Source: Heliocybe sulcata
Lineage: Eukaryota > Basidiomycota > Agaricomycetes > Gloeophyllales > Gloeophyllaceae
Length of the DNA: 64,000 nucleotides
Direction of reading: 5' to 3'
Assembly: GCA_004369045.1 (NCBI GenBank)
Contig: ML213506.1
Location: forward strand, 1,721,834 to 1,785,833
Of the stretch, positions 1 through 64,000 are shown piece by piece. A program made the translations under genes and the position numbers. Below the pieces are notes generated by a model. The model did not search any database. It worked only from the letters and a program-made list of their open reading frames with translations, and was not told the origin of the DNA. How positions within the stretch are numbered: the first letter of the stretch is position 1; each line of letters starts with the position of its first letter.

Positions 1-125
1 GGGGTTCCTTATTTTTGGTGCGCAGCAGGTCCCTGGACTCTAGCTCAGAGGTCTAATCTATTAGACTTGTCTGGTCCACTGACTCACGCGGTTGGGCTCA
101 TAACCTGTTAGCATTCCAAAAGTAA

Positions 126-196
126 GGCTAGACCGGGATTCGAACCCAGGTCACCCATTTCCAGTAGGGATGCTTTAACCACTAAGCTATCTGGCC
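126..196 (-). repeat. tRNA-like sequence (SINE head or tRNA relic)
   Basis: Read on the minus strand this folds as a tRNA: a 7-bp acceptor stem with one C-A mismatch, a D arm containing an A-box-like TAGCTTAGTGG, and a T arm with a perfect B-box core GGTTCGAATCC. The anticodon stem is imperfect and the loop has C instead of the universal U33, so a functional tRNA is unlikely. Either a tRNA pseudogene or the pol III promoter head of a tRNA-derived SINE whose body would run towards position 1. Confidence 0.6.
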
Positions 197-229
197 GTAC
201 TCCGGTCTGAGTGTGAATTGTTACATTCC

Positions 230-1212
230 AACAGGTACAACACATCTTGAACTTGGAAGAGTCTGACGGACATATTGAGATCTTGGATGGGGCAGGGACA
301 TGCCCTGGAGGTAAGCTTAGCGGATGGGAAAAGTCTTCTTGGTTGCTTATATCAAATTTATAGAGGATATGCGCGGTAATTGGAGTTGGGATGGTGAGGT
401 TCTGGAGGTTCTGGATAAGGGATCAAACCAAGCCAAGTCCATTTTCCAACATACTTGCCGCGACTTGCACCAGTTAACATTTCTGATGCTAGGTAAGAAA
501 ATCTATGAGATCCTCTCCAGCGCCAATTACCAGGACTATCCTGGATCATGCGTATTGACCATAATACGTACGATATGGAAAGAGCCTTGGAACGTCTCAA
601 TACCGCTCTGCCTCGTCAAACTCTGTGAAGAGCGGTGCGAAGAAAGTTCATACTCCTCTCGGTTCAGTAGGGCAGGATATGATCCGGAGGTTCGACAAAG
701 TATGGAATAAGAAGGGTCAATCTGTGCAACAGACAGAGGATCCGGGGTTTGGTGCATTCTGGCTGGAAACTGTCTCAGATGGTCGGGATGGGAAGTCCGA
801 AGGCGTATGTGCTGCTTGCGGCAAACCAGCCGGTGATGAGACACTGACACTCGACGAATCCCAAAACGAAGACCTAGAAAGAACAAACAACCACACAATA
901 CCACCAAGCCCTTGGTGGTACGCGGCTGCGAGGTCCGGGGAATCGAAGGGTATTGATTAGTTCGAGGGGAACAAAAGGATGAAAGACGTGCTGTGGGGAG
1001 GGGCCTTTGATATGAGGATCGTAGCACGCAGCATTTGTATGGCCGGCGCTAATGAACTAGTGTCGCTAAAGCGGAGCAGCGACAGCGACAGCGGCGCCGA
1101 CAGCGACAGCGACGGTGACGACCTAAAACTCTTTGACGGCGATGGTGAACAGTTTCTACGACACACGGGGTCGCTTCGCAGAAGAGGACAGGATGGGAGC
1201 ATACGATACTAG
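230..1212 (+). CDS. Unassigned fragmentary plus-strand coding segments
   Basis: I do not recognise this gene. Several stretches read like exons joined by 45-55 bp introns: about 233-310, 354-490, a segment around 574-615 (Glu/Arg/Leu-rich helix), 667-900 with a CAACGK motif (two Cys two residues apart), and an acidic Ser-Asp repeat segment around 1062-1130. No single continuous model could be closed, and no start was identified. It may be the 5' part of the MYND gene that follows, an unrelated gene, or a decayed copy. Confidence 0.25.
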
Positions 1213-1420
1213 CAGGTGTTTTAACTCTTTAGAGGGTGATTGTTGGAAACTCTTGACAAAGTCGGAAGACGCGATGAGCACCTTAGTCACTGAAGACTCT
1301 GACGCTAAGCTGAGATGTGAACGGGAGAATGTAACTTGGATTGTACAAACAGAAAATCATCCTTAAATACAAGTACGCTACAGACTACTACTGTGTTGCC
1401 CTATTGTCTTGTTGTCCGTC

Positions 1421-2801
1421 TGAGTCACTTCACCAATTGCCAAACCATATGCTGTGTCCGGTCGTCACTCGCCCTCTATCAAGTCCATCGTCCAATCCCA
1501 ACCCGCTACACCGCTCCTTCCACCAAAGCGCAGCGACGCTGCACATGCTATCTTGACAAGCCATATGAGCGCCGCCGCTAGCCCACTGAAAGAGACAATA
1601 GTAGATGTCGATAGCCCATCGTTGAGTCAGATCAATAAGGCGTCTAATTGTGAGTGAACGTTCTCGAGCAGCGCCGGTCCGAAACCCGAGTCTTGGCAAG
1701 CGGCTCTGGCACATCGGCAATGTCAGCCACGTCGGGGATGTCGCTAGCGTGCACCGAGCGACTATTGTTTGACGAGCCCGGCCGGCTCGGCGTAAGCAGA
1801 TGTGAGTCGATAGGATCAGATAACAGGGTCAATAGCGTGTGGGACCACGGCCGGAGCTTCAGTGAGGGACGTGGCATTCGAGAGCGACGTGCCGATGCCT
1901 AGACCAGAGTCGAGAGCGGCGCGTCGAAGCCTAGGAGCTGGCCGTCGTTCCGACTGAATGTGGGTCGGCTGTGATGACGACAGCGGCCGAGTCGCTGGTG
2001 ACGGCGCTGAATAGGCGGTGGTTGCCGACGCTGACGCGGCCTCGCTGACGTCGACTGGAAGCGCTGTCGCCCAAGTATAGCCCAGTTGGCGTATAGAGTC
2101 CAGAGGTCGCTGTCACCGAGAATAGCCCAAATTTCCCATGTAAGACACAGAAGCATTGCGAAACGCGTTTTCTGGGGTCAGAACAGATTGGGGCCTATCA
2201 CCGGCTCAGATTTGAAGGCCTGCAGGGGGTGTAAGAAGGTTCTGTGAGTGGACTCGTACATTTTTGCTCCCTTGAATGTTGCTAACGCCGGGTGATGCAT
2301 AGGTATTGCTCGGTTAAGTGCCAGAAGGTACCGCTCCATCTCGAGAGGGTGTTCAATGAGTTGATGTGATTTGCATGTAGTGGCATTGGAAAACCACTCA
2401 TAAGAAGCAATGCGCAGCTCAAGCGAAAGTTGAGCCTTCTCAGCCAGAACGTAGTCCAGCTACGACCTTGGCTCGCGACTCGGATCAGCAAGATGTCTGG
2501 CGTGCAAGAATGGTGTTGATCTTCTTATCACTGATTTGCTCATTCATTCTGTTCTTCTGCTTTTCACGATAGCATACTACAGACTGCCTGTTGCAGTGGC
2601 ACGGGAACATATAAGCAGGGCAAAAGCAGCAGTTGCAGAAATCATTGTGCACAAAGGTGGGTGCTTCTGGTTGTGGTCAGGATTCTGCGGCATCTACTAG
2701 GCCGCCGAATAATGATATCTGCTACCATTTTGTCCCATAACATGCTCATGAAGACACCTCTCGCCGCATGGTCGGCATTTGCCATTGGGTGCCAGATTTA
2801 A
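1421..2801 (+). CDS. MYND zinc-finger protein (partial model)
   Basis: The recognisable part is a MYND zinc finger split over three exons. Joining about 2156-2241 to 2301-2327 and then 2388 onward gives ACRGCKKVLYCSVKCQK followed by a Trp, HKK and Cys, the second half of the MYND pattern (Cys pair, YCS..CQ, W...HK..C). The two introns have GTGAGT and GTACCG donors and TAG acceptors. Downstream exons encode a short Ala-rich helix (LPVAVAREHISRAK) and a tail ending at TAA 2799-2801. The first Cys pair of a canonical MYND finger is not visible. Upstream, 1430-1650 reads as a Ser/Pro-rich segment, but the start and early exons are unresolved. MYND fingers are protein-interaction modules; the specific role is unknown. 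Confidence 0.5.
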
Positions 2802-3119
2802 TCTTGGACCCTTTGGGACAGTCTCACGCAAACAGTCAGAAAAGAAATACAGGTATTATCGAGTCCTTTCATGAAAAACATTGGGGATGCACTTTCAAAT
2901 TTCAGCGGCCACAAATCCTTTGGCGCCCCTTCAGCCCTGTCATGCAGTCGTCCCGCAGTGCACTGTCATGTAAGTGCATGGGATGAGATACACTTACTCT
3001 ATCCTCGAGCCCAAGGCAGCACACTTTTCTGGCCGCAGTTCATCGTCAACTTGGTTGGCATCCGATGCCCTTCGTCCGCACTTCGCTGAATCAATCATTC
3101 GAGGAGCCAGCATCACTTC

Positions 3120-3715
3120 TAGTGTTGTGCTAGGCCCAGCTTGAAGCCCAAGCCAAGCCCAGCCGAGCCCGTTTGAGGCCGAGCCGGGCCCGAGCCGAGC
3201 CCTCACAGGCCGCTTGAGGATGGCTCGGCCTGAGACTCAGGCCAGCCGGGCTGAGCCGCCAATGCCCGGGCTTTTCGTACTATATGTCGCAGCACCTTGC
3301 TGTGAATTATTGTACCGGATATGTATGCCTGAAGTGTTGCCAGCACTGGCAGTGATTTGCATGGCTCCAGATGTCTGATTTAGCTTTTATTTCCCCACGG
3401 TAACAGCATGCTTCTTTCCACCACCACCCGCCACAATATTGGTCAAGTCATTGGCTGGCTATGCTAGCTTAGTAAAAGCAGGTCTGATGATCTCAGCCTA
3501 CCGCTATTAGACCAAAATGACACAGGAGATGTTCAGGACGGTATGTTATGCATATTGAACGATCCTGTAATTAATTCTGTTTTACACCAATAAGCCCGGG
3601 CCTAAGCCTGAGCCAAGCCCGAGCCCGGCCAAGCCTACCATGGACGGCTCGGCCTGAGGTTTTTGAAAGCCCGAGCCGCCTAATACCGAGCCGAGCCGGG
3701 CCGAGCACAACACTA
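3120..3715. mobile_element. Non-autonomous hAT-type MITE (596 bp)
   Basis: Both ends carry inverted repeats: TAGTGTTGTGCTAGGCCCAG at the left and, reverse-complemented, TAGTGTTGTGCTCGGCCCGG at the right (two mismatches over the first 22 bases). The element is flanked by a perfect 8-bp direct duplication, ATCACTTC, at 3112-3119 and 3716-3723. An 8-bp duplication and a TAGNG terminus are hallmarks of hAT transposons. The arms are full of GAGCC/AAGCC pentamers. No transposase reading frame is present, so it depended on an autonomous relative. It sits in the FunK1 tail exon; removing it with one duplication copy restores the frame. Confidence 0.85.
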
Positions 3716-5536
3716 ATCACTTCTTCGGGACACTCAAACTTCTTTCTCAATTCCTCCGTGCGGGGAGCACAGCCAGATACTAGTCTTGGAGGTGGCATCA
3801 AAGGCCTTATAAGGTGCACCTCTCCATGGTCCAGATTCAGATCCTGAAGCTTGTTGCGGAATTGTTCATGAACACCCGCATATAAGGAATGGTCATCATG
3901 AGAGCTTGCTGCGGTCAGCATCCGATAGTGCTCACTGAGTGCACCCAGCAGTGAATGGAAGCACCGGCGTAACTTGCCCCAGCACAGGCTCGAGTTTTCT
4001 GATGAATCATTAGCTAGTTTGATGTTGTGGAGGTAGCCGGCCAAGCGATCACGAGAGGAAAAAAGAAGCATTCATTCGAGCTGGAATTGGGGGGCCTTGC
4101 TATGGAAGAGCATATTCGTCTTGTGATCACACACCAGCCACTTCACACACGTTAAGACAATCCAGAACAAAATCCAGAATGCAGACTCCATGTCATGCAG
4201 GAAGTTGTGTCATACGATGGGGGAGGCGGTCGTGGATGATCTTCATCCTCCGTATTGCTACCACAGTGAGCTGGCATAGATGGAAAAAGGAAGGCATTGG
4301 TCTGCAGCTCGACGGCCATAAAGATGGCAGTCCCCTAAGTGACTAATATTACTTCACCCGGTCAAGGTGACTTGTGGACAAACGAACCGTTTTCGGGTCT
4401 GATGAGCGTTGTCCCACCGACAAGTCAAACTCCTTTGCATATCCGAGATTGCCCAACTTTCCTCTCCTGTTGTGAGACAGAATGTTTCCTGAGCTCACAT
4501 TGCGATGAATCCATGAGATGAGGAACAAGATTTGGAGTGCTGAGGAAATGCAATGAGTGGCATATTAGCATGAAGGACTTGGGAATGATAATAGAGGCAT
4601 CCTACCCAGCAAGGCATCCTTCAGGGCGGACAGAACAAGTGTCAGGTCATCCAGCTCATGCAATGCAGAGCACACTTCCTGATACACGACGAAGTTCTGC
4701 TGCTTCTGTTTGTACTCGCGAGGTACATTGCTGTTCTGCATGGAGGAAAATGAGGCCATATAATTTCCAGGAGCACAGGATGTGGACACTCACTGTGGGT
4801 CTGAACCGAGTCTTTGTGCTTCCTGGTTGATGTATGCGAGCGGAAGGAAGGTGTTGGGTGCAGGTTTGAATTCTGTGGGACAGGGCTTAGACATTGCACC
4901 TCAGTAATTTGCATTAATTGTTAAAAATAACTCTCTGTACATTCCATCTGCAAGCATCTGCCGTAGTTCCTTCTTGGTCTCCTTGTTAACGGAATGCAGC
5001 CTATCATCATCATCAGATGGAAACTTCTTTTCGAGCTCATTGCAGTGCTCAAAGATCTTCTCCTGGATCTCACTCTCCATGCTGCTACCATGGTCAAGCC
5101 AGACATCTCTCAGCACTGAGGGTTGTGCCCCTGGAAGGGTGGAGGTGTCATGATTGCCTTTAATCTCGATGACCTCCCAAACTCTGGTTGCCCGTCCAGA
5201 GAAGAACAGGTCGTACTCATCACGGCACCTCATTGTCTTGAAAAAACAGTTTTTGAGCTGGTATACATAGCAGATCTGATCTTGCTCAATGATCTGCTTG
5301 ACGTCGGCATCATACCCAAGGTCGTCAACTTCAGAGAAGATCAGAGAGGACAGTGCCTCCACAAGGGCATGGACATTCTTCATTATCTGGTTAGCATTGG
5401 AACACCTGGACCCAGAGAACATAAACTTACCAGCAGATCCAAGGGTGTTGATATGGCTGAGTGTGAACGAGAAGAATACCAGAAGCACACATCACAGTCT
5501 TCTATGGAAATCTATGCCACTTACATGTCAGGATCT

Positions 5537-6402
5537 TGCACAGTGCACAAGCTGATGCTACAAATACTGTACATATATGTCCGCTGACAATCAGAGTGCA
5601 GATTATGATAAGCAGCCTGCTTATCACAACCTTCACTCTGATTGCTCAGAATACAAGTGTCACGGCTGCCCAGAAAACAGGCTGTGCCACCAGACACAAA
5701 CAGAGGTAAATAGGTCTCACTGATAAGAGTCAGGTGAGCTGAGGTAAGCAGTTGGTCTTGATCATAAACAGGGTAGCACAGAAGATAGAGGTAGGGCACA
5801 GATATACATTGCAGATAGAGGGTTGTAGTGCTGTTAGGCGACATGGGGTTTTGACAAGGAGGCTAAGTCTGGGGTCTCAAGGGAACATCTACAAGTCTTA
5901 TATACACAATAGAATGGTGACTAAATGGAAATGACATGGCTGAGTAATGATGAGTAATAATGAGTCATAGCTGACTAACTATCTATAATATCAAATAGTC
6001 CATAATCACATGTATGTACAGGAACCAATCAGGGAAACTGGATTGAGTGATGCTATCCCATGTAATCATCACTAATCAGAAGATGAGGTGGAGATGATGC
6101 AATATGACATGATGATGGTGCAATATGATGCCAAGGCAACATATCAAATGGTGCTTCTATATCAAATAGAAGCATGCACTGGTGATATATCAAGAGGAAG
6201 TGATGCAACAGTAATATATCAAAGATAGAAGCACATCACTGATGGAACTCTGATAGAAGCTTGTAGAAGGTTTGGGCTAAACCCTAAAGATGTCATTGAT
6301 GGGATCAGACACAGCCACTGTGCCACATCATGTGATGTCATGTGAATGTCATGTGCTTGTGACTGTGACATGGTGACATGTGGCGCAAAACTGTGACAAC
6401 AA
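5537..6402 (-). mobile_element. Solo LTR of an LTR retrotransposon (about 866 bp)
   Basis: On the minus strand the sequence starts TTGTTGTCACAG, ends CTGTGCA, contains a TATATAAG box in its interior and has no coding capacity. It is flanked by an exact 5-bp duplication GATCT at 5532-5536 and 6403-6407. Removing the element and one duplication joins two FunK1 exon halves in frame, which independently confirms the ends. The Copia or Gypsy lineage cannot be told from the LTR alone. The intact duplication suggests a fairly recent insertion followed by LTR-LTR recombination. No internal region remains. Confidence 0.75.
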
Positions 6403-7338
6403 GATCTTTTGATGATTCTGGACCACTCTGTCAGATGTATCCAGGAGAAACCTGAAGGAGACTCACATCAGAGATTTCCGTAGCTGAGTTCTTGCACTTG
6501 AACCCAAAGTTTATGGCAACGTCCGACGTTGCCACTCTCGGTCCCTTGACGATAGGAGGTGAAGTGCTATTGAAAAGCCCCAGGTAGCCATCTACCCGGT
6601 GCTGGGGTCCGGACACCTCTGATTCCGTGGAGTACAGCTCAGCTTTGTACTGGCATGAGGCCTGGGGGAGATCGGAGAGATGGACTTCGGTGATAGTGTT
6701 GATGATAGGGCCGAGAGCTCGGAAGATCGCGGCCTCCTTTCTGCATCCTGTGAGTGCTGACCCATCCCCCTCCCCAGTTGACTTCTTCTCATAAAGCTCA
6801 GAGGGTTTGTTCGGAAAGTCCCTCCACGATAGAGTACACTTGCCATCACCCAAAATGAGGCCCTTCTTCTTCAAATACAGGATGATCGCATCCACATGTT
6901 TCTCTGTGATACAGTTGGATGTATAGCATTCTATCCAATGCTTTGGGGGGCCTTCCAACATTTCCGGCAGCATGTAGGACTATTCAGACCTCGTCCCAGC
7001 TGGATTTTCTGTGCCTCGATGCTGTGCGATCCTCGTGAGGACTATCCCCGTGAAGTGGTGTGCTAGAAAACTTGGTATCAGAAAAGGGATGCCCTCGGAT
7101 GACTATGCACGGCACACCAGGATTTCCCCTGCGGAGTAGTCAGCCTGGCAGTGTCCGTTCTGGAGGGATTAGTTGTCATTAGCTTTTTAGAGGGGAATCT
7201 GAGATCATTGATGGAGGGCGTGGCCTCCCGCCTCTGAGATCTGAGTGATTGAGGCGCTGAGGTGCTTAAGGATCGATAAAGCAAATGCGCTGAGTCCTGA
7301 CTAGTGACTCTTCCCTCGTGGAAGTGCTTGTTCTGCAC

Positions 7339-8097
7339 AAAATAGTGACCCTACTCACCTTATGAAGACCGAAGGTCACTATAGTTATGGAACGGAGACA
7401 GTTTAGTCTCGTCCCCATCCGCTATACAGTTCCGGAAGAGTCCGACCGGAGTTTTAATGCAGTCGATCCCGGGCTGAAGCAATTAGCACGACAAATGATG
7501 CGATACTATATATATATATGCAAGCAACGTAACGCACAACGCAGGGTCCGTTGTGAAAACACAACGGAAGAACGCACATAATCATATCTCTCAAATGCTA
7601 CTGCGCGACAGCCACCGTTTCCTTCTACAAACAAGAGCAAACATGCTATTGTGGCCACGCGGGTTGCTCCGCCTCCGACGTTTGACAGCGACAGTCCACT
7701 ATTGGTTCGGGATGACGCAGGCGGCTGCACCGAGACAGTCCACGGGCATCGATCGACGACAGCCATGGAAAACAATATTATTGTTCGGATCTCGTCGTGT
7801 AAGCTGACCCGCCTCTAGGAGGCGCTGCTTTCTTATTCCCAGATATATATCTATCACATACGCTCGCAACAAGCATTCTTGCAAGGCACGCCCACTCGCC
7901 TCGTGCTACTTCTACTGATATTCATCTTAAGGTGCTTAGCACGGTCCTATATTTGATCCAAATTGGCTTCCTCACTGAGAATACTCCCCTTTGCTCGGAC
8001 TGGTCGATTTCTGCCCCGTGTCTTCAACGTAGGCTGCAGTACCTTGCTTAGCCGACCCTTCCCCCTCCTAGACCGCGAAGTATCAAGCCTAGCGAGT
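7339..8097. promoter_or_regulatory. Intergenic region upstream of the UV endonuclease
   Basis: No gene recognised between the FunK1 relic and UVDE. It contains a short TA run (7507-7519), a perfect 8-bp inverted repeat CCGTTGTG-AAAA-CACAACGG at 7548-7567, and an in-frame, stop-free extension of the UVDE reading frame from 7957 that looks like a mitochondrial leader but has no ATG. Confidence 0.5.
7548..7567. repeat. Perfect hairpin-forming inverted repeat
   Basis: CCGTTGTG and CACAACGG are exact reverse complements separated by AAAA. It lies 530 bp upstream of the UVDE start and 30 bp past a TA tract. It could be a binding site for a dimeric regulator or a chance hairpin. Confidence 0.5.
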
Positions 8098-10202
8098 ATG
8101 CCACGTCGAAAGGAATCAACTGATCCGGGTGTCGAGGTGAAACGAGTCACACGCGGTGAAAGTGCCGCCTTGGCCGTCCAGCCTGTGGACCTTTCTACCC
8201 TGGCTGAGTTGGCCCTGAGAGGTCCTCTTCCGGAGGGTCTCATTCTGCCTGAAGGCATTACCTTGCCTACTCCTTCGCCCTCTCCGATCAAACGGAAGAG
8301 ACGCGCAGCGGTGGCACACGAACCACATCCTGATTCCGAGTCGGACTTGACGCCGCTTGAGGAGGAGGTGCCGAAAAAGCGGAAGCGCAAGGCGAGGAAG
8401 GTGGCTGGACAGGGCGAAGATGAGGCTACCCCGAAGGTGCGAAGGGCAAGACCGCCGAAGCCGGAACCTGTATATGTTATACCTGATGTGGAGAAGAAGC
8501 AGACGACATTCAAGGGTCGCCTAGGTCCGTGACTTTGCTACTATGTCGCTCGGGGTTGTCTGACGCCTTTGGCAGGGTATGCATGCCTCAATACGATCCT
8601 CAGGAGTAAGAAGCCTGCCAGTGAGGCAACATTTTGCTCCCGGACGGCCAGGTCAGCTTTGAAAGCTATGTATGACCTTAGAAAATGAGAGTTGACTCGT
8701 CCTCAGAATTGACACCATCAAGAAGAACGGAATAGAATGGGTCAAGGAGCTTGGCCGCCAGAACGTGAAAGATCTACTAAAGCTGGTTGAGTGGAACGAG
8801 GAAAACGTAAGGACGACATTCTTGTTAAATTCCACTACTCACCATGCTCCAAGAATATACGCTTCATGCGGATGTCGTCCGAGATGTTCCCCTTTGCATC
8901 GCACCCCAAGTACGGCTACACCCTCGAATACTGCGCGGAGGAGTTGAAAGCCGTGGGCGACCTCGCCAACAAGCTGGGTCACCGGCTGACTACGCATCCC
9001 GGGCAATTTACCCAGCTCGGTAGCCCCAAGGACGAGGTCGTAGCCAATGCGGTGCGCGACCTGACATACCACTGCGAGATGATTGACCGCATGGGTCTGG
9101 GGAAGGACAGCGTGATGATCATTCATGTAAGCTCTCTCGTGCGGGGTTCTTATGGGGAGGTGCTGACGAATGCGCACTCGTCGTATCTGTCTGTTTCGAA
9201 ATAGGGTGGAGGAACGTATGGAGACAAGCCGGCCGCGTTGGCGCGTATCCGGAGGTCGGTTACCGAGCTTTTACCGCGGAACGTGAGGGAGAGGCTGGTT
9301 TTCGAGAACGATGAGGTTTGCGCGGAGTCGTTTTATTACAGCCGATCATGTGCTTACTGTGGACAGATGTGTTACAGCGCGGAAGATTTACTACCGCTAT
9401 GCGAAGAGCTGAACATTCCCCTTGTATTTGGTCAGTCCTCCATTAGTCTTGCGGCGAGTCGTTTCTGACATTCGTGGTGAACGACGCTAGATTATCACCA
9501 TGACTGGATCAATCCTTCGAGTATACCACCCGCTGAGATCATTCGCCAAGCGAATGCTATATTTGAGCGTCGAGGTATCAAGCCGAAGCAGCATCTCAGC
9601 GAGCCACGACCAGGGGCGGAGACCATAATGGAGAGGAGGGCCCATGCGGACAGGTGCCAGAAGCTGCCCGATGACCTGCCAGATGACATGGGTAGGCGAA
9701 GAAAGTGTAGAAGAGGAAGTATCGCAGCTGATTAGCTTGATATAGACCTGATGATTGAGGCAAAGGACAAGGAACAAGCCGTGCTGCATCTCTACCGAAT
9801 GTACGGCTTGCAGCCTGTTATTCATGGTGCGTGCTTCCATGGGAACCCGTTACTCATGCTTAGCAAACTATTGAATTTGTAGCAAATCTTCGGCCGCCAG
9901 CAGAACACGAGACGAAGGAGACCAAGGGCCGCAAGTCTTCGAAGAAGAAAGCAACAAAGACAGGGATAATCGAAGATGACTTGTCGGACGAAGATCCCCC
10001 CGTACTGGTTGACGCTGACGACAGCATATCAGGTGGCGGAGATGGCGTTAGCGGGGCGTTAGAAAGCGTTCCAGCGGGCACCCGGAGGAGGAGGACCCAG
10101 GCGAAGCCGGGCAAGACTACACGGAAATCGGGGAAGAAAGTGGGTCCTGTCGAGGATAACGTAGGGTCCGGGGCGAGCACCGGTCACGCAGGGGAGAACT
10201 GA
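8098..10202 (+). CDS. UVE1: UV-damage DNA endonuclease (UVDE)
   Basis: Metal-dependent TIM-barrel endonuclease that nicks 5' of UV photoproducts and starts alternative excision repair, as in fission yeast Uve1. Exon 1 encodes a basic, Lys/Arg-rich N-terminus with nuclear-localisation-like KKRKRK. The catalytic domain follows over several exons: YACLNT, FCSRT, MSSEMFPFASHPKYGY, THPGQFTQLGS, the metal-site signature HGGGTYGDK (made by splicing 9126 to 9205), LVFENDE, DYHHDWINPS and SEPRPGAE. A Lys/Ser-rich acidic tail ends at 10202. Start chosen at the first in-frame ATG (8098); the frame stays open upstream to 7957 with a leader-like sequence lacking ATG. PalC follows on the same strand 400 bp downstream. 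Confidence 0.93.
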
Positions 10203-10602
10203 ATGGATAGCGGAAAGTTTGGATCGGGTCGAATATGCCCCATATGAGTAAATTTGGCTGTGGAATGTGGTAGTTAGGTATGGCATGGTTCCGTAAGACG
10301 AGTGCCACACATGCGACAGCCAGTTAGAGAATTAAGATGAAGGCTTCTTTCGATCTTGGTTGGCTCGGCGACTTCTCCGCTCGTCGCGGGGGGATGTGGC
10401 GGTGCGTCGAATAGTCAATCTTATCAGATGCATTGCCTCTCCCTCGAAAGGATGTCTTTGCTCAGCGTTTCGACTGCCTCTCCTACGGGCGGCCTGGCCT
10501 GCAGGTATATAAGCTCTGCGGCCTTTATCTTTCTTGCGTCTACCGTATAAATACTTCGCAGCGTGTCCGAAACCGCTCTGTTACATCCTCCACGTCCATG
10601 CA
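10203..10602. other. Intergenic, UVDE 3' side and PalC promoter
   Basis: No gene, RNA or repeat recognised. It must hold the UVDE 3' end and the PalC promoter. Confidence 0.4.
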
Positions 10603-12226
10603 ATGAGTATCTATCTCTTCGAGTTGCCCACCACCGGGGCTGTCTCCTTCGTGGACTTCTGCAGCGATCCACAAGGAAGATACACTGTTGAGATTGCGGA
10701 GGCCACCCAGGCTCGTGCTAATTTGAGAGCGGCATTGAAGGAGAGTAAAAGGACCGATGTCAAGGACTATCTACGTCTTGTCAAGGTGCGTAGCACGGCG
10801 TTAATAGGAATCTGTTGCTAAGCCATGTCAGGTTATTGATGATTATATCCCGCATTTGTGTGGGGTCCTCAATTGCCTAGAAGCTGGTGAATTGGCTCTG
10901 CGCTCAGACCCAAGTACGTTCCATCCCTGCATAACTGGGATATTTACCATCTCATGCTCATCTCATAGTTTTCAGTTGGCGCACCACGTTATCCGCCAGG
11001 CTTCTCAACAACTCCCCACGGCTGTCTATACCCTATCTACCCGCCGATCTCCTCTTCACCACCCTAACCTCGGCTTTTGCCCTCACCAATCTCGCCCGAG
11101 CCGTCCTCGTCTCTTTGGGCGACTATGAGACTCAGAGATCCATACTGGAGACTGAGAGAAAAGAGAAAGACGAACGCCTCAATTTCGCCGTTTCTTTGCT
11201 CGGACGAGCAGGAGGAATGTTCGGATGGGTGGGTGAGGTCGGTCTAGCTGGATGGGAACAAGAGGTGAAGGAGAAGGGAGGAATGGGTAAGTTCGAACGA
11301 CCAGTCGAACTGAGCAGAGAGGTCTGCGCCGCCCTGGTAAAGTAAGTCCCACGAATATATCTTCCATCCACACATGTTCCGCATTTCCACCCAAACTAAT
11401 GCTATATCCATAATGCAGGATGTCACTGGCAGATGCGCAATCACTAGCAATACGCAAGCTACTGACAAAAGCAGCATTCGAGAGCACGCTGATGCCGGGA
11501 CCTCCGCTCCCCAAATCCCATCCTTCCCCAGCCCTAATAGCCAAGCTGCACCTCGAATGCGCAGCGCTCTACTCGTCCGCACGCGCCTTAGCAAAGACCC
11601 CCTCCTCATCCCACCACAAATCCAAACTGGGCTTCTCAAAGGGCAAAGAGAAAGACTCGGACGACTTCGGGTCCGGCGAAGTCTCCCCCGCCCTGCGCCA
11701 CTACCTCTCCTCCGAAGCCGCCTTCCACTCCGCGCTCTCGCACAAATGGCTCGGCGTCGACGCCGGCGAGCGCGCGCAGACCGGCGAGTCCGTCGGCTTC
11801 CTGTCCTGGGCCAAGCACGAGCTCGCCGACCTCAAAGACAAGCCCCTCGCCGTCAACGCGGGCGAGCGCGAGAAGGACCTGCGCGAGTGGCGCAAGGGGC
11901 GGCTGGGGAGGGAGACCGAGAGCGTCGCCGCGTTCCTCAGGGGGTACCAGAAGATGAACGACTCGGTGTCCTTCCAGGACGTGCCCAGCCAGGCGGACCT
12001 CCAGGCGCGCGTACCGGCGGGGAGGTTGGCGGTGGCGAGGAAGGAGTGGGCGAAGCCCATGCCTGCGTTTGGGCCTGGGAGCTTGGAGGATGCGAGGAGG
12101 AAGGCGGAGGCGCTGGAGCTGGACGACGAAGGCGGCGGCGGCGGGGAAGACGGCGAGAAGCGAGCTGCTGATGCGGCTAGCCCACGGTCTGGCGGAGCGT
12201 ATGCAGGATCTGGGTCTTACTTTTGA
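10603..12226 (+). CDS. palC: pH-response regulator PalC, BRO1-domain protein
   Basis: BRO1-domain protein of the PalC type, which links ESCRT-III at the plasma membrane to ambient-pH signalling upstream of the PacC/Rim101 factor. Four exons are read: from ATG 10603 (MSIYLFELPTTGAVSF) to LRLVK, then VIDDYIPHL, then a helical segment (FTTLTSAFALTNLARAVL) to EVCAALVK, then 11419 to the stop. BRO1 features include the long helical bundle and YHSAALSHKWLG-like motif SAALYSSARAL/HSALSHKWLG. The tail is acidic with a Gly run and ends AYAGSGSYF. The last exon is strongly GC-rich, which creates a long shadow ORF in another frame. Confidence 0.85.
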
Positions 12227-12390
12227 TATCTACGGCCCTGGAGGCTTTGTCTGATACCTACGCAGGCTGGATGATCAGGGCTTGAGGAATGCACGATGCA
12301 GAAATCTGACTATGTATTATATTGCCTATGTATTTTAGCAGCGTCGTCGAGCATGATTTGAGGTCCAAAGGTCGCTTCGCAGGCATAGAC
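12227..12390. terminator. Convergent 3' intergenic spacer
   Basis: A short gap between PalC and the convergent minus-strand gene; it should hold both polyadenylation regions. No motif stands out. Confidence 0.3.
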
Positions 12391-12775
12391 TCATCTAAAA
12401 CCATACGAGTAACGGGGACCATCACGCTTCGGAGGTCCAGGCGGACACGGAGGACGAGGAGTTGACCCACTCGCCCACTGCGCAGGTGGTGGCGGAGGTA
12501 GCAGCGGATGCGGAGCGGGGCCATGATAGCCTGAGAGGAATTGCGGAGGGAAAGTAGCAGGGTAAGAATACGTTGGAGGAGTGTTGGGGTAGGGAGGCGC
12601 TGGACCTCTAGTCGCCATGTGTTGGGGAGCTCGAGGTAGTGCGGCCACACCAGATTCAGTAGGCGAAGTATCAATCTTTGCTTTCTTATTACTCGAAGGG
12701 CCTACTGTCGTATCCGGGGACTGCCCTTCCGCTCTCATTCTCCTTCGGCTACTGCTCCATCTCGGCTTCTTCTTC

Positions 12776-12807
<32 letters not shown>

Positions 12808-14273
12808 TGCGTTCTGCGGCGACGACGCCGGCAGAACCTGAGCACCCTGGTCGGCGCTAGAAGGAGGCTCTGGCACATGGGCCCGGACAATCTCAATCAC
12901 TCCTTGGTCATAAGCCAGGTGCAGGACGGCGACTTTGGCGTCATTGCGGTCCTTAAACTCAGGCGGGACTGTGAACTTGCGAACATCCTGCGACGTGGGG
13001 TCTTCTGACATGTCTGAGAAAATGATAGACAGCGTGCAGCCATGGCCTGCGGTAGCCGAAGATCAGGTCAACGTTGAGGATGCAGTGGAGTAAATGTGTC
13101 TTGCCATCTAGATCAAGGACGTATGCAAAATTCATCTTGGCGCCAGGCACCTTCCTCAGTTGGATGTTCAGAGCCGGGAGGATCTGCTGGGAGGCCAGAC
13201 CCCTCATTTCAGGCGTGACTTTGTTGTCGACTTCTTTCGTCACCGAGAGGAGATGCTCCGCTAACCCTTGCGAGATGGCTTCTAAACATACCGCGGCCTT
13301 GACCACTGACTTCTTGAAGCGTCCTTCCACGATGTACGTCAGCGGTTGCGCCCCTGGACGTGTGAGGCGTAACACGCAGCCGCATAGAACCGCTGCGAAG
13401 TTGCAGTATGAGAAGTCGACCAGTGTGCTATGCAGGTAGCATCACTCACATAGGTGTGGGCCCGGCCGGCGTATGGGTATGAATCGACTTTGGAATCTCG
13501 CATGAGCAGCAGGTATGACAGTGTGGAACCATACGCTAGGGTTAAAGTGGGACAGGTCCTTTGCTCCCCCAGGCAGGGTGATTGAGTTAGGAGAGAATGA
13601 ATCGAAGAACTCTTGTAACGAAGAGTAGGTCTTCCGGTCCTCCTCGACCCGTGGCATGTCGGAGGTGCTCGGACGCGGCGCAGGTTGCGTCTGTCCATTT
13701 CCATACTTTATGAACTCAAGTACACCTTGGTCAATCGCCAAAGTGGCACAGGACCACTGGGCCGCTTCGGCCGTCTCGTAGTCGGTGTCGACGGAGTAGC
13801 TGCGCCGGCATTCGGGGGAGAGCTTCATCTGGAGAGCGTAGCCGTATTCTGGATAGCAGTGTCAAGGACAAGCATGCTATAGATGGCTAAGGGTACGCAC
13901 TCTTGGGCTGCGTAGGGTCATCGAGACGCAGCCAGATAGGCTCGACGAGGCCGCCTCTCCAATCTCTGCAACAGTCTGCTATCTGGCCAATAGGTCCTCC
14001 ACCTGAATCTGGTGAAAGCTCTGCACGCCGCTTATGTGAGGGATTTTGTCCTCTTTCCGCACCTCGCTCGGAGGGGCCTGGGTCAGGAGGCACCGTAACA
14101 TTGCTCTCTCCTTGTGATACTAGATATTTATTGACTCCAGAAGATGCATCCCATATAGGTTGCAAGCCTGAATTGTCACTGGCTAGGAATTCTTCGAGAG
14201 GGATAGCCCCGATTTTGAGCAGGTTCATGTGAACGACGTCGAACGGGGAGCGGGTGCTCTGAGCCATAGTCAT
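12391..14273 (-). CDS. Unknown protein with three dsRBM-like repeats and a Pro-rich tail
   Basis: Not recognised as a named family. Exons on the minus strand run from MTMAQSTRSPFDVVHM (ATG 14273; a second in-frame ATG is at 14267) through three repeats of one pattern: a YGYAL / GCVLRL / FAYVLDLD beta strand, then a Y.V or F.V strand, then a helix ending in an A..QG-hydrophobic motif (LAIDQGVLEFI, LEAISQGLAEHLL, LAYDQGVIEIV). This beta-beta-alpha layout resembles a double-stranded-RNA-binding fold. The C-terminus has an Ala-Pro run, Lys/Arg patches and a Pro/Tyr-rich tail ending YSYGFR. Splicing 13442-13380 uses GTGAGT. The intron 13108-13013 uses a GC donor (GGCAAGA) and CAG, and keeps the frame. 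A role in RNA binding is only an inference from the fold. Confidence 0.65.
12776..12805. repeat. Hexanucleotide microsatellite (GGAGCA)5
   Basis: Five perfect GGAGCA units inside the coding sequence; on the minus strand they encode the alternating Ala-Pro run of the repeat protein. Confidence 0.9.
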
Positions 14274-14823
14274 AGCAAGACCGAGCACTCAGTGGAACAA
14301 ATCAGACAATTATACCATTCAGTCGAACAGCGGTCCCCGCAGTAGACCGTCGCGGATGAACGTGACGCTCTTGAAGCAGTATCGGTCGTTGCCGGAGACG
14401 GACCGCGCCTTTCACTTGCTTTCATGAGCGCCTCTACCGCCTGGATCCATGAATAGATCTCCTCTGCCTGCATGGACAGCCTAACTGTCGAATATGCCTA
14501 CTCCCTGATTCGGCAAAGTAATGCCCGCTAAATGACTGGTCTCTGACGCAACAAGGAGTTCTCGGTGCTCAGCTGCTCACACGCGACATTCCTGTACGAG
14601 TGTCATATGATGGGGAATGCTGTCAACAGGCAGTGGTTGGAGCTGACTGTGTGATTCCCATGAGCAAGAAGCCACGGGACCTTAGCTTGATGAGCTATTA
14701 AAGGCCTAGGAGGATATGTTCGTATCTCGCATATCCCGGGGCAACATGTCAATGAGGTGAGGAACCTTTGAGTGTTCATGCTTTCCAGCGGTGTGCCTGA
14801 TGTGAGACCTATGAAGCGAGACC
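14274..14823. other. Divergent intergenic region
   Basis: Lies between the minus-strand repeat protein and the plus-strand F-box gene and so should hold both promoters. Short open frames exist but have no recognisable content. Confidence 0.35.
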
Positions 14824-16044
14824 ATGGTCGACCCAAGTGCTCTCCACAGTCTGGTGACATCAAACCGCCTGCCTTCCGAGAGAGAAGCGGAGCAGGCTCG
14901 GACTCTGATCGCAGACGCCGTGCAGGAATTGGCTAGGGTGAACGTCGAACTCCTCGAACTCGAACGCAAGCGCAAAGATCTCGAGAATTACATCCACGCC
15001 CACAAAAGCGTCGTGTCTCCCTGGAGGCGCCTGTTACCTGAGCTAGTGATCGAGATAATGCGCTACTGCGCGACCGACAAGCTCTGCCCCTCGCAGCACC
15101 ATGATTTTGAGAACCCGTTCGTCATCGGGCAGGTTTGCAGCGCATGGCGTGACGTCGCGCTGTCCACACCCTCGCTGTGGACGAACGTCCACGTCACTGT
15201 ATCGACTCTATCGACGGTATCGCAAGCTCAGGCCTTGGAAAGACTTCTCCAGAGATCGCACCCTCATTTCCTCACGCTCAAGGTCGAATATCAGCCTTTG
15301 CAGATCCATCAATCTGGCGCTCCTCTGCAAGTAATCCACACCCTCCGCAAATCCTCAGAGCGGTGGAGATCGCTCGACGTGAGCTTGACGGGCTCACTCT
15401 TGGAAGCCCTCGTGGATTCCGCGCCGCTTCCCAATCTGGAGACGCTCGTTCTCCGGAGTAGCTGGATGTACAACCCATACCCACCGCCTGCGACCCACGA
15501 ATCTTTACCCCGTGGTACGACTTTCAAGGGTGCGCCCGCACTCCGCAAGCTGAACCTATCCAACACGTATCTCAACACCTCGACAATCATTGACTGCTTC
15601 CCCTTGGAGCAACTGACGGAACTAGACATCTTCGTCGGACGTATCAACAGACCAACGCAGTTCTCGGGCTTCCATACAACACACTTGCTCGCACACACCC
15701 CGAATCTCGAAACCTACCGCTTGTCGTCCGTCCCTGAGACGTGTCCTCCGGAAGATTATCCGGAGTCTGCACTTACGTCTCATCCTGTTCCGATGCCGCA
15801 TCTCCGTACCCTGGAGCTGCAGACATACGACCGATGGAGCCCCATCTTTGACAACCTGGTGCTGCCGGGGCTGGAGAAGGTCCGCTTGGAGGTGTCCAGC
15901 AGCAGCTGGAGGAACAGATGGGCAGATGGGCCCTTCGATCGTCTCCTGGAGAGATCACAGAGAACTAAGATATCTTGTGATGCGTCTGCATCGACATTTG
16001 GGATTCATGTGTACGATTGTGTTATTGGTCCAAAGGCATGCTGA
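14824..16044 (+). CDS. F-box-like protein with C-terminal leucine-rich region
   Basis: A single uninterrupted 406-residue ORF. Residues about 15-60 form a coiled coil (RTLIADAVQELARVNVELL, LERKRKDLENYI). Residues 68-105 match an F-box-like motif: LLPELVIEIMRYC then IGQVCSAWRDVALSTPSLW. The rest has leucine-rich spacing with LRKLNLSNTYL and PNLETLVLRSS. Such proteins are expanded in agaricomycetes and act as substrate adaptors of SCF ubiquitin ligases; the substrate is unknown. Lack of introns is unusual for this window. It may be somewhat short for the family, which is usually 450-550 residues. Confidence 0.85.
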   Translation: MVDPSALHSLVTSNRLPSEREAEQARTLIADAVQELARVNVELLELERKRKDLENYIHAHKSVVSPWRRLLPELVIEIMRYCATDKLCPSQHHDFENPFVIGQVCSAWRDVALSTPSLWTNVHVTVSTLSTVSQAQALERLLQRSHPHFLTLKVEYQPLQIHQSGAPLQVIHTLRKSSERWRSLDVSLTGSLLEALVDSAPLPNLETLVLRSSWMYNPYPPPATHESLPRGTTFKGAPALRKLNLSNTYLNTSTIIDCFPLEQLTELDIFVGRINRPTQFSGFHTTHLLAHTPNLETYRLSSVPETCPPEDYPESALTSHPVPMPHLRTLELQTYDRWSPIFDNLVLPGLEKVRLEVSSSSWRNRWADGPFDRLLERSQRTKISCDASASTFGIHVYDCVIGPKAC

Positions 16045-16209
16045 GTTTAGGCTGCAGCTTGAATGTCGTAATTGTAGACTATTGTCGTATGATTCTCCCG
16101 CGTCGTATGCGTATACACCACAGTTTTTAAGCTTGGTCTTGAGTCTGCAGTGGGACAGACAGACAGCAGGACCTCGGCCGGCGTAGGAATATATGGCTAG
16201 ACGAAAAAG

Positions 16210-16294
16210 TGAGCCGACCCAGGTTCGAACTGAGGACCGCCTGTGCACCTTAACGATGTTAGACAGGCGTGATAACCAACTACACCATCGGCCC
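16210..16294 (-). tRNA. tRNA-Val (anticodon AAC) with an 11-12 nt intron
   Basis: Minus strand. The acceptor stem GGGCCGA / TCGGCTC pairs throughout with G-U tolerance, and the D arm is GTGTAGTTGGTTATCAC. The anticodon stem CCTGT / ACAGG encloses CT-AAC-A, giving anticodon AAC (Val). A short intron (TCGTTAAGGTG) follows position 37, and the T arm CTCAGTTCGAACCTGGG is standard. The discriminator is A at 16210, followed at once by a TTTTT pol III terminator (16204-16208). Confidence 0.93.
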
Positions 16295-16650
16295 GTATGC
16301 AACATCCCCTTTTAAACCGTTTTAAAATACATCACCTGTTTGCACATAAAATAGCCGCTTGTAAGACATAAATGGTCCCTTCTTACCGCGCATGTCTTGT
16401 CTTGTCTTCTAACTCCCCTCAGCTATGTAGGCATGCAGACGTATAGTATTGAGCATATCGTCTACCATAAATAAGTATAATAGCATCGTAAGGTACACCC
16501 CGGTCATACAGGTATCACCAACCAATTATGTCACCAAACCAAGACCTGAGCTGGCCCTACTACGCGGCATCTCTCACCTAGAGCCTCCCAGTAGAACACA
16601 AATGTCCACGAGCATTCTATATACTCTAACCAACCTCCACCTTCCTACCC
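16295..16650. other. Intergenic, no gene seen
   Basis: Holds the upstream flank of the tRNA and the 3' flank of the glutaredoxin-like gene; AT-richer than its surroundings, with nothing recognised. Confidence 0.4.
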
Positions 16651-18141
16651 TCACCGGTGCCCCTTCTTGCGCTTGCCGCCATTAATAACCGCCCCACTCT
16701 TCGCGACCATGGGCCGCAGCTCGTGGCGCTCGTCCAGCGCGCGGATCTGCGAGAGCGACAGCGGCTGGCCGGAGAGCAGCAGGATGGGCAGCGAGGGGTC
16801 GTCCGTGGCCTCTGTCTCCTCGAGGTACGGCGTCGTCAGCCGGTAGAGCAGCGGCTGCAGGGTGTCGGCGTCCGCTGTGGATCCGCGTCATTTAGTAAAA
16901 GGAACAGCGAGAGGAGGGGGAGGGACGTACGCCGCTGATCGACGTCGATGATCGTGGGCGACGGTTTGAGGTTCATGGCTTCCAAAAGCGCTTTAACCTC
17001 TCTTGACGCCGCGGAGTGATACTGCGAATGAATTGGATAGTCAGTTAGGCTGGAGGGACAGGGCGCAGATAAGGGGCGAGGAAATGAAATGGAATGGAGG
17101 GTGGCGTATTGCAAATGTGGAGGCATGTCGAGATTGGTGCGACGAGATTGAGCGTAGCGCTCGCTGTCCGACGTTCGACAGTAGTGAGAACGTCCGGACC
17201 CCATAGAGCACGCTCGGTAACTGAATGGAAGCATACTCGGAAGCGCACAGACAGGTCCATTTCGACTGCATGTCTCGACACAGGTGGACACCTTCTACTT
17301 CGTCAGGCTGTAGGGCAGCCTTAGGGAGGTCGTATTTCAAAGGGAATAGAATTGCGGACATCCGCTTCGACGGAATCTGTCAAATCGGACGCATGCTCAC
17401 CTTTGAGAACAGGATGACGGGGAAGCGATTCCACACGTCTCTCACAACTTCATCCAACTCATCCCTCGCCTTCTCTCCCCTGGTGTCAAAGTCCAGGACC
17501 AGCTCCGGATCGATAGGCTTGCTGGGATCGACACTCGGGGGAATCACATTCTGCGGCAAGGATACAATGAAGGATGTCACCGCCGCCAACTCCTCTGCAG
17601 GCTCCATGGCAAGTTGAGGCCGTGCCGGTTTGTGGTTGACAGCCCCATATTTCGGTCTGCGCTTGGGTGGCGACACGGGATGTGGGGGTATAAACGACAC
17701 AGGCGAAGGAGAAGACCTTACGCGGACTCCTAGATTTGGTTGAGCGACTAGGAAGACGTAGAAGGAGACAAGCGCGAGTAGCGAGAGCGCCAGGAATGTC
17801 GCTCGGTTCCAGTAACGGGGTCGCTTGCGGGTGTAAGGTGCGAGCGCATCGAGCAGTCTCAGAGGATTCGAGACTGCTGAGGGCGACGACGAGGTCACAG
17901 AGACCTGGATGCTGATGGAGGACGAGGAGGATGCTTGGGAGGGGTTGGCGTAGGGCAAAAGCGGGGGCTTTTCGCGGGGCTCTGGGGCGAGCATGGCAGG
18001 AGCGGGACGGGGGGACAGGGGCGGTGTGGGGAGCGACTTGATGTCAAACTCGATGATATTACCGCTGGCGTCGAGGGAGGGTGTTTTTGGGCCCATGAGG
18101 ATATGCATCTTGCGAGAGGAGTCGGTGCGGCGATGGGCCAT
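16651..18141 (-). CDS. Membrane-anchored glutaredoxin-like protein lacking the catalytic cysteine
   Basis: Three exons: 18141-17401, 17021-16931 and 16874-16651 (stop TGA). The protein starts MAHRRTDSSRKMHILMG, has a Pro/Ser-rich cytosolic stretch, one transmembrane helix (FLALSLLALVSFYVFLVA, about residue 120), a Pro-rich linker, then a thioredoxin-fold domain: FPVILFSK, KALLEAMNLKP, PTIIDVDQR, LPILLLSGQPLSL. It aligns with the Grx6/Grx7 type and with its neighbour at 19429-20368. At the active site, however, KYHSAASREVK replaces KTYCPFSKRAK, so Cys becomes Ser and Pro becomes Ala. Intron 1 is 379 bp, long for this genome. A redox-inactive paralogue with a binding or structural role is possible. 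It ends Lys/Arg-rich (GGKRKKGHR). Confidence 0.8.
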
Positions 18142-19428
18142 GGCGGCTGAAACGTGTTGGACTTATGAGAAGGAGGGGTAATTGCCAGACCGGCGAACAA
18201 ACGAATGTGGAATAATTGAGAATAAGGTGTGCCTTCGAGAACGAGATTATCGACAAGCAATCAACAGAACAAAGAACAAACACGGCCTTTGTTACCAAAC
18301 TCTGCCACGAAATTTCCTTTCTCGGCCAGGCCGCTCTGGCCTCTCCTCGTTCCATTCGTTGATCCAAGAATTTTACTGGAGTCGTGACTTCATTTTCTAA
18401 CGTATAGCTCCACGGCAGTTTGTGTTGTTTCCGACACAATGTAACACTTGACATGCATCTGTCACTCAGCCGCTCGGCCAATGCACCCACGCCTTGTACA
18501 GGATGACACCATCTGGATCCGTAGCCTCTGGGACCAAGATAGTGCCTCAAGTAAACAAGAGATACCATCATCCTAGAATTAAGCACACTGCGCTGGTGGT
18601 GTCCCTACGATTGCATTTGCTGCATCGCGCTGGGTGACCAAGCTCTGTCGAGGGCCTCATTCGTGGCAGCCTCATATTGGTCGAGGAACAGTGCCTGGCT
18701 GGGTCAAAGTCGGATGTATCGGTCATTCCGACTTCATGACGTATCCCCGAACAGCCACCCTGACAAGCCGAAAGAGCACCAATGTTGGTATCAGGGTCTG
18801 CTCGAGCCTGATCCGAATCCTCATTGAGGGATTAATGTCTCTCCCACCTGCCATACGATATCATGGAGTCCGCCTCATGCCACATGGAACATTCACCTTT
18901 CATTACAGTGCAGCCTAGTTGTGGTATCATGAATCCTCGTGAAGGTTCAATGAAGGTTCTGCCAAGGTGTAGAAGAACTTCCAAGGGAGGGCGCCGCCAC
19001 CATGTGTCGAAACCGGGCTAACTCGACGCTCTTACGCAGGTCCACTGCAGAAAGGGAATCTCGGAAGGTACCAGCTGTAACACAAGCTGCAGATCCAGAA
19101 CAATCCGAATAACCCCCGAGTCGGTCGATAAACTGGATTGAGCAAACGTACACCAATTCGAGCATGGCACCTACTCAGGAAAGCGAAGTGTTTGATCAAT
19201 GCCTATCGGCCCAAAACGCCTAATGAACATCGGGAATGCTCACCTCCGACCTTCGACCTCACGCGCTATTCCCAGGGCAATATTGGACGCGCCATACACG
19301 GACCACAGCAAAACATGATAGCATTCGTGCAGACGGCAGAAAACCATAACTTAATCCCCAAAATCCCAAATGGAAGCCGGATACTGATACATTTGCCAAG
19401 ATCATACGAAGGGAGCGAACCCAGATTA
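18142..19428. other. 1.3-kb intergenic region between glutaredoxin paralogues
   Basis: No coding exon, RNA or repeat was recognised. It contains the promoter of the upstream glutaredoxin-like gene and the 3' side of the next one. Confidence 0.35.
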
Positions 19429-20368
19429 TCAGACGCCATTCACTTGGACGCCTGCTTGTTGGAGGATGCCCTTCAACTTGTCGTTATCGTGTAACTCGTA
19501 GATATCGTCCGAGCCGCCTATAAATCGAATCAGCACATACACATCCGCGCCCTCTCCGTCGGGCGGTACTTCAGCTGCACGTCTGACTCAGAAAGACACG
19601 GACCTATTGACATCCCATCCATTCTCCTCGTCAACAGCACATTCGGGAAGGTCGACCGCCCAGTCAATCGCCCCAGAAGCTGTTTCAGTATCCCCGCGTC
19701 GGAGCGAAGATCGACTTCTATGATTTTCGGTGGCGGGGAGAGTTTGTACGTCTCAAGGAGGGCTTTTGCTCGTTTCGAGAATCTACAAAAAATAGTGCTC
19801 AGCGCAAGGCACACTCTAATTCGTAGATGCGAGGCTCACGGGCAATAAGTCTATATGGCGGCAATATTGTAAAAAGAATTTATGGATAAGGAGAGCCCAC
19901 ACGGACCTTGCTAAAGACGACAATCGGATAGCGGTCAGCCAGCTCGCGCACATTCCTAGGCCAGTTATCGTCCTCCACCCCGGCAGAGAAAACACTCAGA
20001 TCCACCTCCGCGTCCCAGTCAACCGGACTCGGGTGGTCCTCCTGCACCCGGTCCAGCGCCATCGCCTCCGTCCGCTCGCTCGTCAGAAAGTGCAACAGCC
20101 CGTGTATCTCCTGTATGCGCATCGTCGCCGCAGCGCCCGAGCTAGTCATAGTCACATCGTACCCCACCCCGCTCTGCGCGTCGCTGTCCTTGAGATACGA
20201 CGAAGCGCCGTAGCCCGGCGGGGAGAAATAGAGGTATCCGCAGAAAGTGGCGAAGAGCAGGATGCACGACCAGATGATGCGCCGCCTGCGGAAGGTCGAG
20301 CGCGGTGAGGTGTACGTGCGATATTTGGGCCCGCCGCTGCTGTCGTACGAGGGGAGAACGGACGCCAT
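19429..20368 (-). CDS. Membrane-anchored glutaredoxin (Grx6/Grx7 type)
   Basis: Four exons: 20368-19907, microexon 19850-19840, 19782-19604 and 19517-19429. The N-terminus has a short basic cytosolic tail and one transmembrane helix (IIWSCILLFATFCGYLYF, about residue 30), so the domain faces the secretory lumen. The glutaredoxin domain has YPIVVFSK, then the active site KTYCPFSKRAK formed only when the 11-nt microexon is included, then PKIIEVDL, FPNVLL and MSIGGSDDIYELHDNDKLK, the GG glutathione-binding motif. CPFS is a monothiol-type site. Yeast Grx6/7 are comparable ER/Golgi enzymes in thiol balance. The paralogue downstream has lost the Cys. Confidence 0.87.
19840..19850 (-). other. 11-nt microexon encoding the glutaredoxin active site
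   Basis: Reads ACTTATTGCCC on the minus strand, flanked by CATATAG upstream and GTGAGC downstream. It joins AAG (19907) to ATTCTCG (19782) in frame as K-TYCP-FSK. It is needed to supply the catalytic Cys and Pro. Confidence 0.8.
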
Positions 20369-20569
20369 GGTGGTCGGTGAGAGAGCTGCTGGGCTGTAAA
20401 TATGATCAGATCGCAGCGCTCAGTAGTCAGTCCCCGATGAGATCTCGCAATTGATCGACATTTGCCGACGCGCGTTGTGGCCCTGCAAACTTTCTTCAAG
20501 TCACTCGCCTGCCAGTGTGGAGAGCCTTGCCCTGATGCTCTGACTGACCTAACACTAGGACGCGCAACT

Positions 20570-21171
20570 ATGGCACAGAGACCTCCACAAGCTGCACAAA
20601 AGTCGGATAAGAAACGCGGGAAGCAGCCTAAGAAGTTTGTCGAGCAGCAGGTAAAGTCGGCTGCGGAGTGACATTCTGAAGTGTCTGACCACGTTCGTCG
20701 AGGATAGGACGCCGCCATCAAACTGGCTCTATCTATTGCTGAAGTACAAGAAGGAAAGTCCAAGGAGAAAGTAGAGAAACGGAAACAAACTCTGGTGCGT
20801 CTGTGTTTTGCGTTTCCGTCGTATGTATCGCATGGCTTACCCGCCTGTTACGCTCGCAGAAAGCGCTCAAATCGACGGGTGAGCGGAAGAAGGATAGCAA
20901 CAAACCGTCCGCAAAGGACAGGATCGTACGTTCCACGCAACGCTTCTTGCGTCTTCCGATGTCTGACGGCCTCGGATGGAAAATTCAGAAAGAAAAGAAG
21001 GCCATTATCGCTGCCCAGAAAGCTCAGAAGAAAAAGGAGAAAGTCACCACTCGCAAGGGGCCGACGGCAGGGGGAAATGAAAAGGGTAGAGATATCAGAG
21101 CCGGAGAGGCAAGTCAGGTCAAAAAGCGGGCGGAGCCAGCCCCAGCTAGGAAGCGAGTGTCGTTTGCATAG
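20570..21171 (+). CDS. Small Lys-rich protein, unknown function
   Basis: Four short exons read from ATG 20570: MAQRPPQAAQKSDKKRGKQP to VEQQ, then DAAIKLALSIAEVQEGKSK to KQTL, then KALKSTGERKKDSNK to KDRI, then KEKKAIIAAQKAQKKKEK onward to RKRVSFA and the stop. The product is about 120 residues, strongly basic and predicted helical, with the low-complexity look of a nucleolar or ribosome-biogenesis factor. I do not recognise a family. Intron borders are GTAAAG/ATAG, GTGCGT/GCAG and GTACGT/TCAG. Confidence 0.6.
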
Positions 21172-21361
21172 CCAATTGCGTATGGCGTCCGTGCTACGAC
21201 TCCGTCGCCAGTATCCCCAACACTTGGTCAGAAGACTATCACGTAACGCAAAGTTTGGAAGGAGGACGTGGACACAACAACAGTGACAAAACGACAAGTG
21301 AAGACGACAAGCAGTATGGGGACGGACTGATACATGTCAAAATAACGCAGCAACATACAGG

Positions 21362-22859
21362 CTAGACGTCGAACCGGAAATCGTCATCGTCCAGCCCTCC
21401 TAGCTCTTGACCGTCGAACACAAGCAAAACCTCCACATCATTGAGTGCGACAGGCTCCGACCTCTCTGTCGCGGCCGCTTTCCCGGTCATTCGCCGTGGA
21501 ACAGCCGACGCAGTCATGCCAACTCGAACGGCTGGCGTTGATTTCGTCGCCGCACGCGTCGAAGCAGCAGTCGCGGGTCTTGGCGTTGAGCGAGTGGTGG
21601 GACGGGTGGATGCAGCGGAAGCAGGTCTTGCCCGGGAAGCGACGGGCTTCGCAGTCGTGGCAGGTCTCGCGGCGCTGGTAGTCGCCTGTGTCGTTACGCT
21701 GCGGGTGGTTGCGCGAGTGGTAGGGCGTGTAGGTGGTGCAGACCTTGCTGTGGTGGATGCAACTCCTGCGGAGGTACTTCTTGTAATTGAACGTGTCGTT
21801 CTGACAGGTGGTGTCGTCGAAGCCGTGCTACTGGTCGACTCCCGTATCAGGGCTGGTGTCGGGGCCGGTAGAAAAGGATTGTCATCCTCTGACAGTTTAA
21901 CGGAGAATCTGTTAATGACGGGTCACGCTGATACACTAGATGACCGCCCACCTAGTTCAGGCAACTCAAGTTCTAACGACGCATCCATACTCGCGAAGAA
22001 CTTCTCATCGTACACGCTCATGTCCAACTCAGGCGGCGGTCGATCATCGTAAGGATGAGAAAATGCCGCATTCATAAGAGCCTTGCCGAGCTCCTTGTAG
22101 TCTGGCATCTCGAATGGAGGTTCATACGGCGGGACTAAAACGAAAATTGAGACCTAGAGCAGGAAGGCAGGACACGACAACGTACTGATGGCAGTAGGCG
22201 GCATGTACTCAATCTCATCGTCGTCCTCCACCTCCACAGCATCCTTCTCGGCCTGTTCATTGGCGCCCTGCACCTCTACCTCACCGTCGCTCACGTCCCA
22301 ATGATTGCCAGTAGTCTGCGGAGTGCGGAACTTGTTACTCGTAGCGCTCCCGCTGGGGCGTGGTAACCGCAGACTCTTCCTCGTAGAGCTGGGGCGTGGG
22401 TTCACCACCTGCGACGATCCAGGAAGTTCGAGCTCGGGTTCGAGGAAGGAGAGTTTCGCAATCTTATCCGCAATCTTATCCACTTCTGCATTAGGCGTGC
22501 GTAGGTTGTATCCAGTTCTGTTAGGAAAGGGGGTTTTGTCAAGAAGAGGTTTGGAGGCTGTCTTGGTTAGGTTGGATAGGATGGTCTTGCCCGTAGCCTT
22601 GCCAGTAGCTTGATGTTCTAGAACAATTTATGTAAATAGACATGGTCGTCAGTCTGGAGTGCTTACTTGTAGATTTAGTGTGGAATGGCGTGTGGCTTGT
22701 ACCGACCTTCCGGGCTTTCGTCGTCGCAGGCAACGCAGTGCGATGGATGGCGTTCTCTTGCAGGGCATTCCGACCCTTCGTGAGCGTCCTTCCCGGCGTT
22801 TTACCCGGAGGTTGAGAGTGCCCGTCGGTATGGATTGAGATGGGTCGCGCGCTAAGCAT
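21362..22859 (-). CDS. Probable securin (Pds1/Cut2-like separase inhibitor)
   Basis: The N-terminus carries PGRTLTKGRNALQENA, with an RxxL destruction-box-like RNAL near residue 30, followed by a Lys/Thr-rich stretch. The central part has TPNAEVDKIADKIAKLSF, then an acidic stretch leading through a spliced junction to IEYMPPTAI-VPPYEPPF, PDYKELGKALMNAAFSHPYD and acidic DMSVYDEKFF. This order (D-box, basic region, acidic PP-rich separase-contact region) is what securins show. A long Ser/Thr/Ala/Arg-rich tail ends LGGLDDDDFRFDV. Securin blocks separase until APC/C destroys it at anaphase. Sequence conservation in this family is very low, so the name rests on layout and the PP/PDYK segment. Confidence 0.6.
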
Positions 22860-23302
22860 GGCCGTTGTCGGGTATCCCGCAAGATCAGGAAGTGGCGTTG
22901 ACTATATGCTGACCTGCCCTGAAGTAGGTCGCGCCAACGCGTCCATCACGTGCTCGCGTCCGTCAAATTCGCGTAGTACATAGCAGGAAGCGATGAGGGG
23001 ACAGCATGCGACCACGAAAGCTCCGAGATCAAAGAGTAGATACGGTGGATGTACTGGGCACATCTTGCTGTTTGTTTGGTTGCTAAAGTCGTTAATGTCG
23101 TGGTAGGAGAAAAGGAGACGTGTATGCGCGAGAACACGAAACGCGATACATCCATGGTACCTCTACTGGTCCGTAATGTCCGATACAAAGTAGTAGAGCT
23201 AATAGCAAAACAATAGATCCAGACACTTAATCTACATATACAACGCCATCTAAAGTTCCAGGTATACAACATTAGAAAAGAGGCGCTCAGAAATGTGCAT
23301 AC
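22860..23302. other. Intergenic, securin promoter and NIPA 3' flank
   Basis: Nothing recognised in these 440 bases; by position it holds the securin promoter and the transporter 3' end. Confidence 0.35.
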
Positions 23303-25912
23303 TCAGAACTTCGTCGACGACCCACTGGGAACAAGCCGTATAGACGCCTGGTTGGGTGGTATATCTGCATCTTCGTCATCGGTCGAGAACCGGCGCCACA
23401 ACCTCTCTGTCTCCTCCTTGTCGGCATCCTTATCGGCCCTGGGGTAGTGTCGGTGATGATGATGAGGAGAAGAATGCTGGTGGCGGCTGTTACGTACATC
23501 ATCGTCATCATATGAAGGCCGGATAGTTGATCCTGCAGTGGCTTGAGTTATTGAACTTATTGAAGGGAACGATGACAGTGTTGACGTTGAGGGAGAGCCT
23601 GCGAAGGGATCTTCAGCGCGGGGCCGGTGGTATGGGTCCGACGTGTCTAGGCCGGTTAGCACCGGAGGCGCCGACCTCAGGGCTCCATCATCGTAGTCCA
23701 GCGGTGGCAATGCAGGAAGGGAATTTTGCTTAGCCGTGTCGGCATAGTCTCGGGGTTTGGGACTAGGAGGTAGTGTCGCAGAATGCGGGGCAGTCCTGTG
23801 CTCATGGGTAGCGGTGTTGTCGCCCGTGACAGTCGGATGGTACTGATGTACCACGTCTTGGCTATCGAATTTGATGGTAGGATGACGTCCAGACATAGCG
23901 AGAGAGGGTCGACTTGCTACGGAACCTCTGTACGAGCCAGTCTCCAGTATGTCCGGAGAAGGCATCGGAGCATCGTATAGCTGGTGTCGCTTGAGGGCGC
24001 CTCGGAATTCGGCATGAGGATCATGCATGCTGGCGTCGCGGCCCATGTCCACATCGCGGTGGCGGCTTGTCCGAGACCGAATGGAGCCCGTGGTGTTCAT
24101 GCTCATTCTCCGAGCAGTTTTCGCCCTGATGATACTACCAACAGCACCGAACGAGCCGCGCAGAGCGTCGATACCAGGGTCCTCAACGCCCGCAACATCC
24201 TTCTCGTCCACAGCTTCGGTGTGCGCTCGAGCAGCTTGGAGGAGGATAGTAGACTTCCTGTCCAGTTTCTTAAACTCCGTGGGATCGACCTTCGACATCT
24301 GTAGGATCGTGATGCCGACACAAATGGTGAGAAAGCCCATGACAATAGTGAGAATCTGGGCTGCCGAGGCCTTGAGACCTTGGAATAGGACCTGCGACAG
24401 ATTTATTTAGCAAGAGGCGCCTGGATTATTGCGTGATGCCTACGATAGTGGTAACCATAGAGAAGAATGTGACTGTAATTCGGTGAGCTTTCTGTCGACA
24501 ATATACAAGAGAACGACATACATATAACGTAGTATGTCGGCGTGACTGTTTCGTTGTTAGCACTCAGCTGACAACATAGGAACGTTGAGAGAACATACCC
24601 ATTGCTGAAAACAAACATGAGTCTTTCGTGATCGACGACTTCTACAGAGTACTCACCAGTGTTGAATATAGCCAACGCCTTGTTCAAATAGAAGACTTCC
24701 GTAACTGCAACACAATAAGAAATGACGAGAATGACCGCAAGATGTATATGAACTCACTTAAGGTGGCAGCCACGAAAATTATCAGGAAATAGATAAACCA
24801 ATGTTTGAACTAATTGTATGATGATATCAGCATAGCCTCGTCATCCCAGTGACAATTGTTCTTTCTCACCTGATTATCACCGAATGCTGTGGTGACAACA
24901 GCCGCACCAAGACCAGTGGTAACACTGACACTGATGCCGCCAATCATGCTGCACACTAAGATATACCACAGCATAGTCTTTGTCCCATACCTGTCAAACT
25001 GTGAGATCTGCTAATCGATATACGAGTTCCGGACGTACTTGGGTGCGACGAAGAATACGATGACTAAAGCAACAGCGATGAGGACACTACCGTATGCGAG
25101 AAATCCTGGTGCGAGGAAGAGTTTCTGAAACTCGGTTATTTGGCCCACGGATGCTTCTTGGGGACCGTTCAGAGCTATTATGACGGAGCCAATCTGTAAG
25201 AGGGTCAATAACTTAAGAAAAAGAGGTATTGATGGCGGCCATACAATACAAAGGGCACATCCTAGCCACCCAAAGAAAGTAAGGGTCTCCTTGAGGAATA
25301 TGGACGATAGTATAGCACATATGACGACGGACAGTGCGCCCATAGGCGTCTGTGATAGCCCGTTTGAGCGTGAACTTGACAAGTATACGTCTGGGACATA
25401 CCACTATGAGTGCCTCCACGAACGCGTAGGCTGCCAGGAGGTAAGCAGGCGTGTAGACCGGGAACAAGCGAAACACGCACCAGCAAAATTACAGATCTCC
25501 CCCATAATCATCACTGCAGTCCGAGGTCACTCATGAATTACACAACGCATTGTAACAGACGTACTGGTCATTCCTAACCACCATAGCGGCTAAGCGAAGT
25601 ATGACATGAGCCCGAGCACAATGCACAGGAGCTTGGGATACGTACCGACTTCAGATAGGCCACTCCCTCTCCAGCTGCTTGCCCGGCCTGCGAGCGTAAC
25701 AGCCCTTTCTTCTTGAAGACAAAACTCGAGCCGATCAATAAACCACTCGCTACGGCCAATATGATGCCGACCACCTTCAGGAAAACCGACGGTTAGCATG
25801 TGCATGTGGCGGCGCCAGTGTAAGGGACACCGACTTTGAGATTAGAGCCAGCGGATAGGGTAGGAGATGCGGACGACGTCGCAGACGCCGACGAGGACGT
25901 TGAGGAGGACAT
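23303..25912 (-). CDS. NIPA-type magnesium transporter
   Basis: Multi-exon membrane protein of the NIPA (DUF803) family. Read on the minus strand it starts MSSSTSSSASATSSASPTLS, then VVGIILAVASGLLIGSSFVF, the family's KKKGLL motif, AYAFVEALIV-TPMGALSVVI, SIFLKETLTFFGWLGCALCI, IGSVIIALNGPQE, FLAYGSVLIAVALVIVFFV, KTMLWYILVCSMIGGISVSV, GLGAAVVT, FIYFLIIFVAATL, TEVFYLNKALAIFNTA, TPTYYVIFTFFSM and FLTICVGITILQMSK. That is about nine membrane segments split by roughly ten introns. A long Ser/His-rich cytosolic tail ends at 23303. NIPA proteins move Mg2+ across plasma or endosomal membranes. Confidence 0.9.
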
Positions 25913-26827
25913 TTTCGTAGCAGGGTCGTAAGAGTGAACGGTGTGGAGTGTTGCCCGATAGAGGGCTGCGAGAGTCCAGGCGAACTGCGTGCGGGTACGT
26001 CAATGCCCAGAGAACTGGCAACCGGACAGGCCGGGCACAGGTTCGGCGCGCCGAAGCACAGCGAGATCGTTCTCCGGAGCTGCGACCGGCGGGCCACGCG
26101 CATGGTCTAGAATTCACTCTCAGACTGGCTCCTAGCTTCCCAGTGACCGGCGTCGGAGACTGAAAACTAGCGCTCGTCAGTAATCAATCACTTATCTCAC
26201 CGGAGGGAACCGAATATACGTGATCGTTGTAAACGCCGACCTAAATTGAGATGTGGGCTTTGATATATAATATTCACCGGAAATGGCAGATTATTTTTCA
26301 TGAATGTCATGTTGCACATAGGAATTTAGATATATGAAATACATACGAAGCTATACTATGTTAGAATATGTTGAAGTAAATTATAAATATTGTCCGATGT
26401 GTAGTTATAAGTATAATTCTTATTTGCATTGAGGTTTTTGATCGACAACAATTTCGAATATTTCATTGCACTGGGATTATCGCCCATATCTGGCATATAT
26501 TCCGAGATATGCTCCATGTGTGGAATTTCAAATTTACTTCAGGATACCCCAACAGACCCGAATGAGAACCCATATATGGAATATATCGCCATGACAAATG
26601 TTGGTCCCCGGTTTCGTTTTGACATTTGTCCCACTGGTGCTGGAAGAAATATTAGCCATCATCATTTCTAAGCAAAAAATTTGAAATGTCCAACAAGCTT
26701 CTACTGTATATGGATATGTTTTACTAAATATGTAATACAGCCAGAACTACGTGAGAAGCTAATATTTAAAATTGTTACTTTCTGCCGTAGCTTCGGCCAA
26801 ATATGAGATCACCATTCACCTTAACCT

Positions 26828-27895
26828 CATCAGCAAATTCAGCCGGCTATGACCATCCGGTGACAACTGATGATCAGAGGTGTCAGACGTAAAATATCTG
26901 TAAGTCTTACCAGCCAATGGTAAGTGATTACATGCTGGTGGGATAACTTGTCAGACCTCGGAAATATGTGCAAGACCTGTCAGTCTTGTGCAGATTGCCA
27001 GACGATCGCTGTTCGAATAATGCCGTATATATATCATGTTTGTGTTTGGATTATCGGGTGCCCTTTCTGAACAATATATATAATGATCATGATAATTATA
27101 TTTATTGCTGCAATTGGCTACAGACNNNNNNNNNNNNNNNNNNNNNNNNNNNNNNNNNNNNNNNNNNNNNNNNNNNNNNNNNNNNNNNNNNNNNNNNNNN
27201 NNNNNNNNNNNNNNNNNNNNNNNNNNNNNNNNNNNNNNNNNNNNNNNNNNNNNNNNNNNNNNNNNNNNNNNNNNNNNNNNNNNNNNNNNNNNNNNNNNNN
27301 NNNNNNNNNNNNNNNNNNNNNNNNNNNNNNNNNNNNNNNNNNNNNNNNNNNNNNNNNNNNGAAGATGAGGGGCCACTATGAGTAGCTTACCAGACATTCC
27401 CCTAGTGCGCGCATTCATGACCCAATTATTGGAAAGCCTGGATTGGATGGCGGAGGCAGTCAGATTGAGTAATAACAACTTATTAAGTAAGAGCTAGTTA
27501 GGATTACTTACCGAGACTTCAGCAAGAGCAGCGGAGGGTGAAGAAAAGGATACTAGGTGGGAGAGGAGGGCGAAGGAGAGGATAGTGCTACTGAGAGATG
27601 AAGTTCAATTTTATAAGGGACAACCCCGAACATGCACATGATCTCAGCCCATCAGTCAGAGACAGCGCTGCCATCAGAATCAGTCGCCAGTTGCTAAGGC
27701 ATTATCTTTAGAATGATATGGCGCAGGTATGACCATCGCTGGCAAGTCCTCTGCAAGACTGGTAGAGTTGACAATTTCTGAAAGTCTGACCGTGTCGTTA
27801 CCATCGGCTGATCACCGGCTGGCCATATCTAACAGTCTGACCAAACTATGGTCAACACCGCAAGCCACTACCAGCCGCGGGAGGATTTGCTGATG
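26828..27895. repeat. Diverged long inverted repeat, possible MITE or foldback element
   Basis: The left arm begins CATCAGCAAAT (26828-26838) and its exact reverse complement is at 27885-27895. Inward, matching blocks continue: GTGACAA/GTGTTGA with GACCAT, GTCAGAC, CCAGCC, and then GTCAGTCTTGTGCAGATTGC (about 26980) opposite the complement of GCAAGTCCTCTGCAAGACTG (about 27743). Spacing between blocks is similar on both arms (about 150 and 135 bp). The arms are about two-thirds identical by eye. No target duplication was found, so the family is open. Confidence 0.5.
27126..27360. other. Assembly gap (235 N)
   Basis: A run of unknown bases inside the inverted repeat; any reading frame across it is meaningless. 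Confidence 0.99.
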
Positions 27896-28239
27896 CTTTG
27901 CACGTGAATAACAAATATGCCTTGCAAGTCATAAAATCAAACAAATTGTAGATATATGTTCTCATTTTAACGACATGTGATATATCAAATAGATAATCAT
28001 GTATCCAATTGCACGGATATTTCAACCGTGACTTCCCGATATTGGGTCGCATTTACAGGGCAGTCATATATTCGGTTACTGGAAGTGTCTCCGACTCGGC
28101 GCTGACCGAGTCTGTTCCGACGGCTGGGCAAGAGACTAGTCCCGGCACCCTCGTCCGATTGACATGAACGACGCCTTGTATTCGGCTACCAGCCCATAAT
28201 ACCCTTTGCAATCCCACCCAATGCAGGACTCAGTCAACC

Positions 28240-31200
28240 ATGTCGATGCTTGACATACAGTCCCTGGACATTGTGAACGGGAGCCAGGAATTTGTGAACC
28301 CGGAGGTCCTTGTCTCTCGCGGCTCTCCCGGTCAGGAGAATTCCACCAATGCAGCGGACATTGCACCATGGGAGGAGCCAGTGAGCCGCTTCCATTATAT
28401 TTTCATACATGCGTCGTAACAGCGGATCCGTAGCCTGCAACGCCTACCAATGGCAAGCCGAACAGATCATTTGGCTTCGGTGTCGGGCACAAGCCTTCGT
28501 TCTCGTCCTTTGGACTTACGCGCCAACCTAGCGTTCAGAACCTGCCTGCAGAAAGAATGTTTGGACGCGAGTCCCAGGTCTCCCTTGATAGGTCTACCAT
28601 ATGCTCGGAGGGTAGCGACTCGCATTCTCGTGAGCTGCACAAGTCGAAATCATCAATGAACATATTCAGCAAGATGAAGCGGTCGCGGAGTAGACCTCGC
28701 GTCTCCAGTGAAGCGTCTTCGGCATCTCTGCTGTCTGTTCCTCCTTTGCCTATACCTGTGTCATCTTCCTCTGTATCGCTGGTTCATATGCCGCAGACCA
28801 CGCCAAGAAAAGACAAGAAGGCACGACGAAGAGGTAATGGCGCCCGGCTTTCGATAACCCAGTCTTCCCCTAATTCTCCCTCCGGAGAGCATGACGTGGC
28901 TCTGGACATGAACTTAGACGACATGGAGGGAATTGTTGATTACAGTGCCTTACATCCCGACTCTGCTTCTGTCGCGGGTAGCGGCATCTCCAGCGGGTCG
29001 AGTATGTCAGGTCGCAGCTCACATTCTCGTCCCGGCCCTTCACCTTCCACTGTTATCTTCAGCAATCCCAATCCTTTCGGTCGTCCCAGCGAATCGGCCG
29101 GACATAGGCAATCGCACTCGCCGGTCACGGAGCGTACCATCTCACCAAAGAGCTCTTTGGTTCATCCTCCGGGGCATGACCCTATATCCTGGGATGCCCC
29201 CGACAGCTGGGCGGTCGTTGACAAAAATGGTGCCGCTGATGCTCTCGGTGAGCCGGACTACACGAGCTCGGATGAGGACCAGGCCAGCGGTTCAAGTCCT
29301 TACACCAGTCTGAATGGTGCGGCAAAACGTAAATCGCACAGAAAGACGATGACTCAGGCTCTGGAGCGTAAGGAGGTGCCGGTAAACTCCAGACCGTACA
29401 AGATCCGTGTATACCGTCCGAACCAGACGCACTATAATGTCACCATCAAGCTGTCTGTCACGGTCTCTGAGCTGTATCCTGTGCTAAATGAAAAGCTGCT
29501 CCTGGATCCTGAACGTGAGACGCATCGTCTTTATCTGAAGGAGCGAGGCAGAGGTAAGTGGAGGAATGCTGTAATCGCGCAGCCGCTGATGATGTGCACC
29601 AGAGCGAGTTCTTGCTGGAACGGAGAGGCCAGCGGATATTGTTCGGAGACGATTGGATCAAGCTGGATATGATGCCAAGGATGGCCAAGATCTGCTGGAA
29701 AGCGAGGATATAGGCTTCCTCCTGAAGTTCGTGTACAAGAGTAACCTGCTGGGTCCTACTGTGAGTCAACGTGGCCTAGTCCGGTCGGTCGCGCTCTAAT
29801 TATTGAGAACAGGAAGAGGAGCTCGTGTTCGAGAATTTCGAATACATCGACTTGACGGGCCGAAGTCTCAAAACCGTCCCGATCACCCTCTACAGCCAGG
29901 CAGAGAACATTGTTTCCCTTACACTCTCCCGCAATCCTATGCTCGAGATCCCTCGAGACTTCATCCAACGGTGTACCACCCTTCGAGACTTGCGTCTATC
30001 GAATATGGCCATGAAGAAGGTACCGCAGAGCGTTCGGTATTGCACCACTCTTCACAGGTTAGACATATCCTCCAATCGGATCGGCAGCTTGGACGAGTCT
30101 TTTCTCTCGGAGATACCTGAACTGCGAGAGCTGAAGGCGCAAAATAACCGGTTGGAGACGCTGCCATGGTTCTTCCCTCGGATGAACAACCTGAAGTTCA
30201 TCAACATCTCGAACAACAAATTTCAGAAATTCCCTACTCACCTCTGTCAAGTTGCGAGCCTCGTCGATCTGGACATATCATTCAATATGATAACAGACAT
30301 ACCGGAGGAGATCGGGGAGTTGACGAGCCTCGAGCACTTGGTTATTATTGGCAATCAGGTCTCGAGGCTGCCCAGGTCATTTTCGCGCTTGCAAAACTTG
30401 AAGCTGCTGGATTGTCGGAGAAACAGGATATCGGATATGTCTGTTGTATGCGCCTTGCCGAAGTTGGCGACGCTCATGGCCGATCATAATTCCATACATG
30501 CATTGGAGTTGTCCCTGGGACGCTCCCTGGAAACTCTGGATGCATCTCGGAATGATATTACTCAGCTCACGCTCGTTCCTGGCCCCCAGGGCCCGACTCC
30601 ATACTCCCTTGTCTCTTTGGACATCTCATATGCGAAGTTGCCTTCCCTTGATGAGGCGATTTTTGCTCAGCTGACTTCCCTGAAGATTCTAAAACTGGAT
30701 CACAACTCTTTCAGGTTCATTCCTGAAACGCTCGGCGAACTCACACGTCTGGAGTATCTGTCTTGCTCGGATAACCAGCTTGATTCGTTGCCGGGCGGCG
30801 TCGGGAAGTTACAGAAGCTGGAGTTCCTCGATGCGCACAACAATAGCTTGACCGAGCTTCCTGCTACGCTGTGGAATTGCGCGTCCCTAGTTCATATGAA
30901 TTTCACGTCGAATCTTGTCAGTGTCCTGCACCCTCCGACTATGCCGGCAGTACCGGCCCCAGGCGGTGACGGTGGCAACTACGCGAATTCTATATTGTCA
31001 GAGAGGAAGGGATCAGCTGCTTCAATTGAGCACGGCCGGTCTGTGCCACCCCTAGCGAAGTCCCTAGAACGGCTTTTTCTGGGAGAAAACAGGTTGGCTG
31101 ATGATGCTCTGCATCCGCTGACTGTCTTGAGGGGGCTGAAGGTTCTCAATCTCTCCTTCAATGACATACAGGAGATACCATCCAGATTTTTCGCAAGCCT

Positions 31201-33787
31201 CCTGAAGCTGGAAGAATTGTACCTCAGTGGCAACAAGCTGTCAATCATCCCCACTGAAGATCTCCATCGGTTGACCAAGCTCGCGGTGCTATTTCTCAAC
31301 GGAAACAAGTTGCAGACGCTGCCTCAGGAGCTTACGAAGGTCACCAGTCTTCAGGCTCTCGACGTCGGAAGTAATGTGTTGAAGTACAATATCAACAACT
31401 GGGAGTTCGATTGGAATTGGTAGGTGACTGTTCTGAAGGTATCCTTGTCGCCGATACTCACTACAATCATCAGGAACTTTAATACGAACTTGAAGTACCT
31501 CAATCTTTCTGGCAACAAGAGGTTAGAGATTAAGCCTGATGCTCATATGAGCCACAAGGGGCAGCGGAGTGCCGAACATACGCATAGAAAGATACTGGCT
31601 GGATTCACGGACTTAACACAACTCTGCATCCTGGGGCTGATGGATGTCACTACGACGTTCGTTCCTAATATCCCAGAGGAGAACGAAGATCGTCGGGTGC
31701 GAACCTCGGGTTCCGACGTGAATGGATTAGCTTATGGTATTGCCGATACCCTGGGCAAATCTGACCACCTTACCATGTTCGACTTGGTGCAGCCTCGTTT
31801 CAGAGCCAAAGACAACGAGGCAGTTTTCGCCATGTTTGGCCGAGCGCAGTCCAAAGGAAGCAATAACGTCTTGTCCAAATACCTGCATGATCGATTCATC
31901 CCTACTCTGATCAAGCAACTTCAACTAACCAATTCACTTGACCCAGAAGGCGTGCCTGGTGCCCTCCGGAGAACTTTCTTGGCGCTCAATAAGTCATTGC
32001 ATGATTACCTATACTCTGGGCGCAAGTTATCTCATGCCGGTACGCTGCCGCAAACGTCTCCATTTGAGGTCTCAAGCCAGAATGGGGCTTGCGGCGTAGT
32101 CTTGTATCTGCAGGAGAAGATCCTATATGTTGCGAACGCTGGAAATGCCTTGGCGGTCATCTCTAAACAGGGTAACGCAGTACCTTTGGCAAAAAAGCAT
32201 GACCCATTCGATCGAGAGGAGACAGCCAGGATCAGGGCAGCCGAAGGATGGGTCTCCCCCAAGGGTTTCGTGAACGACGAAGTGGACATATCTCGGGCCT
32301 TTGGATTCTACAATTTGCTACCGGTGGTCAATGCTCGCCCATATGTCCATACATACCCTCTCAGCCCCTTGGACGAATTCGTGATCATAGCGAACCGTGG
32401 ACTGTGGGACTACGTATCCTTCCAGACTGCAGTTGATATCGCGCGATCCGAACGTGCTGATCCCATGATTGCTGCTCAGAAACTGCGCGATTTCGCCATA
32501 AGCTACGGAGCGGACGGAAGCACTATGATCATGGTGATCAGCGTGGCTGAGCTGTTCCACTCATCTGCGCGCTCCCGCCAGCCTACCGTCGACTCCTTGA
32601 TAGACCCCGAATACGCCTCGTCAGTTCGGCGCAGACGTCGAGACGATATCATTGATCGGAACATCTCGCGGCTGGACATCGAGGTACAGGCTCCAGTTGG
32701 GCACGTCGCTCTGGTATTCACCGATATTCGCAATTCCACGCACCTGTGGGAAGTCAACTCCGGTATGGCAACTGCGATGCGACTGCATAACAATCTCCTC
32801 CGGAGACAGCTCCGATTCTGCGGCGGCTACGAAGTCAAAACAGAAGGCGATGCGTTCATGTGCTCCTTCCCTACCACCCTGGCGGCGTTATGGTGGTGCC
32901 TTTCGGTGCAGGAAGCACTGCTCAAGGAAGCGTGGCCTTTGGAGATCCTAGAATGTGAAGACGGAAAAGAGATACTTGATGCGAATGGTTGCGTTATCGA
33001 GCGAGGCTTGTCGGTGCGGATGGGGATGCATTGTGGTACGCCTGTGTGCGAAAGGGATCCCATCACTCATCGTATGGATTATTTCGGGCCCGTCGTCAAC
33101 CGCTCTGCACGAATCTGTGCTCGGGCTGCTGGAGGCCAGATTATGTGCAGTGCAGACGTCGTTCGCGAGATTAACGCTAAGATCCTGGGTACGGAACCGG
33201 AAACGGAATACTCCTATTTGCAAACACCACCAGCCATCGAGGGCATCAGTCAGATCGGCATCGAGCTCGTACCCGTTGGAGAAGTGAAGCTGAAAGGTCT
33301 GGAAATCCCGGAGACGCTCTCCATCGCCTATCCTCGTGCCCTCGCGGGCCGCAAGGACCTGAAGGATGATGAGCCAAGCGAGAGCACCTCGAGAATCCAG
33401 TTCAGCGTGGAACAGATGCGCCAACTGGAACTATTGGCTCTCCGCCTGGAAGCACTCAGCTCAGGGAGAGTATTCAGACCCATACCACAGCGCAAGGGCA
33501 GTACTGCTGGTCTCTCGCCGTCCGACGTAGAACCCTCCCGTTCGAACATAATCACTGGCGACCCACAGCTGCTTCTTCCTGTGGTTAATGAAAAGGCATC
33601 CGATAATGACTTGATGGTTCTTCTCGATTCTATTTCTTTGCGCATCGAAAATGCCCTAAAAGCGTTGACTCTTCGGCACTTGTCAGGGGATGCGGGTATT
33701 AAAGGCGTGCTGGCTTCGCTTTCGAACGGTGGACACAACGATGAACGAACTTTACGCGTCTTGCTATCACTTTTCGATGTTAATTAG
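28240..33787 (+). CDS. CYR1: Adenylate cyclase (RA-LRR-PP2C-cyclase)
   Basis: Makes cAMP downstream of Ras/Galpha to drive PKA signalling. Exons: 28240-28380, 28434-29553, 29603-29760, 29813-31419 and 31474-33787, all with standard GT-AG sites. The short first exon supplies the start MSMLDIQSLDIV. A long Ser-rich region precedes a Ras-association domain (PYKIRVYRPNQTHYNVTI to LLKFVYKSN). About 15-20 leucine-rich repeats follow (29820-31560), interrupted by a Gly/Ser insert, then a PP2C-like domain. The class III cyclase domain starts GHVALVFTDIRNSTHLW (32700) with metal-binding Asp, followed by VKTEGDAFM, and ends with a helical tail. Domain order matches fungal Cyr1/Cac1. It looks whole. Confidence 0.96.
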
Positions 33788-33971
33788 TCTCAGACGCATT
33801 GTTTTCACTCGCACTGTAGATGCTTTGATTGTTGTAAGCTAACTTATTCGCTTTCGCTTTGGGTTGTATTATGTAGTTTATTTGTATCATATGCCAGTAC
33901 TTAGTTACATCCCTGTGAGGAGGAACAATAGGCAGGGACAGACATGCTTCCGCCTAGAGGCAATATATCGA
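33788..33971. terminator. Convergent 3' spacer, CYR1 and beta-mannosidase
   Basis: A 184-bp gap between two convergent stops, T-rich on the CYR1 side; it must hold both polyadenylation signals. Confidence 0.4.
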
Positions 33972-36900
33972 TCATAAATGCGTGTTATTCCATACTGACC
34001 TGACAACGAAATCGGTGGGACTAGGTTCAGACACCTTGGACAGTGTCGGGTTCAGCAAGAATTGCACTGACGGCACCAATGAGTGACCCAGTCGTGCAGG
34101 AAGTAAGTTCGTCTCACCTGTGCGGTCGATACCTGGGATGAGGTAGAATCCATTGGAGGGAAGGCCTGATGCGGTATCCACGAAGTAGCCAACAGTCCCG
34201 GATGGGTGGTCGAGCCACGTCCAAGGCGCAACTCCTCCCTTGGCAGAGAGCGTAAACGTGTAGTTGTCACCAGCAGTCATGCTGATCTGTGGATCAACAA
34301 GGGTCGCGCTCGCTAGCGATGCCGGTGTGAACTAGAAGGACAAGAAATGAATCAGCGGCCTGGACCAATTATGAATGAAAAGTAGCTTGCATATTGTTCA
34401 TTCGTGACCGTTTGATTATCCGCCTGTGCGGTCAGATTCATCAGCAGAAATACGTCAGTAGCCTGTGTCCCATCGGGAAGAATGTTCTCCAAGCCCGTCA
34501 TCGCCATCAGCAAGGAGTTGTTCAGCGATGGCACCGTGAATTCGTGGGTCATCGTATCGAGCTCCTTGCCGGTCCAGTCGTACCATGTCAGCTGCGCCGT
34601 TCCGGATACATCGCTCCACCGGTCGGACGTGACCATGATGTCCAGCGTCTCGTTGTCTGGCGTCCAGAAAGAGCTGACGATCACTGGGCTGTAGACGTTC
34701 GCCAGCTCATAGTTGAGCACCTTCCACCGTCCCGAATACTCCACCGCCGACCAGCTGACACCCTGCCAGATATCATTCAGCTGCCACACCAGACTGCCCA
34801 GATTGTTCTCGCCCAAGCCCGCCCCACGGCGGTACCACGCGATCTGCGCGGCCATGGTCATGGACTGGAAGATCTGTGTGCTGTAGCACCACTGCGCGAA
34901 GGTCTGATTGGAGTCAGCTGTGCCAGGAGTAGGCAGCCACAGCTCGACGCCACTGGTCATCTGGTACTGGCCTTGCGGTGCGTTCGGATTCGGGAAGGAG
35001 AGATTGCCTGCTGGCGGGTGGTGGTCGCGCGACATAACGACGGTCGAGTTGAAGGCAAAGTCTTCAGGATTCTCGAGGACTTCTTCCCAACTGTAGAACG
35101 AGGGCATGGAGTGGAAGCCGAATTCGTTCACAAATCTGCAGTCCCGTCAGCACGAGAAAGGAGTGCAATGATCTCGGTGCAATCACCTGGCTACCGGGAA
35201 GGTACTGAGATTGAACGCTTGAGATGCATCGTAGTTATACCGCTCTAATAAGGAGGCTCATCTCCTGTAGCAGACAAACGTTATTGTGCACTGCACTCAC
35301 CTGTGTTGCCATAGATATAACCGGGCGTGCCATTCAAGAAACGGAGTACGTACGGTTCCAGACTCATGACACCGAACGTAGTCGAACAATCGGTGTAGGG
35401 TACCTGAGACAGAAGTCAGATCGGACGTCCTTGGATACACGCCAGAGAGGTCAAACCCACCGACGTGGTTTCCGACGTCACCAAACCATGTAGGTAATCC
35501 TGGTAGAGCGTCACATACTATGATTGAATGAGGGGATCAGCACCCGCATCACAGTCAGGCATTCCTAGTCGGTCCTACCTCATTAAGATAATGTGTTCCA
35601 TTCTCTGGCAAGTTCAAATACGTCTCGAGAGCTACCAACTCGTTCTCGTTTCCGCCCGCCCACTGCGCATTGCTTGGATGCACATTCACCCGCCGCACGT
35701 TCTGCCTCACCTCCGGTTCTATATTCTCGAGCAGAAAGTTGTTGATCGGGTACAGCGAATCCGAGAAGATCAGTTCGGACCAGGCGAGAATCCCAAGTTC
35801 ATCGCAGAGCGAGTAGAAGGAATAAAGACCACCCTGGATGTCCGAAGACGAGGGCTGATACATCCCACCACCCCAAACGCGAACCATGTTCTGCCCGGTC
35901 AGGACAGCAGCTCGAAGGACCCATTCCACTTGACTGGTAGTGATCCGGGAGTAGAAAGGGTCGAAGGGGATGATATTCGTGCCCTTGCTATAGAATGCCA
36001 TGCCGTTCAACTCGAAGTGCCACTGGTCCCCAGGTGTAATCCCTCTCGCGGCTATCTCCTCCTCAGTGTAAGGAGTCTGCGCAAGACGAATTGTCCTGAA
36101 GCCCGTTGCCCTGGTGAAGGAGATGCTAGCAGGAAAGTCGAGGACATGAAAGTCGAAGGATACCGTGAGGTTGTATAACTTCGGTCCCGTGGAAAGGTTG
36201 TGGGTATACCACCTCTGCGGGAGACCCTCTGGGACTGTCCACTGCGCGGTGACCCATGTCTGGTTCAGAGCGTGTCCAGGAAGGCTCTCCGCAGAAATTG
36301 GGTACGAAGTCAAGTTCAGCTCTGGTATGCTAAGCGTGATGGTCGAGCGGGATAATGGGAGGGCCGAGCGCAGACTGAGAGAGATGTTGACATTCCACGG
36401 AGCTGTCTCATCATACGTGAGAGTGGAGATGTCGGAGAAGGGCTTGGAGATTTCAATGGAGGACTCTTCAAGAAAGACGATATCTTCGCCTAAAGGAGCT
36501 GTGGTCAAGGAGGCTGGGTCGACGAGGGTCACTATGTACGCGGGCTTGAATATACCGCTGGGTACAAACGCTGGTCCCCAGTCCCAGCCAAAGTCACTAC
36601 TGATTTTTCGGATCCACTGGCGCACTCCGGGATATTCGTCCTAAGAAACGGCTGAGCAAGAGAAGCTGCCGAGAAAGTTAGGAAATATGACAGCCGTACA
36701 TTACCGGTAGTCAAAACGGTGGCCGTATTGGGGAAATACTCGGCGTCAGGACGTGCAGTTACGTTCAGACCGTAATACCAAGCAGATTCAAATTCGACCG
36801 TCAAATTGGTGTCTCCCGAGTTAGGAGAGGCGAGCATTTCGGTCACATCGAAAACGTATTGACGGAATTGGTTATTCACCCATGCGACCGGATGGCCCGC

Positions 36901-37343
36901 CAGTGTCTACAAACCATTAGTAAGTAACACACATGGATACAACAGTACGTACGATGTTCGCAATTGTATCCAAGCCATAGAAGACCAGGAGAGCCCTCTC
37001 GCCAGGGGTATGGGCGTAAGTCGATGTAAAAGGCGTCAGGTCGGCCGTGTAGGTCCAGTTGTCGCTTACAATCCATCGTTGCAAGCCATCTTCAAATTAA
37101 CTTTAAGCCCTTACATTGCGACTTTTGAACAGGATGATGCATACCATTAATGCCCAGTAGAGGCTCAGATATGATGCCTGCTCTCAGCAGGTCCAAATGT
37201 GCTTGAGACGGCACAGACCCAGGTATAGCGATGGATCCGTTGGCATTCTTCAGTGTCCACGAAAGGTCGGAGAGGTCAAACGTCCCGGCAAGGGCCACAG
37301 CAGACAGACAAGCGGCCACTAAGCCGCGGAGAAGAGCAGCCAT
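33972..37343 (-). CDS. Secreted beta-mannosidase, GH2 (copy A)
   Basis: Exo-beta-mannosidase that removes terminal mannose from manno-oligosaccharides outside the cell. A signal peptide (MAALLRGLVAACLSAVALAG) is followed by the jelly-roll domain (LSWTLKNANG, RWIVSDNWTYT), WYYGLNV, DFGWDWGPAFVP, and the catalytic barrel: KGTNIIPFDPFYSR, MVRVWGGGMYQ, WAGGNENELVALE with the acid/base Glu, and FVNEFGFHSMPS with the nucleophile Glu. C-terminal domains end VVRSVWNNTHL. Many NxS/T sites are present. One intron near 34395 uses a GC donor (GCAAGC). A TATA box lies about 45 bp upstream of the start. The tandem copy B follows upstream on the same strand and shares a tract without differences. Confidence 0.93.
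34526..34978. repeat. Difference-free 453-bp tract shared with 38712-39164
   Basis: Compared base by base, these 453 bp equal 38712-39164 with no mismatch, at a constant offset of 4186. Just outside, mismatches occur every few to tens of bases, including at silent sites. A block near 34135-34300 is also almost the same in both copies. Confidence 0.9.
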
Positions 37344-37384
37344 AGTGGATCACGGTTGCGTCTGACGGGCAGCATCGTCTGCTG

Positions 37385-37392
37385 CTTTTATA
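37385..37392 (-). promoter_or_regulatory. TATA box of beta-mannosidase copy A
   Basis: TATAAAAG on the minus strand, 42 bp before the start codon; the same box and surrounding bases precede copy B, so it is conserved since the duplication. Confidence 0.7.
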
Positions 37393-38155
37393 TCCTCTGC
37401 ACTTTACATGCATTGGCCCTGGCGAAGGACGGCTATGGGCATGCGCAGCTGATCATGACTGGCTTCGCGAGCTGTTTGATGCTAAGGGAGCTATTTGATG
37501 CTAAGGTGCGATATCTCGATTCGGAAGGGCCATTCCCTAATCTGTTCTGATGTGACCAAACCTGCAGTAATTACGATATTATCTAGCTACATACTGACAT
37601 AAATGGAATGTAAACACCAGCGAGGTCTCACAAGAGCAAGGCGTAATCATCGGAAAAGCAGCATCTGAGCTGCTTTCAAAACAGCTAAGAATGACCCAAA
37701 ATCCCCTCTCCGCAAGAAAGCGAGATCGAAAACAGGCTGAAATCGCGTCGAAATCCTCAACGTGAAACATCCTAATAATATGCCTCTTGCCGGTTGATTC
37801 TCGTCATATGGTGCATGTCGGGCAACTCTGACCGCGTTGTGATCGTTGACAACTGCATTACCAGAAATGAATGTTTCCGCAGCGTCAGGGTCACTGTTGT
37901 GGAGCCTCAGATCTCAGAACCACACTAGTGCTTTGAGGCCCGTCCCAGTCCTCAGAGTCGAACGTTGAGTGTCGAAAGCTGGACCCAAACCCAGTAGGTC
38001 CCATCAATTTCGTTCCACTCCCACTGTAGGCGCTGTGGGAGGCTAACTTAGATATCCATTTCGCTTTGTGTAGTTTATCTGTATTGTATACCAGTACTTC
38101 GTTGCATCATTGTAGGCAGAGACCGTCCTGCGTCCACCTAGAGAGAATACATAGA
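37393..38155. other. Intergenic region between the beta-mannosidases
   Basis: No gene recognised. It holds the copy A upstream region and copy B 3' flank; the last 100 bp resemble the DNA downstream of copy A, so the duplication reaches past the stop. Confidence 0.5.
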
Positions 38156-41100
38156 TCATATATGAGTGTTATTCCATATTGACCTGACAACGAAGTCGGT
38201 GGGACTAGGTTCAGACACCTTGGACAATGTCGGGTTCAGCAAGAATTGTACTGACGGCACCAGTGAGTAACAACGGATGCAGGAAGTCATTTCCTCTCAC
38301 CTGTGCGGTCGATACCCGGGATGAGGTAGAATCCATTGGAGGGAAGGCCTGATGCGGTATCCACGAAGTAGCCAACAGTCCCGGATGGGTGGTCGAGCCA
38401 CGTCCAAGGCGCAACTCCTCCCTTGGCAGAGAGCGTAAACGTGTAGTTGTCGCCAGCAGTCATGCTGATCTGCGGATCAACAAGGGTCGCTCTCGCTAGC
38501 GACGCCGGCGTGAACTAAAAAAAGGACAAGAACCCGATTAGCGGTCTGAGCCAATCATAAATGAAGAGTCGCTTGCATATTGCTCATTCGTGACCGTTTG
38601 ATTATCCGCCTCCGCCGTCAGGTTCATCAGCAGAAACACGTCAGCGGTCTGTGTTCCATTGGGGAGAATGTTCTCCAAGCCCGTCATCGTCATCAGTAAG
38701 GAGTTGTTCAACGATGGCACCGTGAATTCGTGGGTCATCGTATCGAGCTCCTTGCCGGTCCAGTCGTACCATGTCAGCTGCGCCGTTCCGGATACATCGC
38801 TCCACCGGTCGGACGTGACCATGATGTCCAGCGTCTCGTTGTCTGGCGTCCAGAAAGAGCTGACGATCACTGGGCTGTAGACGTTCGCCAGCTCATAGTT
38901 GAGCACCTTCCACCGTCCCGAATACTCCACCGCCGACCAGCTGACACCCTGCCAGATATCATTCAGCTGCCACACCAGACTGCCCAGATTGTTCTCGCCC
39001 AAGCCCGCCCCACGGCGGTACCACGCGATCTGCGCGGCCATGGTCATGGACTGGAAGATCTGTGTGCTGTAGCACCACTGCGCGAAGGTCTGATTGGAGT
39101 CAGCTGTGCCAGGAGTAGGCAGCCACAGCTCGACGCCACTGGTCATCTGGTACTGGCCTTGCGGGGCGTTCGGATTCGGGAAGGACAAATTGCCAGCTGG
39201 CGGGTGGTGGTCGCGCGACATAACGACGGTCGAGTTGAAGGCAAAGTCTTCAGGGTTCTCGAGAACTTCTTCCCAGCTGTAGAACGAGGGCATGGAGTGG
39301 AAGCCGAACTCGTTCACAAACCTACAGTCCCGTCAGCACGAGAAAGGAGTGCAACGATCTCGACGGGATTACCTGGATACCGGGAAAGTACTGAGATTGA
39401 ACGCCTGGGATGCATCGTAGTTATACCGCTCTAATAAGAAGGTCGATACTCTGTAGCAGAGAGAGGCCACCGTACACCTTCACTCACCTGAGTTGCCATA
39501 GATGTACCCGGGCGTGCCGTTCAGAAAACGCAGTACGTAGGGCTCCAAGCTCAGAACACCGTGCGTAGTCGAGCAATCGGTGTACGGTACCTAAGACACC
39601 AGTCAGATTGGATGTCCTTCTACATACCAAGGAGGATATACCCACCGACGTGGTTTCCGACGTCACCACACCGTATAGATAATCCTGGAAGAGTGTCACA
39701 AACTGTTATTGAGGGAGGAGATCAGCCCTCTCATCGTGGTCAGGCATTTTGAATCTGTCCTACCTCGTTAAGATAATGTGTTCCATTGCTCAAGCTCGTA
39801 TTGGCCTGAATGACTATCCCCTCGATCTCGTTTCCGCCCGCCCACTGTGCGTTACTCGGATGCACATTCACCCGTCGCACGTTCTGCCTCACCTCCGGAT
39901 CCACATTCTCAAGCAGGAAGTTGTTGATCGGGTAAAGCGAATCCGAGAAGATCAGTTCCGACCAGGCGAGGATCCCAAGCTCATCACAGAGCGAGTAGAA
40001 GGAATAGAGACCGCCTTGGACGTCCGAAGACGAGGGCTGATACATCCCACCACCCCAGACACGAAGCATGTTCTGGCCGCTAAGTGCAGCAGCTCGAAGG
40101 ACCCATTCCACTTGATCAGTAGTGATCCGGGAGTAGAAAGGGTCGAAGGGAATGATATTCGTGCCCTTGCTATAGAATGCCATGCCGTTTAACTCGAAGT
40201 GCCATTGGTCCCCAGGAGTAATCCCTCTCGCTGCTACTTCTTCCTCGGTGTAAGGAGTCTGTGCAAGGCGAATCGTCCTGAAGCCCGTCGCCCTGGTAAA
40301 TGAGATGCTTGCAGGGAAGACCAGTACATGGAAGTCAAAGGATACTGTCATGTTGTACAGCTTCGGTCCCGTGGCAAGATCGTGGGTGTACCACCTCTGC
40401 GGGAGACCCTCTGGAACCGTCCACTCTGCGCTGACCCACGTCGGGTTCAAGGTGTCTCCAGGAAGGCTCTGCACGGGAATCGGGTACGAAGTCAGATTCA
40501 GCTCTGGAATGCTAAGCGTGATGGTCGGACGGAATATTGGGAGGGCCGAGCGCAGACCGAGAGAGACATTGACGTTCCATGGAGCTGTTTCATCGTAGGT
40601 GAGAGTGGTAAAGTTGGAGATGGGCTTGGAGATATCGATGGAGGACTCTTCAAGAAAGACGAGATCTTCGCCTAGAGGAGCTGTGGTCAAGGAGGCTGGG
40701 TCGAGGAGGGTTACTATGTACGCAGGCTTGAATATGCCGGTAGGTACGAATGCTGGGCCCCAATCCCAGCCAAAGTCATCATCGATCTTGCGTATCCACT
40801 GGCGCACTCCTGGATATTCGAACTGAAAAACGTGTGAGTAAGAAGAGTCACGGATAAAGCTACCAAGAATGTTAAGCATACATTATCGACAGTCGTGATG
40901 TTGGCCGTATTCGGGAAATACTCGGCGTCAGGACGTGCGGTTACGTTCAAGCCGTAATACCAAGCGGATTCGAATGCGACCGTCAAATTCGTGTCTCCCG
41001 AGTTAGGAGAGGCGAGCAATTCGGTCACGTCGAAAACATATTGACGGAACTGATTATTTACCCAAGCCACGGGATGGCCGGCCAGGGTCTACAGAACGTT

Positions 41101-41525
41101 AGCGTGTCGCATAGACATCGGTATAACAATACGTACGATATTCGCGATTGTGTCCAAGCCATAGAAGACCAAGAGAGCCCTCTCGCCAGGGCTATGGGCG
41201 TAAGTCGACGTGAAAGGCGTCAGATCGGCTGTGTAGGTCCAGTTGTCGTTGACAATCCATCGTTGCAAGTCGTCTTCAAAGTAACTTCAATATACACTGT
41301 AACCTTTGAACGAGGACAATGCCTACCATTGATGCCCAGCAGAGGCTCAGATATGATCCCTGCTTTCAGAAGGTCCAGATGTGCCTGAGACGGCACAGAT
41401 CCAGGTATGGCGATGGACCCGTTGGCATTCTTCAGTGTCCACGAAAGGCCGGACAGGTCGAACGTTCCGGCGAGGGCCAAAGCAGGCAGACAAGCGGCTG
41501 CTAAGCCTCGGAGGAGAGCAGCCAT
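38156..41525 (-). CDS. Secreted beta-mannosidase, GH2 (copy B)
   Basis: Tandem paralogue of copy A with the same exon layout and all GH2 landmarks: signal peptide MAALLRGLAAACLPALALAG, LSWTLKNANG, DFGWDWGPAFVPT, MLRVWGGGMYQ, acid/base site WAGGNEIEGIVIQ and nucleophile site FVNEFGFHSMPS. It ends VVRSIWNNTHI. The acid/base motif differs from copy A (GGNEIE here, GGNENE there). The penultimate intron near 38580 again uses a GC donor (GCAAGC). Differences from copy A are scattered over the 5' two-thirds but absent from a 453-bp block near the 3' end. Plausibly co-regulated with copy A for mannan use. Confidence 0.93.
38712..39164. repeat. Partner of the 453-bp shared tract in copy B
   Basis: The copy B counterpart; the first mismatch on the right is at 39165 (G here, T at 34979) and on the left at 38711 (A here, G at 34525). 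Confidence 0.9.
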
Positions 41526-41566
41526 GATGGATCACGGCTGCGTCGGACGGGCAGCATCGTCCGCTG

Positions 41567-41574
41567 CTTTTATA
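41567..41574 (-). promoter_or_regulatory. TATA box of beta-mannosidase copy B
   Basis: TATAAAAG on the minus strand, 42 bp before the start codon, in the same position as in copy A. Confidence 0.7.
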
Positions 41575-41689
41575 CCCTCTGGACTTTACATACATCGGTC
41601 CCGGCGAAAGGACGGCCGTGGGCAGCTGACTAGCTTCTTGAGCTATTTGACGCTAGTAATGCTTCTTCCCGGTCGATTTCCATCATAGA

Positions 41690-43390
41690 TGAGAGAATAG
41701 AAGAAGGCTTGCCAGTGGCTGTAAAGGTTGATGCTAGATTTGGCTCTCATAACGGCATTGGTCCCAGACCACGTGCTCTTTCGAGGCTTTAACGCGCAGA
41801 CCAGCATGAAGATCCTGCGGCAGTTAAAAGGAAGTGGAGTCTATGCCTGCAGCATAATGTGAAACCTGTTGCTGCATGGGGACCGCGAAATGGATGATGC
41901 GCGACCGGAGAATACTCGGGTATGGAAGCCTCAATCGGGATATTTGAGGGATATTGAGATGCGACGGGTCGGATGGACAAGAGCCTGCTAAAATGGAGCG
42001 ACGATGCGCAAGTATTTTCCTGTCTGAACGGACATTCAGCGCACCCAGGTCTCATTGAAGTCCTGGCGCCAACGTGGGATTGTCCGGGACATCCCGGCGT
42101 ACCAACATGCCTCCCCAACGTTGAACCAAGATATTTGGTGAAGCCTTCGACTATATATGCGTAGCCTGTTGAAAATGGAAGAGAACTTCAAGGGCTGTTG
42201 GGTTAAGACATCTAAAGGATAAAAGGTCACAATGTTGGGACAACACACCATCGTCCATCCTACGAACACCGCCATACGCTTGCGGAATGGGCGCCTCACT
42301 TACCTTCGCTATGCAGCCGCTCATAAAATTCAGCAGGTCCTCGAGATACATGTATGTTAGTAGCTGCGCAGCTTCAAACAGCTTCGCAGATATCCAGTCG
42401 TGGCGGCGCGAGTCCGCCGCCCTCTTGTACGCAACATCTGATGTCCGGACGGCGACGAGGTTGACGGCCACAGGATACAGCAGAGCCTATCGATATTGAC
42501 AGCCCTACCAGACCACCGTCCGTATGACTGACAAAGCTGAATGGCAGACATACGTGCCAGTATATCAAAAGAGGGAAGGCTTGGATCCTATCTGGGAAAG
42601 TACCCGCATCTCCAGCTCCTGATTGACAATATCCTCGTCAGTCCTGCTAATCTGGACGAGCTGGATCCAAGGGAGAATATCTACACACCCTATGCTTACT
42701 GCCAAGTCCTCGATCATGTCCACTGATTCTGGGCGTGCTTCTTGGGATCATGTCTGCTAAGATATTCGCGTTCGGGATATCTGAGCTAGCCGGTCGATGA
42801 AGTCCTGCAAGAAGTACGGTAAGCCCTCTCTGGGGTCAAAATAATGTACATAAAATCTAGTCGCAGACCCTTACCATCCCTTTAAGCACTGCTCTATCAA
42901 GGCTCTTCACCACACCTCTCCGTGATAGTCGACGAGCTGCTCAGTTGGGGCAACCCCAGACCGATCGTCTATCGATGGTAACCCATGAGATGTTGTTCAG
43001 GACGAGTTGCCAGCATATAAACGGACATTAGGGCTAAGTCCGGGAGCGTGCGGGTAGGAAGGGAGGACTCCAGGCTTTCCCTACGTCTCCAGAGTGGGCA
43101 GAGATAATCAAAGACTTACGCGAAGTTAGGAGGATTATCAGTTCGGCCGTTGTTCCAGTAATTCCTATGTTCCTCGCGATGATGGTAGGCTTGAGTGCAT
43201 ACACAAGGCCATCAGCTTCGCAGAAGCGGAGTGAAGAGCGGAGCAACGCGGCGAACGCGTCTGTAGACTCGGTCATGTGACCGTGACTACGACTGAATTC
43301 AACCGCAAAGGTGCTTTGACCAAGGTTGGCTCCATAGCTATTGGAATCATCGAAAATGTCGACTTGAATGTTTCGCAAAATTCTGAGCAC
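41690..43390 (-). CDS. Unassigned coding-like segments, minus strand
   Basis: I could not identify a gene in this 2-kb stretch. On the minus strand two segments look like exons: 43273-43115 (MTESTDAFAALLRSSLRF, then hydrophobic GTTAELIILLTS followed by a GTAAGT donor) and 42470-42310 (YPVAVNLVAVRT, then HDWISAKLFEAAQLL before GTAAGT). A possible middle segment lies around 42730-42590. The hydrophobic helices suggest a membrane protein, but no motif fixes a family and the 3' end is unclear. A decayed gene is equally possible. Confidence 0.3.
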
Positions 43391-43572
43391 AAGAATGCGG
43401 CAAGCGTTTCTGACATACCAAATGAAGGACTTTGCTTTCCGGATTCGCGTCGATCAGGAAAAGTGACGTCACCCCCAATGTCGCATGCAAGATTCCTCGC
43501 GTTTCGTGGACTCGCAGACACGTTCTCCTGGAATGCTATATACACTGTAGACCTACCCGTAATTGTCTTCCA

Positions 43573-45782
43573 ATGGCCTGGATATCTCTCCCGCAGTCTT
43601 TTCCAGCTTGGTTTCTGGACAGGACCACCTCCCGGCACATCTTCTATGGCATACTCATCGGCGTCTCGTTCTCCCTGGCTTCATCATCTGCCGCTCAGTA
43701 CAGAAGAGAAAAGAAGGAAGAAGAGATAAATGAGAAGTTCGAGCCAAGACCCATCGAGCTCAGGAGTGATGATATTGTTGACGGGGTAGTCGGACTCATA
43801 GGTATGGTAGAAGAGTACCTATGCTTCAGACGCGAGGTGATATAGAGGTACAGGCAACACGCCCCTCGTGAGGATACCCTCGCTGAGTAATGCATTGGGC
43901 GTTGAAGTCCTGGGAAAGGCGGAGGTTAGTGCTTAGCTTCGCGTCAACATGTCCCGGCAGTCCTGTACTTACCTAAAATACTTGATGAATACAGTTTTTG
44001 AACCCGGGAGGAAGTGTGAAAGACCGCGTTGCGCTCCGGAGTGCGTGTCCATGTGCTGGGTGCTGAGAAGTCTGGATGAACGTGAACCGGGCTCGCTGCA
44101 GTGATTCAGGACGCTGAACAGGCGGGATACTTGCACCCCTATACTGGCTCACGCATATTCGAGGGCACTGTTGGGTCAACTGGAATATCTATTGCCACGA
44201 TAGCCAAGGCGAAGTGAGTACTATGTCCTTATCCAGACCTCTCATAATGTTCGGTGCAGGGGATACAGTGCAAGTACGCCTCTCAGTCCTTACCCTACTT
44301 AGCGAATGCATAAGTCTTCACTAATGGAGCGCAGCAATTATTATGCCAGACGATGTCGCAAGAGAGAAAGTCCAAGCCCTCAAATGTCTCGGCGCAGAGG
44401 TCGAGCAAGTCCGGCCAGCCAGCATCGTCGACAAGAAACAGGTATTACTTTCCCATATTCCGCTGTCCTGCACCTCACTCGCATCGTCAACCGTAGTATG
44501 TGGTACGCATGTCACTCCCGATCGCAATCAATGCTCCGGTGACGGCTTGACTCGGCGCAGAATCTCGCCCGCCAACGAGCGGTACACTTTGGCGAACCCT
44601 CAACCTCGACAGAACACCCCCGCCCACATATCAAGACAGCCACTTCGACCGTCGTCGTCACCACCACCGCATCAGAGGATGTGATGGACGGCCTCGACAC
44701 GGTGCTTGAAGAACAAGAGCTGAGAGAGAAGCCGCGCGGGTTCTTCGCTGATCAGTTCGAGGTAAGCTTCCCGTTGCACTATTCCGAAAGGAGCAGGATG
44801 TGTGCGAATGGAGGTAGTGTACGTGTGTTACTGACCTGGGTGCGGATTCGACAGAATATGAGCAATTTCCATGCGCACCTCGAGGGTACCGGACCGGAGA
44901 TATGGAGGCAGACGAACGGGCGTGTGGACGCGTTCGTCTCCGGTGCAGGTTCGTCCGGTTACTCCTTATAAACCTTACCATATACTAACATTCCTCTCAA
45001 TGGACTGCTGCAGGTACGGGTGGTACCATCGCTGGCACCGGGCAATTCCTCAAGGCCATGAACGACGACATCCTCGTCGTGCTCGCCGACCCCGAAGGGA
45101 GCGGGCTGTACAACAAGGTCGGTGTTCTACTCCTCGATGATATCTCTTTGGGGTGGTACGCTGGATTGGACGCAGATCAAGTTCGGGGTGATGTACGATA
45201 GGAAGGAACGGGAGGGCTCGAAGAGGAGGCATCAGGTGGATACCGTCGTGGAAGGGATGTAAGTGGCGTCCTTTCGCTTGAGGTTCCTAACCGAGGCTAA
45301 TGTATCGCAATTGTTGGTGATAGAGGTAACAACCGCATGACGAACAACATCGACATGGCGATCTCCAGTATTGACGATGCGTACCGGTGCGCTCTCATAG
45401 TTCCTGTCCACTCCGCCCTTTTTGACTACGGGAACGGCGACGCAGGATAACGGACGAAGAAGCCGTGGCAATGTCCCGCTACCTCGTGCAGCACGACGGG
45501 CTCTTCCTCGGGTCGAGCAGCGCGTGCAACCTCGTCACCTGTGTTAAGCTCGTGAAGAAGATGGGGTGGAAAGACGGCGAGCGCGTCGTCACTATTTTGT
45601 CAGTCTCTGACTCCAGTCCAGCTTATGGGGGTGCTGACGAGTATGTGTGCGACGGCAGATGCGATTCTGGGAGCAGACACTACTCCAAGTTCTGGAACGA
45701 CGACTACCTCCGCGCGGCCGAGATACCTATCGATCCCTCCCTCATCGACGACCTCCTCTCCTCACCGCCGCCTCCCAGCTGA
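43573..45782 (+). CDS. Membrane-anchored cysteine synthase-like PLP enzyme (Mcy1 type)
   Basis: Fold-type II PLP enzyme of the cysteine synthase / cystathionine beta-synthase family. The N-terminus has a transmembrane segment (HIFYGILIGVSFSLASSS), as in the yeast mitochondrial outer-membrane protein Mcy1. Spliced exons give DIVDGVVGLIGNTPLVR, FLNPGGSVKDRVALR with the Schiff-base Lys, GSRIFEGTVGSTGISIA, IIMPDDVAREK, SGAGTGGTIAGTG with the phosphate-binding loop, GLFLGSSSACN and TILCDSGSRHYSKFW. The start was chosen at ATG 43573 because it directly precedes the anchor. It ends in LLSSPPPPS. About nine introns. Reaction by family: a sulfhydrylation that makes cysteine; the true substrate is not known here. 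Confidence 0.87.
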
Positions 45783-45979
45783 CAGAACCCGAGAGAATAA
45801 AGTTATGGCAAGCAGTACGAATCTAAAGTAGTGTACAGACATAAAATGCAAGCTAGATGTGACAACGCGAGATTAGGACGGGCAGTGCGTGGTGTGAGTG
45901 TATGCTACAGTGCAGACGATGCGGTGAGTGGGTGGTATACGTAAAGTACAAAAGAAGAAGCGGAAGATCTGAAGCTGTG

Positions 45980-48383
45980 CTAGCTGGGCCAACTTGACTG
46001 GGGTAGCAAGGATTGAGAAGGTGCCGGCGTTGCGGTTTGAGCAGCACCGTTGGGTTGTGCGGCCGAGCTCGAAGCTGGAGGGACACTTTGGGAGGCCGTC
46101 GCGGCAGAACTAGGACAGAGACATGAATGCAGAGTCCACGTGGTAGCAGGACAGACGTACCCTGAATTATCTTGACTAGTGGAAGTGTCCTGGCCGATGC
46201 TGAGATAACCAGATTGCACGAGGAAGTCCCACACGCGACTCGTCTTGTTGACGTCAATCTTGACAAGGTCTCTTGCTTCTCTGCGGCGCAGTTTGCCGCC
46301 GCGACGGGCGTACTCCCGTACGAGGGTTTCTTTGATGACGAGGTATGGCTTGGGGAGGATGCGGAGTTGAGAGCAGAGCGTCTGTTCGGCTGGTGTGAGG
46401 AGATGGAGAGACGGACTGTTGGCGAGGTTGAGAGGGGCGGCTGGTGCAGAGGCGAAGGCGAATTAGCACAAGGTCTGAGATGAGTGCAGCGTCGGACTCA
46501 CGAGGCTTGCGGACCGCTGGACCTGTCGAAGAGCCTGCAGCACCTGGTGCACCTGCTTGACTAGGAGTCGGCTCTCGTGACCGGCTCCGCCTGTCCCCGA
46601 TCGACAAGATACTGCCCTGTCTTCCGTCTGGAGCGGACGACCCTCGTGCGCTTTGGGCCCGTAACTGCTGTACCCTCTCTGAAGGATAGTAACCCTTGCT
46701 GTAGTCTTCTTTCGCCTTTGCCTAGGAAGGTCGTGTCAGCTCGCCGTCGTAGGCTTCACAACAGTAACATACCCGTTTCACGAGATCCGCTTCATACTGT
46801 TCAATGTCTGCGGCGGTTCGTAGGCCCTGTTTTCGGTAGAATTGCAGGTCTTGTATCCGCTTCCGTAATGCGTGTTCGTCTAGAAACGGAGCTCAGTCTG
46901 GAGGACGGCAGATGCAGCCATAGGACTCACATAGGATGTCAGTAATAAATTCTTCAAAGTCCTCGCCAGTCTGCAGCTTGGCAAAGGGCCGCAATCGTGT
47001 GACGATCTCCTTTTCTTCCCTTGGCCGTTTCTTGTCACTGGCTTGCATCTTTGCCACAGATCAGTCGCAATACCAAACTAGTTGACGGACGACGGACCTT
47101 CTTGTAATCAAGCAAGCCTCTATCAAACATGAGAGCCTTGGCTTCATGTCGCTTTTGCACTCGCTGACTGTACATTTCTAATAACGTTAACTTAAATGCG
47201 ATGGAATCCTTCGTCTCGAAGGGAGGAGGTTGCGTCAATTCCTCGACTGTATCTTCATCGTCGGCTTCGGTGTTCCCGTCCTCCTGTTTCGGTGGCTGAC
47301 TGCCTCGCCTGCTGACATCTGCATTCATAGCCCTAGAGAGATGGCCATTCGGAAGGCCATTGGAGAGGCCATTCGGCATCCCTTTACCACCGTGGTATGA
47401 AACAACATTTGCACGTCTTTCCTCCTCCATCTTCGCTCTCGCTCTGACATCGGGATCATACTTGTCTTCGATGATCTTATCTCCGCCGTATTCCATAACC
47501 ATACCGAATTCGAGGTCTTTCACGAGATCCTCCGCGTCGTTGTCAAGTTCGTGCTCAAACTCAAGACGACCCGGTAGGAAGGTAGCGACTTCGTGGACAC
47601 CAGGTGCCGAGGTGACCGGCTTGGGTTGCGAAGATGTTACTTGTGGCTTGGTCATCCGAGCTTTCTTTCGTTCTCGGAACTCTTCGTCGCTTATGCTGAA
47701 CTGGCGATCCATAACCTTTGGATAACGTCAGATATATTATTCGCATTGCTGGGATCACTGAAATACTGACGGGTAGAGGCCAGTTTGGGGAATCTATGTA
47801 GACCTCGCTGTAATGCTTCTCGACCTCTTCCTTTGTTCGCTTGCCACCAATGTGCGCAGCAATTGCTTGCCAATTTCCAAGCCCGAAGAAAAGGATCCCC
47901 TCAAGGAGCATATTCTCTCTGTCAGAAAAATCAGATTACAGAACAGGCGAGATCTGAGCAGTCACCTACTCGTCAGCAGACCACTCCTCTGAGAAAATGG
48001 GATAGTTATGGGGTTCCTTAACATGTCAAGTCAGGGTTCCGGCATGGGTAGGCAATAGTTATCCTCAAATTTACCATCACACGGTATGCATGATTTCTCT
48101 TGTGATTCCTGATCTCTTTGCCGCCACAAAAGCATAGAGGACAAATGTCAATGCCCTCCTCCGTATCGCAAGCCGGATCGACGCATTTTATGCGTACAGA
48201 ATGAGTCAGATCGCGGGTGCATATGTCGCATGTTATCTGAACCCCAGGTTCAACGGCAGCTGTGAGCCACAGCGTGAGAAATAGGATGTGCCACAGACTT
48301 GCAAGTGCAAAACGTAGGATGAACGTACAATATGAATTGTTATCCTCCTCATTACGCTGCCTCTTCCTGTGAGTATGGGTCAT
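45980..48383 (-). CDS. ADA2: SAGA transcriptional adaptor Ada2
   Basis: Nuclear adaptor that holds Gcn5 in the SAGA histone acetyltransferase. Domains in order: a ZZ zinc finger ([31 protein letters not shown]), a SANT/Myb domain ([42 protein letters not shown]), a central region with the family's [11 protein letters not shown]-like motif, then [34 protein letters not shown] and a C-terminal SWIRM domain ([33 protein letters not shown]). A Ser/Ala/Gln-rich tail ends [10 protein letters not shown]. Starts at ATG 48383. Seven or more short introns. Its start faces that of CTR9 across 597 bp. Confidence 0.94.
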
Positions 48384-48980
48384 AAGGGAAGATGTACCGA
48401 GGGATTTGTCGTAGATGCTGCGAGAGGTACGGTCGAGAATATTATACAGACGCGGCTGATGCTTCTCACTTATGCGGAATATCTGCTATAGTGTGTCGGC
48501 CCTATACAACCATCCAACAGATACAATCTCGAGAGCCCGGCGCCACACAAGGCAGGATCCTGGGGCTGTACCAGCAGATGGCAGTGACGACTGAGACAGC
48601 GAAGGTGTGGCGACCGGTGGCCCAGGCTAAGCAGGAAGAAATGCGCGGAGTCCTGATATAAGGACGAGTGGTTACACTGACCGGCGAGTAGAGAAGTCAG
48701 GGTCGCGGCGAGTGTGGCCGACGGACGTGCACGTCGTCGCGCGCGATGGATAGGCGCGTATGCCGACACGCAAACACGTGCATACAATGGCGGACATCCC
48801 GCGCCACAGGTTACACTTGCCTCTGTTGTGGCTGCAACCTCCGCACCTTCTACCTGAACCTATGCGCATATCATAACGCTTACTACCTTGGATATCGCTT
48901 CACTGCTGCTGTTCGGGGCCACGCGTATAAACTGTTGATTCTAGCATCGCGGACGGTAGTGAGCGCATAACCCGGTCAAA
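48384..48980. promoter_or_regulatory. Divergent promoter, ADA2 and CTR9
   Basis: No gene recognised. Both neighbours start outward from this 597-bp gap, and both act in RNA polymerase II transcription, so shared control is plausible; no particular site can be named. Confidence 0.5.
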
Positions 48981-51900
48981 ATGAACGGTCATGCTCGTTC
49001 GCCATCGCCTCCCGGGGCCACCAGGTCCATCGACATTGAGATTGGCACTCAAGAAATCATTACCATCGAACTCGACAATCTTGATCCAAATCCCAGCGAC
49101 ATCATGGACCTATTGAAGGAGGGTCAATGTAAAGTGTGGGTGTGGACGAGGCTTGCGAGCGAATACTGGCGTAGAGGCTATCTGGATGCAGCGGAAAGGA
49201 TCGGACAAGCAGCGGTTGAATGTGTGCTCCATAGTCTCCTGTCGCCATCCGTAGTCTAACCCAAGTTAACAGCTTTTAGCAACAATGGTGCAACTGCGTC
49301 ATTACCACCTGTATATTCCTTATTAGCCAACATCCAAATTGCGCGGGCTCGCAACGCGCCGAAAGTCATTCTCCCTAATGCTCGCCAGGATGACATGTCC
49401 AAGGAGAAACCTAAAGAAGATTATTATCGTGAGGCCGCTCAAATGCTGAACTCCAGCGAACGAGCTGTCACAGAATCCGGAGAGGGCTTCGATCCCACAT
49501 TAGCTTTTCTAACGAGAGGTCTATACATCCATCTGGCCTCAGGTTGCTCCACTCACTCTCGTGCATAGGTATCCAACAGCTAGCCACCCGTTCCTTGGAC
49601 GATGCTCTTCGCACATTCGAAGGTGTACTAGTACAAAAACCTACCAATGTCGTTGCTTTGCTTGGGAAGGTACCTCTGTTGTCACATGCAGTGACTGCTT
49701 CGTACTCACGAACTAAAGGCACGCATATTGTACGCCCGCCGCCAATTTCCACAAGCGCTGAAACTGTTCCAGCAAGTCCTGCAACTAAATCCTCGTTGCT
49801 TGCCGGATCCCCGGATAGGTATCGGGCTATGTTTGTGGGCTATGAACCACCAAGAGAAAGCCAGAGCTGCATGGCAACGAAGCGTCGACCTGGTGCGTAT
49901 GCTCTAGCTGGCTACCGTCTTGCGCTCATTCCAGAATCTGCAGTATCCAGATGGTTGGGCTGCTCAACTTCTGTTGGGATTGGAGGCTGTAAATACCAGT
50001 AAGGATGAGAGTAAGGAAGTGACCGAGAGAACTCAAGCTCTCGTGATGGGCTCGAAACTTATCGAGACCGCTTTCCGAGCAAATAATCGGGGTGCTGCGG
50101 CCGCTAATGCCCTCTGCGAGTTGCTGTTGATGAAGGGTAACTATGCCCGGGTAAGATTGGTGTCTTGATATGTTTCACTCAGATATTGATGGATGGTTGT
50201 CATTTAGGCACTCAAGTTGTCGGAAAGAGCTATCCAGTTCGCTGATACTCTGTCCATACTCACCGAGGGATACATCCGTGCTGGTCGCGTTTGCCACGCG
50301 GAAAGCTCTTACCTTGAAGCTGGAAGACACTATTCAGCAGCAAATGAAGGCAATCCTAAACATGTGCTTGCCGCTATAGGGCAGGCGCAAATGTCTATGC
50401 TAAATGGTGAGTCGCCTGCTTGATGCCGTAGACCCCATATGAAAGATGTCGTAGACGAGTGGCCCGCTGCCATACACGCTTTGGATACCCTGATACAGCC
50501 TCCCAATCCCCAGAAATCATTGGAAGCAACCGCGATACTTGCCTCCATTCGCAGTCACCAGCGACCTGGTGTCTCTAGTTCAGATATGGCGAAAGAGAAA
50601 GCTAGCGCACGCGAGCTCTTCGATCGAGTCGCCAAGGAGCTGCATCTTTATGAGGATCAGCTGGCTGTAAACGGTCATGCGAACCAGGCTCTCCCGCGCT
50701 CCTTACGGGATATCAAGGACGATATGGACATGCATGCGGAGGTCGCTCGCTTGTGGCAGGAGGACAACCTTGACCGTACTGCTCGAGCATTACACGAGGC
50801 GCTCCGTATCAGTGAGTCAACCGGTCAGGTGGACCCTAGGCTCCTCAACAACTTGGGCTCTTTGCACCATTTGGATGGCCGTCTGCAAGAAGCCAGGCTT
50901 GCATATGAACGAGCACTGACTAGTGCTGCGGGCCTTGCACCTGATGTTGGAGAGGGCATGTCCACGTCAATCTTGTATAACTTAGCAAGAGCGTATGAGG
51001 ATGAAGGAGATGAGCAGCTAGCGAAGGACGCGTATGAAAAATTGTTGACAAGACATCCGGAATATGTTGATGGTCTGCCCCTTCTCAGTCTCTGTGGAAT
51101 GTTGTCTGACTCTGCCCTAGCCAAGATACGGCAAGCACATATGCTAGTCGAAATGAACAGGCAGAACGAAGCGCACGACCTTCTGAAACAAGCGCTGTCG
51201 TCTCAAAGTAGCAACATGAACCTACGCGCATACTACACTCATTTCCTCATCAATTCCGCAGCACTCAAGGTTACCAAGGAGTTTGTCTTCGCCACCCTCA
51301 AGGATCACGACAAGCACGACCTCTACTCCTTATGCGCCGCGGGCTGGATCCAGTACAATCAAGCTCGAGAGAGTCGCGAGCAAGGTTCGCAGGCTGTGCA
51401 AGACCGCAAGCTGGGCTTCCGCCGCGCTGCTGAGTTCTATGAAAAAGCCTTGCAGCTCGATTCGTCCTGCGCTTTTGCTGCGCAAGGATTGGCAATCGTG
51501 ACTGCTGAAGATGCGCTCGGCTTCCTAGCTGGTGGCGTGCCACATGGCTCTAGCAGCGAGGAAGCGCAGAGGCGCTTCAAGAACGCTCGGGACGCCTTGG
51601 ATATCTTTGCCAAGGTTCGGGAGTCCATCAATGATGGTAGCGTCTATGTCAACATAGGGCACTGTCATTATGTCCGAGACGAATTTGACAGGGCGATTGA
51701 AAGTGTAAGTCTAGCACGACAGTCCGCCGTACCTTACAGGGCTAATTCTTTTATAGTACGAGTCCGCCAACAAGCGCTTCTATGATGGTCATAACGTGAC
51801 TGTGCTGATGTGTCTATGTCGCTCGTGGTACGCCAAGTCTATCAAGGATCAGTCATTCCAGGCGATGAACACAGCCCTTCGCTATGCTCAGCAGGTATTA

Positions 51901-53003
51901 TATCACGAGTCATAGCTTTCCTGAGCTAACGTTAATATTATAGGCTCTTCATCTGCAACCAAATGACAAGGTCACTCTGTACAACATCGCCATGATACAG
52001 CAGAAGGCCGCGGAGATGATGTTCGCACTTCCTACAACGAAGCGAAGTCTGCAAGAACTCGAGCGGGCCATCGAGCATGCTGGTCATGCCCAGCAGTACG
52101 TATTTATGTCATGTACGCAATCTTATTGGATGCTAACATAAATACAGGCTCTTCGCTTCTCTCGCTTCAGACCCCTCGCCACAGGTGCCGTACAGCAAGG
52201 ACATTGCAGATCAAAGAAAGAAGTACGGGGACAGCATGCTTCGTCGTGCGGACGAGCAACTCGGTCACCAAACACAGCATGAAGCGGAAACCCAGGCTAG
52301 GCTCAATGCTGCGCGGCAGAAGCGACAAGAAGATAGAGAACGACAAGAACAGCTCGAGGTAATTCGTCTGACGTGCGTCCAATAATGATCTGATCTCATT
52401 TGCTGCAATGTCCTAGCGTGAAGAGATGGAGCGGCTGCGCATACAAGCTGAAGAGCTTGCCGAAGAGCGACGGAAGGCTCGCGAGCAAGCTCTAGAATGG
52501 AGTCGGCAAGTCAAAGACCTTAGTGACGAGGAAGACATGGAGCGACCACGGAAGCAGCGGAAGACCAAAAAGCAAAAGGGTGGCGATATTAGTGGAGATG
52601 AAGCCGCTGCTGGAAGTGCTAACGAAGGCAAGCGCAAACGCAGAGCCCGAGTTAAACGGGACAACAATGGTGTCGCCCCCGAGCTGCCTGCTGCGGATGA
52701 GGAAGAAGCTCTATTCAGCGAGGATGAGGGAGAGAAAACAGCTAAAAGGGTCCGTAGCTATCTTATGCTCTTAACCCCGCATCTCATTGATAGCATCTCC
52801 GACAGCGCGGTACCAAGAAGAGAGTTGTCAGGGATGATGACGAGGAGGATCCAGACGGTGGCCCCGGACCCGCGCGGAAGAAGCAGATGTGCGTGGATCC
52901 CGTCGCTTTCATTGAACTGACCAGCTGATCTTGCTCCTATCTTGGGTCTCGTAGTAAGAGCAAGGAGTATATCAATGACTCGGATGAGGAGATGGATGAT
53001 TGA
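48981..53003 (+). CDS. CTR9: Paf1-complex subunit Ctr9 (TPR protein)
   Basis: Scaffold of the Paf1 complex, which rides with elongating RNA polymerase II. It starts MNGHARSPSPPGATRSIDIE with the family's IEIGTQEIITIELDNL opening. Many TPR helices follow: WTRLASEYWRRGYLDAAERI, RTFEGVLVQKPTNVVALLGK, AANALCELLLMKGNYARA, LLNNLGSLHHLDGRLQEARL, ILYNLARAYEDEGDEQLAKD, YVNIGHCHYVRDEFDRAIE and more. A charged coiled coil (EEMERLRIQAEELAEERRKA) and a Lys-rich acidic tail end EYINDSDEEMDD with TGA at 53001-53003. About ten short introns; the model is complete. Confidence 0.95.
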
Positions 53004-53307
53004 TGTCTGGTGTTACTGCCGCTGTGTATATGTTATCCTATCGCTATATTATGTTACCTCAGGCCTTCGCTGTCGTACTAGCACTTGTATCTATAGACAC
53101 ACATGCTTAGGTTTATACATTGCTTCCGCACCTGGTACACGAGGGCAAGCTGATATAATTGCCCCGGATTTCCACGCAATTACCTCGAGGTATGTGCATG
53201 CATCTGGAGGCAATTGAACGTGCTCAGAGGTCAGGCCTCAGGGACCATCACCGCATTCAATATCGGATGATTATACACAAGGATCCACAACACCGTAGTT
53301 ACCGCAG
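53004..53307. other. Convergent 3' spacer, CTR9 and NADH pyrophosphatase
   Basis: About 300 bp between two convergent stops; nothing recognised. Confidence 0.4.
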
Positions 53308-55222
<1,915 letters not shown>

Positions 55223-56364
55223 AGTCGCGATTAGCAATCCTCGGCCTTCGCGTCAAGCTCCTGAGGATATCGGGGACAGCCGCCGGCAACGGCGCGTGAG
55301 TGGCTTCCTCTCTTTCAACATACCAATTCGCATCCGACGGAACCGGTTGCTGCTACTGGACGTTACCGAGGCCATTCATTCTGCGTCGAGCAGGAGGGGT
55401 TCGAACATGCGGTAATGTTCTTTGGGCGATCTCAGAACACATTCATCCAACTTTATGCACTTCTGACCCCGCATTCGAACGGTCTAGCTACACGCACTGC
55501 CTATTCCCGAGAGGTTGTCCTGGGACGCTCTGCCTCAGCCGTAATGGTAACCTTTAACCGTCGTGGAGCCCTGCGGAACATGGAGGCTATGTCGTCGCGA
55601 GTTGCTATTTGCTCTCTGGACTTCTCCGGGTGCGCTGGGCCAGGCTGCAAACACGCTGCGACATGTCCATCATCGTTGGGTGATACATCCGTGTCTCCCT
55701 TCTCACTGATCCCCCTCTTCCGAGCGGACGGTCCCAGGAGGCGGCCACTCCTGTCAAACATGGCGTCGCGAGTGCAAGGCTTGCCGCACGTGTTCTTGCA
55801 GGTCCATCATGAGTTGGGGTCGGTCCCCCTTATCGCAAGCCGCGTTTCATTGTCCGTGGCCATTCAGCACCGCAGGTTGCTTAAGATAAAATTGTATCCG
55901 CTCCTGATGCCCGTTTGAACATCTTTCTGTGGCTGTTCCGGGTATCGTCGTCTCCTAGTTCCTCCATCCGTATGCCTCATTGCATGCTGGCGACTCCGGC
56001 AGTTACGACACTTACCGTGCGGCTGGGCACAGCGCTCAGTTACACGCGGACCAGAGATTTGACGACTTTGCTCCGTCCTGGCCATATTCAACGCCCTTTG
56101 ACGTTTCCTTTTTGGGCGCGATGGCATGTGCGGCCCTTTTAGGTGTATCCTGCATCGTTAATCGCTCGCATCCGTCATGCGGCCAGGGATACCGGGTAGG
56201 TTCCTCTCCCATGGCTAGTTCCGTGGCCTGGGTAACTATTAAAGCAGAACATCTGATTATCCAGCCGCTACAAGTTTCGCTGTGCCAGTGAGTTGTACGC
56301 GTCCTCTATCCGCGTCCTCTTCGTCCTCGGACTAAACCTAGACTGTCTACTGCACTACCCAGAG
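55223..56364. other. 1.1-kb stretch without a recognised gene
   Basis: Open frames exist on both strands (for example 55501-55780 minus, which contains CKNTCGKPCTRD with four Cys, and 55415-55918 plus) but none has a clear start, splice pattern or family. The Cys-rich minus frame is the best candidate if a gene is present. Confidence 0.3.
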
Positions 56365-56607
56365 ATGGCGGCCGTCCTTTGCCCACGACCTATCATGCCG
56401 CCAGACCGTCCTCCGCACTCGCCCTCGACGAGCTCATCCAGAGTGACGACCAAGCCTCGGCTTACCCCTGCGCAGGCCATCGTGGAAGCCTGGCTGGCGG
56501 AAACCAGGAGCAACCAGAACAAATGGCGAGAGGCAGACGCCAAAGCGAGAGCCCAATTCTCCGACCCCAAAGCAAAGCGCGGGACGGGACACAAGGCGAA
56601 GATGTGA
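56365..56607 (+). CDS. Small hypothetical protein (80 residues)
   Basis: Starts MAAVLCPRPIMPPDRPP, has a Ser-rich linker, then a helical stretch LTPAQAIVEAWLAETRSNQN and a Lys-rich end GTGHKAKM. No family recognised. The amphipathic helix and basic tail look coding, but there is no independent proof; an upstream in-frame ATG at 56293 would add 24 residues. Confidence 0.4.
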   Translation: MAAVLCPRPIMPPDRPPHSPSTSSSRVTTKPRLTPAQAIVEAWLAETRSNQNKWREADAKARAQFSDPKAKRGTGHKAKM

Positions 56608-57081
56608 AGACACCTTCGCACAAGACCACCACCACCACCACGCCACCCTCGCCTACCTACCGGGCGGCACTCACGACCACCTGCTACATGCTGGCCACGC
56701 AGACGAACAATGATGGACCGGGTGTGTAGGAATGGAGAGGAATGCATTAAACTTATACGAAGGACTGATATTTGTAGCTCTATTATGGTGCTGTATACGT
56801 ACTTCGATTGTATTCGCAAATGGCGACTCGTTTGTTTTCCGTAATAGGACGTAGATTAGATCACGCCCGTTCCTGTGGCTGTGCCACATCTTTCAATCCC
56901 ACGCTTCGGTCCCAGTCGGCCGAGTAGTTGGCTTATGTAATGGTCTAGTGGACTTTTGAGCAAACTGGCACTCTGATTGGCTGTCCCCGCGCCGTTTTGG
57001 CAGTTCGTATTTACGATCAATTTACGATGCCGCCAGCCATTGCTGGCCACCGTCCACCACCTCTCTGCACCGACCTCGAAG
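56608..57081. other. Intergenic, carrier promoter
   Basis: A CA/CC-rich stretch (56630-56650) and otherwise nothing recognised before the mitochondrial carrier. Confidence 0.35.
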
Positions 57082-58344
57082 ATGTCTAAGACGGTGAAGG
57101 ACTTGACTGCGGGGACGGCTGGCGGCATTGCACAAGTGAGCTGGGACTCTGTGATCTTGCGTCGCTTGCAGGTTGCTGAACTGTGGCTGCTAGGTTCTTG
57201 TGGGCCAGCCGTTTGACATCGTGAAAGTGGTGAGTAACGAGAACAGATGAATCTGTGGGATGATAGTAACATTTGTGCACCATCGCAGCGAATGCAAACG
57301 TCCGCGGCAGGGACGTACAAGGGCATGGTCGACTGCGCCGGACAGATCCTGAAGAACGAGGGTCCGCTCGCCTTCTACAAGGTGCCGACCCTGCCATCCC
57401 ATCCTCTATCGTAATCCGCATGTATGCTCACTCTGCGGCCGGGTACTCGGAAAGGGCACCGTTCCGCCTCTCCTCGGCATCGGCGCATGCGTATCAATCC
57501 AGTTCGGTGTCTTGGAATACACAAAACGATACTTTGCAAGCCAAAATAAGGCCCGTGGCGTCGGAGGACCGGACGGGACCAAGTTGCTGGATAGTCAGTT
57601 CTACTTGGCAGGTGTGGCCGCGGGTGTGGGCAACAGCGTGGTGTCGGGCCCAGTGGAGCATATTCGTATTCGTGCGTTATCATTGCTTCTGCTGCGCTGC
57701 ATGTACTCATCACCACACCAACCGGAGCTAGGTCTGCAAACCCAACCTTCCGTTGATCCTACGTACGCCGGGCCGTTCGATGCTGTGCGCAAGATCTACT
57801 CGGCGCACGGCATAGCGGGTATCTTCAAGGGTCAGGTCGTCACGTTGTGGCGCGAGGCGGTGGGCTACGGGGTATATTTCTGGGCGTACGAAAAGCTCGT
57901 GCAGCGAGAAATGACGGAGAAGGGGATTAGGCGAGATCAGATTTCAGCGTTGAATGCTGTCCTGTATGGTGCGGGCGCCGGCTATGCGGTAGGTCACCTT
58001 GATTACCGAGACACGGACAGCCCTGGTGATGCCTTCGCGATAATCAGCTTTGGGCATTCATCTATCCGATTGACATGATCAAGTCCCGGATGCAAACCGA
58101 TGGCTTCTCGTCGTCTACGGGACAAAAGTACAAGTCTACGCTTGACTGCGTGCGGACCGTATGGCGTGCGGAAGGGATCAAGGCGTTTACGCGAGGCTTG
58201 GGTCCTACACTGATCCGGTACGTTGCACTGCTTTTTGTTTCATATTGGCAGCGAGCTAACGTAACCGACAGTTCGCCGTTCGCCAACGGAGCGACGTTCC
58301 TTGGCTTTGAGATGGCGAGCCGCCTCCTGAACAACGATGTCTAA
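57082..58344 (+). CDS. Mitochondrial carrier, Ymc1/organic-acid type
   Basis: Six-helix inner-membrane carrier with three repeats, each with the Px[DE]xx[KR] motif: GQPFDIVKVRMQT (repeat 1), SGPVEHIRIRLQTQ (repeat 2, degenerate) and YPIDMIKSRMQTD (repeat 3). It starts MSKTVKDLTAGTAGGIAQ, and the first repeat ends LAFYKGTVPPLLGIGACVSI, typical of the Ymc1/carnitine-ornithine branch. It ends FANGATFLGFEMASRLLNN. Introns interrupt each repeat; one in repeat 2 joins HIRIR to LQTQ. Yeast Ymc1 is linked to glycine/glutamate transport. The exact substrate cannot be read here. Confidence 0.9.
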
Positions 58345-58786
58345 GGCAGCTCGCATATGCAACTGCCTGTGACTTCATCGCCAATGCCGGTGCATCCTAT
58401 GGAAAACAGGTTCAACCCCGACAAGCAAATAATAGGAAGCATCACTCCGACACAATAGAGTTAACGTCAAGAATTGCATAATCCATAGACTTTCTGTTGC
58501 TTCCATCTGGTTGTTGCTTTGTATTCTGCTGCGGTTATTCACGCCAGCGTCTCTTGTTCCGAGATGACTGAGCAAGTTCCGAATGACATCCCGGGTTAGG
58601 GTATCCGGTTCGTCGCGTCCTCAGAGAATGGATGATTGATAGTACTACTCTGTGGTCATTCTCCATTCTACAATATCGATGTCCCACCGCCATACACTGA
58701 GAAGCGTGCGAGAAGTGTGGCATACCCATATATAGATCCACCTATCTTCCATCTTTCCCCCATCCTGCTGCGCACAGTGCGAAACC
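58345..58786. other. Intergenic between carrier and CoA-binding gene
   Basis: Nothing recognised in about 440 bp. Confidence 0.4.
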
Positions 58787-59612
58787 ATGACCGCCGCGAT
58801 TGAGATCCAGCGAAGTTTCCTTCGAGCACCCAGGTTCGCGGTTGTCGGTGCTTCTAAGAATCAATCCAAGTATGGGACAAAGGTGAGCTTCAATCGTTTT
58901 CCGACGCCGACATCGATGTAGAATGGTACGATACGCATGTACCTGCTCTTTGTTCGAGATTAGGTTAGACAAGGGATCAACTCGACTTCCAAAGTCTAAA
59001 CCTTATCTACAGACGTTGAGCAACACTTGAGTCTCCATAGCCGCGATACGAGTATTCCATTCCAATGCACGCGGAAGCAGATCTGATAAATCGAACCTGA
59101 TCATCCCATTTGTCTCGCAGGTGTTGAAATGGTATCAAGCCCGATCAAAGCCCGTCACTCCGGTCCATCCTGTGCGTACTCGTTATCTTTCCTTCGCATT
59201 TGATCTACCCGAGGGCGGATCAAAGCACGCGTCCATCGACATCGGCTACGCACAAAGCTGACTTGCCATATTGGCAGGGCGAGGCGGAGCTGGAGGGCGT
59301 TCGGACCGTCCCAACCATCGCGGAACTTGCTGAGCCTGCCCGGACGTCGGTCCATATCATCACACCGCCCAAGGTGCCGTCATACACCTCTCATGTGCCT
59401 CGCTTAACGTTCATTCATCGATGTGGCAGGTAACCCTGGGCATCCTGGAGCAAGCGAAGGCGCTGTCCGTGCCGACCCTGTGGTTGCAGCCTCGCGCCGA
59501 GGACGAGGAGGTCGTCAAGTACATTCGGGAGAATGGTTTGGAGGACAGGGTCATTTATGGTGGCCCTTGTATTCTGAGGGACGGCGATGATGTCTTGAAG
59601 GGTATGGCGTAA
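58787..59612 (+). CDS. CoA-binding (Rossmann) domain protein, copy 1
   Basis: Small single-domain CoA-binding protein of the YccU type. Four exons: MTAAIEIQRSFLRAPRFAVV to GASKNQSKYGTK; after a 237-bp intron, VLKWYQARSKPVTPVHP; then GEAELEGVRTVPTIAELAEP to IITPPK; then VTLGILEQAKALSVPTLWLQ and RVIYGGPCILRDGDDVLKGMA. The GASKNQSK loop and the HP, TPP and LWLQP motifs fit a Rossmann fold that binds CoA or a nucleotide. The biological role of the family in fungi is poorly known. A convergent paralogue lies 240 bp downstream. Confidence 0.85.
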
Positions 59613-59854
59613 CCACGTGTATCACTGCATGCAATCTTGCACTGGCCAATTTATCGAACAATCTCAAGGATCTTGGGACTCGCCAGCCTCGTGGAACCTT
59701 TGTCCCAAAGTCGCAAAGGAAGGACATATGTACTCGGCGGAGCCATCAACGTTCTGTAATGTACATCATATTATTGGACTTCATCTGTCAGGATTCGTTC
59801 AGTATACCGGCAAGGTGTACGAGGATGCTTGCTCACAACTTACGAAGACCATTC
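59613..59854. other. Convergent spacer between CoA-binding paralogues
   Basis: Contains both 3' ends; nothing else recognised. Confidence 0.4.
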
Positions 59855-60460
59855 CTACAGCATGCTCTTAATGATGTCGTCTCCCTCCACCAAAATACAG
59901 GCGCCCCCGTAAATCGCCTTATCCTGCATACCATTGTCCTCTATATATGAGACGACATCGTCATCAAACGTGCCTGGCTGGAGCCAGAGAGCCGGGATAG
60001 ATAGGTCCCTTGCTTTCTTCAGCAGCTCAAGCGTAATCTGCCAGGCGGATTAGTTATCATGAAGCAAGCGGTGAATGAAAAAGATCGGGCGTGCTTACAG
60101 GAGGGGCAGTGATGATGCTGACGGCAGTATCTTTGGGATGAGGTAGAGAGGCGAGAGATTGAACGGTCGGGATACCTTCCAGCTCAGCTTCCCTCTGCTC
60201 TGATCATGAACGAGATAGACAGTGGCTGGGTAAGATGGGCCCTACTGGGTGTATAGGCGTCACTTGTTTGTTACGTTCGATGTACCATTTGAGAATCTAG
60301 CGACAAAGAATGCCTTCTTAGCCCTCATACATCCTCTACGGTTAGCTAGGACACTGACCTTGGTGCCCCACTTGCTCTGATCTTTGCTTGCTCCAATTAC
60401 AGCGAACTTGGTCTGCGATAGAAACTTCTTCTTAACCTCGGCCATGGACGTGGTGGTCAT
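59855..60460 (-). CDS. CoA-binding (Rossmann) domain protein, copy 2
   Basis: Paralogue of copy 1 in the opposite direction, with introns at the same points: exon 1 MTTTSMAEVKKKFLSQTKFA to GASKDQSKWGTK, exon 2 ILKWYIERNKQVTPIHP, exon 3 REAELEGIPTVQSLASLPHP to IITAPP, exon 4 ITLELLKKARDLSIPALWLQ to KAIYGGACILVEGDDIIKSML with a TAG stop at 59855-59857. Introns here are short. Function as for copy 1. Confidence 0.85.
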
Positions 60461-60724
60461 CTTCGGCGGTGTGGATGACGTCGACGTCTATCAGCGAATA
60501 AGATGCCCGGACCGCCGATTCCGGGTGCCGGCGAGGATCAGCCACAACTCGCAAGTTGTAGGCTGGTAGAGGATTTCAAGTAGAGGGAACGGCAGATCAG
60601 AGTCATTTTACCTCGGTATTGGAACTGTCCGCAAGCAAGCGGTCTAATAGAGCCAAAAGCGAGCTTCATTTCGAAGACTGTTACAGGTTACATTTATATT
60701 TGCTTCCGAACTTCCATTTCGCAT

Positions 60725-61495
60725 TCAATTTCCCAACCCCTCAATCTTTCCGGGGACAACCTCAATCCAATACCTAATCCACACAATCAGCACCCGCCAC
60801 CGAAACAGGGATTACCATCCAGCTTACCCATCAGGATCCAAGATGAACGCAATATGCCTCATCGTTCCTTCACTGGGCTTCTTCTTGAAAGTGACGCCAA
60901 GCTTCTCAAACCGCTGGCATGCCTTCTCGACGTCGGGCACGGTGATGGCGATGTGCCCGAAGCCCTTGCCCGGGTCTGAGTTGCCCGATGCGTAGCCCTT
61001 GAAGCTGGCGTCGGACTCTGTGCCGTGGTTGTGCGTGAGCTCGAGCACGCCTATGATTTATCAGAATATGCTGAGGAGAGGGAGAAGGTATGATGGGAGG
61101 ACATACCTTCACGACTGAACCGAGACTCGGCTTTCTCCTCTGCAGTGAGTTTGCCACCGGAGTGGTCGAACGCCAGGAAGTAGAGGGTGAAGCTCTCGAA
61201 TTTGGCATCTGGGCATGTCTGCATTCAGTGTCCCGTTCCCTTTCCCGCCCGAGTCTTGCGCGCGCGTACCCGATATAAGTTCCATGCCTAGCACCTAAAT
61301 TATAGTTAGGTTGCAATAAACTGTACGATCCACTACCAGCTTCTCACCTCTTCGTAGAACTTGATGGACACCTTCGGATCCTTAACGCGGATCATGGTGT
61401 GGTTGAACTACACGGTAGCCACGTACTAAGTCGTATAACAAAGATACTCTTCAAGAACTTACTGCATAGTTGGCGGTCTCCGGATCAGGCGCCAT
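60725..61495 (-). CDS. GLO1: Lactoylglutathione lyase (glyoxalase I)
   Basis: Converts the methylglyoxal-glutathione adduct to lactoylglutathione. Read on the minus strand from ATG 61495: [117 protein letters not shown], and a last exon [15 protein letters not shown]. The four metal ligands are all present: His in FNHT, Glu in LELTH, His in GFGHIA and Glu in YWIEVV. The frame stays open upstream of the start to an ATG at 61648, which would add an Arg-rich 51-residue leader. One glyoxalase domain pair, the usual short-form length. Confidence 0.92.
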
Positions 61496-62952
61496 ATTGC
61501 TGCTGGTGAGAGTTGCGAAAAACGAAGACGGCGGGCGAAGAGCTTGTGCGCATCCTGCTCTAAGATTATGACGTCGATAAGAGATCGAAACTCCGCGGAC
61601 GCTAGGAATATCCGTTTCCAGGCTTCTTGTGGCCCATCGATGCGACAAACGGGTTAATGCTGAGGGAATTGAGGGTGTGTTTCGTCAGAGAGTGTCCTAT
61701 GAGTGCAGTAGTATAGTGTTCGCACGAATTGGCACTGAAGATGTCGCAGATCGCCTCTGAGTGCGAGTGGCTGAAGGACCGATATACCGCCGGCACCGCG
61801 CTCTGCGAGTGAGGATATGAGGACCGTAGCACGTCCAAGTCACTTTCGAACATACAGTAGCATCTGGAAGGAGAAACACTGGCAGCAAGCTCCCGCTGAG
61901 TGCCCCCAAAACACGTTAGGTTCGGAGACAACGCCTGGGGAAACAGCTAATTGAGGCATGGTTCCGTGCACGGCAAAGCCCGAACAATGCTCCGAATTAC
62001 CTTATCCAGCAACTCTATAGCCACTACGCCCAATTATTCACCCCCTGCCTCTTGCCTGCCATGACTGCCCTCCCCTGTTGTCCGTCTCTCTGCTGTCCTC
62101 GACGTCCGACGTGTGCTTGATGGATACTGCGGTCGGAGTGGTTTTCGTGCTGTCTCGGGGTGCTTGTGATGGCGTACGCGATGAATTGTGGCGAGTCAGG
62201 GTGTTATGATAACCTCGACGTGGTTAGGGGGCCGACGAATGGTCTCCGAGGGGATTTTACTCTTAATAACTGGTGCGTCTCTTGATAGAGTGTTCATTGA
62301 TTGTACAGTTGGAATATAGGTGTCGTCTTGTGGATACCTAACCTCGGTTTCCGTCCGGTGACGTTGTCTGCACTGCCTGGCCCCCCGGATCCCGGACTCC
62401 GGACTACGTTCTAATTGCCTTGCTGTCTGCTGTCTCCTCTATTCAATCGTAGCTCTTCTGCTTGCTTTATCTAATGCGCTCTGCTCGATGGCCGCCACCC
62501 TCCCCAGGACCAGGACGTGGGCAACTTAGTCGCTGGCTAAATCTGCTTCCACCACGTCGCTTGGAGTTTATCTTGCACTGCCCAGCTGCCGGGTATGTCG
62601 ATACTCTGGTCTACATGACTGATGTCTGCTGTATGCGCCCCTCTTCCTGATTTGAAGTGCTGGAGGCTTCTCCGCCACCTGATGTCTTTTACTCTGCCTG
62701 GTGCTGTGTCTATCGGTTGTCGCGTTTATCTGTCAGTGCTCAGCTCTGGAGCTTTCTTGGACGCCCGCATCTCGCCATCATGCTGCGCTGTTGCCCACGT
62801 CCGCCAAGCACCTTTGCGTGGAAATGTGGCGTCAACGGCCGCGATCGTAATGCTGTGCAGTCAGTCGGAGTTGGAACTTGGTGTAATCTCCGCTCGAAAA
62901 GACGCGTCTGTTGACTCGCTCACGTGTCAGTTTGCCTTATCGCCCTCTCGCC
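61496..62952. promoter_or_regulatory. 1.4-kb divergent intergenic region, probable long leader
   Basis: Lies between glyoxalase I and the large ORF to the right. It is CT-rich from about 62040 to 62950 and contains several short upstream ATG frames (for example 62473, 62622, 62657). It could be a long 5' leader of the serine-rich gene. No other gene recognised. Confidence 0.4.
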
Positions 62953-64000
62953 ATGTCGACCACCTCTTCTCCGTACATGCACGCCAAATATCGCAGAAAA
63001 AGTATGGACGTTTTCGATGAACTCATGTCCTCGTCCCCTGCCAGTCTCTCGGCCCATTACCGCTCGTCGCCGTCGTCATCGTCGCCCATCTTGCCTCGCC
63101 TGCCCCGTCTCTCAACAATAACCCCTTTATCGACCCGTACCGAACTACCCTTCCCTCAAGCACGTATCCAGACGAGTCCTGGGCTGGGCTTTGAGATAGG
63201 ATTGCATGACGTCGAGGATGACAACGAGGCTGTGTCGCCCGGTTGGTCGCCTTACAGGAACAATGGTGGTCCGGAGATGTGGAAGCGACAGGGAGCACAA
63301 AGAGAGCGGATAGGTACTAATGTCTCACTCCCGAGCTTTAGGGCTAGCTTCTCCCCTAGCGACGACTCTGAACCGCCCCTCACATCCGACTTTGACGTGT
63401 CGGAATACTCGGAGGATATGGATGTCGACGTGTTGGACCTTTCGGATGAGGAAGCCACGCACAAGAACGCCTCTTACAACATTGTTGACGACGAAAACAC
63501 GGATGACGAAGAAATTGATGTCATTGACGACTACCCCAAGCGGCGCGACGTGTCATACTCTACCTCCGCTCAGCGCGGACTTGCACCAAAACTGACGAGG
63601 CACGACTCCGCCGCTCTCAACATCGCTGATATCCTCCTCCAATTTCATGACCAGCCACGACTTGCGAATTCAGAGGGCCTCGAGCAGCCTCGTCCAGCCT
63701 TTTCATCCCCTCCAGACTCTGCTCTCGCGTCATCCGAGGAATCCCCTGTTGAGGTGTCACACGATGCGGGATACGAGGTTCCGCCCAGTCCGCTTTCGCC
63801 GCTGCCACCGTCCTCGCCTGCGATGTCGCCGATGTCGACTCACGTCGATTTGTCGATTGAAGCGAGCGTGGAAGAGCGCCGTGATGATGAGCTCCCTATC
63901 GTGCCACTCGATCCCCTGCTTCCCCTAGCTTCGTCGCTGTCGAAACCTTCTCAAGTCATGTCCGTCCACATGTTATTGCAGCCAGCAGAGCCTGTTCCCG
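62953..64000 (+). CDS. Large Ser/Pro-rich acidic protein, partial at right edge
   Basis: A single open frame of 349 codons from ATG 62953 to the edge of the window without a stop or intron. It starts MSTTSSPYMHAKYRRKSMDV, has Ser/Pro-rich regions, an acidic block (DFDVSEYSEDMDVDVLDLSD, then DDENTDDEEIDVIDD), a helix-like ALNIADILLQFHDQPRL and further SP-rich stretches. This is the make-up of an intrinsically disordered regulator with possible kinase sites. No domain is visible in the part present, so no function is proposed. Confidence 0.7.
   Translation, partial: MSTTSSPYMHAKYRRKSMDVFDELMSSSPASLSAHYRSSPSSSSPILPRLPRLSTITPLSTRTELPFPQARIQTSPGLGFEIGLHDVEDDNEAVSPGWSPYRNNGGPEMWKRQGAQRERIGTNVSLPSFRASFSPSDDSEPPLTSDFDVSEYSEDMDVDVLDLSDEEATHKNASYNIVDDENTDDEEIDVIDDYPKRRDVSYSTSAQRGLAPKLTRHDSAALNIADILLQFHDQPRLANSEGLEQPRPAFSSPPDSALASSEESPVEVSHDAGYEVPPSPLSPLPPSSPAMSPMSTHVDLSIEASVEERRDDELPIVPLDPLLPLASSLSKPSQVMSVHMLLQPAEPVP

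Follow-up and report, generated by a model that had tools for sequence, protein, structure and literature searches.

Tiny exons have already been described in fungal P450 genes and in the Trichoderma transcription factor Xlr2, so the kind of exon considered here is a known one. In Phanerochaete, exons of 2–10 amino acids are reported for nearly one third of the P450 gene set (PMC1184071), and a single-nucleotide exon confirmed by transcript reads is described for the CYP621A P450 (PMC12940212). In Xlr2, a 20-nt microexon encodes two zinc-binding cysteines and was found to be condition dependent by RNA-seq (PMC11121469). On the protein side, the closest described systems are yeast Grx6 and Grx7, glutaredoxins of the secretory pathway with the active-site motifs CSYS and CPYS, respectively. 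In a study which includes ScGrx7, most active glutaredoxins are said to carry a Tyr where a CPFS motif carries Phe, the hydroxyl group of this Tyr is termed dispensable in a section heading, and the ScGrx7 variant C108S is reported to be redox-inactive and to have served as negative control (PMC7138851).

The gene described here is located on the minus strand of the analyzed window, a stretch of 64,000 nt from Heliocybe sulcata, and is predicted to consist of four exons. Exon 1 (19907..20368; 462 nt) encodes an N-terminal segment together with the first part of the glutaredoxin domain and ends in PIVVFSK. It is followed by intron 1 (19851..19906; 56 nt, GTCCGT..TAG, phase 0), an 11-nt exon (19840..19850; ACTTATTGCCC) encoding Thr Tyr Cys Pro and including the catalytic Cys, and intron 2 (19783..19839; 57 nt, GTGAGC..TTTTTTGTAG, phase 2). 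Exon 3 (19604..19782; 179 nt) contributes the bulk of the domain, from FSKRAK to DGMSIG, and is separated by intron 3 (19518..19603; 86 nt) from exon 4 (19429..19517), which contains the GGSDD motif and the stop codon. The spliced product has 246 aa and reads YPIVVFSK-TYCP-FSKRAKALL over both junctions of the small exon. As predicted, this exon has the properties of a microexon, being a short internal exon (up to about 30 nt) with GT-AG introns on either side which completes the reading frame. An earlier sequence-only reading of the window had described an 11-nt microexon between introns of about 56 and 57 bp within 19782..19907, in exact agreement with these coordinates. Its statement that the Cys and Pro of the active site come entirely from the microexon holds for the Cys, whose codon lies wholly inside, but not for the Pro, of which the microexon supplies two of the three bases (CC|A) while exon 3 supplies the third; any third base from exon 3 would still give Pro at this CC|N codon.

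The product belongs to the Pfam glutaredoxin family PF00462, which matches aa 149–207 with 44.2 bits (cut-off 22.9; E 2e-11). A phmmer search matched 46 distinct sequences of solved structures, the best being the plant glutaredoxin 1z7p (E 5.5e-16); structures of yeast Grx6 are among the matches (3l4n, E 3e-12; 5j3r, E 7.4e-12), with plant glutaredoxins scoring higher. The active site SK-TYCPFS has Ser at the fourth position of the motif and is not preceded by a long loop of the CGFS type, in contrast to KGTPDLPQCGFS in one of the CGFS glutaredoxins of the same genome (L002), which places the protein among the class I monothiol glutaredoxins. Furthermore, a hydrophobic stretch at aa 31–49 (mean hydropathy 1.78 in a hydropathy window) fits a putative membrane anchor like that of Grx6/7. 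From these features we infer that the gene encodes a class I monothiol glutaredoxin (motif CPFS) which resembles Grx6/Grx7 and is anchored in a membrane, a reading that extends to its location and its enzyme activity. Counting against this reading is the Phe of CPFS, at a position where most active glutaredoxins carry Tyr. The features shared with yeast Grx6 and Grx7 are a CP-aromatic-S motif, a short loop before the Cys, the proline motif, the GG-D motif and the N-terminal hydrophobic stretch. The motif itself differs, as CPFS is found here instead of CSYS or CPYS, and, unlike in the yeast genes, the active site is divided among exons by two introns. The other glutaredoxin genes found in the genome, two with CGFS (L001 and L002) and one with CPYC (L007), have an unbroken active site within a single exon.

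The splice-and-coding model used to assess the exon was trained on 276,681 bases of the same genome (31.6 Mb, 51 contigs), comprising the window, four small loci and twenty 10-kb stretches. Its final training round contained 58 predicted genes with 356 introns, which are themselves predictions. Predicted genes overlapping the glutaredoxin gene or its paralogue were left out of the splice training, while the long first exon of the paralogue may have entered the coding-composition set of the gene finder. Trained without the glutaredoxin gene, the gene finder returned the same exons, with introns of 56, 57, and 86 nt. With the end of exon 1 and the start of exon 3 given and a minimum intron length of 40 nt, five different exons could be placed between them, of which the 11-nt one alone preserves the frame. 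The frame is not preserved by any direct intron with a donor from −60 to +70 nt of the end of exon 1 and an acceptor within 60 nt of the start of exon 3.

The stretch of 124 nt between exons 1 and 3 was further subjected to 20,000 dinucleotide shuffles in which the first 6 and last 16 bases were kept. An in-frame exon of some kind appeared between exons 1 and 3 in 5,951 of these, so that an in-frame exon alone carries little weight. In 213/20,000 shuffles, such an exon equalled or exceeded the observed one in summed intron score; in 132/20,000 it carried Cys-Pro anywhere, and in 6/20,000 it had 11 nt and placed Cys-Pro at the active-site position. Additionally, the two phmmer alignments printed, out of the 46 solved-structure sequences matched, are gap-free across TYCPFS (1z7p and 2e7p). 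The 11-nt exon with the catalytic cysteine is therefore very probably a real exon, as far as sequence can tell. The opposite reading, namely that there is no microexon and the gene is either a pseudogene or draws another sequence from a different exon, could appeal to the ease with which shuffled DNA yields an in-frame exon. It is nonetheless extremely improbable, given that the family motif is restored exactly by the 11-nt exon, a match seen in just the six shuffles above, that all direct introns in the searched range break the frame, and that the domain is kept in exons 3 and 4.

If the microexon is skipped, the frame shifts and a stop is reached at codon 164, 149 nt upstream of the exon 3/4 junction; if intron 1 or intron 2 is kept, the stop falls at codon 163 or 159, respectively. 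In each case the glutaredoxin domain is lost. Such transcripts with early stops are probably degraded. The sequence-only reading had stated that skipping changes the frame and kills the enzyme, and the predicted outcome agrees, because a skipped transcript with a shifted frame and without the catalytic Cys cannot yield a glutaredoxin. The redox-inactive ScGrx7 C108S supports the notion that loss of this Cys kills the enzyme (PMC7138851).

Whether inclusion or skipping is favored can be judged from the strengths of the splice sites relative to those of the genome model. In the outer pair, the donor ranks at the 65th percentile and the acceptor at the 99th. The inner sites rank lower (acceptor 36th, donor 17th), and the two branch points are weak (10th and 19th). 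Some skipping is possible in view of these weaker inner sites and weak branch points. However, skipping requires an intron of 124 nt, which corresponds to the 98th percentile of length, with 7 of the 356 training introns reaching at least 120 nt. The two short introns score 5.3 and 6.1, as opposed to 2.2 for the 124-nt intron, which leaves inclusion ahead by about 4 units after allowing for the model's 5.3 per intron, a lead which comes wholly from the intron-length term; in other words, inclusion is ahead in the model since few introns of this genome are as long as 124 nt. RNA folding predicted for these 124 nt shows nothing unusual, with z −0.45 and folds as good in 69 of 200 shuffles. In the mushroom S. 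commune, exon skipping accounts for 1% of the splicing events of coding regions in a main analysis, although a looser junction analysis in the same report counts 1,527 skipping events there (PMC5034255). Taken together, the preference of the model, the ordinary fold and the rarity of skipping in S. commune make constitutive inclusion the better bet. We consider it highly likely that the gene encodes a glutaredoxin of the Grx6/7 kind whose 11-nt exon must be included, most likely constitutively and by intron definition. Under this mechanism, each of the short flanking introns would be recognized separately, and the microexon would simply be the sequence left over between two introns of ordinary type and would most likely always be included. 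A transcript has to keep these 11 nt in order to retain the codons for the catalytic Cys and the Pro.

It is very unlikely that the microexon acts as a regulated on/off switch which is skipped under redox or ER stress to give an unproductive transcript. Such a role would draw on the frame shift and early stop caused by skipping, on inner splice sites weaker than the outer pair, and on the precedent of the condition-dependent 20-nt microexon with its two zinc-binding cysteines in Xlr2 (PMC11121469). Even there, the authors report no reads joining exon 1 to exon 3, so that Xlr2 itself does not appear to be a case of simple skipping (PMC11121469). Moreover, the RNA fold around the glutaredoxin microexon is ordinary, skipping of coding exons is rare in S. 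commune by the report cited above, and the other tiny exons of this genome sit in ordinary enzymes. Nothing in the sequence indicates a regulatory switch. A more specific variant, a redox valve, would rest on the weak inner sites being flanked by a strong outer donor and an even stronger outer acceptor, such that inclusion tracks the state of the splicing machinery; stress would then lead to unproductive transcripts and lower the secretory-pathway glutaredoxin within minutes. This variant is likewise very unlikely. If inclusion were regulated, the arrangement would provide a simple splicing route to switch an enzyme off.

A degenerate paralogue of 351 aa lies nearby on the minus strand (16651..18141; exons 18141–17401, 17021–16931, and 16874–16651), for which the gene finder gives introns of 379 and 56 nt. 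The glutaredoxin and the paralogue share 40 of 116 aligned residues in BLASTP (E 2e-15). In the paralogue, the site SK|TYCPFS is replaced by SK|YHSAAS, the GG-D motif is missing, an insertion precedes the proline motif, and no Pfam match was obtained up to E 5. The sequence-only reading had noted an intron at the same upstream point and no microexon in the paralogue, which is borne out: the intron, of 379 nt, occupies the same position in the same phase. This intron (17022–17400, minus strand) is longer than all 356 training introns, none of which reaches 300 nt. The same reading went on to suggest that loss of a similar microexon may explain the dead site. The shared position and phase of the upstream intron and its unusual length in the paralogue would be in line with such a loss, as would the fact that a shift of the acceptor by 11 nt in the upstream direction would preserve the frame while exchanging four residues. 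Against this idea, the BLASTP alignment is gap-free across the active site (SK-YHSAASREV vs. SK-TYCPFSKRA), with equal numbers of residues and none missing. A search of the 379-nt intron for a hidden microexon produced 33 in-frame candidates, none of them supported, and the best sums to 1.0 as opposed to 4.9 for the single intron. The remaining domain is degenerate as well. An origin of the dead site by loss of an ancestral microexon is thus unlikely. Owing to the gap-free alignment, the poor candidate exons and the degenerate state of the whole domain, the dead site is better explained by substitution within a degenerate domain than by the disappearance of a microexon. A further gene in this part of the window, at 16209–16294 on the minus strand, is an intron-containing tRNA gene which was missed by the default tRNA scan. 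ARAGORN, with introns allowed, calls it tRNA-Thr(agt) with an 11-nt intron; the Thr identity is doubtful, since the anticodon can be read by eye as AAC (Val).

The glutaredoxin microexon resembles that of Xlr2 in being fungal, in encoding essential cysteines, in having a length that is not a multiple of three and in being of a kind often missed by annotation (PMC11121469). It differs from the Xlr2 exon, which has 20 nt, belongs to a transcription factor and was shown by RNA-seq to be condition dependent, whereas the glutaredoxin exon is predicted from sequence. With the fungal P450 micro-exons, it shares the position of a tiny exon within a highly conserved motif and the requirement for keeping the frame; the protein family is a different one, and the CYP621A exon is backed by transcript reads (PMC1184071; PMC12940212). 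No earlier report of the glutaredoxin microexon was found in a literature search over openly accessible papers. A search for its relatives gave 6 pattern matches in viral contigs and 42 in contigs of prokaryote genomes, none of which was confirmed, and no fungal relative. With this gene, a redox enzyme would join the fungal proteins with active-site codons in a tiny exon. In an annotation that overlooks these 11 nt, the gene would resemble a broken glutaredoxin or lack its catalytic site, so that it can serve as a good test for gene-calling programs.

Tiny exons are found elsewhere in this genome. Among predicted genes with a score of at least 20 and at least 450 coding nt, there are 12 internal exons of up to 15 nt, including the glutaredoxin microexon and one zero-length artefact. 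Three of the other 10 are located in recognizable enzymes and were compared with solved structures, and all three align through to the solved proteins; among the remaining seven, which lay outside this comparison, some predictions are probably wrong. A 14-nt exon beside the VGNED motif of a GH51 arabinofuranosidase (L009) aligns through with one gap a few residues later; the match is to MgGH51 (E 2e-174), an enzyme which we take to be from Meripilus giganteus. This strong match and the style of the introns fit an agaricomycete, as assumed in the sequence-only reading, although they are no proof of it. A 15-nt exon in an enzyme resembling 4-coumarate-CoA ligases (L010) also aligns through. The third enzyme, an alpha/beta-hydrolase, has a predicted exon of 11 nt at its nucleophile motif GWSYGG (L011:6335–6345, plus strand), with flanking introns of 53 and 54 nt. 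Like the glutaredoxin microexon, it has 11 nt, shifts the frame, carries an active-site motif, is flanked by short introns and is known as a prediction; the enzyme is different. This second 11-nt case suggests that many such exons may exist in intron-rich fungal genes. Extrapolated from three cases in 200 kb of sequence chosen at arbitrary places, the whole genome would contain some hundreds, as a rough figure. Judging by these predictions, tiny exons seem to be nothing unusual here.

Two further predicted genes in the window contain exons of this size. One, at 43573–45782 on the plus strand, is presumably cysteine-synthase-like and has exons of 5 and 6 nt; since a few expected residues seem to be missing from the protein, this gene model is probably partly wrong. 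The other, at 23303–25912 on the minus strand and presumably encoding a NIPA-like transporter, has 13 introns and a 6-nt exon which gives the AMV in NTAMVTPTYY.
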